From a virus: DNA of 48,997 nucleotides. This document shows, piece by piece, positions 1 to 48,997 of this stretch. Every line of letters begins with the position of its first letter. The first letter of the stretch is position 1. The stretch covers positions 1 through 48,997 of IMG/VR virus record IMGVR_UViG_3300021964_000114. The stretch is one strand, 5' to 3'. Below the pieces are notes generated by a model. That model did no database searches, was not told where the DNA came from, and worked only from the letters and a program-made list of their open reading frames with translations. A program made the position numbers and the translations under genes.

Positions 1-1
1 T

Positions 2-3000
2 AGAGATATAATACAACCATATCCACATGTTAATAGAGAAACTGGTGAGACAAATGCAAAGGCAAGAGAGCGATATGAGTTTATAATTTCTAATTTAACA
101 GAAGAAGAAAAGGATCAATTAGTAATAACATATATAGAAAATCCTGAAGCAGGAAAAACTAATGAACAATATCCTTATTTAGAAATTCCTGGTCAACCAG
201 AAAATCCTTTAATAGGAAGAATTAGAGGTAAAGCTGATATAGGGTTAAAATTTGGTAATGCTGAGACACTTAATAAAATCAATGGTAAACTTATTGATAA
301 TAACTTAGAACTATCAGATTCACCAGAAGGAATATTTGCCTATTTTAAAAATGATAATTATGAGTTTGAAGGTGTACCAGATCCTATAAACTTTACTATT
401 GATCAAGCTAAAAATGTAATTGACTTTAGCAAAATACAAGAAGGTAAGAATATTTCTGATGAACAAAAACTAGATATTATTATTAAATCTTTTGCAAAGA
501 ATAAATTACTTAGTACATCAGTAGCAGAATTAGCATCTCAGTATGATGGTAATATTCCTTTATCTGCATTATCAAAAAGTTTTACTTTAGATCAGTCAAT
601 TAACAATTTAATTCTTAATGCTGCTAAACCACAAAAAGCAGATAATTTAAAATATAATTCTTCAGATGAATCTGGTAATAAAGTTATAATTCAGATCCAA
701 GGAGAAGAAAAAAAGAAGTCTAAGATTGAACGTACAAATCTTCAAGATGCTGCAGCAATTCAACTTATAGATAGGGTTAACAAAGGTTTAAAAGAAGCTG
801 GTGAAATAGATGAAAATAATAATTTTACTAACCCTAATATTACTGAGAAGTATGCATTAGCTGTATTATTACCTGATGGGACATATAAACTTGTTCCATT
901 AAAACCTGAGAAACTGAGTGATGTTGAATTAAATCAACTATTTAATGATGTAGTTGATAGATCTGAAAAAACTAGAAATGAAAATTTAAATATTGAAATT
1001 ACTGATAAGACAACAGTAAAACAATTACAAAGTGCTAAACAAGAAGATGATGCTTTTAACAGTGATTTTAATTCAAAAGAAGTTCCAAGTAGATTATTTA
1101 TTAGTTCAAAAGCTGGAGGATATAGGTATGAATTACAGGTTACTTCTTGGGGTAATATAAACATACAACAAAGTAAAAAGGTTGGTCAAAAATATTCTAA
1201 AGTAAAAACAGTACAGTTAAAACCTGAAGAAGAGGTTGGATTAAAAACTCCTGAATCTAAAATAAAGGCTCTTATAGAAAAGTTTAATAAAGAAGTTGTA
1301 GAAGATCAAAAAATATCACTTGACAACTTTAGAAAATCTTTTCCAAGAGATGCTGGTGTTCAAGAGATTCTTGATAAAACAACAACTAATGTTCAGTATG
1401 ATGTTATTGCTAGACCAAGATTATTCATAAACGCTGATTCTGCAGAACAACAGGCTATTATAGATGCTTCAAAATCTACTAATAGTGAAAGTGTAAAAGC
1501 TCCAGTTGAATCTGCTCAAGCAGCTGTTGATAAACCTGAACCACAACAAGTAGAAAGAGTTGTTGAAGCTGCACCTGAGGTAGAAAGATTACGGGATTGG
1601 CAAATTCCTGTATCTGCACAAAAGTTTACCTTTAAAACATTTGAGGGTGAGGAACAATCGGGTCTTTTCATAACTAATATGGATGGTAGTAGAGATCTTC
1701 AAATGAAACTTGACGATGGTGAAATTTACAACCGAGTAAGAATTGCTAAAGACGTCACTCTTAGCAACGAAGAATATATTGGAAAATTATCAGACGTAGA
1801 CCAAGATGGTTTTACTGTTACAGATGTAGATATTAAAACAATAAGAAATCCTAAGACGGAGGAGCGTATGTCTAACAGACAACGTGAGGCTGCAGGATTA
1901 CCTGTCAGAGAAAAAGTTGAAGCCGAAGTTACTGAAGAATTTACACCTGATCAAAGATTAGAAAACTTAAAAGAACAACTTAATGTACTTAAAGCTGAAG
2001 TTACTAAAGATTTAACCGGTCCTGCTATAGCTAAAGCTATGAGGACAGATGAACGGGTAATTAAGTTAAAAGAAAAAATAAGAAAAGCAGAAGATGAATT
2101 AAATGCTGCAAATAAAATATTACCTGCAAATACAACTGAACAAGCTAATGCTGATATTGAAGAATTTAAATCTTGGGCTGCTCTAAATTTACCTGATTTT
2201 ATTACTATTGATGATATAAATACATTAGGTAATAACATGAAAGCTGGTGGTGTTCGTGTTGGTGCTTTTGCATTAGGTTTATATAATTTAGGTGGTGGTC
2301 TAACTATCAACGGTACTATATATACAGGAGCTACAAATCCATTTAAATATCATGAAGGATTTCATGCTGTATATAGATTACTTTTAACAGATGAACAACA
2401 AGCACAATATTTATCTATTGCTAGAAAAGAAGTTAGAGCTAAGTTAAGAAAAGAAGGTAAGAGCTATAGAAAAGAACTAGAAAGATTTAAAAACTCTGCA
2501 GATACATATTCTGATATGAGCGATTCAAGATTAGAAAAAGAATATCTTGAAGAATACATGGCTGATGAGTTTGAATTATTTAAACAAAATCCAAGATCTA
2601 CTAAAACAGATTCTAGTATTAAATCATTATTTAATAGAATATTAGAATGGATAAAAGCATTATTTAATTCATATACTAAGAATGAACTATTAACTCTTTT
2701 TGAAAATATAGATGCTGGTAAGTTTAGAACAGCTTCTGTAAAAAATAATAACTTTACTACAAATCTAATTGAAGGTGTATCTGTTGAAGCTAATGCATTA
2801 ATTCCACATGATTTTGTTAGTGAAACAAATAAAGATGGAGACCGTAATATAGGATATTTATATTTAGATAGTGCTATTGCAGAGCCAATGATTAGATCAA
2901 TAGCAGCTACATTTTTAACAGATGTTTCATCACAAACACAAGCAAAAAAATTAAGAGAACTTGAATCAAAGTTTAAAGAAGTTGAAGAAGTTGAAGACAT

Positions 3001-6000
3001 TACTCCAGAGGAAATTTTAAATAATGTTCTTGATGAGTTTGAGTGGCTTTATAGTTTAGATAATGAGATTAATGATGATAAATCTGATATTCAAAAAGAA
3101 CAACTTGAAAATGTTAGTAAATCATTTGAACTATACAGATCTGAGATTAAAAAAGATGTAAACTCATTACTTAGTATAATAACTAAACAAAGCGCAGATC
3201 AAGAATTTGATAATGAATTTTTTGAAAGTGAAGCCGGATTAAGAACTGTTGAGCAGTTTAATAAAGATGCATCAATGATTGGTGGATTTGCTAGTCTTGC
3301 TGAAGGTATAAGAGCTTATATAGCAACTACTACATTAGAGGATGTAGATTACTTTGGTAACAAAGAACTAAGCGAAGGTAGACCATTGATTGTTCCTGTT
3401 GAATTTATGGATGCTTATAACGGAATGTTAAAAGCTGTAAAGAACTTAAGTGATCCAAAAGAGATATTAAGGAACATGTATTACTTTGGTCAGGATAATC
3501 CAAATACAGGAGCTGTTGTAAATAGAATGCTATTAGATACTATTGGTGATAATGGCATTGAAGTTATAGAGTCTGATAATCCATTACCAGAAAAAATTAA
3601 AAATCCATTATTGCTTCAAAGTATATTAAAAGGTTTTGAAAACTTTAGAGTAAACTATTTATTCATGCAACGTGATGATACAGGTGGTTCTTTAATATAT
3701 TCAGCAGCAAATAGAGATGATGTTAACTCACAACTTTCAAGATGGTCACAAGCATGGGTGCAAGCATCTAAGAAAATTAAATCTGATAAAACTTTTAAAA
3801 ATGCAGCAATAAAAACAGCTAATAATTTTAGAGTTTATCTTGAAGGTACAGAAAAAATTGGAGATTTAGAATTAGATAAAGTATCTAAAGAGATATCACA
3901 AGATTTGTTTAACTATACTGGTATAAGATTAAGCAAAAAATATATTGCTTTTAGTATAGCGTATAATAGAGAATCAAGAACTCCAAAACAAGAAACTGAT
4001 TATAATGCTAATCAATATGTTTTACCTATAGACTCAGCAGATGTAGAACAGTTACAAAGATCTATAGAAAGTAATAGCGATATATTTGATCCTGGAATAG
4101 AAGGTATGTCTTCACGTTTAAATAAGATGAGTGAAAACAATGCTGAATTTGATGAAACAGTTGGTGCACCAGTATTTAAAAATCCAAATGGAGACTTAGT
4201 ATATGCTCATCAGCTTCCAACATTCCACTTAAAACAAGTTGAGGCGTTAAATAATACTGAAGAACTAAACGATCTTAGAGATGGATACTTAGAAAATAAT
4301 TATTTATTAAATGATCCGGCTTTTATAAAACTTTCAGATAAGAGTAAATTAAGAGTAACTAGAATTGCAGGTAGTTTAGTAGGAAAATTAAATGAGACCG
4401 AAGAGGAAATAAATGCAAGACTAACAGGTGTATCAGACAGAAGTGCATATGGAGACTTTACTCCTAGAGAACTTGTATTATCACTTTTAAATTTTTACAC
4501 TTCTAATTATAATACAAAGAGTGGTAAAGTTGAAACAGTTGAATATGAGGATAATTTAACAGATCAAACTATGACTGCAGCACTAGCTCCGGTTCTAATA
4601 AGAGTGATGGAGGCTTCAAATACTGGAGACTTATTATCACTTCCTGTTATAAAAACTGTAGAGTTAGTAAAAGGAAAAACTAAATTAACTGAAAAAGCAC
4701 TTAATATTTATTTAGAACAAATAGATAATGAGTTTAAAAGAATACAACGTGAGTCAAATTCTGAAACTAAATCTGAAGAAAGATTAGGTTATAATGATAC
4801 TGATACTGGAAGAGCATTTAAATTTCATAATACAGGACTATTATTAGATCAAGAGATCAAAGAAGGCCTAGAAGAAAAAGCAAAAACTAATTTTGATATA
4901 TCACTTAAAGAAGCATTATCATCATTAAATAAAACTGAAGGTCAATTTAAAAAAGATCTAGAGAAGAAATTAAATGATGAGTTTGAAAAGTTTGATCAGT
5001 TATTAGTAGAGTTAGGTGCAAAAGATTTAACAAGCAATGCAATTAATAAAGGTTTATCTTCTGCTCCAGAATTAAATTTAATTAATGATAAAGAATATAA
5101 TCTTAAACAAATATTCTTTAATGATTGGATTAATACTACAGCAATAAATGAAGTATTACTTGGAGATCAAGCTGTATCATTAAAAGATGCAGTTGATAGA
5201 ACTAAAAGAGGTAAAGGTCAAAATGGTGCTTTCTATAGTTCAGAAAGTAATTTTACAGCACCTGAGTATGGTATAAATCATCCTAATAAAGAGATTAGTT
5301 ATGTTGCTTTAGAAGAACCAATTGGAGTATCATCAATTGGTGGTAAGAGTATTGATAGAGCTGATGGTCAACTTTACATGACAACTAAAGCATTTAGATA
5401 TACAAGATTCGGTATTGGTAAACTTACAGCTGCACAAGCAGAATTATTAGATAGAGTTGAAAGAGGAGAGTATATTCCTTCTTACTCAATATTTGAACCT
5501 GGAGGTTATGTTTCAAATAAAGAAATGCTAAACAGTAAGAAGATGGTTTACTATGATGGTGAAACATACTTAAAGATGTCAGCATTTGTATTAACCCCTG
5601 AGTTAACTTCTAACCCTGATGGTACAGCTAAACCTTCCAGAGAAGCATTACACAATTTAAGAATCAAACTTGAAGCTATTGAAAAAGAAACAGACACAAT
5701 AGCCATGGCTTCTCCTCTAAGTGCTTCTAAAATGATGAAGCAAAAAGTAAATTCATTAACTACGCTTGATAATACAGAAGAGTTTGAAAATGGTTATTCT
5801 ACATTAGAAACAAAATACTTTGGATTACAAGTATTAAACCCATCTAATAAATTAGAAACAACAGATCCTACTCAAATTAAAGCTCTTGTTACTTCTGAAC
5901 AAGATGACTCTGTAGAAGTTGAAGGTCTTAATATGACTGTAGGTAAAATAAGAGAAGAATATAATAAGGCTACCAATAGAAGACTTGTTTTAAAATATAA

Positions 6001-9000
6001 AAATAACAGAAATCTTATTTTTACTTTTGATAAGGCAATGAAAGAAGTTGCTGAGTTTAAAATTACAGGTAAGATAACACCTAACTTATCTATATTTTTA
6101 GATTATGCTACTGAGTCACTTAAAGCTAGTAAGTCTAGTAGTAATCTTTTAGAGTTCTTTTCTAAACAAAACGGTGAACAAAAGTATAATTTAAATAACC
6201 CTATTACTGTAAATAAGTTTGAAGAATTATTTTTAAGCTTTTTTAGTAAAGGTGTATTATCAGAAAAAATTCCTGGAGAGACTTTATCTTTAGTTTCTGA
6301 TTTTGGCATGAGAATATACAGAAGAGTATATGAAGTAGATGCTGATGGTAATCCAGTTAGATCAGAAGTAATTAGAGAAAAGCAATGGGAAAAACTTGAA
6401 GATAAACCAGAAATATTTACTTTAAGTAATCTAACTAACGATGAAATACCTGCAGAAGGTATAGTAGTATTAGATAGATTAAGAACAGGTTTGATGGAAT
6501 ACACTAATCCTAAAGATCCTGAAACAGCTACAGGTCAACGATATAGTGAAAGTCTTGTTCCAGCACACCATGCATCTGTTAGAAATCTTATTGAAAATAC
6601 AGCTGCTGATATTCCTGAAGTTATATCAAAAATGTTTGCTGTACGTATACCTTCTCAAGATAATCACTCTACAATGAATGTAAAGCTTGTAGATTTCTTA
6701 CCTACTGTAAATGGTTCTAGTGCAATGTTCCCGCAAGAGTTGGTTGAGATAGCTGGATCCGACTTTGATATTGACAAGGTATTTACTCAGATAAAAGAAT
6801 TCTATGTAGAGGATAATAAATTTTATGAGTATGGAGCAACAGAAGGAAGAGAGTATAAAGACTACATAAAGTATGTAAATGAAAAAGTAAATGAGAATAC
6901 TCCATATGCTAAAGGATATAGACTATATGAGACCCAAGGTTTAAATATAGAAGATTCATACACAGATGCTGAAATGTTAGCTTTAAATGATTTAGGATTT
7001 ACTGATAAGTCTATAAAAGCTTTAACAGCATTAGGTCTTCCTGTAAGTAAAAAACAATATGAAGATTATACATCTAATTATGGAGAACCATATGAAGCAC
7101 CATACAATAATAAAATACTAGATTATAAGTATGCATTGATGGGTAATAAAGGTGTAACAGAAGCAAAAGAAGGAACACCTATATCATATACTCCTGCAGG
7201 TTTAGAAATATTAACAGATAAAGAAACTAAAACTGGAATACTAGAACTATTAGAAGAACTATTACCAGGATTGAAAGAAAAAAATAGAGAGGATAATGTA
7301 GATGTGGATAATATGCTTGGTAAGACTAAAGCATGGATGGCAAATAAAGGTGCTGCAATTGGAGCAATTGTATTACCTAACACATATCTAAGTTTATTAA
7401 CTGAGTATAAATTAGAACTAAAAGGACCAGCTCCTTTTTTAAATGGTAGAGCTTATACTGATTTTGGAGTATTAAACGAAATACTTGGTGATGGTACTAA
7501 AGGTGATAGAAAGCAAGATATAATATCTTCTTTAATTACTGCAATGACAGACAATGCTAAAGAAAGGCTAGCTGCAAAGTTAGGTTTAAATAGACATTCT
7601 CTTGGTATTGTTGCAAATGCTACAGCATTGGGTATACCACTTAAAACTAGTTTGTTACTTGTTAACAATCCATTGATAACATCTATATATGATCAAGCTT
7701 TTAATAAAAAAGAAAAGACAGATCCAGGTGTTAAAAATATTCTTAAACAACAAATTGATAATCTAACTGAAGTAAGGAAAATAAAACCTGCATTAATAAG
7801 TGATGATACATTAATAAACTACTATAATGAAGAGTTTCCTGTAGAAAAAACTGAAGAAGTTATAACCGAGGAAGCACCGGTAGAGGAAGTTGTTAAAGAA
7901 GATAAACCTAATGGAAGAGCTGATGATATAAAATTAGGTATTCTTTTAGAGTTCCAAAAACTACTTGACATTAAAGACTTTACATCTAAAATGTCTTCTG
8001 TTACTACATTATCTAATGGTCTAGGTAAAAATATGGCAGATATAAATAAAAGAGTAAACGATATATCTGATCTTTTTGCAAAAGAAGCACCTATAGATTT
8101 AAATAAAGTTTTCAGAGGTTCTACTTGGCAGTCTGGTTATCTAAAAATATTTGAACAATTTTATAATGATATAGCACCTGCTGCTTTTCTATCAGGTACA
8201 GAAAACTTTAGATCTATATTAAATGATTTATATAAGAGTATAAACACAAACACACTAGATTTCACTGAAGAAGTTGAATCTAAGATATCTAGAGATTTAT
8301 TATCTTATTTGACAATTAAGGCTTATCAGAAAAATAAATTAGATACCAATTCACAATCTGTAGCAACATTGAATAATTCTTATATATATCCTACTGTAGA
8401 AGGTGGACAATATAAAACTATCACTGATACTATAAATACATTAAGAGAACAGGAGGATTTAAAAGATAATTTCTTTGTTCAGAATTTTACAATAAGCAAT
8501 CCTGCTGATGATCAATCTAATACAACAGGTTTAGAATTACTTGAAGCAAATACTTTTAGAAATTTAAATCAAGCTCAAATGATTGATTTACAAACATCAT
8601 TTGCTAGATTATATGGCTCTGTTAAATATAAACAAGATGCTATAGATATAGTAAATTATATGATGGTTAAAGATGGATTACAAATAGGCTATGCATCTTT
8701 AATACAAGCTATCTCACCATTTATGATGGAACAATATTTAAATCATGTTGATACAGCATCTAATGCATTGAGAAGTAATAACAATGAACTTATTACATCT
8801 ACATTTGGATTAAACTTTGAAGATCTCAAATCTGAATTTATAGAAGGCTATTTACTATCTAATAGAAGTAATACTTTATTGAACAATTATAATTTTACTA
8901 CTACACTAACAGGTGATCTTATAAAACCTGAAAATGTAAATATAGTAGATAATACATTAAATGCTAAATCTGAAGATGTAAATCCTCTTTTTGTTCGTGT

Positions 9001-9676
9001 TACTGATACATTTGAAGGTAGAGATTTTACAAAAGTAACTTATAAAACATATAGACTTACAGGTGCAGATAAAGATACTGCTACATATACTGAAGTAGAA
9101 ACTGCAGGTTCTAATCAGCAGAATCCTATAGGATTTATGTTTGGTGATAGACCTACATATAATCAAGTAAGAGAGTATGTAAAAAGTAGAGAGAAGCAAG
9201 AAGATACGGTTGAGGAAGAACAGCAATTAGATAGAAAAGATCAAGTAAAGCAACGAGCTGCACAAGCATCAGGAGCTGATGTTGAAGCTAGTAGCGATGG
9301 TATTATTAAAATCAATGATAAAAATATTGCTGATATTACACCAACTGAAAAAAATCTTAAAGTTGAAAAAGTAGAAGAATATATGGATATTGATCCAGAT
9401 CTTATTGATGAACTTGATAATATTAATGAAGATGCTCAACAACTAACACCTGATCTATTTAATGAACTTCAAAAATTCAATGAAGAAATAAATGATAATT
9501 ATACAATCATTGAAAACTTTTGGGATAGTAATATACAATTTAACAAAGAGGTTAAAAATTCTCTAAGAGAAAATAATAATATATTATCTTTGGAAGACTT
9601 GATTAAAAAATATGAAGACGGTATTTATAAAGATCAAGAGGAGTTTGTAGAACAGATTAAAAAATGTAACTTATAA
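2..9676 (+). CDS. Giant virion RNA polymerase polyprotein (5' partial)
   Basis: The frame is open from the left edge without a stop: 3,224 codons are visible and the true start lies outside the window. The first in-frame ATG is only at 1679, which is not a credible start because the 559 codons before it read as ordinary protein in the same frame. The sequence GSDFDIDKVF (nt 6755-6784, catalytic DFDID at 6761-6775) matches the DxDxD metal-binding loop of crAss-like phage virion RNA polymerases, which are related to eukaryotic RNAi polymerases. An upstream stretch near nt 5120-5240 (NDWINTTAINE, then KGQNGA) fits the first double-psi barrel. A zincin motif HEGFH lies at nt 2351-2365, with an acidic EEYMADE at about 2549. 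An acidic, low-complexity linker lies near 7840-7910. The family is packaged in the virion and transcribes early genes after injection. The polymerase call is confident; the domain borders are not. Confidence 0.9.
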   Translation, partial: RDIIQPYPHVNRETGETNAKARERYEFIISNLTEEEKDQLVITYIENPEAGKTNEQYPYLEIPGQPENPLIGRIRGKADIGLKFGNAETLNKINGKLIDNNLELSDSPEGIFAYFKNDNYEFEGVPDPINFTIDQAKNVIDFSKIQEGKNISDEQKLDIIIKSFAKNKLLSTSVAELASQYDGNIPLSALSKSFTLDQSINNLILNAAKPQKADNLKYNSSDESGNKVIIQIQGEEKKKSKIERTNLQDAAAIQLIDRVNKGLKEAGEIDENNNFTNPNITEKYALAVLLPDGTYKLVPLKPEKLSDVELNQLFNDVVDRSEKTRNENLNIEITDKTTVKQLQSAKQEDDAFNSDFNSKEVPSRLFISSKAGGYRYELQVTSWGNINIQQSKKVGQKYSKVKTVQLKPEEEVGLKTPESKIKALIEKFNKEVVEDQKISLDNFRKSFPRDAGVQEILDKTTTNVQYDVIARPRLFINADSAEQQAIIDASKSTNSESVKAPVESAQAAVDKPEPQQVERVVEAAPEVERLRDWQIPVSAQKFTFKTFEGEEQSGLFITNMDGSRDLQMKLDDGEIYNRVRIAKDVTLSNEEYIGKLSDVDQDGFTVTDVDIKTIRNPKTEERMSNRQREAAGLPVREKVEAEVTEEFTPDQRLENLKEQLNVLKAEVTKDLTGPAIAKAMRTDERVIKLKEKIRKAEDELNAANKILPANTTEQANADIEEFKSWAALNLPDFITIDDINTLGNNMKAGGVRVGAFALGLYNLGGGLTINGTIYTGATNPFKYHEGFHAVYRLLLTDEQQAQYLSIARKEVRAKLRKEGKSYRKELERFKNSADTYSDMSDSRLEKEYLEEYMADEFELFKQNPRSTKTDSSIKSLFNRILEWIKALFNSYTKNELLTLFENIDAGKFRTASVKNNNFTTNLIEGVSVEANALIPHDFVSETNKDGDRNIGYLYLDSAIAEPMIRSIAATFLTDVSSQTQAKKLRELESKFKEVEEVEDITPEEILNNVLDEFEWLYSLDNEINDDKSDIQKEQLENVSKSFELYRSEIKKDVNSLLSIITKQSADQEFDNEFFESEAGLRTVEQFNKDASMIGGFASLAEGIRAYIATTTLEDVDYFGNKELSEGRPLIVPVEFMDAYNGMLKAVKNLSDPKEILRNMYYFGQDNPNTGAVVNRMLLDTIGDNGIEVIESDNPLPEKIKNPLLLQSILKGFENFRVNYLFMQRDDTGGSLIYSAANRDDVNSQLSRWSQAWVQASKKIKSDKTFKNAAIKTANNFRVYLEGTEKIGDLELDKVSKEISQDLFNYTGIRLSKKYIAFSIAYNRESRTPKQETDYNANQYVLPIDSADVEQLQRSIESNSDIFDPGIEGMSSRLNKMSENNAEFDETVGAPVFKNPNGDLVYAHQLPTFHLKQVEALNNTEELNDLRDGYLENNYLLNDPAFIKLSDKSKLRVTRIAGSLVGKLNETEEEINARLTGVSDRSAYGDFTPRELVLSLLNFYTSNYNTKSGKVETVEYEDNLTDQTMTAALAPVLIRVMEASNTGDLLSLPVIKTVELVKGKTKLTEKALNIYLEQIDNEFKRIQRESNSETKSEERLGYNDTDTGRAFKFHNTGLLLDQEIKEGLEEKAKTNFDISLKEALSSLNKTEGQFKKDLEKKLNDEFEKFDQLLVELGAKDLTSNAINKGLSSAPELNLINDKEYNLKQIFFNDWINTTAINEVLLGDQAVSLKDAVDRTKRGKGQNGAFYSSESNFTAPEYGINHPNKEISYVALEEPIGVSSIGGKSIDRADGQLYMTTKAFRYTRFGIGKLTAAQAELLDRVERGEYIPSYSIFEPGGYVSNKEMLNSKKMVYYDGETYLKMSAFVLTPELTSNPDGTAKPSREALHNLRIKLEAIEKETDTIAMASPLSASKMMKQKVNSLTTLDNTEEFENGYSTLETKYFGLQVLNPSNKLETTDPTQIKALVTSEQDDSVEVEGLNMTVGKIREEYNKATNRRLVLKYKNNRNLIFTFDKAMKEVAEFKITGKITPNLSIFLDYATESLKASKSSSNLLEFFSKQNGEQKYNLNNPITVNKFEELFLSFFSKGVLSEKIPGETLSLVSDFGMRIYRRVYEVDADGNPVRSEVIREKQWEKLEDKPEIFTLSNLTNDEIPAEGIVVLDRLRTGLMEYTNPKDPETATGQRYSESLVPAHHASVRNLIENTAADIPEVISKMFAVRIPSQDNHSTMNVKLVDFLPTVNGSSAMFPQELVEIAGSDFDIDKVFTQIKEFYVEDNKFYEYGATEGREYKDYIKYVNEKVNENTPYAKGYRLYETQGLNIEDSYTDAEMLALNDLGFTDKSIKALTALGLPVSKKQYEDYTSNYGEPYEAPYNNKILDYKYALMGNKGVTEAKEGTPISYTPAGLEILTDKETKTGILELLEELLPGLKEKNREDNVDVDNMLGKTKAWMANKGAAIGAIVLPNTYLSLLTEYKLELKGPAPFLNGRAYTDFGVLNEILGDGTKGDRKQDIISSLITAMTDNAKERLAAKLGLNRHSLGIVANATALGIPLKTSLLLVNNPLITSIYDQAFNKKEKTDPGVKNILKQQIDNLTEVRKIKPALISDDTLINYYNEEFPVEKTEEVITEEAPVEEVVKEDKPNGRADDIKLGILLEFQKLLDIKDFTSKMSSVTTLSNGLGKNMADINKRVNDISDLFAKEAPIDLNKVFRGSTWQSGYLKIFEQFYNDIAPAAFLSGTENFRSILNDLYKSINTNTLDFTEEVESKISRDLLSYLTIKAYQKNKLDTNSQSVATLNNSYIYPTVEGGQYKTITDTINTLREQEDLKDNFFVQNFTISNPADDQSNTTGLELLEANTFRNLNQAQMIDLQTSFARLYGSVKYKQDAIDIVNYMMVKDGLQIGYASLIQAISPFMMEQYLNHVDTASNALRSNNNELITSTFGLNFEDLKSEFIEGYLLSNRSNTLLNNYNFTTTLTGDLIKPENVNIVDNTLNAKSEDVNPLFVRVTDTFEGRDFTKVTYKTYRLTGADKDTATYTEVETAGSNQQNPIGFMFGDRPTYNQVREYVKSREKQEDTVEEEQQLDRKDQVKQRAAQASGADVEASSDGIIKINDKNIADITPTEKNLKVEKVEEYMDIDPDLIDELDNINEDAQQLTPDLFNELQKFNEEINDNYTIIENFWDSNIQFNKEVKNSLRENNNILSLEDLIKKYEDGIYKDQEEFVEQIKKCNL

Positions 9677-9682
9677 TAAACT

Positions 9683-12600
9683 ATGGCTAAGTGTCCAAAT
9701 AGAAATACAGCAGAGTATAAATCTCTACAGGAAGCATATAAATCAGAAATACAAACTGATAATATAATCAATAAGTGGCAAGATTTAAATAACACGGATG
9801 TGTTTCCATCTGTTGCACAAGCAAAAGAGTTTGTTAAAAATAACAAGGCTGCGTTTTCATTAAAGCAAAAAGCGTTCTCTGAAAACTTATTAGCAAATCT
9901 TGTAGAAAAAAGAATACTACATAGTTACCAGGGTTTTTATTTAGTTAATAATTCTAATCCTGCTACATTTAAATACGATGAACAATTCTTACAAGCTAAT
10001 TTAAAAAGACTTACAAGGTATTTAGAAATTAATAATATCCCTTTAAACTCTGTAACAATTACAAGAACACCTAAAAGTTATAAGGTACAGATTATAAATA
10101 ATGTATTTACACCTAAAGATTTATTAGAAAAGTCTAGATCTTGGGATACACCACGTGCTAAAGCTGTTGTATCACATTTAAGAAGATTGTTTCCACAGGT
10201 TGGTGTAAAGCTTATGAGTGTGGCTGAAGCAGAAGCTATTTGGAATGATGATAATAAAGTTCCTAAGTGGGCAAAAACAGATGTAAGTTTTGATCAGGTT
10301 AATTCATTTTACTATGAAGGTCTAGCTGTATTAATAAAAGGTAGAGTAACAGATGAAACTGCAATAGAAGAAATACTACACCCATTTGTTGATGCAATTA
10401 AAGCAGATAATCCTGAGTTGTTTGAAGGTTTATTAAAAGAAGCTAAGAAAAACTTTCCTGAAATGAATCAAGCAATAAACGCTGCATATTCTGACAGTAA
10501 AGGATTTACACCTCTAGATAGAAATTTAGAGATGGTTACTCAAGCTCTTTCTAGACACTTTAATAATGAGTATGAAAAAACTCCAACAAGAAGTTTCTTA
10601 ACTAAAATTAAAGAAGTATTAGATTGGTTCTTAGATGTCATAGGTAATCTTAGTGAGTACTTAACAGGTAAACCTTTTACAGTAAAATCTATAACCGCTA
10701 CATCTTCTTTAACAGATATAGCAAAATTATTAAATACATCTGATATAGAATTTAAATTAGATAGAAGAGTAGATAATAGAGTTAGATATTCATTGTCTCC
10801 TGAAAAAGATAAAGTTGTAAGAAAAGTTTTAAAAGAGTCTAATGATATTCAAAAAGAATTTATAAAACGTTTATTCCATACTGCTAGATCATCAGAAGAT
10901 GTTATTGGGGACCTATCAGCAAGTAATAAAAACTCTGATTATAATGGAGATATAGTTGCTTATAATAAAAAAGATAATTCATACATGAATATATCAACAG
11001 GTGAGGTTTATTCTTCTACATCTGATTATATTGGTCTTAGTAATAATGAGAATGATGCTCTTAATCTAAAAGTAAATGATGATATAAAAACTTTATTTGA
11101 TGCTGTTGTTGGTAATGAAAGTTTTGAAGATGCTTCTTCAAGGTTAACAACTCTAAGTGAAGAAGCGGCAAAAGAAGTGGTTGATTCTTTACAAGAACAA
11201 CTTATAGGAAATAATAATCCTATTATTCCTGATGGCGCTGTTGCATTATCCAATGTTGTTGTGTTTGATCCAAATACTAAAACTGCAGGAACTGTAGATC
11301 TATTAGTTATTGATAAGACAGGTGTTGTTAATATTGTTGATTTAAAGGTAAGTAAAGACTCTATATATGGTGAACAAGGAAGAAAAGTATATTCTGAAGA
11401 ATTATATCCATTAAAAAGTAATAGTGCTTTAAAAGAGAAACACGGTATATTAGAACTGACTAACTCTGCTCAAAATAGTATTGAAGTAAACATGTTAAAA
11501 AGAATGCTTGATAACATGGGGTACAACACTAATAGAACTTTAACAGGAGCTCAGACATTTCATGTTAAAGCTGATGGTGATAAGATTGAGGTGGACGGTA
11601 GAGTGGAGTTTATAAACGACACTAAGAATATGACATATGTGGATATGTTAATACCACAAAATGTTGATCAATATTCTAAAGACCAATTAGATGATATAAT
11701 TGATAATTCTGATGATGGAATATTTGATGGTTCTAAGTATGAAGAAGATCAAGAAAAACTAGCTGAAGAAATAGATCCTTTAGTATATCCTGAGTATAAT
11801 TCTATAATGGGTATACTAGAAGATTATAGAATTGCTCTAGTAGATCAACAAAAGGCTCTAAAAGTAATTGAACGATCAGTATTTAGAGACATGTCCAAAG
11901 AGGAACTACGTGACGAAATTGCTAGTACACTAGCATACATTTCTGCAAATATTGATAATGGACCAGCATCTAGATCTGCTACATACACCTATCTTCTTCA
12001 AGGTGCTTTACGTCAAATGAAAAAATTTGCTGATTATGTTCAAGATCCTGCAAATTTTGGTAAAGATGAATACATAACCTATACTTTAAATTTCAATAGA
12101 TTTTTAAGCACATTTGAACCTTTATTTTTAATACAAGATTCTCAAGATCATAATGCTACACAAAGAGCATTAATACGTCAGATGGATATATTAAGAAATA
12201 AGATAAAAGGAACAGGTGTAAGAAAGAAAGAAAATGAAACTGAAGAAGAAAGAATATTTAGAGAAGGATTGGTAAATGATGCTATAATTAATTTTGTAAA
12301 AGAAAAAATTAGAGAAAGATCTAATAATGACTGGGGTGGTAAGCAAAGTGTATTTACAGAACAAGATTTAGATGATCTTGTAAGAAGATCACCTGATATA
12401 TCTCAACTTGCTTTATTAACTCAAGATATGGCTACTCAATCTGATGCAATGCTTTCTGTTATGGATAAAATATATAAAACCCAAAAACAAAAGGTACTTG
12501 ATTTAATTGATCAGCGTAATAAACTTGTAATTAATAGTGCTAATAAGTTAATTAAATTATATCCAAATCTAAAAAGAAATGAGCTTTATGATTTCATGTC

Positions 12601-15376
12601 TATATTTGATAAAGATGGTAACTTTACAGGAAGATATATAAAACCTATAGGCGAGTTATATACTAAAATACATGATGATCTAAGATTTCAACTATATGAT
12701 GATACAGGTTTACCTTATAAGTATAGAGATATTACAGATTTATCAACAGCATCTCTAGAAGATATTCAGTATAATATTGATTTAGCTAATAAGAAAAAAG
12801 CTTTTGCAGATTTTTTTAGAGCAGAAGAAATGAATGAAGATGGTAATCTTGTAGATGGTGAGTATCATTATTATACAGATGAGTTTAAGAAAGCTAGAGA
12901 TATATATGAGTTTTGGCAGGTAAGTGCTAATGGTAAATATGGAGAGTGGAAAAAAAGAAATAGCGTTTCAGCTAAGGATTATGCTGTATATAGAGCAAAG
13001 TATTTTGAATCTTCTACATATGATCAACCACAAAGAGTTAAAGGTAATCCAACAGGTGTAGTTGTAAAAAATGTTAAGAGTGAATTTCCTAAAGTTGAAT
13101 ATAGAAAGGTTAGAGAAATAACAAAATCTGGTAAAGATATGCGTGATAAAAAGTACGCAGAACTTATGGATCCTACTAAAACTGATGCGGGTACATTAGC
13201 TAGAAGAGAGTTCTATAACTTATTTATTAAAATGTATGAGGAAGATTTACTAGAAAAGATTCCTGAATATCAAAGAGATCAAATGATGGGTAGAGTCCCC
13301 ACTATTAAAGATAACTTATTAAGTGATCTAAAGGATAAACCAAACATAATATCTAAGATGTGGAGTGATATTACAACATCTGTAAAAAACTTAACTCAAG
13401 AAACATCAACTATGAAAAAAGTCATGCTTGATGAATCAGGTAACTTTACAAATCAACTACCAGTATTCTATACAGGAAGACCAAGAATGGATGGTGAATT
13501 AGAAGAAGTAGAAAAGAAGATGGCTTTTGTTGAAGAACAAAGAGTAAAAGGTCTTATAACACCTGATAAGTATAATGCACAAATTAAAGAGCTTAGAGGA
13601 GAATATAATAGAATATATAATAAACCATCAACAGGTGAACTAAGTAGAGATTTAGGATCTAGTTTAATAAAGTTTAATGCTATGGCTACACACTATGAAG
13701 TTATGGGTGAAGTAGAAGATACATTAAATGCTTTTGTTAAAGTATTAGAAAGAAGAGAATATGACTTACCTGTTGCTACAGGTCAAAGTTTTGTTTCAAG
13801 AACTAAAGAAGGCGTTCTTAAAGCTGTAGGTTTTACACGAGATCAAGGTTTAGAAGCTAATGCTGTAAGAAGAGCTAAAAAATTCATGTCAATGGTTTTT
13901 TATGATAATGAACTAGCAAATAAAGGCATGTTTGATAAAATTGCAAAAGAAATAACTGGTGCAACATCATTAACATGGGTAGCATTTAACCCTATGGGTA
14001 ACTTTAATAACTATGCTCTAGGTAGAATAAATAATAATATTGAAATGCTAGGTCAAAGATTTTTTAGTAAAAAAGCATATTTAAGAGCAACTAAAGAATT
14101 TAATACAAATGCTATTCCTGGAATGTTTGAAAGAATAGGAAGTGGTGCAACTGATTTAGTAGATATTGCTACACTAGGTAAACTAGGTTTAAAGAAATCT
14201 GATTATGATGCGGATAAAGCAAATAATAAATATGAAGCTGTAACTCAATATTTTAGAATGATGGATCCTGATACAGATATACGTGAGAATAGTTCTAAGT
14301 ATGATGATTCATCTTTATGGTCAAGATTTAAGGAATGGGGTTATGTAATGCAGGATGCTGCTGAATATAATGTACAATCTAAAGTAGGTGTTGCAATGTT
14401 AATGGATACTATTATAAAGAACAGTAAAACAGGAGAAACATTATCCCTATATGATGCATTACATTTTGATGGTAAAACTAATACCGTTTCTTTATTAGAA
14501 GATTATGATATTGTTGTAGATAAAAAAGGAAATAAGATTGCTGATTATAATGACAATTTTAGATATGATTTAAGAAATCAAATAAGGGAAGTTAATAAAC
14601 AAATTCATGGTAATTATGCTAAAGAAGACAGAATGGTTCTTCAGAGTTATGCTCTTGGTAACTTAATAACACAATTTAAAAAGTGGGTTGCACCAGCATT
14701 AAGAGCTAGATATCAAACAGAATATTTTGATCAAAATTTAGGATGGATGGAAGGAAGATACCTATCATGGTGGAAGTTTACCAACTATGCAACTAAAGAA
14801 TTTATTAAAGGCACTAGAGATATTAAAGCTTTAAAAGCAGGTTTTCTTGAACAATATGGATATACCGGTGAAGGTGGTAATCTAGATAAAAGAGCATTAA
14901 ATAAATTACAAGGATTTTATAGAACTGTAGGTGAAATTGCAATTCTATCATCAGTTTTTGTATTAAACTCTCTTATGGATGGATTGTTATCAGGTGATGA
15001 TGACTCAGATACAATGAAGAGATTAAAAAATCTTGCAAGATTGCAAGCAGATAGAACTAAAGATGAAATGTTAACATTTGTACCAGTACCTGCAGGTATT
15101 GAACAAAATTATCAAATGTTCTCTAATCCTATAGCATCATTAAAATTATTAAGAAATACATCAAAAGCTTTACAATTAAGTCTTACAACACCAATTGCTT
15201 TTATTACTCAAGATAGAGATGCTTTTTATGATAATTCAGATTATGTTTATCAAAACAAACCATACAAAGGTATGTTAAAAGTAAATAAACAATGGCAAAG
15301 ATCATTACCAGCTATAAGAACATATAGTAAATATATAGATGCTATTAAGAAACAAGATTTTGAGATAGGGTTCTAG
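9683..15376 (+). CDS. Giant crAss-like virion protein with PD-(D/E)XK nuclease motif
   Basis: This 1,897-residue protein starts 6 nt after the polymerase polyprotein. Its N-terminus begins MAKCPNRNTAEYKSL. Residues about 205-360 resemble the zincin region of the upstream protein but the active site is lost: EEILHPF at residues 229-235 stands where HEGFH is expected. Residues about 515-560 have the strand-turn-strand pattern of a PD-(D/E)XK nuclease: D539 in GTVDLLV, then D553-L-K555. The rest is long, mostly helical and charged. A hydrophobic stretch (residues about 1750-1772, VGEIAILSSVFVLNSLMDGL) could enter or cross a membrane. Position and size suggest a virion-packaged companion of the RNA polymerase, perhaps ejected with DNA. 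That role is inference; the nuclease motif is visible. Confidence 0.75.
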   Translation: MAKCPNRNTAEYKSLQEAYKSEIQTDNIINKWQDLNNTDVFPSVAQAKEFVKNNKAAFSLKQKAFSENLLANLVEKRILHSYQGFYLVNNSNPATFKYDEQFLQANLKRLTRYLEINNIPLNSVTITRTPKSYKVQIINNVFTPKDLLEKSRSWDTPRAKAVVSHLRRLFPQVGVKLMSVAEAEAIWNDDNKVPKWAKTDVSFDQVNSFYYEGLAVLIKGRVTDETAIEEILHPFVDAIKADNPELFEGLLKEAKKNFPEMNQAINAAYSDSKGFTPLDRNLEMVTQALSRHFNNEYEKTPTRSFLTKIKEVLDWFLDVIGNLSEYLTGKPFTVKSITATSSLTDIAKLLNTSDIEFKLDRRVDNRVRYSLSPEKDKVVRKVLKESNDIQKEFIKRLFHTARSSEDVIGDLSASNKNSDYNGDIVAYNKKDNSYMNISTGEVYSSTSDYIGLSNNENDALNLKVNDDIKTLFDAVVGNESFEDASSRLTTLSEEAAKEVVDSLQEQLIGNNNPIIPDGAVALSNVVVFDPNTKTAGTVDLLVIDKTGVVNIVDLKVSKDSIYGEQGRKVYSEELYPLKSNSALKEKHGILELTNSAQNSIEVNMLKRMLDNMGYNTNRTLTGAQTFHVKADGDKIEVDGRVEFINDTKNMTYVDMLIPQNVDQYSKDQLDDIIDNSDDGIFDGSKYEEDQEKLAEEIDPLVYPEYNSIMGILEDYRIALVDQQKALKVIERSVFRDMSKEELRDEIASTLAYISANIDNGPASRSATYTYLLQGALRQMKKFADYVQDPANFGKDEYITYTLNFNRFLSTFEPLFLIQDSQDHNATQRALIRQMDILRNKIKGTGVRKKENETEEERIFREGLVNDAIINFVKEKIRERSNNDWGGKQSVFTEQDLDDLVRRSPDISQLALLTQDMATQSDAMLSVMDKIYKTQKQKVLDLIDQRNKLVINSANKLIKLYPNLKRNELYDFMSIFDKDGNFTGRYIKPIGELYTKIHDDLRFQLYDDTGLPYKYRDITDLSTASLEDIQYNIDLANKKKAFADFFRAEEMNEDGNLVDGEYHYYTDEFKKARDIYEFWQVSANGKYGEWKKRNSVSAKDYAVYRAKYFESSTYDQPQRVKGNPTGVVVKNVKSEFPKVEYRKVREITKSGKDMRDKKYAELMDPTKTDAGTLARREFYNLFIKMYEEDLLEKIPEYQRDQMMGRVPTIKDNLLSDLKDKPNIISKMWSDITTSVKNLTQETSTMKKVMLDESGNFTNQLPVFYTGRPRMDGELEEVEKKMAFVEEQRVKGLITPDKYNAQIKELRGEYNRIYNKPSTGELSRDLGSSLIKFNAMATHYEVMGEVEDTLNAFVKVLERREYDLPVATGQSFVSRTKEGVLKAVGFTRDQGLEANAVRRAKKFMSMVFYDNELANKGMFDKIAKEITGATSLTWVAFNPMGNFNNYALGRINNNIEMLGQRFFSKKAYLRATKEFNTNAIPGMFERIGSGATDLVDIATLGKLGLKKSDYDADKANNKYEAVTQYFRMMDPDTDIRENSSKYDDSSLWSRFKEWGYVMQDAAEYNVQSKVGVAMLMDTIIKNSKTGETLSLYDALHFDGKTNTVSLLEDYDIVVDKKGNKIADYNDNFRYDLRNQIREVNKQIHGNYAKEDRMVLQSYALGNLITQFKKWVAPALRARYQTEYFDQNLGWMEGRYLSWWKFTNYATKEFIKGTRDIKALKAGFLEQYGYTGEGGNLDKRALNKLQGFYRTVGEIAILSSVFVLNSLMDGLLSGDDDSDTMKRLKNLARLQADRTKDEMLTFVPVPAGIEQNYQMFSNPIASLKLLRNTSKALQLSLTTPIAFITQDRDAFYDNSDYVYQNKPYKGMLKVNKQWQRSLPAIRTYSKYIDAIKKQDFEIGF

Positions 15377-15392
15377 TCTATTTTAAATAAGA

Positions 15393-15419
15393 AGAGCCAA
15401 CCTTATTAGGGCTGACTCT
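15393..15419. terminator. Hairpin at convergent gene junction
   Basis: An imperfect stem (arms 15393-15402 and 15409-15419, two mismatches) sits in the 72-nt gap between the rightward giant gene and the leftward nrdA. It could terminate transcripts from both sides. There is no long T run on either side. Confidence 0.45.
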
Positions 15420-15448
15420 ACTAATTTTACATAAAATATATAGTTTAA

Positions 15449-17074
15449 TTATGCTTCACAACTTGCACACTCAAGAATATTTCTAGAGAATGCTTGTGCA
15501 GAACTTACGCTAAACTGATAGTATAGTGTCTTCACTCCTTGTTCATGAGCAAAAAGATATAGTTGATTAATATCTTTAGCCGGAACAGACGGGTCAATCA
15601 TTAAGTTTAAAGACTGAGCTTGATCAATAAATTTTTGTCTTGCTGCAGCTTGAATGATAATCTCTTTAGGAGATATCTCAATAAATGATTTAAACACACC
15701 TTTTGTTGGGAAGTCTAAGTGTTGAACTGAACCATCCTTTTTAAGTATATCTTCCCATACTTCTTCCGTATCAAGATTATATTTTGCTAACTCTTCTTTT
15801 AAGAAAGGATTCTTATATATAGTTTTAGACTTAGCTAAATCCTTTACAAAATAATTGGATTTGATAGGTTCAATACCCATACTTACTTGGCCGTGAATGA
15901 ATGAACTAGATTTAGTTGGTGCGATAGCTACTAATGTAGTATTTGCATAACCTTCCCTAATTGATTTAACATTCTTTGTTTCACAGAGATCCATTGAAGC
16001 CATTTCTGATCTTGTTTTTATTATAGAAAATATTCTACTATTTATCATCTTAGCTTCTATTGATTCAAATTCAATAAGTTTAGATTGTAAATAAGAATGC
16101 CATCCTAATACACCTAAGCCTATAGCTCTATGATCACTTGCAAATTTATATGCTCTACCCATTCCAGGCATTGTTTTAGATTTAGTGATAAACTCATCTA
16201 TTACAGCATTTAAAAATAATGTATAAGTTTCTATTGCATCTGTCTCAACAATTTCATCCCAGTGTAATAAGTTCAAAGAACCTAAACAGCAAACAAATGA
16301 ATTAAAACTATCTGTTGGTAACTGTATTTCAGAACAAAGATTAGATGCGGTGATATCCATACCCAGCTCTTTATAAGGAGAGTTGTTATTTGAGTTATCT
16401 TTAAACATTATATACGGATAACCAAACTCATTTCTTTTCTGAATTATCTTGGCCCATACTTTACGCTTATCAGGATTCCCGCTCTTCATATCATCTATCC
16501 ACTTATCTGTTACACTAATACCAAACTGTAGATTTTGTATTGGGTTACCTTCTCCTCCTATCTCTAAAAATTCCAATACATCAGGATGTTCAACAGGTAG
16601 CCATGCAGCACATGCTCCTCTTCTTGCTTCAGATTGTTTGCAAACATCTACAACAGTGTCATAGATTCTTGCATAATGTACTGGTCCATCTGCAGTGCCT
16701 CCGGTTGATATATTGGAACCTCTAGCTCTAATATTACCTAAGTAAACACTAGTACCTCCTCCATACTTAGACATCATACCAATCTCACGTCCTGCATTTA
16801 AAATGCTATCTAAGTTGTCATCTACATTAGATCCATAACAACTGATTGGTAGACCTTTCTGCTTACCAAAGTTAATCCAAACAGGAGTAGACAAGGAGTA
16901 AAAACCCCTTGCCATATAGTCCTCAAACTTTTCTGCAAAGCCATCAATCTTTAAATATTTTTCTGCTATAACTGCAATATCATGTATACGTTGTTCAGGG
17001 GTTTCATTTATATAACCCCTTGATAAAAATGTACGGCTTTCTTCATTAAGCCAATAATACTTTTTTCTTTCCAT
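15449..17074 (-). CDS. nrdA: Ribonucleoside-diphosphate reductase large subunit (class I)
   Basis: Reduces ribonucleotides to deoxyribonucleotides together with NrdB. Visible active-site parts: C79 (PISCYGSN, first redox cysteine), N245-x-C247-x-E249 (SNLCSEIQLP, thiyl radical cysteine and its helpers), C262/C263 (second redox cysteine), the loop PTKSSSFIHGQ, the radical-relay pair Y518-Y519 and the C-terminal shuttle pair C536-A-S-C539. At 541 residues it is much shorter than the roughly 760 of cellular NrdA, and it starts directly in the barrel region. The N-terminal ATP-cone that gives dATP feedback control is therefore absent, which implies relief from that inhibition. It lies 6 nt downstream of nrdB in the leftward direction, so the two are co-transcribed. 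Confidence 0.96.
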   Translation of the reverse strand: MERKKYYWLNEESRTFLSRGYINETPEQRIHDIAVIAEKYLKIDGFAEKFEDYMARGFYSLSTPVWINFGKQKGLPISCYGSNVDDNLDSILNAGREIGMMSKYGGGTSVYLGNIRARGSNISTGGTADGPVHYARIYDTVVDVCKQSEARRGACAAWLPVEHPDVLEFLEIGGEGNPIQNLQFGISVTDKWIDDMKSGNPDKRKVWAKIIQKRNEFGYPYIMFKDNSNNNSPYKELGMDITASNLCSEIQLPTDSFNSFVCCLGSLNLLHWDEIVETDAIETYTLFLNAVIDEFITKSKTMPGMGRAYKFASDHRAIGLGVLGWHSYLQSKLIEFESIEAKMINSRIFSIIKTRSEMASMDLCETKNVKSIREGYANTTLVAIAPTKSSSFIHGQVSMGIEPIKSNYFVKDLAKSKTIYKNPFLKEELAKYNLDTEEVWEDILKKDGSVQHLDFPTKGVFKSFIEISPKEIIIQAAARQKFIDQAQSLNLMIDPSVPAKDINQLYLFAHEQGVKTLYYQFSVSSAQAFSRNILECASCEA

Positions 17075-17080
17075 ATTTTC

Positions 17081-18061
17081 TTAGAATAAGTCATCAGCTG
17101 TTATAGCTTTTGACTTTTTATTATAATCTATTTGTTTTTTGTAAAAGAAGTCTCCTTCTTTAGTTGCAGTAATCTCTACCTCAAACCATTTTGTTGACTG
17201 TAATAAGTTATTATCAACTTCAAATATTGGCTTCATACCTATTTTCTTTAATGAGTTATTAAACCTATTCATTATAAAATGTTTTATAGTTTCTTTAGGT
17301 AAAAAAGATAACTCACCTTGTTCAAATATCCAGTCAAGAATACCACATTCAGCATCATAAGCTTTTCTAGATGCAGAATAAATTAATTCTTCAAACTCAT
17401 CATCAAACCATTCAGGGTTCTCAGACTTGATTATATTAATTATCTCTACACCAAAGTTACCATGGATATCTTCTTCTTTACTTGTTGCTTCTACAACGTT
17501 AGAAATACCTTTAAACAGGTTCTTCTCTTTATTAAAAGACATCATTATTAGAAACTGACTAAATAAACTTACGTGCTCAATAAACAAAGAAAATAATAAT
17601 ACAGATTTAGTATACATTTTATCATCTCTACTACGTGAACCATCTAAGTATTTTTTAAGATATTTAATTCTACCTTTAATAGCTGGTATCTCAACAACAG
17701 TTTTAAACTCTTCTTCAAGTCCAAGTATTCTAAGTAGTCTTGCATATGCATCTTTGTGTCTAACTTCAGATTCAGCAAAGGTCATACCCACATCACCAAT
17801 TTCTGTAATAGGCATTCTCTTATACAAATCTGCCCAAAAAGTTTTTACATTAACTTCTATTTGAGCTATTGCAAGCATTGTCTTTTTTATAACTTCACGT
17901 TCTTCATCAGTAACTTTAACTTTAAAGTCATCTATATCTGTAGTAAAGTTATACTCAGTATCAATCCAATAAGAGTGTCTAATTGCATCTTTATATTCAA
18001 GTAAAGATGGGTACTCATAGGGCAAAATATTTTCCCTAGATAAAAAAATGTTCTTCTTCAT
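17081..18061 (-). CDS. nrdB: Ribonucleoside-diphosphate reductase small subunit (class I)
   Basis: Makes and houses the radical used by NrdA. Metal ligands appear as E69, E99-x-x-H102, E162 and E197-x-x-H200. Tyr106, four residues after the first His, sits at the stable-radical position (Tyr122 in E. coli). By my spacing count the first ligand is Glu (E69, 30 residues before E99) rather than the usual Asp. The C-terminus ends in DDLF, which is like the tail peptide by which NrdB docks on NrdA. At 326 residues the length is normal. It is the upstream gene of the nrdB-nrdA pair, and the leader before it (18062-18139) holds no gene. Confidence 0.95.
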   Translation of the reverse strand: MKKNIFLSRENILPYEYPSLLEYKDAIRHSYWIDTEYNFTTDIDDFKVKVTDEEREVIKKTMLAIAQIEVNVKTFWADLYKRMPITEIGDVGMTFAESEVRHKDAYARLLRILGLEEEFKTVVEIPAIKGRIKYLKKYLDGSRSRDDKMYTKSVLLFSLFIEHVSLFSQFLIMMSFNKEKNLFKGISNVVEATSKEEDIHGNFGVEIINIIKSENPEWFDDEFEELIYSASRKAYDAECGILDWIFEQGELSFLPKETIKHFIMNRFNNSLKKIGMKPIFEVDNNLLQSTKWFEVEITATKEGDFFYKKQIDYNKKSKAITADDLF

Positions 18062-18139
18062 AAGTGTGTTTTTGTGATTAAATGTTACATCATGTTTTTG
18101 ATATAACGGTAATATATAATTTAGTTTAATTGAGGTGGA

Positions 18140-18328
18140 TTACCAAGTATAGATAAATATAAATTTTATAAAAATTATACCTACCTCAATACCAACGGCT
18201 TGGTAAACTTGTTTTTCTCCTTCTATCTCCATTGACATATTACAATTGATAATTTGTATACCTAATAGTGACTGTTTTGGTAATAGTTCTACATTAGCAA
18301 TTACCGGTGCTTTTCTTGTTTGTGACAT
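18140..18328 (-). CDS. Small hypothetical protein
   Basis: 62 residues, start MSQTRKAPVIANVELL, unrecognised. The first 50 residues read as normal soluble protein. The last dozen (IIFIKFIFIYTW) are hydrophobic and in AT-rich sequence, so the protein may have been extended by loss of an earlier stop. It precedes nrdB in the leftward direction with a 78-nt gap, and may share its promoter. Confidence 0.5.
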   Translation of the reverse strand: MSQTRKAPVIANVELLPKQSLLGIQIINCNMSMEIEGEKQVYQAVGIEVGIIFIKFIFIYTW

Positions 18329-18400
18329 AAAAATGTTTGTTTTAAAAGTTAGTTTTTTGTATATTATAATTATAAGTTGTTAAGCTATCACAGGCAACAA

Positions 18401-18408
18401 CAAATATA
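18401..18408 (-). promoter_or_regulatory. Candidate Bacteroidota -7 box (TATATTTG)
   Basis: On the minus strand the octamer fits TAnnTTTG, the -7 element of Bacteroidota promoters. It lies in the gene-free divergent gap 18329-18483, 72 nt ahead of the 62-aa gene and nrdBA. I see no clear TTG -33 element at the usual distance. An AT-rich genome gives chance matches, so this is weak. Confidence 0.3.
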
Positions 18409-18483
18409 TATATTTATATTTTGATGATATCTAGAGTTATTAATATTTTATTATACTTTAATCTTTAATCTTAATAAAAAACA

Positions 18484-18867
18484 ATGAAGAAAAAAGGTTT
18501 AGCAAAGGTTAAAGAATTATTTTGGTATAGTGATAGTGAACCAAATGAAGTATTAATAGCATTTTGCCATTTAATATGTTTACCACTAGCTCTTCTAGCA
18601 GAATTTGATCAACCATCGTTAATGTTTGTTTTAGGCGGTATGGGTGCAGGCGCATTTCAATTGTGGGCTGTTATTTGGAAAGGTTGTTTAAAGTACAGAT
18701 TAATAGCAGTTCAATTAGCTACAGCCGTAGCAGTTATAACTGTTGAAAATTTATATATGGAAGGTCTACTTGTAGGTAGCAGAACGGGTTGGGTTATAAT
18801 ATTAGCTTTTGCAGCCTGGAATACTGTAAGGGTATTTAAAGAAAAGTTAGACAAAAATGCTAAGTAA
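18484..18867 (+). CDS. Four-helix membrane protein, paralog 1
   Basis: 127 residues with about four hydrophobic segments (roughly residues 23-40, 44-62, 72-90 and 98-114) and basic ends. It begins with MKKKGLAKVKELFWYSDSEP. The motif YSDSEPNE and the overall layout recur in the next gene, so the two are tandem paralogs. It is the first gene of a rightward small-gene cassette. Membrane location is clear; the function is unknown. A holin-like or membrane-remodelling role in lysis is possible from context only. Confidence 0.75.
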   Translation: MKKKGLAKVKELFWYSDSEPNEVLIAFCHLICLPLALLAEFDQPSLMFVLGGMGAGAFQLWAVIWKGCLKYRLIAVQLATAVAVITVENLYMEGLLVGSRTGWVIILAFAAWNTVRVFKEKLDKNAK

Positions 18868-19228
18868 ATTAAAAAATATATGGTCTTATAGTGACTCTCA
18901 ACCTACCGAGATAACACTAGCTTTAGCTAATATAGCTCTAACACATATAGCTATAGGAATAGAACTTGGTGGACTTTATATATTCAGAATTATAATATTC
19001 TTTAGCGGACTATATCATTTATATTGTGTTGCAAATGGAGATTTAAATTGTAGGGTAAGAGCATCCGTAATTACCTTTGCTGTGTATTCAACTTCAACTA
19101 TTGCATATTTATCTACTATAGGTTTTCCTTGTGCAACACACTACGGTTGGTTGGTTCTTTGTTTTGCTTCTTTTGGTAGTATGCGAAGATTAATACTTGA
19201 AAAAATACATAAAGAAAAAATTAAATAA
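18857..19228 (+). CDS. Four-helix membrane protein, paralog 2
   Basis: 123 residues, overlapping the previous gene by 11 nt. It begins MLSKLKNIWSYSDSQPTE and shares with its neighbour the YSDS-x-P-x-E motif, four hydrophobic segments, a GW near the last segment and a basic amphipathic tail ending in EKIHKEKIK. Overall identity is low, so the duplication is old or fast-evolving. It probably works with paralog 1 as a pair in the membrane. No family name is recognised. Confidence 0.75.
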   Translation: MLSKLKNIWSYSDSQPTEITLALANIALTHIAIGIELGGLYIFRIIIFFSGLYHLYCVANGDLNCRVRASVITFAVYSTSTIAYLSTIGFPCATHYGWLVLCFASFGSMRRLILEKIHKEKIK

Positions 19229-19229
19229 A

Positions 19230-19544
19230 ATGGATAATATAACACAAATAATAGTTACTGTATTAACTGTAGCAGGTTCTGCCGGGATATGGAAGTTCTT
19301 AGAAGCTAGAATAAAAGCAAAGGCAGACGATAAAAAAGCAAGCTATCAAAACAACGATGGTGTGCAATATAGAGACGACTTAAAAAATAGAGTAAGAAAC
19401 TTAGAAAGTTTACTTGCCACATCTAGCGAAGAGAAAGACGAGCTTAGAGAAAATATTTTAACACTTACAGCAGAAGTAAACGCATTAAGAGTTAAAGTAG
19501 AATACCTTGAGAAAGAAAACGATAGACTTAAGACGATCAGATAA
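19230..19544 (+). CDS. Membrane-anchored coiled-coil protein
   Basis: 104 residues from ATG 19230, which sits one base after the stop of the preceding gene. The frame is open upstream to a TTG at 19197, but that would overlap the neighbour. An N-terminal hydrophobic segment (residues about 4-22) is followed by a charged linker and a long heptad-rich coiled coil (residues about 45-104). The layout resembles an inner-membrane spanin or other phage anchor protein. With the two membrane paralogs before it, a lysis role is a reasonable guess. No outer-membrane lipoprotein partner was seen. Confidence 0.7.
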   Translation: MDNITQIIVTVLTVAGSAGIWKFLEARIKAKADDKKASYQNNDGVQYRDDLKNRVRNLESLLATSSEEKDELRENILTLTAEVNALRVKVEYLEKENDRLKTIR

Positions 19545-19583
19545 ATTTTATAATTCAAGTATAATTTAGTATATTAATAGTAT

Positions 19584-19817
19584 ATGATATTCAGTAAAAT
19601 ATTAAAAGCTATTTATACCTCCAGTATAGAGGATATAGTTAATGCAATCACTAAAGCTGTTAAGGCATTTAGAGATGCTGTAGTATTTAGAGTTAAGAGA
19701 GTTAAGGAAGAAGTTGAAGATGTATCAGAAGCTTTATCCGAAGTTAAAGAGCAAATCAAAGATGTTGGTTCTGCTGTTAAAGGAGAGAAACGTAGAGGAA
19801 GACCAAAGAAAAAATAA
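19584..19817 (+). CDS. Small helical protein with AT-hook tail
   Basis: 77 residues: an amphipathic helical N-terminus (MIFSKILKAIYTSSIEDI), a heptad-rich middle (VKEEVEDVSEALSEVKEQI), and a C-terminal KRRGRPKKK. The GRP core flanked by basic residues is the AT-hook, which binds the minor groove of AT-rich DNA. The whole looks like a self-associating DNA-binding protein suited to this AT-rich genome, perhaps packaged in the virion or acting as an organiser. The function is inferred only from the motif. Confidence 0.7.
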   Translation: MIFSKILKAIYTSSIEDIVNAITKAVKAFRDAVVFRVKRVKEEVEDVSEALSEVKEQIKDVGSAVKGEKRRGRPKKK

Positions 19818-19954
19818 TGGCTAAACTAATACAATCTCTAGGACCCATAAAAAAGTCTAAAGTTAAACGACCTGGTGTTCATGCTAAGACAAAAACATCA
19901 CGTTCTAAAAATGCTACTAACTATATAAAAGCCTATAGAGGACAAGGAAGATGA
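19817..19954 (+). CDS. Small basic protein
   Basis: 45 residues, start codon overlapping the stop of the AT-hook gene (TAATG). Very basic (about 13 Lys/Arg/His) with segments GVHAKTKTSRSKN and YRGQGR. I recall similar short basic proteins ending in YRGQG(R/K) in many marine phage genomes, where they are uncharacterised. The tight overlap with both neighbours supports translation by coupling. Possibly nucleic-acid binding. Confidence 0.6.
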   Translation: MAKLIQSLGPIKKSKVKRPGVHAKTKTSRSKNATNYIKAYRGQGR

Positions 19955-20025
19955 AAAAATTAATTTGCATATTAATTAGTAAGATTACTTTTGGTAAAGT
20001 GTGTTTTGGATATTGTAAAGTATGA
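19951..20025 (+). CDS. Possible 24-residue peptide
   Basis: MKKLICILISKITFGKVCFGYCKV, starting in an ATGA overlap with the preceding gene and ending in a TGA that overlaps the next ATG. It is cysteine-containing and hydrophobic at the N-terminus. The perfect start-stop chain on both sides is the main argument. The length alone would not justify it. Confidence 0.3.
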   Translation: MKKLICILISKITFGKVCFGYCKV

Positions 20026-20180
20026 ATTGGACACTTTTATTTGCTTTACACTGGCCGCATGATAGACTTGCTTTAGGGTGGGAAATTATGAGACCTGACA
20101 AAGAATTTTCATATTATACAATTAAATTGTACTTATTAATATTAACAATAGAATTAGATACAGGAAGCAATGAATTATAA
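20022..20180 (+). CDS. Small conserved phage protein (LGWE type)
   Basis: 52 residues. A core of HDRLALGWEIMRPDKEF followed by YYTIKLYLLILTIELD resembles short proteins I recall from Bacteroidota phages, with an LGWE/PD motif followed by an amphipathic strand. It overlaps the next gene by 11 nt. Function unknown. Confidence 0.55.
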   Translation: MNWTLLFALHWPHDRLALGWEIMRPDKEFSYYTIKLYLLILTIELDTGSNEL

Positions 20181-20415
20181 AAAATACAAACACGGTGGTG
20201 GTGTTCTACCAATGGGTGGCTGCGACACAAAAGCAAAAATGTTAATGGTAGGTGGTGAAATTGATATGACACAACCTATGGTTCCACCAATGAAAAGTAA
20301 AGGTGGTAAAATGGCATATGGTGGACCTATGAAGAAGAAAGGCTACGGAGGTCCAGTAAAAAAAATGAATATGGGCGGTAGAACTAACGGATCAAGAACT
20401 TACTCAGGTAAATAA
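20170..20415 (+). CDS. Gly/Met/Lys-rich low-complexity protein
   Basis: 81 residues made largely of short GG-containing repeats such as GGKMAYGGPMKKKGYGGP and MNMGGRT, with prolines and lysines. There is no hydrophobic segment. Proteins of this GGKMxYGG style are frequent and uncharacterised in marine phages. The composition suggests a disordered, basic, possibly nucleic-acid or virion-associated protein. It starts within the preceding gene and its stop overlaps the next start (TAATG). Confidence 0.65.
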   Translation: MNYKKYKHGGGVLPMGGCDTKAKMLMVGGEIDMTQPMVPPMKSKGGKMAYGGPMKKKGYGGPVKKMNMGGRTNGSRTYSGK

Positions 20416-20873
20416 TGAGCAAAGAACGTAAGAAATTAAAAGATACTAAACTAGGACAGTTTCTAAAAAAGGCTGCTCCACATATTTTAGATGCAGCTGG
20501 AAATTTATTACCAAGTTCCGGTGTTCTAGGTATTGTAAAAAATATAATAGACGCTGATGTTAATATTTCTCCTGAAGATAAAAAAGCTGCTAATGAACAT
20601 ATAAAAAATATGTTTGCTTTAGAAGTTGAAGATCGTGACTCTGCAAGAGAGCGTGAAGTTGAAATTGCTAAAACACAAAGACAAGATTATATGATGCTTG
20701 CAACTGGTGCAACCGGTTTATTAGCTTTCATATTTATCATATATGCAATAGTCTATATACCAACTGTTAGTGACAATGATTTATTTGTTCACTTAATGGG
20801 TATGGTAGAGGGTGTTGTTATTGGAAACATATTTGCCTACTACTATGGTGGTAGCCCAAAAACTAAAAAATAA
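20415..20873 (+). CDS. Holin-like membrane protein
   Basis: 152 residues. The N-terminal half is soluble and charged, with residues about 65-95 an amphipathic helix (ALEVEDRDSAREREVEIAKT). Two hydrophobic segments follow at about 95-117 and 124-145, then a polar tail GGSPKTKK. This order (amphipathic helix, paired membrane helices, short charged tail) matches 2-3 TM phage proteins often called holins. Neighbouring membrane and spanin-like genes agree with that. No endolysin gene is visible nearby, so the lysis role remains an inference. Confidence 0.65.
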   Translation: MSKERKKLKDTKLGQFLKKAAPHILDAAGNLLPSSGVLGIVKNIIDADVNISPEDKKAANEHIKNMFALEVEDRDSAREREVEIAKTQRQDYMMLATGATGLLAFIFIIYAIVYIPTVSDNDLFVHLMGMVEGVVIGNIFAYYYGGSPKTKK

Positions 20874-20878
20874 TTATT

Positions 20879-21058
20879 ATGAAAAAGAATAACTACTATT
20901 ACAGTCCTGCTACTATTCCTGCTGCTATCAAAGCAAACAAGAATAGAAAAGATGTAAAGAAAAGATTACGATTAGCTAAGAATGGTATCTCTATACCTCA
21001 AGTATCTACAAAAGCACCTGAACCTATTCAGTCTAGTAAATTTAAAAGTGGTAAATAA
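20879..21058 (+). CDS. Small basic protein
   Basis: 59 residues, starting 5 nt after the holin-like gene. It opens MKKNNYYYSPATIPAAIKAN, then a lysine/arginine-rich stretch (KNRKDVKKRLRLAKNG), then a polar Pro/Ser tail. Unrecognised. Basic composition and cassette position suggest a nucleic-acid contact or virion component. Confidence 0.55.
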   Translation: MKKNNYYYSPATIPAAIKANKNRKDVKKRLRLAKNGISIPQVSTKAPEPIQSSKFKSGK

Positions 21059-21061
21059 GAT

Positions 21062-21409
21062 ATGGCTAATTTAACTGCTTATAAAATAACACAAGAAGGT
21101 TTAAAACCTACATTTGTTGATGCAGATGAATTTGGTGATACATTAGTTAATAAAGGTGTTGAATTCTTTTATATAAAGAATACAGGTATTTCTACTATTA
21201 CTGCTTCAGTTACTCCTGTAGTAACAACAGTTATTGATCCATTATTAGGAACTTTAGCTAAGGAAACAGCAAGTTTAGAACTAGCTCCAAATGAAGAAGG
21301 TTATCTAGGACCATTTGAAACTTACGCTTTTAATGATCCTTATGGGAAGATAACCCTAAATTATTCTAATGCTGTAGGTGTTATTCTTGTAGCTCTATAT
21401 TCAGAGTAG
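21062..21409 (+). CDS. Small beta-rich virion-associated protein (putative)
   Basis: 115 residues, beginning MANLTAYKITQEGLKPTF. It is predicted mainly beta-strand, with a GVEFFYIKNTG strand-turn and the C-terminal signature GPFETYAFNDPYGKITLNYS. I recall this pattern from small phage structural or decoration proteins near head genes. No membrane segment. It is the last gene of the rightward cassette. Its 3' end overlaps the 3' end of the leftward gene 21381-21563 by 29 nt. Confidence 0.6.
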   Translation: MANLTAYKITQEGLKPTFVDADEFGDTLVNKGVEFFYIKNTGISTITASVTPVVTTVIDPLLGTLAKETASLELAPNEEGYLGPFETYAFNDPYGKITLNYSNAVGVILVALYSE

Positions 21410-21563
21410 TATCAACCTTATTATATAGGCCATCTAGTTCTGTAGTATCAGGTTGTTCTATAATCTGATCTATTTTTTCAACACGTTTAATTAATAAATC
21501 TACTATTATTATTGACTGAACTATAATAGTGATAATACAATATATCAGTAAATACTTATTCAT
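21381..21563 (-). CDS. Small single-pass membrane protein
   Basis: 60 residues: MNKYLLIYCIITIIVQSIII (membrane segment, residues about 4-25), then a charged helix and an acidic tail. It lies tail-to-tail with the rightward gene, overlapping 29 nt, with no space for a terminator. The N-terminal part is outside the overlap and reads as a normal membrane anchor. Unrecognised. Confidence 0.5.
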   Translation of the reverse strand: MNKYLLIYCIITIIVQSIIIVDLLIKRVEKIDQIIEQPDTTELDGLYNKVDTTLNIELQE

Positions 21564-21566
21564 AAC

Positions 21567-21743
21567 TTAATTGCTTGGATGGTTGATGTGGCTTACTTTG
21601 TATGGGACATTGTCACCATTGCCATGAAAATGATGAGCTGAGCATAACATTTGGGCTGACTCAAGAACCATTTTTACAACGTGTTTGTTATACTGTAACC
21701 TAGCAGCCGTATCTGGATCTGCGTCTAAATAAAATATGTTCAT
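21567..21743 (-). pseudogene. Truncated MNIFYLD-type phage protein
   Basis: 58 residues: MNIFYLDADPDTAARL, then NKHVVKMVLESAQML and a tail ending SHINHPSN before TAA. I recall the N-terminal part of a widespread phage protein of about 150 or more residues (DxDP, then KHVVKM, ESAQML and NHPS), which normally continues after NHPS. Here a stop follows directly, and the sequence beyond encodes the unrelated membrane protein. It is either a remnant or a shortened but still translated form, since the frame is intact. Confidence 0.55.
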
Positions 21744-21750
21744 GTGTTAA

Positions 21751-21912
21751 TTATCGATTGATCTTCGTATTTATTTTGTAAAAATTTTGTTCTTTCTCAA
21801 GTAGTGATTTTTCATTCTCAAGCAGCCAGTCTACACAATAGGCCTCCCCAAAATTATCATTCTCTTTTGATGCTCTTAAGTGAGCAAATACTTCTTGCAT
21901 TGGTGTTTTCAT
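21751..21912 (-). CDS. Small hypothetical protein
   Basis: 53 residues, acidic and helical (MKTPMQEVFAHLRASKEND, C-terminal LLEKEQNFYKINTKINR). Its ATG overlaps the TGA of the preceding gene (ATGA), which supports translational coupling. Unrecognised. Part of a leftward string of very short genes. Confidence 0.5.
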   Translation of the reverse strand: MKTPMQEVFAHLRASKENDNFGEAYCVDWLLENEKSLLEKEQNFYKINTKINR

Positions 21913-22070
21913 TTCTCTTTGGTGTTAAACCATTCATCTATTGTTCCATCAGCGTACCCAACACCGTGAGCAACCTTTCTTACCAATTCCATAAACTCAT
22001 TAAAGTTAAGGTCATCGTGCTTGGTTTCAATAGAAACCTTTTCATCGTAATGTTCTACTGTTATCTTCAT
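21909..22070 (-). CDS. Small conserved phage protein (MKITVEHY type)
   Basis: 53 residues, start MKITVEHYDEKVSIETKHDD, with an N-terminal beta hairpin and a helical FNEFMELVRKV region. It resembles short 'MKITIEHYDEK' proteins I recall from several phages, all without known function. Start overlaps the stop of the upstream gene in an ATGA, and its own stop overlaps the next start the same way. Confidence 0.55.
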   Translation of the reverse strand: MKITVEHYDEKVSIETKHDDLNFNEFMELVRKVAHGVGYADGTIDEWFNTKEK

Positions 22071-22438
22071 CTCTCTTTGGTTTTAAATTTAGCATTGTAG
22101 TCTGCTTCTATTTCCTTATAGGTCATTTGTCCATTGATTTCATACGCATATTCAATCATCTGCTCTTTCTCCATTGCTTTGGCTTGTTGGAATAGCCCTT
22201 CAAATTGCATTTGTTGTTTATGGTTTAAGTGAATAGATAAGCACTCTTGTAAAAATTCTACACTACTTTGTTTATTGTTGTTCATTTCTATTTGATTGTT
22301 AAGTTCTTCATTATTTTTATCTCCAATATAAGTTGATTTAAATTCTGAACCTGAATTAATTTTATCACTTGATCCTAGATAATCTTTATAAGGCTTATTT
22401 CTATCTAGATCCCAATAATATTTATTGTGCTCTGTCAT
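22067..22438 (-). CDS. SSVEWL-like small phage protein
   Basis: 123 residues. The C-terminal half (from about residue 58: SSVEFLQECLS, then LFQQAKAMEKEQMIEYAYE) matches a pattern I recall from many Bacteroidota phages and prophages, SSVEWL followed by QAKxMEKEQI. The N-terminal half is polar and Asn-rich, probably disordered. Coupled by ATGA to the following gene. Function unknown. Confidence 0.6.
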   Translation of the reverse strand: MTEHNKYYWDLDRNKPYKDYLGSSDKINSGSEFKSTYIGDKNNEELNNQIEMNNNKQSSVEFLQECLSIHLNHKQQMQFEGLFQQAKAMEKEQMIEYAYEINGQMTYKEIEADYNAKFKTKER

Positions 22439-22482
22439 AACTTTTTATCTTTTTCATTTTATAAACTCTTTTAAACGTATAA

Positions 22483-22509
22483 AGGGTGTAGAATACAATC
22501 CCACACCCT
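22483..22509. repeat. Inverted repeat in leader
   Basis: Seven-base arms AGGGTGT / ACACCCT at 22483-22489 and 22503-22509, inside the 190-nt gene-free gap 22439-22628. It is GC-richer than its surroundings but lacks a T run, so it is more likely a leader hairpin or weak terminator than a standard terminator. Confidence 0.4.
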
Positions 22510-22540
22510 ATTACACAAAACTAAATAAACATTCACATTA

Positions 22541-22571
22541 ACAAGGGGTTGAAAGAGATAGGCTCCCTTGT
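22541..22571. repeat. Inverted repeat downstream of DUF932-like gene
   Basis: Seven-base arms ACAAGGG / CCCTTGT at 22541-22547 and 22565-22571, 58 nt past the stop of the leftward DUF932-like gene. A hairpin at this place may end that transcript. No strong T run follows. Confidence 0.4.
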
Positions 22572-22628
22572 AAACACAAATAAAACGGTTGCTAATATAT
22601 ATAATTAATTTATATTATAAAAATTTAT

Positions 22629-23462
22629 CTACTCAAAAACCATAACCATTTGATTATCAGGCATTTCTATTATGTTATTAACATTACCTTCTTGCATCTC
22701 GCTTGTTACAATTTTATTTTGGCTTAATAAATCAGCTACCATAAAATCATGAAAGTCCTGTTGACTTGATAACCACTTTCTTGGATGAGATTTTTTAAGA
22801 GCATGTGTAACATGATTATAAAAACTCCAAGCATTATCATTGTCAAATGTATAATTATAAGAAGGTTTTTTCATCTCTGCTTTGACTGTAGACAATTGAG
22901 TTGTATCAAGTATTTCTTCAGATGCATATAGTCTACCTAATAATTCACATTGTTGTTTGTGATCTAGATCTATGCTTTTAAGAGCATTTTTATCTTTTAT
23001 TATTTTTTTATAATGAGTTTCAGCATTTTTAATTTGAGCTGCTATTTGCATTCCAATATCAAAATTTGCTGATCCTGAATGTTTTCTTTTAAAATTCATC
23101 ATATCTCCAGAAACAACCCCATTAGAACATACAAATACATATGCGCCAATTGCACATTTAAATGTTGTACTTTTATCATAAGAATTTGTCCATGCGAACA
23201 TCATACCTAATTCTTCTTCATCTCTGATTATTTCATCAGTTAATGATAATGGTTTTATATGATACACACCTTGTGCAACTTTTGCATCTAGATTTGCTTT
23301 ATACTCTTCTTTTTCAATCTTAAAACCAGAAGCATATAACATTTGTTTTGTTCTGTCAATAACTTCTTTGTGTTCTACCACTGTATAAGTGTCACCATGA
23401 GTAGGTAACGGTGCATTTGTCAGATATTTTTCTGATACTGTAATTGGTTTTTTATATCCCAT
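22629..23462 (-). CDS. DUF932-like phage protein
   Basis: 277 residues. The central part (FAWTNSYDKSTTFKCAIGAY, then VFVCSNGVVSGDMMNFKRKH, residues about 88-130) fits DUF932, a phage and plasmid protein family of unknown function related to lambda-type recombination-region ORFs. The remainder is helical, and the C-terminus is acidic. The start MGYKKP follows an A/T-rich leader. Single gene between two gaps. Confidence 0.7.
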   Translation of the reverse strand: MGYKKPITVSEKYLTNAPLPTHGDTYTVVEHKEVIDRTKQMLYASGFKIEKEEYKANLDAKVAQGVYHIKPLSLTDEIIRDEEELGMMFAWTNSYDKSTTFKCAIGAYVFVCSNGVVSGDMMNFKRKHSGSANFDIGMQIAAQIKNAETHYKKIIKDKNALKSIDLDHKQQCELLGRLYASEEILDTTQLSTVKAEMKKPSYNYTFDNDNAWSFYNHVTHALKKSHPRKWLSSQQDFHDFMVADLLSQNKIVTSEMQEGNVNNIIEMPDNQMVMVFE

Positions 23463-23515
23463 AATTTTTTAAACTTATTTGGTGTAAATATAGTTAATTT
23501 AACTGAGTCAGCAAA

Positions 23516-24349
23516 TTAAAATATATATCTTATTGTATTTAAAGGAAAATACTCACTGTATATTTCTTTAAACTCATTTAGTAATCTTGTCTTATGTGCA
23601 AGAGGATACCTCATAACTCCAGATTTATTCTTTACTTCTCTTGAGTATTTCATTAACTCTTTTGCTGGTTCTTCTGCCTTAGCCATCTGATTTATATGAT
23701 TAGTTAATGCTATAACTTCACACTTGTTCGTTCCTGCTACCTGCTTCACTCCATTAAAGAGATTATAATACTCATCTTTCCAACCGGGGTAGAACACTAA
23801 AGGACTATAATTACAGTGTACTTCCCATCCTAGATCTTTCAATCTATTTATATCTTCTATTCTAGAAGAAATTTTTTGCATTTTAGGTTCTAATATATCT
23901 GAATACTTCTGAGGCATCAAGCTTACTCTTACCCTTGGTTTCTTGTTGAACTTTTTTACATCAATGGTCAACAAACTTGGATACTTAGTGGCCATTGTAC
24001 TATTCAACCTTGGGTGATCATCATATCTTTTAAGATAATCAATTAATGGTTCTGGCATATGCTTTTGCATCAGAACTAAATCTGAGTTACATGCAATATC
24101 TACCATAGTATATATAGGGTCTTGTTGATCAGGTACTTTAGTAAATCCTTTTTCCCATTCTACAACAGACTGAAATATTTCATCAACATTCTTATTAACA
24201 AAAACTCTATGTCCATTGTACCTGGACATATAACAATAAGTATCTACACAGCCACCAAAGCATCCGTAGATAATATTGGGAGCTATGCAGTTAGCACTAT
24301 TATTGTTGTCTTTTGTAACAAGAGTTTTAGTCTCTTGTATTTTTATCAC
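23516..24349 (-). CDS. Radical SAM, spore photoproduct lyase-like protein
   Basis: 277 residues. Cysteines C30, C34 and C39 lie in GCFGGCVDTYCYMSR, the expected place for the [4Fe-4S] site. Then RVFVNKNVDEIF and a C-terminal IRYIF match the spore photoproduct lyase group, which repairs thymine lesions. The spacing is C-x3-C-x4-C, not the canonical C-x3-C-x2-C. The start appears to be GTG (24349), because no ATG precedes the cluster. It overlaps the thioesterase gene by 23 nt, so the two are translationally linked. A DNA repair role is likely; the substrate is unproven. Confidence 0.7.
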   Translation of the reverse strand: MIKIQETKTLVTKDNNNSANCIAPNIIYGCFGGCVDTYCYMSRYNGHRVFVNKNVDEIFQSVVEWEKGFTKVPDQQDPIYTMVDIACNSDLVLMQKHMPEPLIDYLKRYDDHPRLNSTMATKYPSLLTIDVKKFNKKPRVRVSLMPQKYSDILEPKMQKISSRIEDINRLKDLGWEVHCNYSPLVFYPGWKDEYYNLFNGVKQVAGTNKCEVIALTNHINQMAKAEEPAKELMKYSREVKNKSGVMRYPLAHKTRLLNEFKEIYSEYFPLNTIRYIF

Positions 24350-24728
24350 TATATTTTGTTTTTACTTTTTCTGCTATAGGTATAGCATCATTATTTTCAT
24401 CTATTCTTACAAACCTTATATTAGTTGATAATACAACAGATTGTATACCTGAATAGACATTGTGAGCCCTAGCTTCTAGATAGAAAGTTATAGATGTATT
24501 ACCTACATTTACAACCTTACCATATATCTTTATAAGCTGACCTTCTTTAGCAGGTTTTTTAAAGATACATTTATCTATCATTACTGTTACCATTCGGGGT
24601 GTATCACATACTTCCATAGCATATGCTGCACCAGCGGCATCTAACCAAGCTAACAGCTTTCCTCCAAATAGATTAGCATGAAACCCTAGATCTGATTTTT
24701 TTATTGGATGTGTTGTTATTAACTCCAT
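24327..24728 (-). CDS. Acyl-CoA thioesterase, hotdog fold
   Basis: 133 residues matching YciA/BFIT-type acyl-CoA thioesterases: HPIKKSDLGFHANLFGGKLLAW with the helix AAGAAYAMEV, and D30 as the likely catalytic acid. This is followed by the strand MVTVMIDKCIFKKPAKEG and the strand ITFYLEARAH. It hydrolyses acyl-CoA to free acid and CoA. Its stop side overlaps the radical SAM gene; its start overlaps the stop of the DUF5664 gene by one base. A host-derived metabolic gene is unusual in a phage, and membrane-lipid remodelling is one possible reason. Confidence 0.85.
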   Translation of the reverse strand: MELITTHPIKKSDLGFHANLFGGKLLAWLDAAGAAYAMEVCDTPRMVTVMIDKCIFKKPAKEGQLIKIYGKVVNVGNTSITFYLEARAHNVYSGIQSVVLSTNIRFVRIDENNDAIPIAEKVKTKYSDKNTRD

Positions 24729-25012
24729 TATTTATCAGCTTCTAATTCTTTCTGTAAACATGCTAATGCTCTCCATGCTACTTTTGCTGTATGACGAATA
24801 CCATCATCATCAATTGTTCCTGCATCTATTAAATGTCTAGCTAATGCATCATAATCATCAGTTGATTTGTTACGATCCCAATGCAATGGTTTATCAGGAT
24901 GATGTTGTTCATTTCCCTTTAATGATACACGAGATATTTCTAATAAAGCATCAGGAAAATACTTTATAACGCCAGTAAATACCGGTCTCTTCTTTCTTTC
25001 TTTTGCGTCCAT
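24728..25012 (-). CDS. DUF5664-like dATP/dGTP diphosphohydrolase-type protein
   Basis: 94 residues. The pattern FPDALLEISRVSLKGNEQHH, H-W-D, DALARHLIDAGTIDDDG and HTAKVAWRALACLQ matches DUF5664 (dATP/dGTP diphosphohydrolase N-terminal family) as I recall it. Such proteins occur in phages beside nucleotide-pool genes, and this one shares the window with RNR and a MazG-like protein. Function in nucleotide metabolism is inferred from the family name, not shown by catalytic residues here. Confidence 0.7.
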   Translation of the reverse strand: MDAKERKKRPVFTGVIKYFPDALLEISRVSLKGNEQHHPDKPLHWDRNKSTDDYDALARHLIDAGTIDDDGIRHTAKVAWRALACLQKELEADK

Positions 25013-25021
25013 TTGTTTTAT

Positions 25022-25687
25022 TTAGTTATTTGCTAATAATTCTAATACTTCTATTAGAGATTCATGTCTATGATTATCCTTTAAAACAACTTTATAAACA
25101 TATTGAGAAGAAACTATTTTAGATACTTCATGTATTGCTGAATAATTTCTATCTTTTAAATCTACCTGTTGATTATCTCCACAAAACATCATCATAGAAT
25201 TTTTACCAAGTCTTCCAAGAACCATTGATAGCTGTGATCTAGTTAAGTTTTGAAACTCATCAACAATTATAATTGAGTTATCAAATGTTCTACCTCTAAA
25301 ATGAGCAAGAGAAACTAACTCAATAGATTCTTCTTTTTCCATTTTATCTAAGATAGCTGGTTTATTATATACCTTTCTCATATTAGAACGTATAGGAACC
25401 AACCACGGCTCCATCTTTTCTTTTTCTGAACCAGGTAAGAAACCATTATCTTCGGTAGAAACTGTTGGTCTAGTTATAATTATCTTATTATAGTTTCTCT
25501 TAAAGTACTGATCAAGAGCTGTTTGTACTGCAAGTAGTGTTTTACCACTACCTGCATTACCTAATATAAAATTAAAAGCATGCTTTAGCATTTCTGCTTT
25601 TGCTACTTTTTGCTCATCTGATAAAGTTATTGAAAACCTTATTGCACCTTTTGGAGATGCTTTTTCTTTGTTCTGTTTTGCTACCAT
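25022..25687 (-). CDS. phoH: PhoH-like ATPase
   Basis: 221 residues. Walker A GNAGSGKT (residues 43-50), then the PhoH signature TRPTVSTEDNGFLPGS, Walker B IIIVDEFQN and the sensor region MMFCGDNQQVD. PhoH proteins are ATPases with proposed RNA helicase activity and are common in marine phages. Located one base after the DNA polymerase gene in the leftward direction, so co-expressed with replication. Confidence 0.95.
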   Translation of the reverse strand: MVAKQNKEKASPKGAIRFSITLSDEQKVAKAEMLKHAFNFILGNAGSGKTLLAVQTALDQYFKRNYNKIIITRPTVSTEDNGFLPGSEKEKMEPWLVPIRSNMRKVYNKPAILDKMEKEESIELVSLAHFRGRTFDNSIIIVDEFQNLTRSQLSMVLGRLGKNSMMMFCGDNQQVDLKDRNYSAIHEVSKIVSSQYVYKVVLKDNHRHESLIEVLELLANN

Positions 25688-25688
25688 A

Positions 25689-27686
25689 TTAAAATAATTT
25701 CATCTGTTTACTTGGAACATTCAAAATATTATTTATTTCTTGTTCAACTGCTTCTAGATAGTAACCAATATTTATGTTATAAGAATCCCATTTAGGTTTA
25801 CATTCCATTTTATTAAAAACTGTTTGTAACCATTTCCCCGCTTCAAGTTGTATTTCACGACTATCTGTCTTATGAACTTTGGTTAGCTTGACACCATTTC
25901 TTGATATATAATAACGATTAATCTTCTGAAGTTTTTCTTCTTTGTATTCTCCGTTATCAACATATCTAGATATAATTTGCCAATCACCTTTTGATTTACC
26001 TCCAATACAGTAATCAAGTATATCTTTATTTTTCTTAAAATATTCCTCTGGTAATATATCATGAATAAAATAATTATACACTGCTTTTGGTATAACTAAT
26101 TTAGATTTATTTTTATGTAATGCTAATCCATAAAAGTCAAAACGTCCTTTCATTTTTGCTCCTGCATAGAAGAATTTATTTCCATCAACTTTAAATTTGT
26201 AGTGTGGATTTTTATTCTTAATACTTCTCCAGGTTGCTATATCAACCTCTTTATAATTATTAAGACCAATGTAATTGTTAACATCACCCAAAACTAGTTT
26301 TTGATATTCATCATGTTCTAATTGTAAGTTAGTTAATTTTTCCCACTCTTCACAAATTTTCATGTATTCATCTACATATTCTCTAGATATTCTTGTCTCA
26401 ATACCATCAGTGTTTTGCATCAAAGCAACAGCTCCCGGTATTCTTTCCATGATCATTTCATATAACATTATTAGAGATAATTGACCATTGATGGTAATTC
26501 TCATTGTTAACTCAGGATCATAAAAGAAACTATTCTTATCATTGCTAAGGCCAAAAGTAGAATTAAGAATAATTTTATAAACATAGTTCATTGGATTACT
26601 CTTAGGTATCTTCTTTCTTTCTTCAAAGAACCACTCATACTGATCACAAAACTCTTGTGCTGGAAAATGTCCAGGAGACCATTTATTTCTAATCACAAGA
26701 TTAGGATAGAAACTAGTGACATCAGAAGACATAATAACATAATCATCATCAGATTTATATATACCTGAAGTTCTTGCACCATGAACACCACCTACACCAA
26801 AGTCTGTCTTAACACCTTTATAAGTAACTGAATACTTAAAAGCGCCTTTCATTCTTTCAGGATCTATCTCAACAGATTTAAATCTATCATGTAGCTGCTT
26901 AAATTCCGGGGACTCAAACTTTATATATGGTAATATTATATCTTTAAACTTAATACTGCTTCTATGAGTTCTCATTTTTTTGAGATCCCTTTTTTCTATA
27001 TTAAGTTTTTGAGACATGTAATAAGCAAATAATTCTTTACTTATTCTTGGTTCAGATGCACTGAATAGATTTATACCATACTTACCTGTTAGTTCTTTTC
27101 TTAAATTAATTAATTCTTTAGACCTATTTAATATTTCTTTAGTTGACTCAACATCATTAATATTATATTCAAGTATTGTATTTATTTGTTCAGTTGTAGT
27201 TATTTCTGTATCATGATGTATAGGCATGTCTAGGATGTTATCCCAATCCATACTATATTGAATCCATTTAAGACTAGAACGTTTTGCTGGATTATCCCAG
27301 TGGTGCATTTTAAATAAATCAATCTGTCCTATTTTCATTTTCCATAAAGGATAATCTTGAAAATCTTTTTTGTTTGATTTTTCTATACACCTCTGAGCAT
27401 ATTTATAAATAGTATTAGCTATTTCACATGCGCTTAAGTCTAACCAATTCTTATAGTTATCTATAATAAAATGAGTGACTTGTGCATCAAAAGCTAAACC
27501 ATTATAAGATATGTGCCATTCTTTATTTTTAACGTTCCTACCTAGAAAATTAATAAACTCTTCAAGATCATTTCTTAAGTCATGAATAACAAATAATTTT
27601 GTCTCTTGACTTTTATAATCTTGAAAGCAAGCAGTAAAACAATTGTTTAGTGTTTCATAATCGTGTACCCAGTGTTGTTTGTTCAT
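25689..27686 (-). CDS. Family B DNA polymerase with 3'-5' exonuclease
   Basis: 665 residues, compact. Exonuclease motifs: D9-Y-E11 (HDYET), N62 to D67 (YNGLAFD) and Y174 to D178 (YNIND). Polymerase motifs: A at 321-328 (SDVTSFYP, D322), B at 371-379 (KIILNSTFG) and C at 424-428 (QNTDG). Motif C keeps the catalytic second Asp (D427), but the first Asp is Asn and the usual Ser is Gly. GVHGARTSG at about 302 precedes motif A. It replicates the phage genome together with the primase and helicase encoded further upstream in the transcript. It sits between a terminator and phoH. Confidence 0.95.
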   Translation of the reverse strand: MNKQHWVHDYETLNNCFTACFQDYKSQETKLFVIHDLRNDLEEFINFLGRNVKNKEWHISYNGLAFDAQVTHFIIDNYKNWLDLSACEIANTIYKYAQRCIEKSNKKDFQDYPLWKMKIGQIDLFKMHHWDNPAKRSSLKWIQYSMDWDNILDMPIHHDTEITTTEQINTILEYNINDVESTKEILNRSKELINLRKELTGKYGINLFSASEPRISKELFAYYMSQKLNIEKRDLKKMRTHRSSIKFKDIILPYIKFESPEFKQLHDRFKSVEIDPERMKGAFKYSVTYKGVKTDFGVGGVHGARTSGIYKSDDDYVIMSSDVTSFYPNLVIRNKWSPGHFPAQEFCDQYEWFFEERKKIPKSNPMNYVYKIILNSTFGLSNDKNSFFYDPELTMRITINGQLSLIMLYEMIMERIPGAVALMQNTDGIETRISREYVDEYMKICEEWEKLTNLQLEHDEYQKLVLGDVNNYIGLNNYKEVDIATWRSIKNKNPHYKFKVDGNKFFYAGAKMKGRFDFYGLALHKNKSKLVIPKAVYNYFIHDILPEEYFKKNKDILDYCIGGKSKGDWQIISRYVDNGEYKEEKLQKINRYYISRNGVKLTKVHKTDSREIQLEAGKWLQTVFNKMECKPKWDSYNINIGYYLEAVEQEINNILNVPSKQMKLF

Positions 27687-27716
27687 AATGCTTATTGTTT
27701 AGTTAATTTTAGAGAA

Positions 27717-27748
27717 AAAAAAAGATATAAATTAATATATCTTTTTTT
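27717..27748 (-). terminator. Terminator-like hairpin before the polymerase gene
   Basis: A 13-bp stem (7 A:T pairs plus GATATA/TATATC) with a 6-nt loop ends in a run of seven T on the minus strand. It lies between the 139-residue gene upstream and the polymerase gene downstream. The stem is AT-only apart from one pair, so it is weaker than a GC-rich terminator. A second 7-bp palindrome (27765-27781) frames the upstream stop codon. Confidence 0.5.
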
Positions 27749-27771
27749 GGTTGGTTTTATATAGATCTGTA

Positions 27772-28191
27772 TTATACAGATGTAATTATATTAGATTTTT
27801 TCACTGGTTCTTTTGTATCAACTATGTACTGTTTATAATCAAACGTATCAGCATTGATAGAAAATAAATGAATGAAGGTTTCTATATCCTTTGCATCACT
27901 TATATAAAACTCAGAAAAAGTATCTACTAGTCTTCTTTCTTCTTTTACAGTTTTACCTGTACTTTGATTAGGTGTTTTTAATCTCATAGGCTCACCGTTA
28001 TCATCCAACTTAGGAATCATATGATAAGACTGCTTCATTACTTTACTAATAACAGCTAGTATACCTGAAGAAGGATCATACATAGCTTCAACATATGGAC
28101 AATCCGATGTTGCTGGAATAAGGGTAAATGACTTTACATTTCTAAAACTTGATGTTACAATCATCATGTTTTTTCCAATTGTATTTGACAT
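27772..28191 (-). CDS. Hypothetical protein
   Basis: 139 residues from ATG 28191 (MSNTIGKNMMIVTSSF). The frame opens further upstream only through a TTG inside the preceding gene, so ATG 28191 is preferred. Beta-strand-rich first half, a charged lysine/arginine middle and a helical tail. Unrecognised. It lies in the replication block, 4 nt after the previous stop, and ends before a terminator-like hairpin. Confidence 0.6.
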   Translation of the reverse strand: MSNTIGKNMMIVTSSFRNVKSFTLIPATSDCPYVEAMYDPSSGILAVISKVMKQSYHMIPKLDDNGEPMRLKTPNQSTGKTVKEERRLVDTFSEFYISDAKDIETFIHLFSINADTFDYKQYIVDTKEPVKKSNIITSV

Positions 28192-28195
28192 AATT

Positions 28196-28774
28196 TTATT
28201 TATTTTTTTCAAATATAGTATTTAAAATATTAATCTCACTATTTTCATAAATATCTAATATTGTTTCTTTTTTGGAATCTAATTTATCACATAGCTCATT
28301 TACACTTTCAATAAGCTTAATATCTACATTAAGTAATTCTGCATATATTTCATGAAAATCATAAGGAAAAAGATAAGAATCAATACGTTCTATAGCTTTA
28401 ACAGTGTCTCCAAAAAACCTAGTAATGGTTAGTTTAGATTCAATACTCAGCCTAGAGTATTCACCTTTTATAAAATGATCATAGTCTTCTTTAAGACTAC
28501 TAAAATCAAATATAAAAAGCTGATTGTTCTTATCTAGTTCAATATGACTTTCAAATAGCTTTGCTTTATGTATTACATTCTGTTCAAAAGATCTAAACTC
28601 ATGAGTTCTTTTCTCTTTGTATAAACATAGTAACTTTCTATCTTGTATGTAATAATGATTATCCCACATTATATATGTTTGATGAGGTACAAACTCTAAA
28701 CCTTTCTTAAAATCTAATAAAGGATATAAAAATACCTTACTCTTCTGAAAATAATCACTATAAACCTTATCCAT
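28196..28774 (-). CDS. Hypothetical protein
   Basis: 192 residues, with Tyr/Phe-rich strands in the first half (YIMWDNHYYIQDRKLL) and helices in the second half (residues about 120-190). No motif recognised. It begins one base after the stop of the nuclease gene upstream, so it is co-translated with it. Likely a replication or recombination accessory by context. Confidence 0.65.
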   Translation of the reverse strand: MDKVYSDYFQKSKVFLYPLLDFKKGLEFVPHQTYIMWDNHYYIQDRKLLCLYKEKRTHEFRSFEQNVIHKAKLFESHIELDKNNQLFIFDFSSLKEDYDHFIKGEYSRLSIESKLTITRFFGDTVKAIERIDSYLFPYDFHEIYAELLNVDIKLIESVNELCDKLDSKKETILDIYENSEINILNTIFEKNK

Positions 28775-28775
28775 A

Positions 28776-29762
28776 CTATAAAGTTACAACATTTGTAAGT
28801 AATTCATAAGGCAATGAGTAATTATTTTCTGTATAGTGGTGCTTTGCAACACCAATTACGTATTCTAATCCTTCAGCCCATTTATTTAATGATGCATCAC
28901 TAACAGGAAATGTATATATCTGATTATACTTATCTATTACAATAAAATTAAACTTAATATTATATTCATCTGCTTTATCACCTAATGAATCATAAACTAA
29001 TTTACAATATATAGATGCTTGAAGCCAGTAGTTATAAAAGTCTACAGTTTCTTCAAAGTCTGTAACTGTTTTACCTGTTGTTTTAAGATCATATATTAAT
29101 ACTTCTTTTGTATCATGATTGATTTTATAATAATCTATATAACCGTGTAACCCGAAAGGTTGACCATCTATTTTAGATGAAAGATATTTTTCTGCATGTG
29201 TTTCTACAGGATCTAAGTCAAAGTCAGTAGATACTTCAGTAAATAAAGACATAACATATTTGTTATCTTTTATCATCTCTGCCTGTTCTTTGCATTTGCT
29301 CAGCATATCTTCATCAATTGGGTCCTTATCTGTATTGGATAAATACTCCCAATATGTTTGATAACTATCTACTTTAATCTTATCTATTCTTGCCTCATCT
29401 TTCTTGAGAGACTGATATAAGTTCATCTGTTTCAATGAATCCAATACAACAAAGTCTTCTACATCAGCTAGCTTCTCAGCATCTGTATGAAAACTCATAT
29501 CCTTTAGAACCTTTTTTACCGAATCACTTGGTAACTTACCAGGTAATACATTAAATTTATTTTCCAAATTCTCAGGTTCAAATACTAAACAGTGTATTAA
29601 TTTACCTTCAACTAAATGCTTATCTGTTTTAATCTCACGTTCATTTAGTATATAGTCTTTATAAAATAAAGAAGGAGAAAATAATAATTTATTTAGTGAT
29701 GAATAACTAAAATTAAACTCTTTCCTATAAAATTCATCTTCTTTTTGTTTGTCTATTCTCAT
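28776..29762 (-). CDS. PD-(D/E)XK nuclease (RecB/Cas4-like fold)
   Basis: 328 residues. An N-terminal helical FSYSSLNKLLFSPSLFYKDY and G53...H57 (EGKLIHCLVFEP) match the front motif of RecB-type nucleases. D210 (GYIDYY) and D225-L-K227 (IYDLKTT) give the catalytic core, and Q248 in WLQASIY is the fourth motif. PD-(D/E)XK nucleases of this kind are a standard crAss-like replication or recombination gene. The leader is a pure A/T tract, and an apparent terminator hairpin precedes it. Confidence 0.9.
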   Translation of the reverse strand: MRIDKQKEDEFYRKEFNFSYSSLNKLLFSPSLFYKDYILNEREIKTDKHLVEGKLIHCLVFEPENLENKFNVLPGKLPSDSVKKVLKDMSFHTDAEKLADVEDFVVLDSLKQMNLYQSLKKDEARIDKIKVDSYQTYWEYLSNTDKDPIDEDMLSKCKEQAEMIKDNKYVMSLFTEVSTDFDLDPVETHAEKYLSSKIDGQPFGLHGYIDYYKINHDTKEVLIYDLKTTGKTVTDFEETVDFYNYWLQASIYCKLVYDSLGDKADEYNIKFNFIVIDKYNQIYTFPVSDASLNKWAEGLEYVIGVAKHHYTENNYSLPYELLTNVVTL

Positions 29763-29794
29763 TTTATTTAATTTTTTTAAAATTTATTTAAACA

Positions 29795-29824
29795 AGAGGT
29801 GATGCAACTTAATACACCACCTCT
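29795..29824 (-). terminator. Hairpin between operon segments
   Basis: Seven-base perfect arms AGAGGTG / CACCTCT (29795-29801 and 29818-29824) sit 5 nt past the stop of the leftward 339-residue gene. TTGTTTAAAT follows on the minus strand, a weak T tract. It is likely a terminator or an RNA end stabiliser. Confidence 0.5.
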
Positions 29825-29829
29825 ATATT

Positions 29830-30849
29830 TTAAATTATTTGTGATTCAAACTCATCAGATAATTTAATAGATCTATGATCTATTTTAAAAGTGCCTTCAG
29901 ATTCACCTATATCTAATGCGCGTAAAACAACATTATGATAAACATATTTCTGAACCACTAAAAATGCAAATTTTGTAAGATAATTTTCTCTAGCAAGTAT
30001 TTTAATATATCTATTATAATACCAACCTCTGGATGAAGATCCTGACGAATGATTATCAAAACTTTTTAATCTGTTTCTTAGTGCTTTTACATTTACACTA
30101 TTCCAATTATTTGAATATTTAAGTCTATCATAATAAAAATAATAAATCAATGAAATATAATCTAATGATTCTTCTATATTACAATTAGCCATAACTTCTA
30201 GAGCAACTGTTATATTATCATTATCTTTACTTCTTATCATTTCCACAAGACTATAATATTGCTCTTTATCAAGTACAGTTGATTCTGAATTAGCCAGTTT
30301 TATTAAATCACTATCTAATACTAAATTATTTTTTTGAGATAAAAAGTTAAATGTTTCAGAACTAATTCTAATATAACCATTTTGATAATAAACAGCTGTC
30401 TCAACATCTCTACATATATCTCTTAAGTCATCAGGTAAGTTATAATATTTAAATCTTAAACAATCTTTAGTATCTAATTCTTCAAGTACTTCTATAAAAC
30501 CAGTGTAGTCATAAGAATTTTTTAACTGTTTTGTTTTTTCTAATATATCATGAATATTATATGTACTCCAATAATAACTTCTACCAGTTAATTCTAAAAA
30601 CTTTTCTGATATAACTCTATAATCAGCGTTGTCTTCGCTTCTAGTTATGTTTATATTATACTTTGACTTTAAACTATCTACTTTTATTCTTGGTAAGTTT
30701 AATTTAGGATATCTATAAAATGATTTCTCATTTAAATTATTTACATCTAGATCTATTGTTATATGATCTAAATTTATCATATATGTTTCTAAATCAGATT
30801 CCCATTTACCGTTTACAAATTCTACTAAATATTCTTTTATGTGTCTCAT
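29830..30849 (-). CDS. Hypothetical protein
   Basis: 339 residues, rich in Tyr, Asn and Ser. A Ser/Gly linker (HSSGSSSRGWYYNRY, residues about 268-282) separates two helical parts. No motif or family recognised. It starts 3 nt after the previous stop, so it is co-transcribed with the MoxR/VWA cassette upstream, and ends in a hairpin. Confidence 0.7.
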   Translation of the reverse strand: MRHIKEYLVEFVNGKWESDLETYMINLDHITIDLDVNNLNEKSFYRYPKLNLPRIKVDSLKSKYNINITRSEDNADYRVISEKFLELTGRSYYWSTYNIHDILEKTKQLKNSYDYTGFIEVLEELDTKDCLRFKYYNLPDDLRDICRDVETAVYYQNGYIRISSETFNFLSQKNNLVLDSDLIKLANSESTVLDKEQYYSLVEMIRSKDNDNITVALEVMANCNIEESLDYISLIYYFYYDRLKYSNNWNSVNVKALRNRLKSFDNHSSGSSSRGWYYNRYIKILARENYLTKFAFLVVQKYVYHNVVLRALDIGESEGTFKIDHRSIKLSDEFESQII

Positions 30850-30852
30850 TTT

Positions 30853-31887
30853 TTATTTTAAATATTTCTGATACTCTTTTTTTACTGATACTTTAAATAC
30901 ATACAGGTCTCTATTATGAATGCTGATTTCTTTACGTACTATAGGTTCAAGATACTTAAAAGATATTGTATCAAGTAATTCATTTTCCTCTAACCAAAGT
31001 ATCATCTCTTGAGCTGATCTATACATTAAATCATTAAAATTTACTTGACCTAACCAATATTGTATATTTTTATTTCTACTAAATTCATAAGTTAAACCAG
31101 TATTCTTTTGAGAAAACTTCCATAATAAGTGATAATTTTTAAAAGGATTTAAATTTGGTATAATACTTCCTGCCATCTCTTTCTCTTCTTTACCACCATG
31201 AAGCATAGCTGTTAACTGAGATAATAGTTCTTCTGTAATATCCATCTGTGAAGAAGAAGCATGCAATATAGTTTCACAATCTACAGTACTAGCTACTCCT
31301 GTATCTATAACATATGCTATATTAAGTGCAAGACCTGTTATAATCCAATTATCATAAAGACTATCAACTGTTGTATAATAATAATACTGAGTATGTTCTG
31401 TAATCTTTTCACTTAAAATTACATTTCCTTTATATTTATCAATTAAATCATCAACAAAAGATCTGTTTTGTAAAGCACCATCTTTAACTAATTCATAATT
31501 TACCAACTTTATAAGCATTTTAGTTGTTGGAATATTTTCCCCATGCTTACACCTTCTTGCTATATTATCATTTGTTATAATTAGATCTGCTTTTGTATAA
31601 TCATTTGTTACAGTTATCTTATGCTCTTTTAAAGCAGCTTTTATTTTATCTAATGATACATCAGCACCAGGCATAACAAATGCTTTCTTTTTATTTCTAA
31701 AGCTAGTATCTGTTTCTTTGCTAGATTTTAATATATCTTCTATTTCACCATATGTTGTATTATCTTGAGTTACTAATACACTTTCAATATTTGATCCAGC
31801 AAGGACCCCATATATGGGATCACTTGCCAAACCAAAGTGGTTTAGTGCATCAGTATCATATTCTTGATATACTGATTTACTTGCCAT
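30853..31887 (-). CDS. Hypothetical protein, possible Rossmann/BRCT-like domain
   Basis: 344 residues. Residues about 65-110 (KKKAFVMPGADVSLDKIK, then KITVTNDYTKADLIITND) alternate strand, helix and strand in a way that recalls a BRCT-like or small Rossmann domain. This is only an impression. The rest is helical with several Tyr-rich stretches. It starts one base after the AAA ATPase stop, and the tight spacing suggests a partner of that ATPase. Confidence 0.65.
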   Translation of the reverse strand: MASKSVYQEYDTDALNHFGLASDPIYGVLAGSNIESVLVTQDNTTYGEIEDILKSSKETDTSFRNKKKAFVMPGADVSLDKIKAALKEHKITVTNDYTKADLIITNDNIARRCKHGENIPTTKMLIKLVNYELVKDGALQNRSFVDDLIDKYKGNVILSEKITEHTQYYYYTTVDSLYDNWIITGLALNIAYVIDTGVASTVDCETILHASSSQMDITEELLSQLTAMLHGGKEEKEMAGSIIPNLNPFKNYHLLWKFSQKNTGLTYEFSRNKNIQYWLGQVNFNDLMYRSAQEMILWLEENELLDTISFKYLEPIVRKEISIHNRDLYVFKVSVKKEYQKYLK

Positions 31888-31888
31888 A

Positions 31889-33160
31889 TTATTTAATTGT
31901 CATTTTAATGATTTCTGGATTCATCATCATCTTATTAAACTTCTGTTTATTTCCATTAAAGATAGTTCTTACAATCATATACTTCAGATCATTTGTAAAA
32001 TAATCCTTTGTACATAATGCAATTAATCTATCTGTCACTTTTTGAGTTATCTTATTTTCTTTAGCATATACTAAAGAGTAATTAGATAATCTTGTAGCTA
32101 ATGTAGATGCAATATCTGCACGATAGTTATCATCTTTACCAATACAAGATCTAAGTTCATTCAAAATGTATTGCTCATTATCATGAGTTAATAGATCATG
32201 CGGTGTTACTAACTTATCTAGTTTATTATTAATGAAAGTTGTAAACATAGAAGCAAATGCATCTCCTACAGAACCTTCTCCAATCATTTGTACCATTGCT
32301 AAGTTACTTTCAAAAGAATCAAAGCTTGATATTGCATTAAAGAACGTTGTAATAGATCTTGCATTAGTTTCTTGAGTTACAAGTTCTGGATGTAATAACA
32401 AGAAGTTAATACATCTTGAATCAATACCTGCATCCTCAGCCCACTCAGCCCATACATTAACATCAAATTTTAGGTTAGCAGTAATATATCTGGTCTTTTG
32501 AGCAGAGTCAATACTGTTTACTAAATAATCTCCATTATCAGGATTAGCTGTTAGAACAATATGCCAATCCTTTGGAAGCGTCCATGAGATATAACTTTGT
32601 CTATCAATTAATTCCATACATGCTTGAATAAAGCGCATATCTGCACGATTCCAATCATCAAGTAACAAGATACCACCTTCTTTTTTATCTGCAATCCACT
32701 CTGGAGCACAATAAGACATTCTGTTTTTACCCGTCATCTTGTATCCGTTCTTTAGATACTCTTGTACAGCAAGCTCATCAACCCACATTCCAACTTTCTT
32801 AGTTGTCTTTTGAGTCATATCTGCTAGATCTTTAGATGCAGCTGCTCTTTGTGCCGCAGTATAATTTAACTGATCTCCTGTTGTCTTTGAGACAATCTTT
32901 TCTTTATACATCTGAAACTGACGTACAGGGAAACCAACTAAGTCACCCAACTCCTCAATCTGAGCTAAGTTTAACTTAACAAAGTTTAAATTATTATCAC
33001 TAGCAATTTCTAATATATTAGATGTTTTACCAATACCTGATTCACCTACTACTTCAACTGCTACTGGAAGTTTACCTTTTTCCTGAAGGGATCTATTATT
33101 ATTAATAATATGATTTAAAAATCCCTTTAGTTCTTTTGCGTTTAAATTTACTTGTGCCAT
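31889..33160 (-). CDS. MoxR/AAA_5-type ATPase
   Basis: 423 residues. Walker A GESGIGKT (39-46), Walker B GGILLLDDWNRAD, sensor WHIVLTANPDNGDY and a second-region Arg in AQKTRYI. These are the features of MoxR-like AAA ATPases, which remodel or activate protein partners together with a VWA-domain protein. Such a partner (33574-34737) is encoded just upstream in the same leftward transcript. Its substrate in the phage is unknown. Confidence 0.9.
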   Translation of the reverse strand: MAQVNLNAKELKGFLNHIINNNRSLQEKGKLPVAVEVVGESGIGKTSNILEIASDNNLNFVKLNLAQIEELGDLVGFPVRQFQMYKEKIVSKTTGDQLNYTAAQRAAASKDLADMTQKTTKKVGMWVDELAVQEYLKNGYKMTGKNRMSYCAPEWIADKKEGGILLLDDWNRADMRFIQACMELIDRQSYISWTLPKDWHIVLTANPDNGDYLVNSIDSAQKTRYITANLKFDVNVWAEWAEDAGIDSRCINFLLLHPELVTQETNARSITTFFNAISSFDSFESNLAMVQMIGEGSVGDAFASMFTTFINNKLDKLVTPHDLLTHDNEQYILNELRSCIGKDDNYRADIASTLATRLSNYSLVYAKENKITQKVTDRLIALCTKDYFTNDLKYMIVRTIFNGNKQKFNKMMMNPEIIKMTIK

Positions 33161-33184
33161 TCTTTTTCTTTTTTATTTAGTTTA

Positions 33185-33574
33185 TTATAATTCTGCCGAG
33201 AAATTACATTCTCCTTCTTCTTCAATACACTGAAGTATTTGTCTTCCAAGACTATAGTCAAAGTAATTACTTGCCTTTTTATTTTTTAATAGTTTCATCC
33301 CAGCCCTTTCAAGATATGTTGATAAAGGAATATCTTGTTCATATGGTTTACAACCAAATAGGTCAATATATGCTAGTATAGGAGTTTTATATTCTCCAAA
33401 ACTTTCTTCAAGTTCTGTTAGTCTAGCTTTAACTTTTGGAATATCATCCGTGCTAAAATAGTATTCTAAGTATTGAGGCGTTTGTCCTTCAACACCAAAC
33501 TGATCTGCTGCATCACTTGCTTGTACACCAAAGGCAAACTTACCTTCAATATCACCTGTATAATATCTACCCAT
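33185..33574 (-). CDS. Conserved phage protein (MGRYY type)
   Basis: 129 residues. It starts MGRYYTGDIEGKFAFGVQAS, a pattern I recall in short uncharacterised proteins from diverse phages. It is placed between the MoxR ATPase and the VWA protein, and its ATG overlaps the VWA stop by one base. It is the middle member of the cassette; the function is unknown. Confidence 0.65.
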   Translation of the reverse strand: MGRYYTGDIEGKFAFGVQASDAADQFGVEGQTPQYLEYYFSTDDIPKVKARLTELEESFGEYKTPILAYIDLFGCKPYEQDIPLSTYLERAGMKLLKNKKASNYFDYSLGRQILQCIEEEGECNFSAEL

Positions 33575-34737
33575 TAGTTTAACTTAATTACTTGTCCTGG
33601 TAATTCATCATTCATATCAGAAATACTACTAAGAACCCATAATGTATTCTTAGGGCAGTTCTCTGGGGAGTATGCTTCACCATCTGTTAAATATATTAGA
33701 GCTGTATATTGCCCTTTATTTTCATTAAAATGATCAATAACAGGTTGGAAGTCTGTTCCACCTCTACCATGTATTTCCCAGTTATGTTTTGGATTAAACT
33801 CTTTAACACTATTAAGGCTTGTATCACACTGCGCTACTGTAATCTTATGACCTGTTTTATGCATATGGCATAACTCAGACATAAACTCTTTAAGTTCATC
33901 ATTGTTTACAGATCCACTTGTGTCAACACCAACAAGAATATTATTTTTAAATTTAATCTTTAATCCAGGATTACCAGAATATCTCTTATTATATTTACGT
34001 CTTAGTTTCTTTGTATATACTATACTAGAATTACCTATAAATCTTCTAAGATATCCTTTCCAATCAAACTTAGCAGGTTCAACATGCATTAACCTATTAA
34101 TAACTTCTGAAAGTTCTCCAGGAATATTACCGTTTTTCTTTATTGTTGTTTCGGCTACTTCCTTTAGTTGATGTTCTACTTGTTTCTGAACAAGCTTTTT
34201 TTCTGCTTCAGATAAATCATCAAACTCATCCCATGTAGCATGATCATATGGTGTTTCACCATTCATTTGATCCATTAATGAATCTAATGATGGAGATGTA
34301 CCATCTTCCTGCGCTTGATTTAATATATCATAATACTCTTTTGTACCTGCCTTAACTGGTAGATTAAGTTCTGGAAAACTTGATAATAGTAATCCACCTT
34401 CAGGAAGTTTACTTTCAAGTATATATTGATTGATCTCTAAGTCAGCTGCTATATTAAACAACTTTGCATTGGGATATCTATCTCTAATCACCAAATGCCC
34501 AAATGCAATATGTAATAGCTCATGTTTTATTAAACCAAACCTATGATCTTCAGATAAATCACTAAAGAAGTTTGGATTAATTGCTAATTGCATTCCTATA
34601 CCATGTTTACTTACACCTGCTGTAGGTAAAGCATCAGTATATTTCTTATTTATACCAATCAAAAAAAGCCCGTAAAAGGGCTCTGTAAAAATTAAATTTT
34701 TGGTTGTTCTAGCAACCGCGTCTTGTATATTAATCAT
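33574..34737 (-). CDS. VWA-domain protein with HExxH metallopeptidase motif
   Basis: 387 residues. H72-E73-L-L-H76...H81 (KHELLHIAFGH) is a zinc site of the HExxH-x4-H type. The C-terminal part carries a von Willebrand A metal site, D-T-S-G-S at about residue 270 with a later TDGEAY. This matches DUF2201-type putative metallopeptidase/VWA proteins that pair with MoxR ATPases. The ATPase is two genes downstream. Codons 19-26 also encode a terminator-like hairpin. It overlaps the upstream gene by 8 nt. Confidence 0.9.
   Translation of the reverse strand: MINIQDAVARTTKNLIFTEPFYGLFLIGINKKYTDALPTAGVSKHGIGMQLAINPNFFSDLSEDHRFGLIKHELLHIAFGHLVIRDRYPNAKLFNIAADLEINQYILESKLPEGGLLLSSFPELNLPVKAGTKEYYDILNQAQEDGTSPSLDSLMDQMNGETPYDHATWDEFDDLSEAEKKLVQKQVEHQLKEVAETTIKKNGNIPGELSEVINRLMHVEPAKFDWKGYLRRFIGNSSIVYTKKLRRKYNKRYSGNPGLKIKFKNNILVGVDTSGSVNNDELKEFMSELCHMHKTGHKITVAQCDTSLNSVKEFNPKHNWEIHGRGGTDFQPVIDHFNENKGQYTALIYLTDGEAYSPENCPKNTLWVLSSISDMNDELPGQVIKLN
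34661..34682 (-). terminator. Intragenic terminator-like hairpin
   Basis: On the minus strand the arms AGCCC / GGGCT (5 bp, 6-nt loop) are followed by seven T. The structure lies entirely within codons 19-26 of the VWA gene, where it encodes EPFYGLFL. By form it is a standard Rho-independent terminator and would attenuate leftward transcription unless ribosomes or the phage polymerase override it. Confidence 0.6.
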
Positions 34738-35041
34738 TTTCTATTTTTAATATTTCATAATAAACTTTATTAAAACCTGGTAATACTTTCATATTATCAA
34801 TTAATAGATTAGCTGGATTTACTATTTTCTTATTTTGAAATGCTCTTTTATTCTCATTAACTCTATCTATAAACCTTTTTCTTTTTTCAAACACTAATTG
34901 ATGTGCAATAACACATGCTAAAGTATAAGGATTGCTATAGTTTGAGTTTATTAAACTAAAAAAACCAATTTCAAAATCTTCAGTAGATGCTTTTAACATC
35001 TTTATTATACCATTATATTCACTAATGTTTATTTCTTTCAT
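34730..35041 (-). CDS. Hypothetical protein
   Basis: 103 residues, helical, Lys/Asn-rich, opening MKEINISEYNGIIKMLKAS. Unrecognised. It overlaps the VWA gene by 8 nt, which implies translational coupling with that cassette. Confidence 0.55.
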   Translation of the reverse strand: MKEINISEYNGIIKMLKASTEDFEIGFFSLINSNYSNPYTLACVIAHQLVFEKRKRFIDRVNENKRAFQNKKIVNPANLLIDNMKVLPGFNKVYYEILKIEND

Positions 35042-35043
35042 TA

Positions 35044-35169
35044 TTATATAAATAGTATTTCATTATCAGCTTGATCTATAATTTGTTTTTTTTCATCTTC
35101 ATCAAGTTCATGATATTCTTTATTGAACTTAATATTTGCTAGTTGATTGTAAATTAATTCTATATTCAT
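35044..35169 (-). CDS. Small acidic hypothetical protein
   Basis: 41 residues: MNIELIYNQLANIKFNKE, then an acidic helix YHELDEDEKKQIIDQAD. The start overlaps the stop of the RusA-like gene in an ATGA, and the gene ends 2 nt before the next start. Too short for family assignment. Confidence 0.45.
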   Translation of the reverse strand: MNIELIYNQLANIKFNKEYHELDEDEKKQIIDQADNEILFI

Positions 35170-35564
35170 TTCTTCTCATTATTTTCTTTTATTATTTCTA
35201 TGTGAACTCCAGGATCTTCTTTATTGTATTCATATTGAACAAACTCAGGTATAATAAATTCTGCATTATCATCTTCAATCCATCCATTTTTTACCATATC
35301 ATCTTGCACTGTTTGTGCAGGGTTGATATAATCAAACTTATGTCTTGTTCCTCTGATAAATGTAAACTTTATTTTTACTGGAAGTTCATAATTACTTAGT
35401 TCATCCTTAAACTCTTGAGCATATTTCTCATAATACTCTTTTGTTTTCTTTCTATATGCAACAACAGTTTTACTTGCTATAAAGTATTTACCTGTCCATC
35501 TACGTCCATTTTTACTTGAAGGTACGTTTCCTGGTATAAACCATTTATTCTTTCTTTTACTCAT
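35166..35564 (-). CDS. RusA-like Holliday junction resolvase
   Basis: 132 residues. PSSKNGRRW near the N-terminus, then RHKFDYINPAQTVQDDMV and GWIEDDNAEFI reproduce the RusA arrangement of acidic residues (DxxN...D...DD) that bind catalytic metal. RusA cuts four-way DNA junctions during recombination and late replication. It overlaps the primase gene by 8 nt, consistent with a replication and recombination role. Confidence 0.85.
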   Translation of the reverse strand: MSKRKNKWFIPGNVPSSKNGRRWTGKYFIASKTVVAYRKKTKEYYEKYAQEFKDELSNYELPVKIKFTFIRGTRHKFDYINPAQTVQDDMVKNGWIEDDNAEFIIPEFVQYEYNKEDPGVHIEIIKENNEKK

Positions 35565-36534
35565 TTAATATATTTTTAAATAATGGTTTTATAATGGAAT
35601 GAACATGTTCAAAACCATACTTAACCATAGAGTCACTAATATCTTTAGATAGTGGTATTGCAAGACCATCTAAGTTATAATCAGATTTATATCTTTCTAT
35701 AGCTTTCTGTCCTGCTTCATCATTATCAAATAAAGTTATGACTTTTTTATACTTACCTTTTAGGTGTTCTATAACGTGAGGCTTTATCATAGTATTCTCG
35801 CTGTTAGGTGCAATAACCTCTATGTTATAACCCATTGCTTTTAGACACATAGCATCTTTAAGTGATGAGCATATAACTAAATAAGGTTGATTGAACTTAA
35901 GCTGATCAAAACCTTGTATATGATGTTTTACGTTATGAAACTTATGATTACCTTTTGGTTGATATATTTTATACACTTCATTACCACCATCAAAATAACC
36001 ATATATCATTGGCTTTTTAATTGTAATAGATTCTACGGTCCCGTCATTCTCCCTTACAAGGTTATAATATTCTATAGGATATACATTGTATTCATTTAGA
36101 ACCTTTGATCCTATTCTATATTTTAACCAATATTCAGCATCCTGATTATTCCAACCTCTTTTCTTTATATAATCAACCTTCCATTTTTCTTTTACAGTAA
36201 ACTCAACTTTTATATTACTACCATTCTTGGATATATAATTATTATAATCTTTTAAAATTTTATTTACCGCATCTGAATAACTCAGATCAAATAGCATCTT
36301 TACTAAATCAATCTTATCTCCATTTTTACCAGTTGAGAAGTCTTTAAATTTATACTGCATAACTGTCTTATCAACATATATACAGAAACTTGGTGTTCTC
36401 TCATTAGGATTAAAGATTGATTTTATCTTTACATCCTGTCCTGTTAAGGCCTCTGATAAATTTAAATAATATTGAAATATCCAATAGCTTGGTACATTTA
36501 ACCCGTCATAAACTAGATTTTTTGTATTTATCAT
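35557..36534 (-). CDS. DnaG-like DNA primase with TOPRIM domain
   Basis: 325 residues. Residues 41-80 (FNPNERTPSF, FKDFSTGKNGDKIDLV) are shaped like the CHC2 domain of DnaG but lack the zinc-binding cysteines. The TOPRIM domain is at about 215-280: SSLKDAM (S223-D227) and LFDNDEAG (D270, D272). The expected Glu of the first TOPRIM motif is Ser; I recall SLKD in related phage proteins, so this is a subfamily trait rather than decay. The terminator at 36547-36582 lies just upstream, so it may have its own start of transcription. Confidence 0.85.
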   Translation of the reverse strand: MINTKNLVYDGLNVPSYWIFQYYLNLSEALTGQDVKIKSIFNPNERTPSFCIYVDKTVMQYKFKDFSTGKNGDKIDLVKMLFDLSYSDAVNKILKDYNNYISKNGSNIKVEFTVKEKWKVDYIKKRGWNNQDAEYWLKYRIGSKVLNEYNVYPIEYYNLVRENDGTVESITIKKPMIYGYFDGGNEVYKIYQPKGNHKFHNVKHHIQGFDQLKFNQPYLVICSSLKDAMCLKAMGYNIEVIAPNSENTMIKPHVIEHLKGKYKKVITLFDNDEAGQKAIERYKSDYNLDGLAIPLSKDISDSMVKYGFEHVHSIIKPLFKNILNE

Positions 36535-36546
36535 ATTTATTCAAAT

Positions 36547-36582
36547 AAAAATGCCGGTTACAATATTACATCATAACCGGCA
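36547..36582 (-). terminator. Rho-independent terminator
   Basis: A perfect 9-bp GC-rich stem (arms 36552-36560 and 36574-36582, 13-nt loop) is followed by five T on the minus strand. It ends the leftward transcript coming from the SSB-like gene and separates it from the primase gene. Confidence 0.88.
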
Positions 36583-36602
36583 CATTATAAATTTAATAAA
36601 TA

Positions 36603-37277
36603 TTAAAATTCAAAATCACTACCTGACTCAGTTTTTGCAGGTTCAAATGAATCTGCTGGTTTATTATCAACCTGAGCTTTTCTTAGATGGTTTGGATTAT
36701 TACCATCAAACTTAATTATATTTGAATTTTCTACATCAATAGATTCCATAGCTACTCCTTCAGAACTAGGCTTAGGAAGATATAAATCATTATTTACATA
36801 TCCTTCTTTATTAACCCATTCTCTAGATGCTAAACATACATTAATATATACTTCTCCAGATAGTGCACTACTTGCTTGAGTCATAAAATCTTCAATTGTA
36901 CTTGCTTCAATTTGATCAAGAGCTTCTCTTTTACCAAGAGTTTCACTCAATTGAATCATAGATTTCATTACTTCATCTACTTTAGATATTTCTTTTCCAT
37001 TAGGAAGAGTTGTATCTTTAAATGCATATGGACTAAATCTTACTCTACCAACTTGACCTTCATAACGTGGTCCATTTTGATTATTTACATCTTTTAAGAA
37101 ACCTTGAAACTCTCCCTTTACAGGTGATGTTTCTACATGTAATATAATATTATGTGAGTCCGGATCATATGGTGTAACCATATATGATATTTCATTAATT
37201 TTAACAGTGTGGTTACCTGGTCCAACTACGGGTTTAATTTTGCCTGATCCTGCAGACATGTCTTTTGTACTTAACAT
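36603..37277 (-). CDS. Putative single-stranded DNA-binding protein
   Basis: 224 residues. Predicted beta-rich core (GNHTVKINEISY, NIILHVETSP, GRVRFSPYAF), then a helix. A polar linker ends in an acidic, aromatic tail SGSDFEF. SSBs and T7 gp2.5-type proteins end in such acidic Phe-containing tails, which recruit replication partners. It is placed directly upstream of the primase and downstream of a Sak4-like ATPase, whose relatives work with SSBs. No sequence motif proves the fold. Confidence 0.6.
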   Translation of the reverse strand: MLSTKDMSAGSGKIKPVVGPGNHTVKINEISYMVTPYDPDSHNIILHVETSPVKGEFQGFLKDVNNQNGPRYEGQVGRVRFSPYAFKDTTLPNGKEISKVDEVMKSMIQLSETLGKREALDQIEASTIEDFMTQASSALSGEVYINVCLASREWVNKEGYVNNDLYLPKPSSEGVAMESIDVENSNIIKFDGNNPNHLRKAQVDNKPADSFEPAKTESGSDFEF

Positions 37278-37314
37278 TTTTCTTCTTTTTAATTAATTTT
37301 TTAATTTAAATAAC

Positions 37315-37998
37315 TTAATTCTCATAATCAATAATTTTTGATCTAACAAGTTGTAGATCATTTGGAATAAATACTTCATTAAACATATCCATAGGGGATT
37401 TGCATGTATTTTCTCCATTGTTCTGAGTTTCAAACCCGTAAATAAGACTACCGTCTTCTTCTTTATTTATTTTAGCAAACAATACTATAGAGAATAATCC
37501 TTCTAGTGTTAATGCATTATCAATCATTTTACCTACTGTTTTAGCTTTTACTCTACGTCTACCATTAATATCTGTAGACTCTTCTGAGTGAGTTAAAAAG
37601 AAACATAATAAATCTTCTCTTAAATCTTTAGGAAGTTTACCAACCTGTGCTAAGTTAGCAGCAATCTGAGTAAACTTATCATAGCCTTTTTCATTAGCTT
37701 TATCAAAGTACTCAAAGCTTGACATATATTGCCAGTCATCAATAACTAAGTTTTTAATATGCGGCATCTTATCACTAACATGCTTCATTGCTTTATATAC
37801 TCCTGGCCCGCTTGATACATTAATCATATTACCATTTGGATTTTCTTTATCTAATGGTTTATACATATTCTTCCATCCTTTGAACGGTAACGGTTTATTT
37901 GCAATGTTTATAATTACAGTCTCTTCAGGATTTAACGTTCTAATTGATGTTGACTTGCCTGATCCTGATTCAGCAATAACTAATACTCCTACTCCCAT
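37315..37998 (-). CDS. Sak4-like RecA-fold ATPase
   Basis: 227 residues. Walker A ESGSGKST (residues 10-17), Walker B NLVIDDWQYM, then a sensor LCFFLTHSEE. This is the AAA_24/Sak4 layout: a RecA core without the N- and C-terminal RecA extensions. Sak4 proteins promote single-strand annealing and recombination with a phage SSB, and the SSB-like gene follows 37 nt later. A role in recombination-dependent replication is likely. Confidence 0.85.
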   Translation of the reverse strand: MGVGVLVIAESGSGKSTSIRTLNPEETVIINIANKPLPFKGWKNMYKPLDKENPNGNMINVSSGPGVYKAMKHVSDKMPHIKNLVIDDWQYMSSFEYFDKANEKGYDKFTQIAANLAQVGKLPKDLREDLLCFFLTHSEESTDINGRRRVKAKTVGKMIDNALTLEGLFSIVLFAKINKEEDGSLIYGFETQNNGENTCKSPMDMFNEVFIPNDLQLVRSKIIDYEN

Positions 37999-38001
37999 AA
38001 T

Positions 38002-38508
38002 TTACTTTTGATTTGATAATTTAATTGTATCATTTATTTTATTTAATGTAATATTTATATCTCCCAACTTTGCTAAGATTTTATCTATAGCATCATAATC
38101 ATCTGGATTTTTTAATAAGTCTAATTCTAGTATTTTAGGAGCATGTGGTGATGCAGATACTAATTTATCTATTACTTTTAGTTCTCCTACAGGTATTAAA
38201 TGTCTTTCAAAACCTGATTTGCTTTTAACTAATTCATACTCCTCTTTCCAATGTGGATTATACTTGTGCAAATATAAAGTTCTTTTTGGATCTTCAGCAT
38301 CATATTCTATGCTAACAAATTCTGTATAAATATCTTCTTCTTTCTCCAGTTCACTAGGAAAAAAACTAATATATTTATCATCTTTACCTTGTGGTCTATA
38401 TGCCATCTTAGGTATATATAAAGCATTGATAATTCCATCTTTTTGGAAATAATCTTCATGCATTTGTCTTAAAATTGCTATCTTACTTTTTCTTTCTTGT
38501 GGTGTCAT
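38002..38508 (-). CDS. Hypothetical protein
   Basis: 168 residues. Helical start (MTPQERKSKIAILRQMHEDY), beta-rich middle with Tyr/Pro, and a helical C-terminus (DKILAKLGDINITLNKIND). Unrecognised. It sits one base after the helicase gene and 3 nt before the Sak4-like gene, so it is a core part of the replication operon, possibly a helicase accessory. Confidence 0.65.
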   Translation of the reverse strand: MTPQERKSKIAILRQMHEDYFQKDGIINALYIPKMAYRPQGKDDKYISFFPSELEKEEDIYTEFVSIEYDAEDPKRTLYLHKYNPHWKEEYELVKSKSGFERHLIPVGELKVIDKLVSASPHAPKILELDLLKNPDDYDAIDKILAKLGDINITLNKINDTIKLSNQK

Positions 38509-38509
38509 T

Positions 38510-39463
38510 TTATCTTACGTCTTGTTGCGGTGTGCTCATTTCTTCAATTCTCATTTCTTCAAACACCGCTTTAAAGAAACTCATTCTTGTATCACCATTT
38601 CTTGCTTTAAGAAAGTGTAATACTAAATCTCTGTCACTACTTATTATATATCTATCAGGTCCATATAATCTAATCTTTTGCTTTGCCGGTCTGTTAATAC
38701 CTATTAAAGTATCAGCATGTTGAAGCATTGCATCTGATCCAAATATATCTGACTCAAGAATATAATTACCATACTTTGCTTGTTGAGCACGTTCTGGTTT
38801 ATCAATATTTCTATTAAGTTGTGATAGAGCAATAAACATGCATGGATATTCACGCTTTGTTTGTGTAAAGAATTCACCTAATTCAAATAACATATCTAGT
38901 GTATTATTTTGATAAGGAGCTCTCTTAACTAACATAGTATGATCAAGAGTAATAATTGTTTTCTTACCCTTGTGTTCATTCATATACATATCTATTTGTT
39001 CACGCATCTGATTAACAGTCATAGGTTTACTTACTATATCAACCGGATACTTTACACGTTCTTTAGCATACTGATGGCATGCATTAATAACATTAGGTGT
39101 TAACTTAGAACCCGCGCTACAGAGTTCTTTATATGTTTTACCTGTTATAGAGGAGAACTCACGTAATGCTGAAGTTCTACCTACCATCTCAAACTGAAAC
39201 TCTAACACTCTAAAGTCATCATTAGGATTTAACATAAAGGATTCCCTTATTATCTGGTCTTTAATTAAAGTTTTACCAGAGCCTGGTCTTCCACCCATTA
39301 CAGTTAGAGTATTCCATTCTAAACCATCGGTAGTAGCGTCATTAAACTTAGCCCATGGTGTATATATTGATTTCTCTTCACCATTAGCCCTCTTTGACAT
39401 ATATTTTAACGCTTCATTAAACGCTGAATATTGCCCTATCCATTCTTCTTTTACTTTACTCAT
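38510..39463 (-). CDS. DnaB-like replicative helicase
   Basis: 317 residues from ATG 39463 (MSKVKEEWIGQ). The frame is open to a TTG at 39487, but the ATG forms an ATGA overlap with the upstream zinc-ribbon gene, the usual join here. Walker A GGRPGSGKT (57-65), Walker B TIITLDH and LSQLNRNIDKPE match the RecA-fold motor domain of DnaB-type helicases. The N-terminal DnaB domain is absent, as in short phage helicases. It unwinds DNA ahead of the polymerase. Confidence 0.9.
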   Translation of the reverse strand: MSKVKEEWIGQYSAFNEALKYMSKRANGEEKSIYTPWAKFNDATTDGLEWNTLTVMGGRPGSGKTLIKDQIIRESFMLNPNDDFRVLEFQFEMVGRTSALREFSSITGKTYKELCSAGSKLTPNVINACHQYAKERVKYPVDIVSKPMTVNQMREQIDMYMNEHKGKKTIITLDHTMLVKRAPYQNNTLDMLFELGEFFTQTKREYPCMFIALSQLNRNIDKPERAQQAKYGNYILESDIFGSDAMLQHADTLIGINRPAKQKIRLYGPDRYIISSDRDLVLHFLKARNGDTRMSFFKAVFEEMRIEEMSTPQQDVR

Positions 39464-39582
39464 AATACTGCTGTTAAAATTAGACAACCGCTATCTTTAC
39501 AATTAATACATTTATGTTCTTTTTGATTTGATTCAAACTCAAATTCACAGTTACAGCATTCATAATAATAGAACTTATCCAT
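39460..39582 (-). CDS. Small zinc-ribbon protein
   Basis: 40 residues: MDKFYYYECCNCEFEFESNQ, then CINC and a short hydrophobic tail. Two CxxC pairs (C10-x2 and C25-x2) form a zinc ribbon. Its start overlaps the stop of the upstream gene (TAATG) and its stop overlaps the helicase start (ATGA). It may help load the helicase or bind DNA. Confidence 0.6.
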   Translation of the reverse strand: MDKFYYYECCNCEFEFESNQKEHKCINCKDSGCLILTAVL

Positions 39583-40178
39583 TATACTACTTTGTCTGAA
39601 AAATGTTCCACTTTAGTCTGTACACCATCTCTTATCATATCACAATAATCTGATAAGGTTGAAGTTTTAACTTTATGTTTATCTTGCTTAGATATAAAAT
39701 ATTGACTTGTCATCATATATAAATAGTCTGTTGATACATATTCACTAACATACATTTTAGTAGCTTTAATTACCTCTTCCCATGTATAATCATACGTTTC
39801 AAAGAACCATCTAAATGATTCATTAAGAGTCTTAACATTCTGTCTTGCCGGTTTACCATGTGGTAATTTACCTGCAGGAAATAATTCTCTATATGTATTT
39901 ATTCTTTTAGAAAACTCTTTACCCATCAACTCTTCATCTGTTTTCTTTTTTGCTGTAATAAAGTAGTTCTCTATTTTTACTAATAAAGACTTAGCTTTAG
40001 CAGTCATTTTGTATACTTTACCATCATATTCTAGATACTCTTGAGATAAAAGATATTCTTTTTCCTCATTAATATTATTTAATATATATGGTTTAACTTT
40101 ATTTTTCATTGAATAGAGAAGCAACACTTGGTTCGGTGTTAACTTCTGCTTTGAAATCATCTGAAATATTTTCCACAT
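39582..40178 (-). CDS. Hypothetical replication protein, winged-helix-like
   Basis: Up to 198 residues. The maximal frame overlaps the DnaA-like gene by 80 nt; ATGs at 40160 (MISKQKLTPNQ, 62-nt overlap) and 40109 (11-nt overlap) are alternatives. KLTPNQVLLLYSMKNK followed by EYLLSQEYLEYDG and KVYKMTAKAKSLL looks like a winged helix, which favours 40160 or 40178. A second helical domain with conserved-looking Trp and Tyr follows. It lies between a DnaA-like and a helicase gene, so a helicase-loader or initiator role is a fair guess. Confidence 0.6.
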   Translation of the reverse strand: MWKIFQMISKQKLTPNQVLLLYSMKNKVKPYILNNINEEKEYLLSQEYLEYDGKVYKMTAKAKSLLVKIENYFITAKKKTDEELMGKEFSKRINTYRELFPAGKLPHGKPARQNVKTLNESFRWFFETYDYTWEEVIKATKMYVSEYVSTDYLYMMTSQYFISKQDKHKVKTSTLSDYCDMIRDGVQTKVEHFSDKVV

Positions 40179-40590
40179 GCTTATCTATTTTTTTAGTTAT
40201 CTTTTTAATAATTGCTCCAAATACAATATCATTTGTATCCATCATATCACTACAGAATCTCAATGCATGAACAACTGTACTATGATCTCTTCTAAGATAC
40301 TCTCCTACCCTTACTCTATCATATCCAAACATTGTTGCAAAATAACAGAATACATGTCTAGTATTAACAAGTTCTTTTTTCCTTGATATCTTTCTTATAT
40401 CTGTTATATTTTCATTATATGGTTCTTCGTTATGAACTTCCAATGATATATTAGCTAATTCATCTAATGTTAATCTTTCTTTAGATGTTGGAAATGGAAG
40501 TATAATTACATTTACTCCGTGATTCTTTTTGATATCTGCTTTTACTCTATTACATGTTCTATAATAGTCTTTAAATTCTACTGCTGTCAT
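40099..40590 (-). CDS. DnaA domain IV-like DNA-binding protein
   Basis: 163 residues. Residues about 67-112 (ISRKKELVNTRHVFCYFA, YDRVRVGEYLRRDHSTVVHALRF) reproduce the DnaA box-binding domain IV, including the RDHSTVVHA signature. There is no AAA+ domain, so the protein could bind DnaA-like boxes without acting as a full initiator. It is flanked by the UDG gene (one base upstream) and the winged-helix-like gene. It may direct replication to the phage origin or compete with host DnaA. Confidence 0.85.
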   Translation of the reverse strand: MTAVEFKDYYRTCNRVKADIKKNHGVNVIILPFPTSKERLTLDELANISLEVHNEEPYNENITDIRKISRKKELVNTRHVFCYFATMFGYDRVRVGEYLRRDHSTVVHALRFCSDMMDTNDIVFGAIIKKITKKIDKHVENISDDFKAEVNTEPSVASLFNEK

Positions 40591-40591
40591 A

Positions 40592-41281
40592 CTACCAATT
40601 GATTTTTGTTTTATTTAATTTATTTAGTTCTAGATTTATATTATTAAATACATCTTTAGAGTCCCATACACCACCTTTATATGCAGCTGATGCGGGATGA
40701 GGACATTTTAATAATATCTGATTAGATAATTTAGTTTCCCAAATTTCGGCTTTTTTACCCATTAATGCAAATATTAATTTATTATTTTCATTAAGGTATT
40801 TAAATAGATAATTAGTGAAAGGTTGCCATAAATGAAAGTGTGAACCTATCTTGTTTATCTGACAAGTAAATGCTGTATTAATTAATAGCACTCCTTGATT
40901 AGACCATCTTTTAAGATCATAATCTTTATCTTCATATGTTCCATATAAAGCTTTAAATATATATTGTAAAGACTTTTCTGCTTTACCTTTATTACTACAG
41001 CTAAACGCTATACCATCAGCAACTCCAACCTGGGGGTAGGGGTCTTGACCAAGTATAACAACTTTAGTTTTATCATAAGGGCATTCTATAAATGCATTAA
41101 GTATATCAAAATACCTTGGTGTAAACCTTATATTATTTTGATGATTCTGTATAAGAGTAGTTGTTATCTTATAGAATTCACTGCTATCTAAAAATGGATT
41201 TAATATATTTTCCCAACCGGATCCAACTAATTTATCTTTTAGTTTATTTATTACATTATTTTCTGATATTGATTGTTCCAT
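40592..41281 (-). CDS. ung: Uracil-DNA glycosylase (family 1)
   Basis: 229 residues. GQDPYP (G78-P83, catalytic D80), GIAFSCSN, LLINTAFT, LMGKKAE and CPHPASAAYKGG are the family 1 motifs. It removes uracil from DNA, a common crAss-like gene that keeps deaminated or misincorporated U out of the AT-rich genome. The HPSPLS loop is HPASAAY here. A divergent rightward gene begins 26 nt from its start, so 41282-41306 is the shared promoter gap. Confidence 0.96.
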   Translation of the reverse strand: MEQSISENNVINKLKDKLVGSGWENILNPFLDSSEFYKITTTLIQNHQNNIRFTPRYFDILNAFIECPYDKTKVVILGQDPYPQVGVADGIAFSCSNKGKAEKSLQYIFKALYGTYEDKDYDLKRWSNQGVLLINTAFTCQINKIGSHFHLWQPFTNYLFKYLNENNKLIFALMGKKAEIWETKLSNQILLKCPHPASAAYKGGVWDSKDVFNNINLELNKLNKTKINW

Positions 41282-41291
41282 ATTTTAATTG

Positions 41292-41299
41292 TATTTTTG
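41292..41299 (+). promoter_or_regulatory. Candidate Bacteroidota -7 box (TATTTTTG)
   Basis: Fits TAnnTTTG exactly and ends 7 nt before the ATG at 41307, so transcripts would have almost no leader. A TTG at 41273-41275 lies upstream, but 16 nt away, a little short for the -33 element. It is the only place that can drive the isolated rightward pair. Confidence 0.4.
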
Positions 41300-41306
41300 T
41301 ATTATT

Positions 41307-41738
41307 ATGTCTGAAGAAAGTAAAAGATTACAAACAGTTGATACTTATGATTTCACTAAAACTATTAAGAATATAGAGATATCAACAGCTTATATTCCTG
41401 GTTTAGAGAGAATTACGTCTCAACTAATTTTAGATAATCCTGATAGAGCAACTGATTTACCTGCTATATTCAAGAAGTTTGAAGATATGATTACTCTTCC
41501 ACCTGAAGATCCTAAGAGAAAAGATTTAGTGTTTGATAGATTTGAATCTGATTTATACACTTTATACTCTATGACTCAGTTATTTAAGTATCATGCTCAA
41601 GAACAGAATCTTGTTATTAAAACAGAGACAGAAGCAACACAAGAAGATTTAAATCAACTTGGTGATATGCTTGTTAAAGGAAAAGATATCAAAGAAAAAC
41701 TTGACGAGATTAACAGCAAAATGAAAGTTGTTAAATAA
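41307..41738 (+). CDS. Hypothetical protein (rightward island, gene 1)
   Basis: 143 residues from ATG 41307 (MSEESKRLQTVDTYDFTKT). The frame is open to a TTG at 41289, but that is not preferred. Mostly helical and acidic, with a C-terminal helical LNQLGDMLVKGKDIKEKLDEI. Unrecognised. It is the first of two rightward genes embedded in the leftward block, divergent from ung, with its own promoter candidate. Confidence 0.65.
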   Translation: MSEESKRLQTVDTYDFTKTIKNIEISTAYIPGLERITSQLILDNPDRATDLPAIFKKFEDMITLPPEDPKRKDLVFDRFESDLYTLYSMTQLFKYHAQEQNLVIKTETEATQEDLNQLGDMLVKGKDIKEKLDEINSKMKVVK

Positions 41739-41803
41739 TGTCAATGTTTGAATTTGCATGCATAATGTTTTTGCTTTATGCTGCTTTAGTCTGGGGTAAG
41801 TAA
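41738..41803 (+). CDS. 21-residue membrane peptide (rightward island, gene 2)
   Basis: MSMFEFACIMFLLYAALVWGK, a single hydrophobic helix with a basic end. Start and previous stop overlap (TAATG), implying translational coupling. The stop at 41801-41803 abuts the stop of the leftward gene with no bases between. Membrane peptides of this size are often regulators of membrane complexes, but the function is unknown. Confidence 0.45.
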   Translation: MSMFEFACIMFLLYAALVWGK

Positions 41804-42187
41804 TTACCTAAGTTGCATACCATTAAAGTCTCCTATCTCTATACATGTTTGTATAACCATATTTAGTTCTGCTTTATCACAGTCTGCAAAGGACTTACAA
41901 TACTCTACACCATTCTTTACTATACACATTCCTGTTTGCCTCTTTACAGTTAGTTTCATTTCTTCAAAGGTATAACCAATCTCATTAGCTATTTCTCTTA
42001 TCATTGCATGAACTCTGGCCAATTGTGGTAATGAACCGTTGTTTGATGATGCGCTAATAAACATCTCAAGTTTAGTTGTATCAGGTAAATTCTTTATAAA
42101 CCTATCAAATTTACCTTTTGTTCCCTTATTAGGGAAATCAAGTGCACCATCCTTGACAGTGCACTTTATATATAATGAATCTTTCAC
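41804..42187 (-). CDS. Hypothetical protein, possibly NinB-like
   Basis: 127 residues starting at GTG 42187, whose GTGA overlaps the stop of the upstream gene. LEMFISASSNNGSLPQLARV, MIREIANEIGYTFEEMKL and KSFADCDKAELNMVIQTCIE recur, as I recall, in Bacteroidota phage proteins, and the middle resembles the NinB/Orf recombination mediator group. The likeness is weak. Confidence 0.6.
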   Translation of the reverse strand: MKDSLYIKCTVKDGALDFPNKGTKGKFDRFIKNLPDTTKLEMFISASSNNGSLPQLARVHAMIREIANEIGYTFEEMKLTVKRQTGMCIVKNGVEYCKSFADCDKAELNMVIQTCIEIGDFNGMQLR

Positions 42188-42420
42188 TTAAATCTAAGTA
42201 CATTATTTTCAACCAGTACAAATTCTTGAGCGCATGACTCACATTGAACTGATGTTTCATTCCTTATGATTGAACTTTGAAAACAATTTGGACATTGATG
42301 ATCTTCTAAAGGTATAAACTCTTCACAAGTGATTCTTGCTAAGTCCTGTAGATATGCATCATGATCTCCTTTATATTCATTCTCAATCATTTCCATATAT
42401 AGTTCTTTCATCCTACCCAT
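42184..42420 (-). CDS. Zinc-ribbon protein
   Basis: 78 residues. An N-terminal helix (MKELYMEMIENEYKGDHDAY) and a C-terminal zinc ribbon, CPNC at about 43-46 and CESC at about 59-62, ending in a beta strand. It probably binds nucleic acid or an RNA polymerase. It precedes the NinB-like gene with an overlapping start. Confidence 0.65.
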   Translation of the reverse strand: MGRMKELYMEMIENEYKGDHDAYLQDLARITCEEFIPLEDHQCPNCFQSSIIRNETSVQCESCAQEFVLVENNVLRFK

Positions 42421-42421
42421 A

Positions 42422-42535
42422 TTAACTAAGATGTTTAAGAACTAATGTTAAAAAACCTCCCATTAAAGATAATGTTAATACTATATATGCAAGGTCTATA
42501 AATTTTTCTTCATTTATTTTATTTTTTCTTTTCAT
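42422..42535 (-). CDS. 37-residue membrane peptide
   Basis: MKRKNKINEEKFIDLAYIVL plus a hydrophobic run to LVLKHLS: one membrane helix after a basic N-terminus. Its ATG overlaps the TGA of the helicase gene (ATGA). Short single-pass peptide of unknown function. Confidence 0.45.
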   Translation of the reverse strand: MKRKNKINEEKFIDLAYIVLTLSLMGGFLTLVLKHLS

Positions 42536-43629
42536 ATTTCTAGGGGATTATAATATTCTATTTTATTTTGATCAAAGTCATGTAATGCAGACTTGATCCA
42601 TTTCTCATCTTGTGTTCCTTTATAACAAAGTATATGGCATATAGATGTTTCTGTAGGATTTAAACGTAATAGTCTACCAATACGTTGAGCAGATTTTCTT
42701 TCATTACCATAAGCATGCATTATAATACCTTGTTTTAAGTTCGGTATTGAAACACCTTCTGATAACTGTAAAACACAAGATAACTTATCTATCCTTCCAT
42801 CTGAAAATAACTGCAAGTTCTCTTCAGATTTAGGATTACTTGAATGATAACTATGACTGCACATTTTATCTGCTTGTTTATGTGTATTTGCAAATACAAT
42901 ACACTTATCAGATATATTAGCTAAAAGATTTTTAGTATAATTCTCTTTACTGGTATATGATTGAAGCGCTTTCATTCTCATAATAGCTGCCAATTGTTGA
43001 TCTTTACCTGGTCTTGATTCATTAAATCTTTTAGTTACATACTCATAATCTTTAACCTCGCTTGTAAACCAATGTCTTCCATCTTTTCTTTGTTTTTTAA
43101 AAGTGGTTAAATTTGACAAGTTTATTTCATGTATAATAATTCTATAGTCATTTAATATATTTGACTCTGTAGCTTTATCAACATCAAACTTATATTTAAC
43201 AGGACAATATATATCAATAAGTCTATACTTATCTGTACGTTCATCCCACGGTGGTGTACCTGTTAAACCAAGTATTCTACCTTTATGACCACTAAGAAAT
43301 GGTATATGACTTCCTAATATATTATGACATTCATCTAAATAAACTATATCATATACATTCTCCTGTTTATTTATAGATTTATATGTAGTATATTCTATAC
43401 ATTCTTCAAAACGATGAAAGTTTGTCTTTTCAATTTCTTCTTTCCAAGAATTAATTATAGATAGTTTTGGTACAACTACTAATACTTTTATCTCTGGTTT
43501 ATAAAAGTTATGAAGATGCATCAATGCAATCCGTGTTTTACCAACACCCATACTTACAGCTGCTGTACATCTATGATATTTTACAATTGTATTAATACAT
43601 TCTGCTTGTATTTTATCTCTATTATTCAT
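42532..43629 (-). CDS. SF2 DNA/RNA helicase (DECH box)
   Basis: 365 residues. Walker A SMGVGKT (26-32), motif Ia VVVPKLSI, motif II D99-E-C-H102, motif III LTGTPP (122-127), then motif V-like LSEGVSIPNL and motif VI QRIGRLLR near the C-terminus. All seven-motif landmarks of a superfamily 2 helicase are seen. Short phage helicases of this kind act in replication or recombination. It overlaps the MazG-like gene by 8 nt. Confidence 0.93.
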   Translation of the reverse strand: MNNRDKIQAECINTIVKYHRCTAAVSMGVGKTRIALMHLHNFYKPEIKVLVVVPKLSIINSWKEEIEKTNFHRFEECIEYTTYKSINKQENVYDIVYLDECHNILGSHIPFLSGHKGRILGLTGTPPWDERTDKYRLIDIYCPVKYKFDVDKATESNILNDYRIIIHEINLSNLTTFKKQRKDGRHWFTSEVKDYEYVTKRFNESRPGKDQQLAAIMRMKALQSYTSKENYTKNLLANISDKCIVFANTHKQADKMCSHSYHSSNPKSEENLQLFSDGRIDKLSCVLQLSEGVSIPNLKQGIIMHAYGNERKSAQRIGRLLRLNPTETSICHILCYKGTQDEKWIKSALHDFDQNKIEYYNPLEI

Positions 43630-43924
43630 CTTTTACAAATTGACCATTAACCATCTTACCTGTACGTTTTGCAATTACATTATAAGCTGATTCAAGACAG
43701 TCTTCTAATTGTAAACCTTGCATCTTTGCTTGTATAATTAACGTTACCATTATATCACCCATTGCATCAATGATTTCTGGACGGTCATTATTATTTACAG
43801 CTGTACAAAATTCTGTAGTTTCCTCTAATGTTTTTAAAGCTTGAGCCATTGGCGTAGCTTTTTGTAGTATTCCTTTTTCTTCTGCCCATTCTTCAACGGC
43901 ACATTCTAATTCAAAATAATCCAT
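43622..43924 (-). CDS. MazG-like nucleotide pyrophosphohydrolase
   Basis: 100 residues. E35-x-x-E38 and E50-x-x-D53 (PEIIDAMGD) are the MazG metal-binding acidic pairs on adjacent helices. A C-terminal helix and NVIAKRTGKMVNG follow. MazG hydrolyses (d)NTPs to monophosphates, sparing the phage from unwanted nucleotides or lowering alarmone levels. Located directly upstream of the SF2 helicase. Confidence 0.9.
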   Translation of the reverse strand: MDYFELECAVEEWAEEKGILQKATPMAQALKTLEETTEFCTAVNNNDRPEIIDAMGDIMVTLIIQAKMQGLQLEDCLESAYNVIAKRTGKMVNGQFVKDE

Positions 43925-43942
43925 GATTTTTTTTTATTTTAT

Positions 43943-44350
43943 TTAATATCTTTTTTCTGATAGACCTAGTTCAATAGCTTCATCAGGATGTTCTTCAATG
44001 TACATATGACATTTTCTACATACTGATAACCAGCTACTTACAACTAACATATACTTACCTCTACCTTTTTTATGATGTACATCTGTTGCATGTGTTGAAC
44101 AACCTGGTAGTGCTGCTTGACATACAGGATTAGATAACATAAAATCCCTTCTGATAGTAGTATATGCATCATTAAGAACCTGTGTTTTTTTAGACACAGG
44201 GTTAACGTATTGTCTTTTTTTAAGTGGTTTAGTTTCAGAAGATTTATGTTTCATCCAGCAACTCTTGCAATACCTACTGCCTTTATCATTTTTCCAGATA
44301 AACTGCATGGTATTGCAATTGTCACATAACTTTTTCTTCTGTTTTATCAA
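43943..44350 (-). CDS. HNH endonuclease with N-terminal zinc ribbon
   Basis: 135 residues starting at TTG 44350, which overlaps the previous stop as TTGA. The start is favoured because it keeps the zinc ribbon C9-x2-C12 ... C28-x2-C31. The C-terminal half carries VHHKKGRGKYM and LSVCRKCHMYIEEHP, an HNH core with its own CxxC. It resembles the recombination-linked HNH nucleases of NinG/Rap type by context rather than detailed match. Confidence 0.8.
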   Translation of the reverse strand: MIKQKKKLCDNCNTMQFIWKNDKGSRYCKSCWMKHKSSETKPLKKRQYVNPVSKKTQVLNDAYTTIRRDFMLSNPVCQAALPGCSTHATDVHHKKGRGKYMLVVSSWLSVCRKCHMYIEEHPDEAIELGLSEKRY

Positions 44351-44862
44351 TTGGTTTTAATACTTAGATAGTTCTTTGGTAGTAAACCTTTACTAAGAAA
44401 GAATAGTATTAAATCTTCATATGTAATTCCTAAATCTTTTAAGGATAACTTATTTGTATAGTCATCCATAATTTCTGTATCAGGTACATTTAGAAGTGCA
44501 TTAACACTATCTCCTCTGAAAGTCTTACGAAAATAAGCATTAATTCTTTTATTTGTTATGATTTGTTTCCAAGCATTGATTTCTGTTTGTGCTCTTTTCC
44601 AAACCTTGGTGATTCTCTTTCTTTTATCCCAGTGAAGTTTCTTAACTTCTTCTGGAGTATAAACATTGAGACCATGCAACACTCTTTTAAATAAGAAATG
44701 TTGTTGAGGATTTAATTTCCTATAAGATAGTTCATTAAATTTTTCTGGATACAATTGATACTGCTCCAGTAGACCATAGTAGTGATAACGTTCTTCACGC
44801 TGCTTAATAGACTCTATTTGCTTATTAAGTTTAATTTGATTGATTTGTTCTTGAGATAACAT
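44347..44862 (-). CDS. Hypothetical protein
   Basis: 171 residues. N-terminal helix, Tyr/Lys-rich middle (LNPQQHFLFKRVLHGLNVY), and a C-terminal helix ending KNYLSIKTN. Unrecognised. It overlaps the HNH gene start by 4 nt, so it is co-translated with it. Confidence 0.6.
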   Translation of the reverse strand: MLSQEQINQIKLNKQIESIKQREERYHYYGLLEQYQLYPEKFNELSYRKLNPQQHFLFKRVLHGLNVYTPEEVKKLHWDKRKRITKVWKRAQTEINAWKQIITNKRINAYFRKTFRGDSVNALLNVPDTEIMDDYTNKLSLKDLGITYEDLILFFLSKGLLPKNYLSIKTN

Positions 44863-44908
44863 GATTAATTTGGGTTTATTAAGATTAGTGTTTATAGATA
44901 TCTATAGA

Positions 44909-45181
44909 TTAGATATCATCTTTTTGAAAGTCCGGATCTTCCAACTTTTCTATATCATCAATTTCATAAAGTTTTGGTTCATTATTATTGATGTATTCCT
45001 CTAATTCATCATCGGATAATATATCCATGTTGTTTGAGAAATTATTATAGAATGGATTACCAACTTCCTTGGTGTAGTATGAGCTCAAAGATACCAGTTG
45101 ATGTACCTCTAAATCTGTTAGAGATAAGTACTGTTCTAGAGAACATTCTATTATACGACCATCTTGAAGTTGAATTATCAT
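44909..45181 (-). CDS. Small conserved phage protein (MIIQLQDGR type)
   Basis: 90 residues starting MIIQLQDGRIIECSLEQYLSL, a start I recall from short Bacteroidota phage proteins. Acidic C-terminal half, probably disordered. A candidate promoter lies just upstream (45195-45202). Function unknown. Confidence 0.6.
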   Translation of the reverse strand: MIIQLQDGRIIECSLEQYLSLTDLEVHQLVSLSSYYTKEVGNPFYNNFSNNMDILSDDELEEYINNNEPKLYEIDDIEKLEDPDFQKDDI

Positions 45182-45194
45182 GTTTGTATATAAA

Positions 45195-45202
45195 CAAAGT
45201 TA
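45195..45202 (-). promoter_or_regulatory. Candidate Bacteroidota -7 box (TAACTTTG)
   Basis: On the minus strand this matches TAnnTTTG and lies 13 nt from the start codon of the 90-residue gene. No clear -33 TTG is seen. The 92-nt gap 45182-45273 holds nothing else notable. Confidence 0.3.
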
Positions 45203-45273
45203 TAATAATTCTATTTTAATTTGGTCTGTATTTAAACATTAACTATATCTATATTGCATATATATAGCTAACA

Positions 45274-45522
45274 TTATTTAATTTGTATTTTTCTTCCAAT
45301 GCGTTTTATGCAGCCTTTAATTTTTAGTTCTTTTATCAGTCTATCTACTGTTCTAACGCTTATGTTTAATTCATCTGCTAATCTTGCAATGGAAGGATAA
45401 CAAATTCTTTCTTTATTAGCATAACATGCTAGGGTAGAGTATAAAGCTTTTGCTTGAGGAGTTATTTCAGGTGAAGTAATAATATCATATGATACTATAC
45501 CAAACCTTTTTTTACTCTGCAT
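45274..45522 (-). CDS. Winged helix-turn-helix DNA-binding protein
   Basis: 82 residues from ATG 45522 (MQSKKRFGIVSYDIITSPEI). The frame extends to a GTG at 45579, which is not preferred because it overlaps the upstream gene. LTSPEITPQAKALYS-type helix, then YPSIARLADELNISVRTVDRL and LIKELKIKGCIKRIGRK are the helix-turn-helix and wing seen in HTH_36-type replication or repressor proteins. It probably binds phage DNA as a regulator or initiator accessory. It overlaps the upstream gene by 11 nt. Confidence 0.8.
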   Translation of the reverse strand: MQSKKRFGIVSYDIITSPEITPQAKALYSTLACYANKERICYPSIARLADELNISVRTVDRLIKELKIKGCIKRIGRKIQIK

Positions 45523-45973
45523 TACTTTTTTTTGTTTCTTTCTCTTTGTATTTTTTAAATATTGTAAAGAATGGTTCACTCTTATCTACCATAAGAATGT
45601 TTTCTTTCTTTACATTGAGCTCTATAGTTGTAACTTTATGATCACTGTCATGTGTATACATCTGTGCTTTATATGAATTGTCATATCCAAGATTTGTGTC
45701 TGTTATAATACCATACACATAACCATTATTGATTAATCCATATCTGTCTAACACATCTACTTCATAATCCATATTCCATTTCTTTACTTTGGTTTTTATA
45801 ACTTGACCATACTTTACATCTTCTATTTTATTCTGTGATAATATTATTTCCATAAGATCATCTTGATTTACATCTTCCAATAAAGAAAGTAGACGCTCAT
45901 AGTTTTCTTTGTTTTCTATTCTGATATACTTTTTAATTATATCTAAGGTTGTTTGTTTTGATATTATTGGCAT
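45512..45973 (-). CDS. Hypothetical protein
   Basis: 153 residues from ATG 45973 (MPIISKQTTLDIIKKYI), which follows an A-rich tract. An earlier ATG at 46006 would place codons within a leader hairpin. N-terminal helical region, then beta-strands (YGQVIKTKVKKWNMDY) and a Lys-rich tail. Unrecognised. A long structured leader precedes it. Confidence 0.6.
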   Translation of the reverse strand: MPIISKQTTLDIIKKYIRIENKENYERLLSLLEDVNQDDLMEIILSQNKIEDVKYGQVIKTKVKKWNMDYEVDVLDRYGLINNGYVYGIITDTNLGYDNSYKAQMYTHDSDHKVTTIELNVKKENILMVDKSEPFFTIFKKYKEKETKKSNAE

Positions 45974-45997
45974 ATTATTTTTTTTTAATTTGTTATA

Positions 45998-46025
45998 CCA
46001 GTGCATCTAATTAAAGACACACTGG
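45998..46025. repeat. Leader hairpin
   Basis: Six-base arms CCAGTG / CACTGG (45998-46003 and 46020-46025) with a 16-nt loop, 25 nt upstream of the ATG at 45973. It may affect translation of the 153-residue gene or form part of the larger structured leader next to it. Confidence 0.4.
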
Positions 46026-46045
46026 AAATAACATCATTTAACTAT

Positions 46046-46145
46046 AAAACCACCATGTACTAATGTACCCACTCAGTATTTACACTCATAGATATATACT
46101 ATAGAATAATACTGGTACTGTTAGTACGTCATACATGGCGGTTTT
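46046..46145 (-). ncRNA. Long imperfect inverted repeat, candidate structured RNA
   Basis: Arms 46046-46080 and 46108-46145 pair over about 28 positions with short bulges, around a 27-nt loop. The one mismatch in the outer 12-bp stem (A vs C on the plus strand) is a G-U wobble on the minus strand, so the leftward transcript folds better. It occupies most of the 191-nt gap between the four-helix membrane gene and the 153-residue gene. The plus strand ends it in eight T. Candidate structured leader, stable RNA or double terminator. Confidence 0.5.
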
Positions 46146-46164
46146 TTTTCTAAATTAGGGTTTT

Positions 46165-46473
46165 TTACTTGCTTTTACTCCAAGTTATCTCCATATGGAT
46201 GAACAGAAGTATAAGAGTAAATTCTCTTGAGTCTTTATCATATCCTAATAGAAATCCTATACCTGGTATAAGACTAAAAGATACATATGGTAACAGTCTC
46301 CAATTGTTAAATAGTGCTGCATAGTTTACTGCATTTACAATTAGTAGTAGCAGAACACCTATGTTAGTAGATATCATTGCTATGTCAGCGTTTTCTCTTA
46401 TCATCCATACTGTTGTAAGTAAAGATGCTAATGGTAGTATTACCACATAAATTAATTTTAATATAAATTTCAT
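46165..46473 (-). CDS. Small multi-pass membrane protein
   Basis: 102 residues with about four hydrophobic segments (roughly 4-23, 31-53, 59-76 and 83-97), short loops and a basic tail TWSKSK. No family recognised. Membrane placement is evident, and the gene stands next to the ParB-like gene. Confidence 0.65.
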   Translation of the reverse strand: MKFILKLIYVVILPLASLLTTVWMIRENADIAMISTNIGVLLLLIVNAVNYAALFNNWRLLPYVSFSLIPGIGFLLGYDKDSREFTLILLFIHMEITWSKSK

Positions 46474-46485
46474 TTGATTATAGGT

Positions 46486-47205
46486 TTAAAGGTTAAAAAT
46501 TTTCTTTCTAATAAACTCAGATGCATAATGTTGATCAGACATAGCTTTGATTGTAGGTAGATGTTTATCTAAACTAGCTAAAGCTTTTTTATGGTTATAC
46601 TTACCATAAACTGACATGAAGACTGATAGAAAGTTAAACTTTACCCATCTGTCTGCCTTGCCTATCTTAATAAAAATATCAGAGAATTGCTTACACATAA
46701 GCTCTGTATTAGAGTTAGTAATTTCAAATTCTCCTTCTTTAATAAGTTTGCTGATACGATTTGACTTAGAATTATTTGTTGCAATCATAGCAATCATTGT
46801 TGGTTCTAAGTTATACATGTTAATGTATCTTAAGAGTTTCATGTAATCATTATTAACAACTTTGTAAGCATTAACATAATCTATAAGACCCCAAGATTTA
46901 CTTGAGTTATTAAGTCCTGCCATAGTTTTCACTATATCTTCTACACTTGTAATATCAAGAGTTCTATATGATATAGGTAGATTCTCACGTACTAAAGCAG
47001 TATAAAGATGTTGACCATCTATGATGTAGTTTTTCTTTACGCCTTCAAAGACTTTAGTTGTAACTACAATTACATCACGAATACAACCTACGTTGTTAAG
47101 TGACTTAAGCATTTTTTCTACATGCTTTGCGTTTATTTCACGATTCATAGGAAGTAAACTAAACATGTTATAATTCTTAGTATTTTTTGATTTAATATGT
47201 TTCAT
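46486..47205 (-). CDS. ParB-like nuclease-domain protein
   Basis: 239 residues from ATG 47205 (MKHIKSKNTKNY). The frame extends to ATG 47262, but that reads through the terminator at 47227-47259, so it is rejected. LPMNREINAKHVEKMLKSL, then RDVIVV and YIIDGQHLYTAL form the ParB/sulfiredoxin-like fold, with DGQH in place of the ParB GHHR box. Such phage proteins act in partition, DNA binding or as nucleases. The remaining helical region could be a DNA-binding domain. Confidence 0.8.
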   Translation of the reverse strand: MKHIKSKNTKNYNMFSLLPMNREINAKHVEKMLKSLNNVGCIRDVIVVTTKVFEGVKKNYIIDGQHLYTALVRENLPISYRTLDITSVEDIVKTMAGLNNSSKSWGLIDYVNAYKVVNNDYMKLLRYINMYNLEPTMIAMIATNNSKSNRISKLIKEGEFEITNSNTELMCKQFSDIFIKIGKADRWVKFNFLSVFMSVYGKYNHKKALASLDKHLPTIKAMSDQHYASEFIRKKIFNL

Positions 47206-47226
47206 TTGATTTTTAGTTAAAAGGTT

Positions 47227-47259
47227 AAAAAAACCTGTTGCAGACTTAACTACAACAGG
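47227..47259 (-). terminator. Rho-independent terminator
   Basis: A perfect 7-bp stem (CCTGTTG / CAACAGG, arms 47234-47240 and 47253-47259) is followed by seven T on the minus strand (47227-47233). It ends the transcript of the 93-residue gene and separates it from the ParB-like gene, and it also rules out the longer start of that gene. Confidence 0.9.
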
Positions 47260-47286
47260 CATTAATTATGTTCTCAAGATAATCTT

Positions 47287-47568
47287 TTAGTAATAGGATT
47301 TTACATAGTTCAAATATGAGTGATACTCTTCGGGTCCACGGTCAATAGTTATGTACTCATACATTTCACATATTGATTGAAACTCTGGGTTGTTTGATAA
47401 TGCATCTGATACCTCTTCCATAGTAGGAGAAGTAACTGATGTAGGTCTTTTAGTAATACCTTTATGTCCATTATGGAGTAAAAGTTTACCGTCTTTTTCT
47501 TCTACTAAAGCATATACTTTACTTCCATACTTGTAGAATTTTGTTGGTTGGTCTATAGTTGTTAACAT
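47287..47568 (-). CDS. Hypothetical protein
   Basis: 93 residues, beta-rich N-terminal half (FYKYGSKVYALVEEKDGKLL) and an acidic helical C-terminal half. Unrecognised. It stands alone between a structured non-coding region upstream and a terminator downstream, typical of a small independently expressed early gene. Confidence 0.6.
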   Translation of the reverse strand: MLTTIDQPTKFYKYGSKVYALVEEKDGKLLLHNGHKGITKRPTSVTSPTMEEVSDALSNNPEFQSICEMYEYITIDRGPEEYHSYLNYVKSYY

Positions 47569-47607
47569 GATTTTTATAATTAGTGATTAGATTTTTAAAT
47601 AAAGAAA

Positions 47608-47774
47608 AACCTATCTACGGCCTAACAATGGAGATCTTTACCCCCACATCATAAAAAGTGTACGTTGATTACCGCGTCATTTTAAATTATCAAGAAACGT
47701 TTATTATATACTTGATTGTTAATTGTTACATATTACACTTTATTTTTTTTTCTGCTAGAATACTAAGATAGGTT
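47608..47774. repeat. Long-range 9-bp inverted repeat
   Basis: AACCTATCT (47608-47616) and AGATAGGTT (47766-47774) are perfect inverse copies 149 nt apart inside the 316-nt gene-free stretch 47569-47884. Apart from these arms and the hairpin at 47802-47870 I see no gene there. Pairing would close a large domain including the T-rich region near 47740. Confidence 0.35.
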
Positions 47775-47801
47775 AATCAATTTCTGTAAGCATATTAAAC
47801 T

Positions 47802-47870
47802 GAACTATACCCACACTACGATACAAAACTATAAATGAAAAAAACATTTATGTAGTGTGAGCATAAGTTC
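47802..47870 (-). ncRNA. Hairpin with asymmetric bulge, candidate structured RNA
   Basis: Outer stem of about 16 bp (47802-47819 with 47852-47870, few mismatches), an 11-nt bulge on one side (47820-47830), and a perfect 7-bp inner stem with a loop of seven identical bases (A on plus, T on minus). It lies 15 nt after the stop of the 182-residue gene. No T run follows the base on the leftward strand, so a simple terminator is unlikely. Confidence 0.45.
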
Positions 47871-47884
47871 AATTAGGTTTTAGG

Positions 47885-48433
47885 TTAGAGTTCAAACGAC
47901 TCAGCTTCCATTTCTACCTCTTCTTCTTCAACAGTTTCTTCTCCGTTGAATTCTTCAGGTGTAATGTGCTTATCAATTTTAGCACTTGGTTTAGCTTCTA
48001 CTGTACCATTTGCTTCTTTGATTGCTTGAGTGTTATCATGAGCAATTAATACATCTTCTGCACTTGAGTCAAGTACATAGAATGTTTTCCTATAAATAGG
48101 TTGACCATCTACACAGCAAATGATTCCATCTTTACCAGCTCTTTTGATATTACGATCTGGATCATTTACATTAAACGGTTCTAATTGTTCTCTTACTACA
48201 ATCTTACCTGGTAATGAAGACTCAGCGTTATAACCTAACGATTGTAAGTCATCCATTGTACCTTGAAGAATTGTACTTAGTTCGGATCTCTTGACCCATC
48301 CATTGTTACCTACAGTAACTCTGTCTTGTTCTAATGTAATGTATCCATACTCTGGATTATTACCTTGTTGAATTACATTACCTAAGTCATCTGTTCTGAC
48401 TTTTACTTTTGAAATTTGCGTTTTACTTTGCAT
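47885..48433 (-). CDS. Hypothetical protein, first gene of the leftward block
   Basis: 182 residues, beginning MQSKTQISKVKVRTDDLGN. Beta-rich first 130 residues and a very acidic tail (TVEEEEVEMEAESFEL) resembling the C-terminal tails of ssDNA-binding or histone-like proteins. It is the first gene transcribed from the right end and is followed by a structured RNA element, so it is probably expressed early. No family recognised. Confidence 0.65.
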   Translation of the reverse strand: MQSKTQISKVKVRTDDLGNVIQQGNNPEYGYITLEQDRVTVGNNGWVKRSELSTILQGTMDDLQSLGYNAESSLPGKIVVREQLEPFNVNDPDRNIKRAGKDGIICCVDGQPIYRKTFYVLDSSAEDVLIAHDNTQAIKEANGTVEAKPSAKIDKHITPEEFNGEETVEEEEVEMEAESFEL

Positions 48434-48528
48434 AATTAATAATTGAATAAATATTTAGTTGTTAAAAAAAGATTTTATGATATTCCGGGTGATACTCTTC
48501 ATAAAGAAAATGTATAAGTAATAATAAC

Positions 48529-48596
48529 AAGAGTAATAGATACACTAGTAGTATTAATAAGAGTAATAAGGAATATGTAGTAGCTTCACTAGTAGT
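48529..48596. repeat. Two interleaved direct repeats (iteron-like)
   Basis: AAGAGTAATA at 48529-48538 and 48559-48568, and CACTAGTAGT at 48543-48552 and 48587-48596: the two words alternate in the same order. Spacing between copies is 30 and 44 nt. Both are exact 10-mers and may bind a regulator. Confidence 0.45.
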
Positions 48597-48763
48597 TATG
48601 CTAGTTAGCTATATTATTTAATAGGGAGTAGTGAGTTTTATAGTGATGATATATATAATGATTTGTGGGTTATTCTGATTCACACACTCTGTAACACACA
48701 CATTATCAATTGTTTACACCAATAAATTAAAGTTTTTTATAGGTAATTGTGTGTACAAGCAAT

Positions 48764-48800
48764 AGCTGGGGAGCAGTAAAGAAAAAAGCTGCGGAGCAGT
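48764..48800. repeat. GC-richer 14-bp direct repeat pair
   Basis: AGCTGGGGAGCAGT (48764-48777) and AGCTGCGGAGCAGT (48787-48800) differ by one base, start 23 nt apart, and each contains CTGxGGAGCAG, which is partly self-complementary. They stand out in AT-rich flanks, which suggests selected protein-binding sites. Confidence 0.5.
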
Positions 48801-48931
48801 GTAGAAACATATAATATTCTACATATTTCACTCATTTTGCTGCTAAATAAGCAATAAATAAAAAAAACTATATTTTGTAAATAGCTGATAATCAGACACT
48901 GAGTCTCATTTTTATATAAGGGGAAAACACT

Positions 48932-48968
48932 TTCTTCTATATAGGAAATAAATCATTCTGCTATATAG
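48932..48968. repeat. Direct repeat pair with CTATATAG core
   Basis: TTCTTCTATATAG (48932-48944) and TTCTGCTATATAG (48956-48968), 12 of 13 identical, 24 nt apart. The shared CTATATAG is a palindrome. A pair of identical core elements near the end of the window suits promoters or binding sites. Confidence 0.45.
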
Positions 48969-48997
48969 TAAGTATAAACATATTAGAAGTAAACAGG

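Follow-up and report, generated by a model that had tools for sequence, protein, structure and literature searches.

Among described systems, the nearest to the locus reported here are CRP/FNR-type regulators, in which a winged helix acts with a palindromic operator; phage and plasmid replication initiators of the HTH_36 or DnaD/O-like kind; N4 promoters, which are short palindromic hairpins ahead of early genes in a phage that has a giant virion RNA polymerase; and the structured RNAs catalogued in Rfam, with stable folds and covarying helices. As far as we are aware, the timing and start of replication in crAss-like phages are poorly understood, and the literature accessible to our search described no comparable conserved element in crAss-like phages.

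The locus lies in a 48,997-nt stretch of viral DNA (hereafter the window) and shares features with each of these systems. The predicted fold of a small HTH_36 protein encoded there resembles the DNA-binding domains of CRP/FNR regulators, and the nearby palindrome, P1, has their arrangement of two 5-bp half sites separated by 6 bp. Unlike those regulators, the protein is a single domain of 82 aa with no nucleotide-binding domain, and the likeness is limited (best PDB fold match at E 3e-3, with top matches about 15-27% identical). With the HTH_36 or DnaD/O-like initiators it has in common a matching N-terminal domain, a single-copy gene near replication genes, an adjacent palindrome and an AT-rich stretch, but there is no C-terminal loader domain and no iteron array, and P1 lies one gene upstream of the HTH_36 gene.

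The best reading of our comparisons is a protein–site pair that appears to co-evolve, located at the replication operon in one lineage of crAss-like phages. P1 would be the DNA site of the HTH_36 protein, placed before the replication operon, autoregulatory and possibly also an origin; taken as a whole, we consider this explanation likely.

The inverted repeat and its conserved core

The window and Cellulophaga phage phi14:2 both encode polymerase B, primase, RusA, UDG, SNF2 helicase and ribonucleotide reductase, and two giant rightward ORFs of the window (positions 2-15376) have matches among the virion RNA polymerase genes of phi14:2 (E 1e-6 and 2e-9); together these identify the window as crAss-like phage DNA. 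The first of the two ORFs carries GSDFDIDKV, possibly a catalytic motif.

The first-pass annotation had placed a 100-nt inverted repeat in a gene-free gap here, and it was right on both counts: the coordinates are exact, and the gap is bounded by two leftward ORFs, one with its end at 46165 and the other with its start at 45973. Across the window and two sister phages the element diverges by 0.5%, against 6.2-6.5% in the neighbouring genes. The sole substitution within the element in the sister phage L012/L015 turns an outer-stem C-G into C.A on the leftward strand, and reads as G.T on the rightward strand.

The search for relatives began with more distant phages that weakly matched the middle of the repeat and so revealed a conserved 16-mer; IMG/VR was scanned with this 16-mer, and further loci were fetched via a conserved neighbouring protein. 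Exact patterns of the arms recovered two sisters only and the box pattern recovered the family, chance matches to the latter in coding sequence being discarded. These searches of IMG/VR gave 76 distinct occurrences of the element (55 non-redundant); long relatives of the window there measure about 107-119 kb, and the core sits at the same genomic place in more than 50 diverged crAss-like phages. All of 11 records contain the perfect motif exactly once. The phages collection contained no related DNA and no match to the element's neighbour proteins, and no relative was found in the genome_contigs collection; the motif is absent from phi14:2, and crAss001 gave noise-level matches only.

Table 1. 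Features at the element and in the adjoining leftward operon.
Feature	Positions	Strand	Sequence	Remarks
Long inverted repeat	46046..46145	(-)		Lineage-specific long form of the element; from fold and low divergence
P1, imperfect 16-bp palindrome	46126..46141	(-)	CCGCCATGTATGACGT	Proposed HTH_36 site; covariation
Invariant box	46110..46124	(-)	CTAACAGTACCAGTA	One base after P1; family consensus CWAACARYACCAGTA
AT-rich stretch	46090..46109	(-)		After the box; averages 88% A+T over the family
3' arm of the long inverted repeat	46046..46069	(-)		Degenerate inverted second P1 copy
P4-like leader hairpin	45991..46033	(-)	TGTTATTTCCAGTGTGTCT-TTAATT-AGATGCACTGGTATAACA	Upstream of next ORF; RNA-level; from folds
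First gene 3' of the element, 153 aa	45512..45973	(-)		Homolog after the element in relatives examined
HTH_36 winged-helix gene	45274..45522	(-)		82 aa from ATG at 45522; Pfam HTH_36 3.7e-14
Recognition helix of the HTH_36 protein			SVRTVDRLIKELK	Candidate P1-binding segment

P1 consists of six-base arms around a four-base centre (Table 1). In 53 relatives it covaries at all six pairs, with 86% of cells paired and a covariation score of 0.81, where shuffling gave 0.22 and no slid register exceeded 0.17; in the window's own P1 only 4 of the 6 positions pair. The box is far more constant, with a mean top-base frequency of 0.91 against 0.36-0.56 in the surrounding segments. In many phages the AT-rich stretch leads into P2, the partner of the box, and then into a P4 hairpin near the next ORF; P2 covaries in part, and P4 also covaries. 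This outer architecture is much reduced or lost in some phages, as in L229, where P1 and the box stand alone with 42 nt from box to ATG.

In about ten phages a second P1 follows, some 37-48 nt past the start of the box. In three lineages it is a direct repeat (14-15 of 16 positions, against 11-13 when inverted), and in the remaining phages direct and inverted matches are equal. The 3' arm of the window's repeat, at a comparable position, matches P1 as an inverted copy at 10 of 16 positions, a match that is weak by itself in the window. It is probably because this second copy is degenerate and inverted that the long hairpin forms. By sequence comparison, only the window's lineage has the 100-nt stem, and the conserved unit is the 16-bp palindrome with the 15-nt box; the long stem may have an additional RNA role in that lineage.

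The gene order around the core is largely constant. The stop of the upstream ORF (77 to 282 aa) usually falls within about 10 nt of P1, and in L066-L245 differently sized upstream ORFs end almost at P1, as if it were a module boundary. After the first downstream gene come the HTH_36 gene, a 90-aa gene and a 171-aa gene, with the gene for a 182-aa protein varying in place. Where coordinates were compared, about 0.65-0.95 kb separate the element from the HTH_36 gene downstream; this gene is single in 19 of 20 relatives, and a 245-kb record has two copies. A ParB-like protein gene (PHROG 12305) is found just upstream of the element in the window, at 46486-47262, and its homolog in L067 is located elsewhere, about 3.2 kb downstream of the element.

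DNA-level and RNA-level readings

The repeat folds strongly on either strand. The leftward strand reaches -36.6 kcal/mol (z -4.67), with none of 200 shuffles as low, and the rightward strand -28.5 kcal/mol (z -4.41), a value that no shuffle equals. As leftward RNA the outer stem has 15 bp, including the single G-U pair from which an RNA function had been argued; the pair is indeed present, but with composition-corrected z-scores nearly equal on both strands it says little about strand, and the argument is weak.

We compared the fold of each strand with dinucleotide shuffles across the family. The P1-box-P2 segment had no strand preference, the sense strand being the more extreme in 26 of 55 non-redundant relatives (mean z -1.54 and -1.61 on the two strands). 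As a positive control, the P3-P4 hairpin before the next ORF was more extreme on the sense strand in 44 of 54 by the same test. An apparently better fold of the antisense strand in raw energies disappeared after the shuffle control and was rejected. Departures from pairing in P1 comprise 22 G.U and 18 A.C, and those in the P4-region hairpin 62 G.U versus 28 A.C; the A.C-to-G.U ratios of P1 and of the RNA hairpin did not differ significantly (Fisher p 0.16). These strand tests indicate RNA-like behaviour for the leader hairpin and give no sign of it for the core.

The first-pass annotation had read the element as a probable structured RNA, which would make it a cis-acting leader, attenuator or riboswitch-like RNA of the leftward operon. 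Several observations agree with it: the window folds strongly, P1, P2 and P4 recur with covariation, the invariant box lies between variable helices, and the ORF-proximal hairpin is a sense RNA followed in several phages by a T-rich tail. The annotation had also named no covariation, together with no stable RNA, as what would speak against it, and covariation was analysed and is present. What stands is thus a non-random, conserved and covarying structure, but RNA is not the best reading of its core, since strand preference is lacking, the departures are balanced, the P1 letters follow the recognition helix of a DNA-binding protein (see below) and additional P1 copies keep their letters. Rfam gave no match at the gathering threshold for the window and five relatives, and P2-P4 can be dispensed with, as in L229. 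We therefore regard a structured RNA as improbable for the core, and the comparisons suggest an inverted repeat built around a DNA site and not primarily an RNA. An element that acts at the DNA level can form a long, stable hairpin, complete with a G-U pair and genuine covariation, and it is a composition-corrected test on two strands, combined with a co-variation test against neighbouring DNA-binding proteins, that decides between DNA and RNA.

Two further readings place the element in transcription. A hairpin promoter like those of N4, read on the template strand by a virion RNA polymerase, would be consistent with a small hairpin of 6 bp and a 4-nt loop oriented before an early operon, with the giant ORFs related to the phi14:2 polymerase and with sense-strand A.C departures, which are G.T on the template strand. 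Unlike N4 promoters, the element has a single copy per genome and no template-strand bias (there is no excess of template-strand G.T), and its variable stem letters track the HTH_36 protein and not a conserved polymerase, so that we think this reading very unlikely. An ordinary intrinsic terminator on the rightward strand seems just as remote. There the hairpin is followed by TTTTTTTT, and A-runs precede P1 in 29 of 55 relatives compared with 21% after other stops, but no gene in the rightward orientation was found to terminate at it, and both the invariant box and the co-variation with HTH_36 would be left unexplained. A terminator for the leftward operon was also considered; TTTTAT alone follows the long stem, and the sole scan match at the element is on the rightward strand.

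The leader hairpin of the window is distinct from the reported inverted repeat. Together with the leaders of L110, L116, L129, L130 and L140 it represents a sense-strand RNA hairpin with very variable stems, whose loop in many relatives has a recurring TTTTT-CATA-(C)TTGTTT-AGG motif. The leaders of L022, L036, L042 and L055, which form one clade, contain a conserved GACGCAAGCT...AGGCAA within the hairpin before the next ORF, and in the clade with GAAC/GTTC palindromes (L074-L102, L245) a conserved CTGCTCCCT(A/T)CC lies between hairpin and start codon. In L228, a tRNA-like sequence, as read by eye, appears to lie in the same gap between leader hairpin and next ORF.

Co-variation of P1 with the HTH_36 protein

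If P1 is the site of a protein, its letters are expected to follow that protein. Among 50 phages, the window included, distances between P1 arms correlated with distances between HTH_36 proteins (r 0.486; 0 of 2000 permutations), and the partial correlation was 0.423 given three neighbouring proteins of the operon. Those three proteins gave partial correlations with the P1 arms of -0.07, -0.02 and 0.02. Linkage is not the cause, as a protein encoded between P1 and HTH_36 shows no co-variation. The four-base centre of P1 did not follow HTH_36 (-0.05), and a previous analysis of 49 phages, in which four other proteins served as controls, gave concordant results. The box, too, shows a correlation with HTH_36 (partial r 0.32); box and P1 may therefore share a binder rather than having separate ones. 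Permutations of this Mantel type model phylogeny incompletely, which the test on distant neighbours described below lessens only.

The signal is concentrated in the part of the protein that would contact DNA. In the AlphaFold model (pLDDT 87) the protein is a winged helix whose recognition helix falls in helix 56-68 (counted in the 82-aa form), with a beta wing after it, and the best Foldseek matches, none below E 0.001, are mostly DNA-binding domains of CRP/FNR-type regulators. The top HTH columns include R80, I82, K86, D79, T77 and R76, all in the recognition helix, compared with 0.046 for the median column; recognition-helix residue numbers here (76-80) count from GTG, as opposed to ATG for the 82-aa form. 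R80, the best-correlated residue, aligns by eye at what we take to be the place of Arg185 in CRP.

When each phage was matched to distant phages, the nearest by recognition helix had about 7 of 12 P1 arm bases alike, against 4.8-4.9 of 12 for the nearest by the rest of the HTH and 4.5-4.6 of 12 over all (helix versus all, p 6e-8 and 9e-9 at thresholds of 0.5 and 0.55). The window, L031, L068, L184 and L185 have the helix [VQ]RTVDR in common, and their P1 arms are alike at 10-12 of 12 positions; only four distant pairs have near-identical helices, and they involve these five phages. Other pairings of arms and helix are seen as well: seven phages combine GAAC/GTTC with QRY[VI]FKLLK, three combine TTCCGG/CCGGA with SVSQVSxYIK, and TAATAG goes with TPDTVSRYIR. 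As individual examples, the P1 arms read GTGAAC/GTTCAT in L074 and TTCCGG/CCGGAT in L236. These observations argue strongly for P1 as the putative DNA site of the phage's own winged-helix HTH_36 protein. By computation alone, and for one lineage, they point to a single conserved site of control, to the protein that is probably its cognate, and to those residues and bases that probably determine specificity, and the more than 30 recognition helices with their sites may help in reading winged-helix specificity.

Possible operator and origin functions

We propose that the HTH_36 protein binds the P1 palindrome, presumably as a dimer, with its recognition helix reading the six-base arms, and that the box and AT-rich stretch may serve as a second recognition or melting region. 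The position of the site ahead of the operon that encodes HTH_36 suggests autoregulation, and the protein probably controls this operon; the inverted, degenerate P1 copy would give the window its long hairpin. Direct binding, dimerisation, autoregulation and origin activity are all inferred from sequence here, strongly for binding and weakly for function: an operator role appears about evenly balanced and an origin role less probable, with overlap between the two being conceivable.

Additional P1 copies suggest a regulator. Tandem and distant copies preserve the letters of P1, beyond what pairing alone would preserve, and a few phages contain further intergenic sites matching their own P1 (6, compared with 0.43 expected from swapped P1s), three of these six belonging to one clade. 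One clade's P1-like matches 1.4 kb downstream were excluded from this count as they lie in a coding stretch. The window has no second P1 site within its 49 kb.

The single copy, invariant box, AT-rich stretch and initiator-like protein suggest a replication origin, in which HTH_36 would be the initiator and P1 its site, box and AT-rich stretch would act in loading and unwinding, and any effect on transcription would be secondary. We treat this as possible but doubtful. It is in keeping with one copy per genome at a fixed place near an initiator-like gene, with the resemblance of the downstream gene to the DNA-binding part of replication initiators (PHROG 270, 428 and 186), with an invariant box next to a stretch of 88% A+T, and with six long records in which cumulative GC skew reaches its minimum 0.2-4.1 kb upstream. 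The skew minimum, however, falls at a divergent gene switch and follows gene orientation; a GC-skew step at the element itself was gone at four-fold sites, where no strand-composition step was found, and was rejected. The extra P1-like sites at varied intergenic places fit a regulator better, and the HTH_36 protein has no helicase-loader domain. Slightly more doubtful still is the specific form in which P1 and the box would be the origin of a marine crAss-like lineage, served by a minimal winged-helix initiator whose specificity diversified with its site. If the origin reading were true, the lineage would offer a natural catalogue of recognition helices paired with DNA sites, and the box would be targeted by a partner.

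In L067, and also in L066, L069, L071, L084 and L087, a second P1-like palindrome with the same imperfect arms (L067:7504-7519) directly precedes a metallophosphoesterase gene, which suggests a small regulon in this clade.
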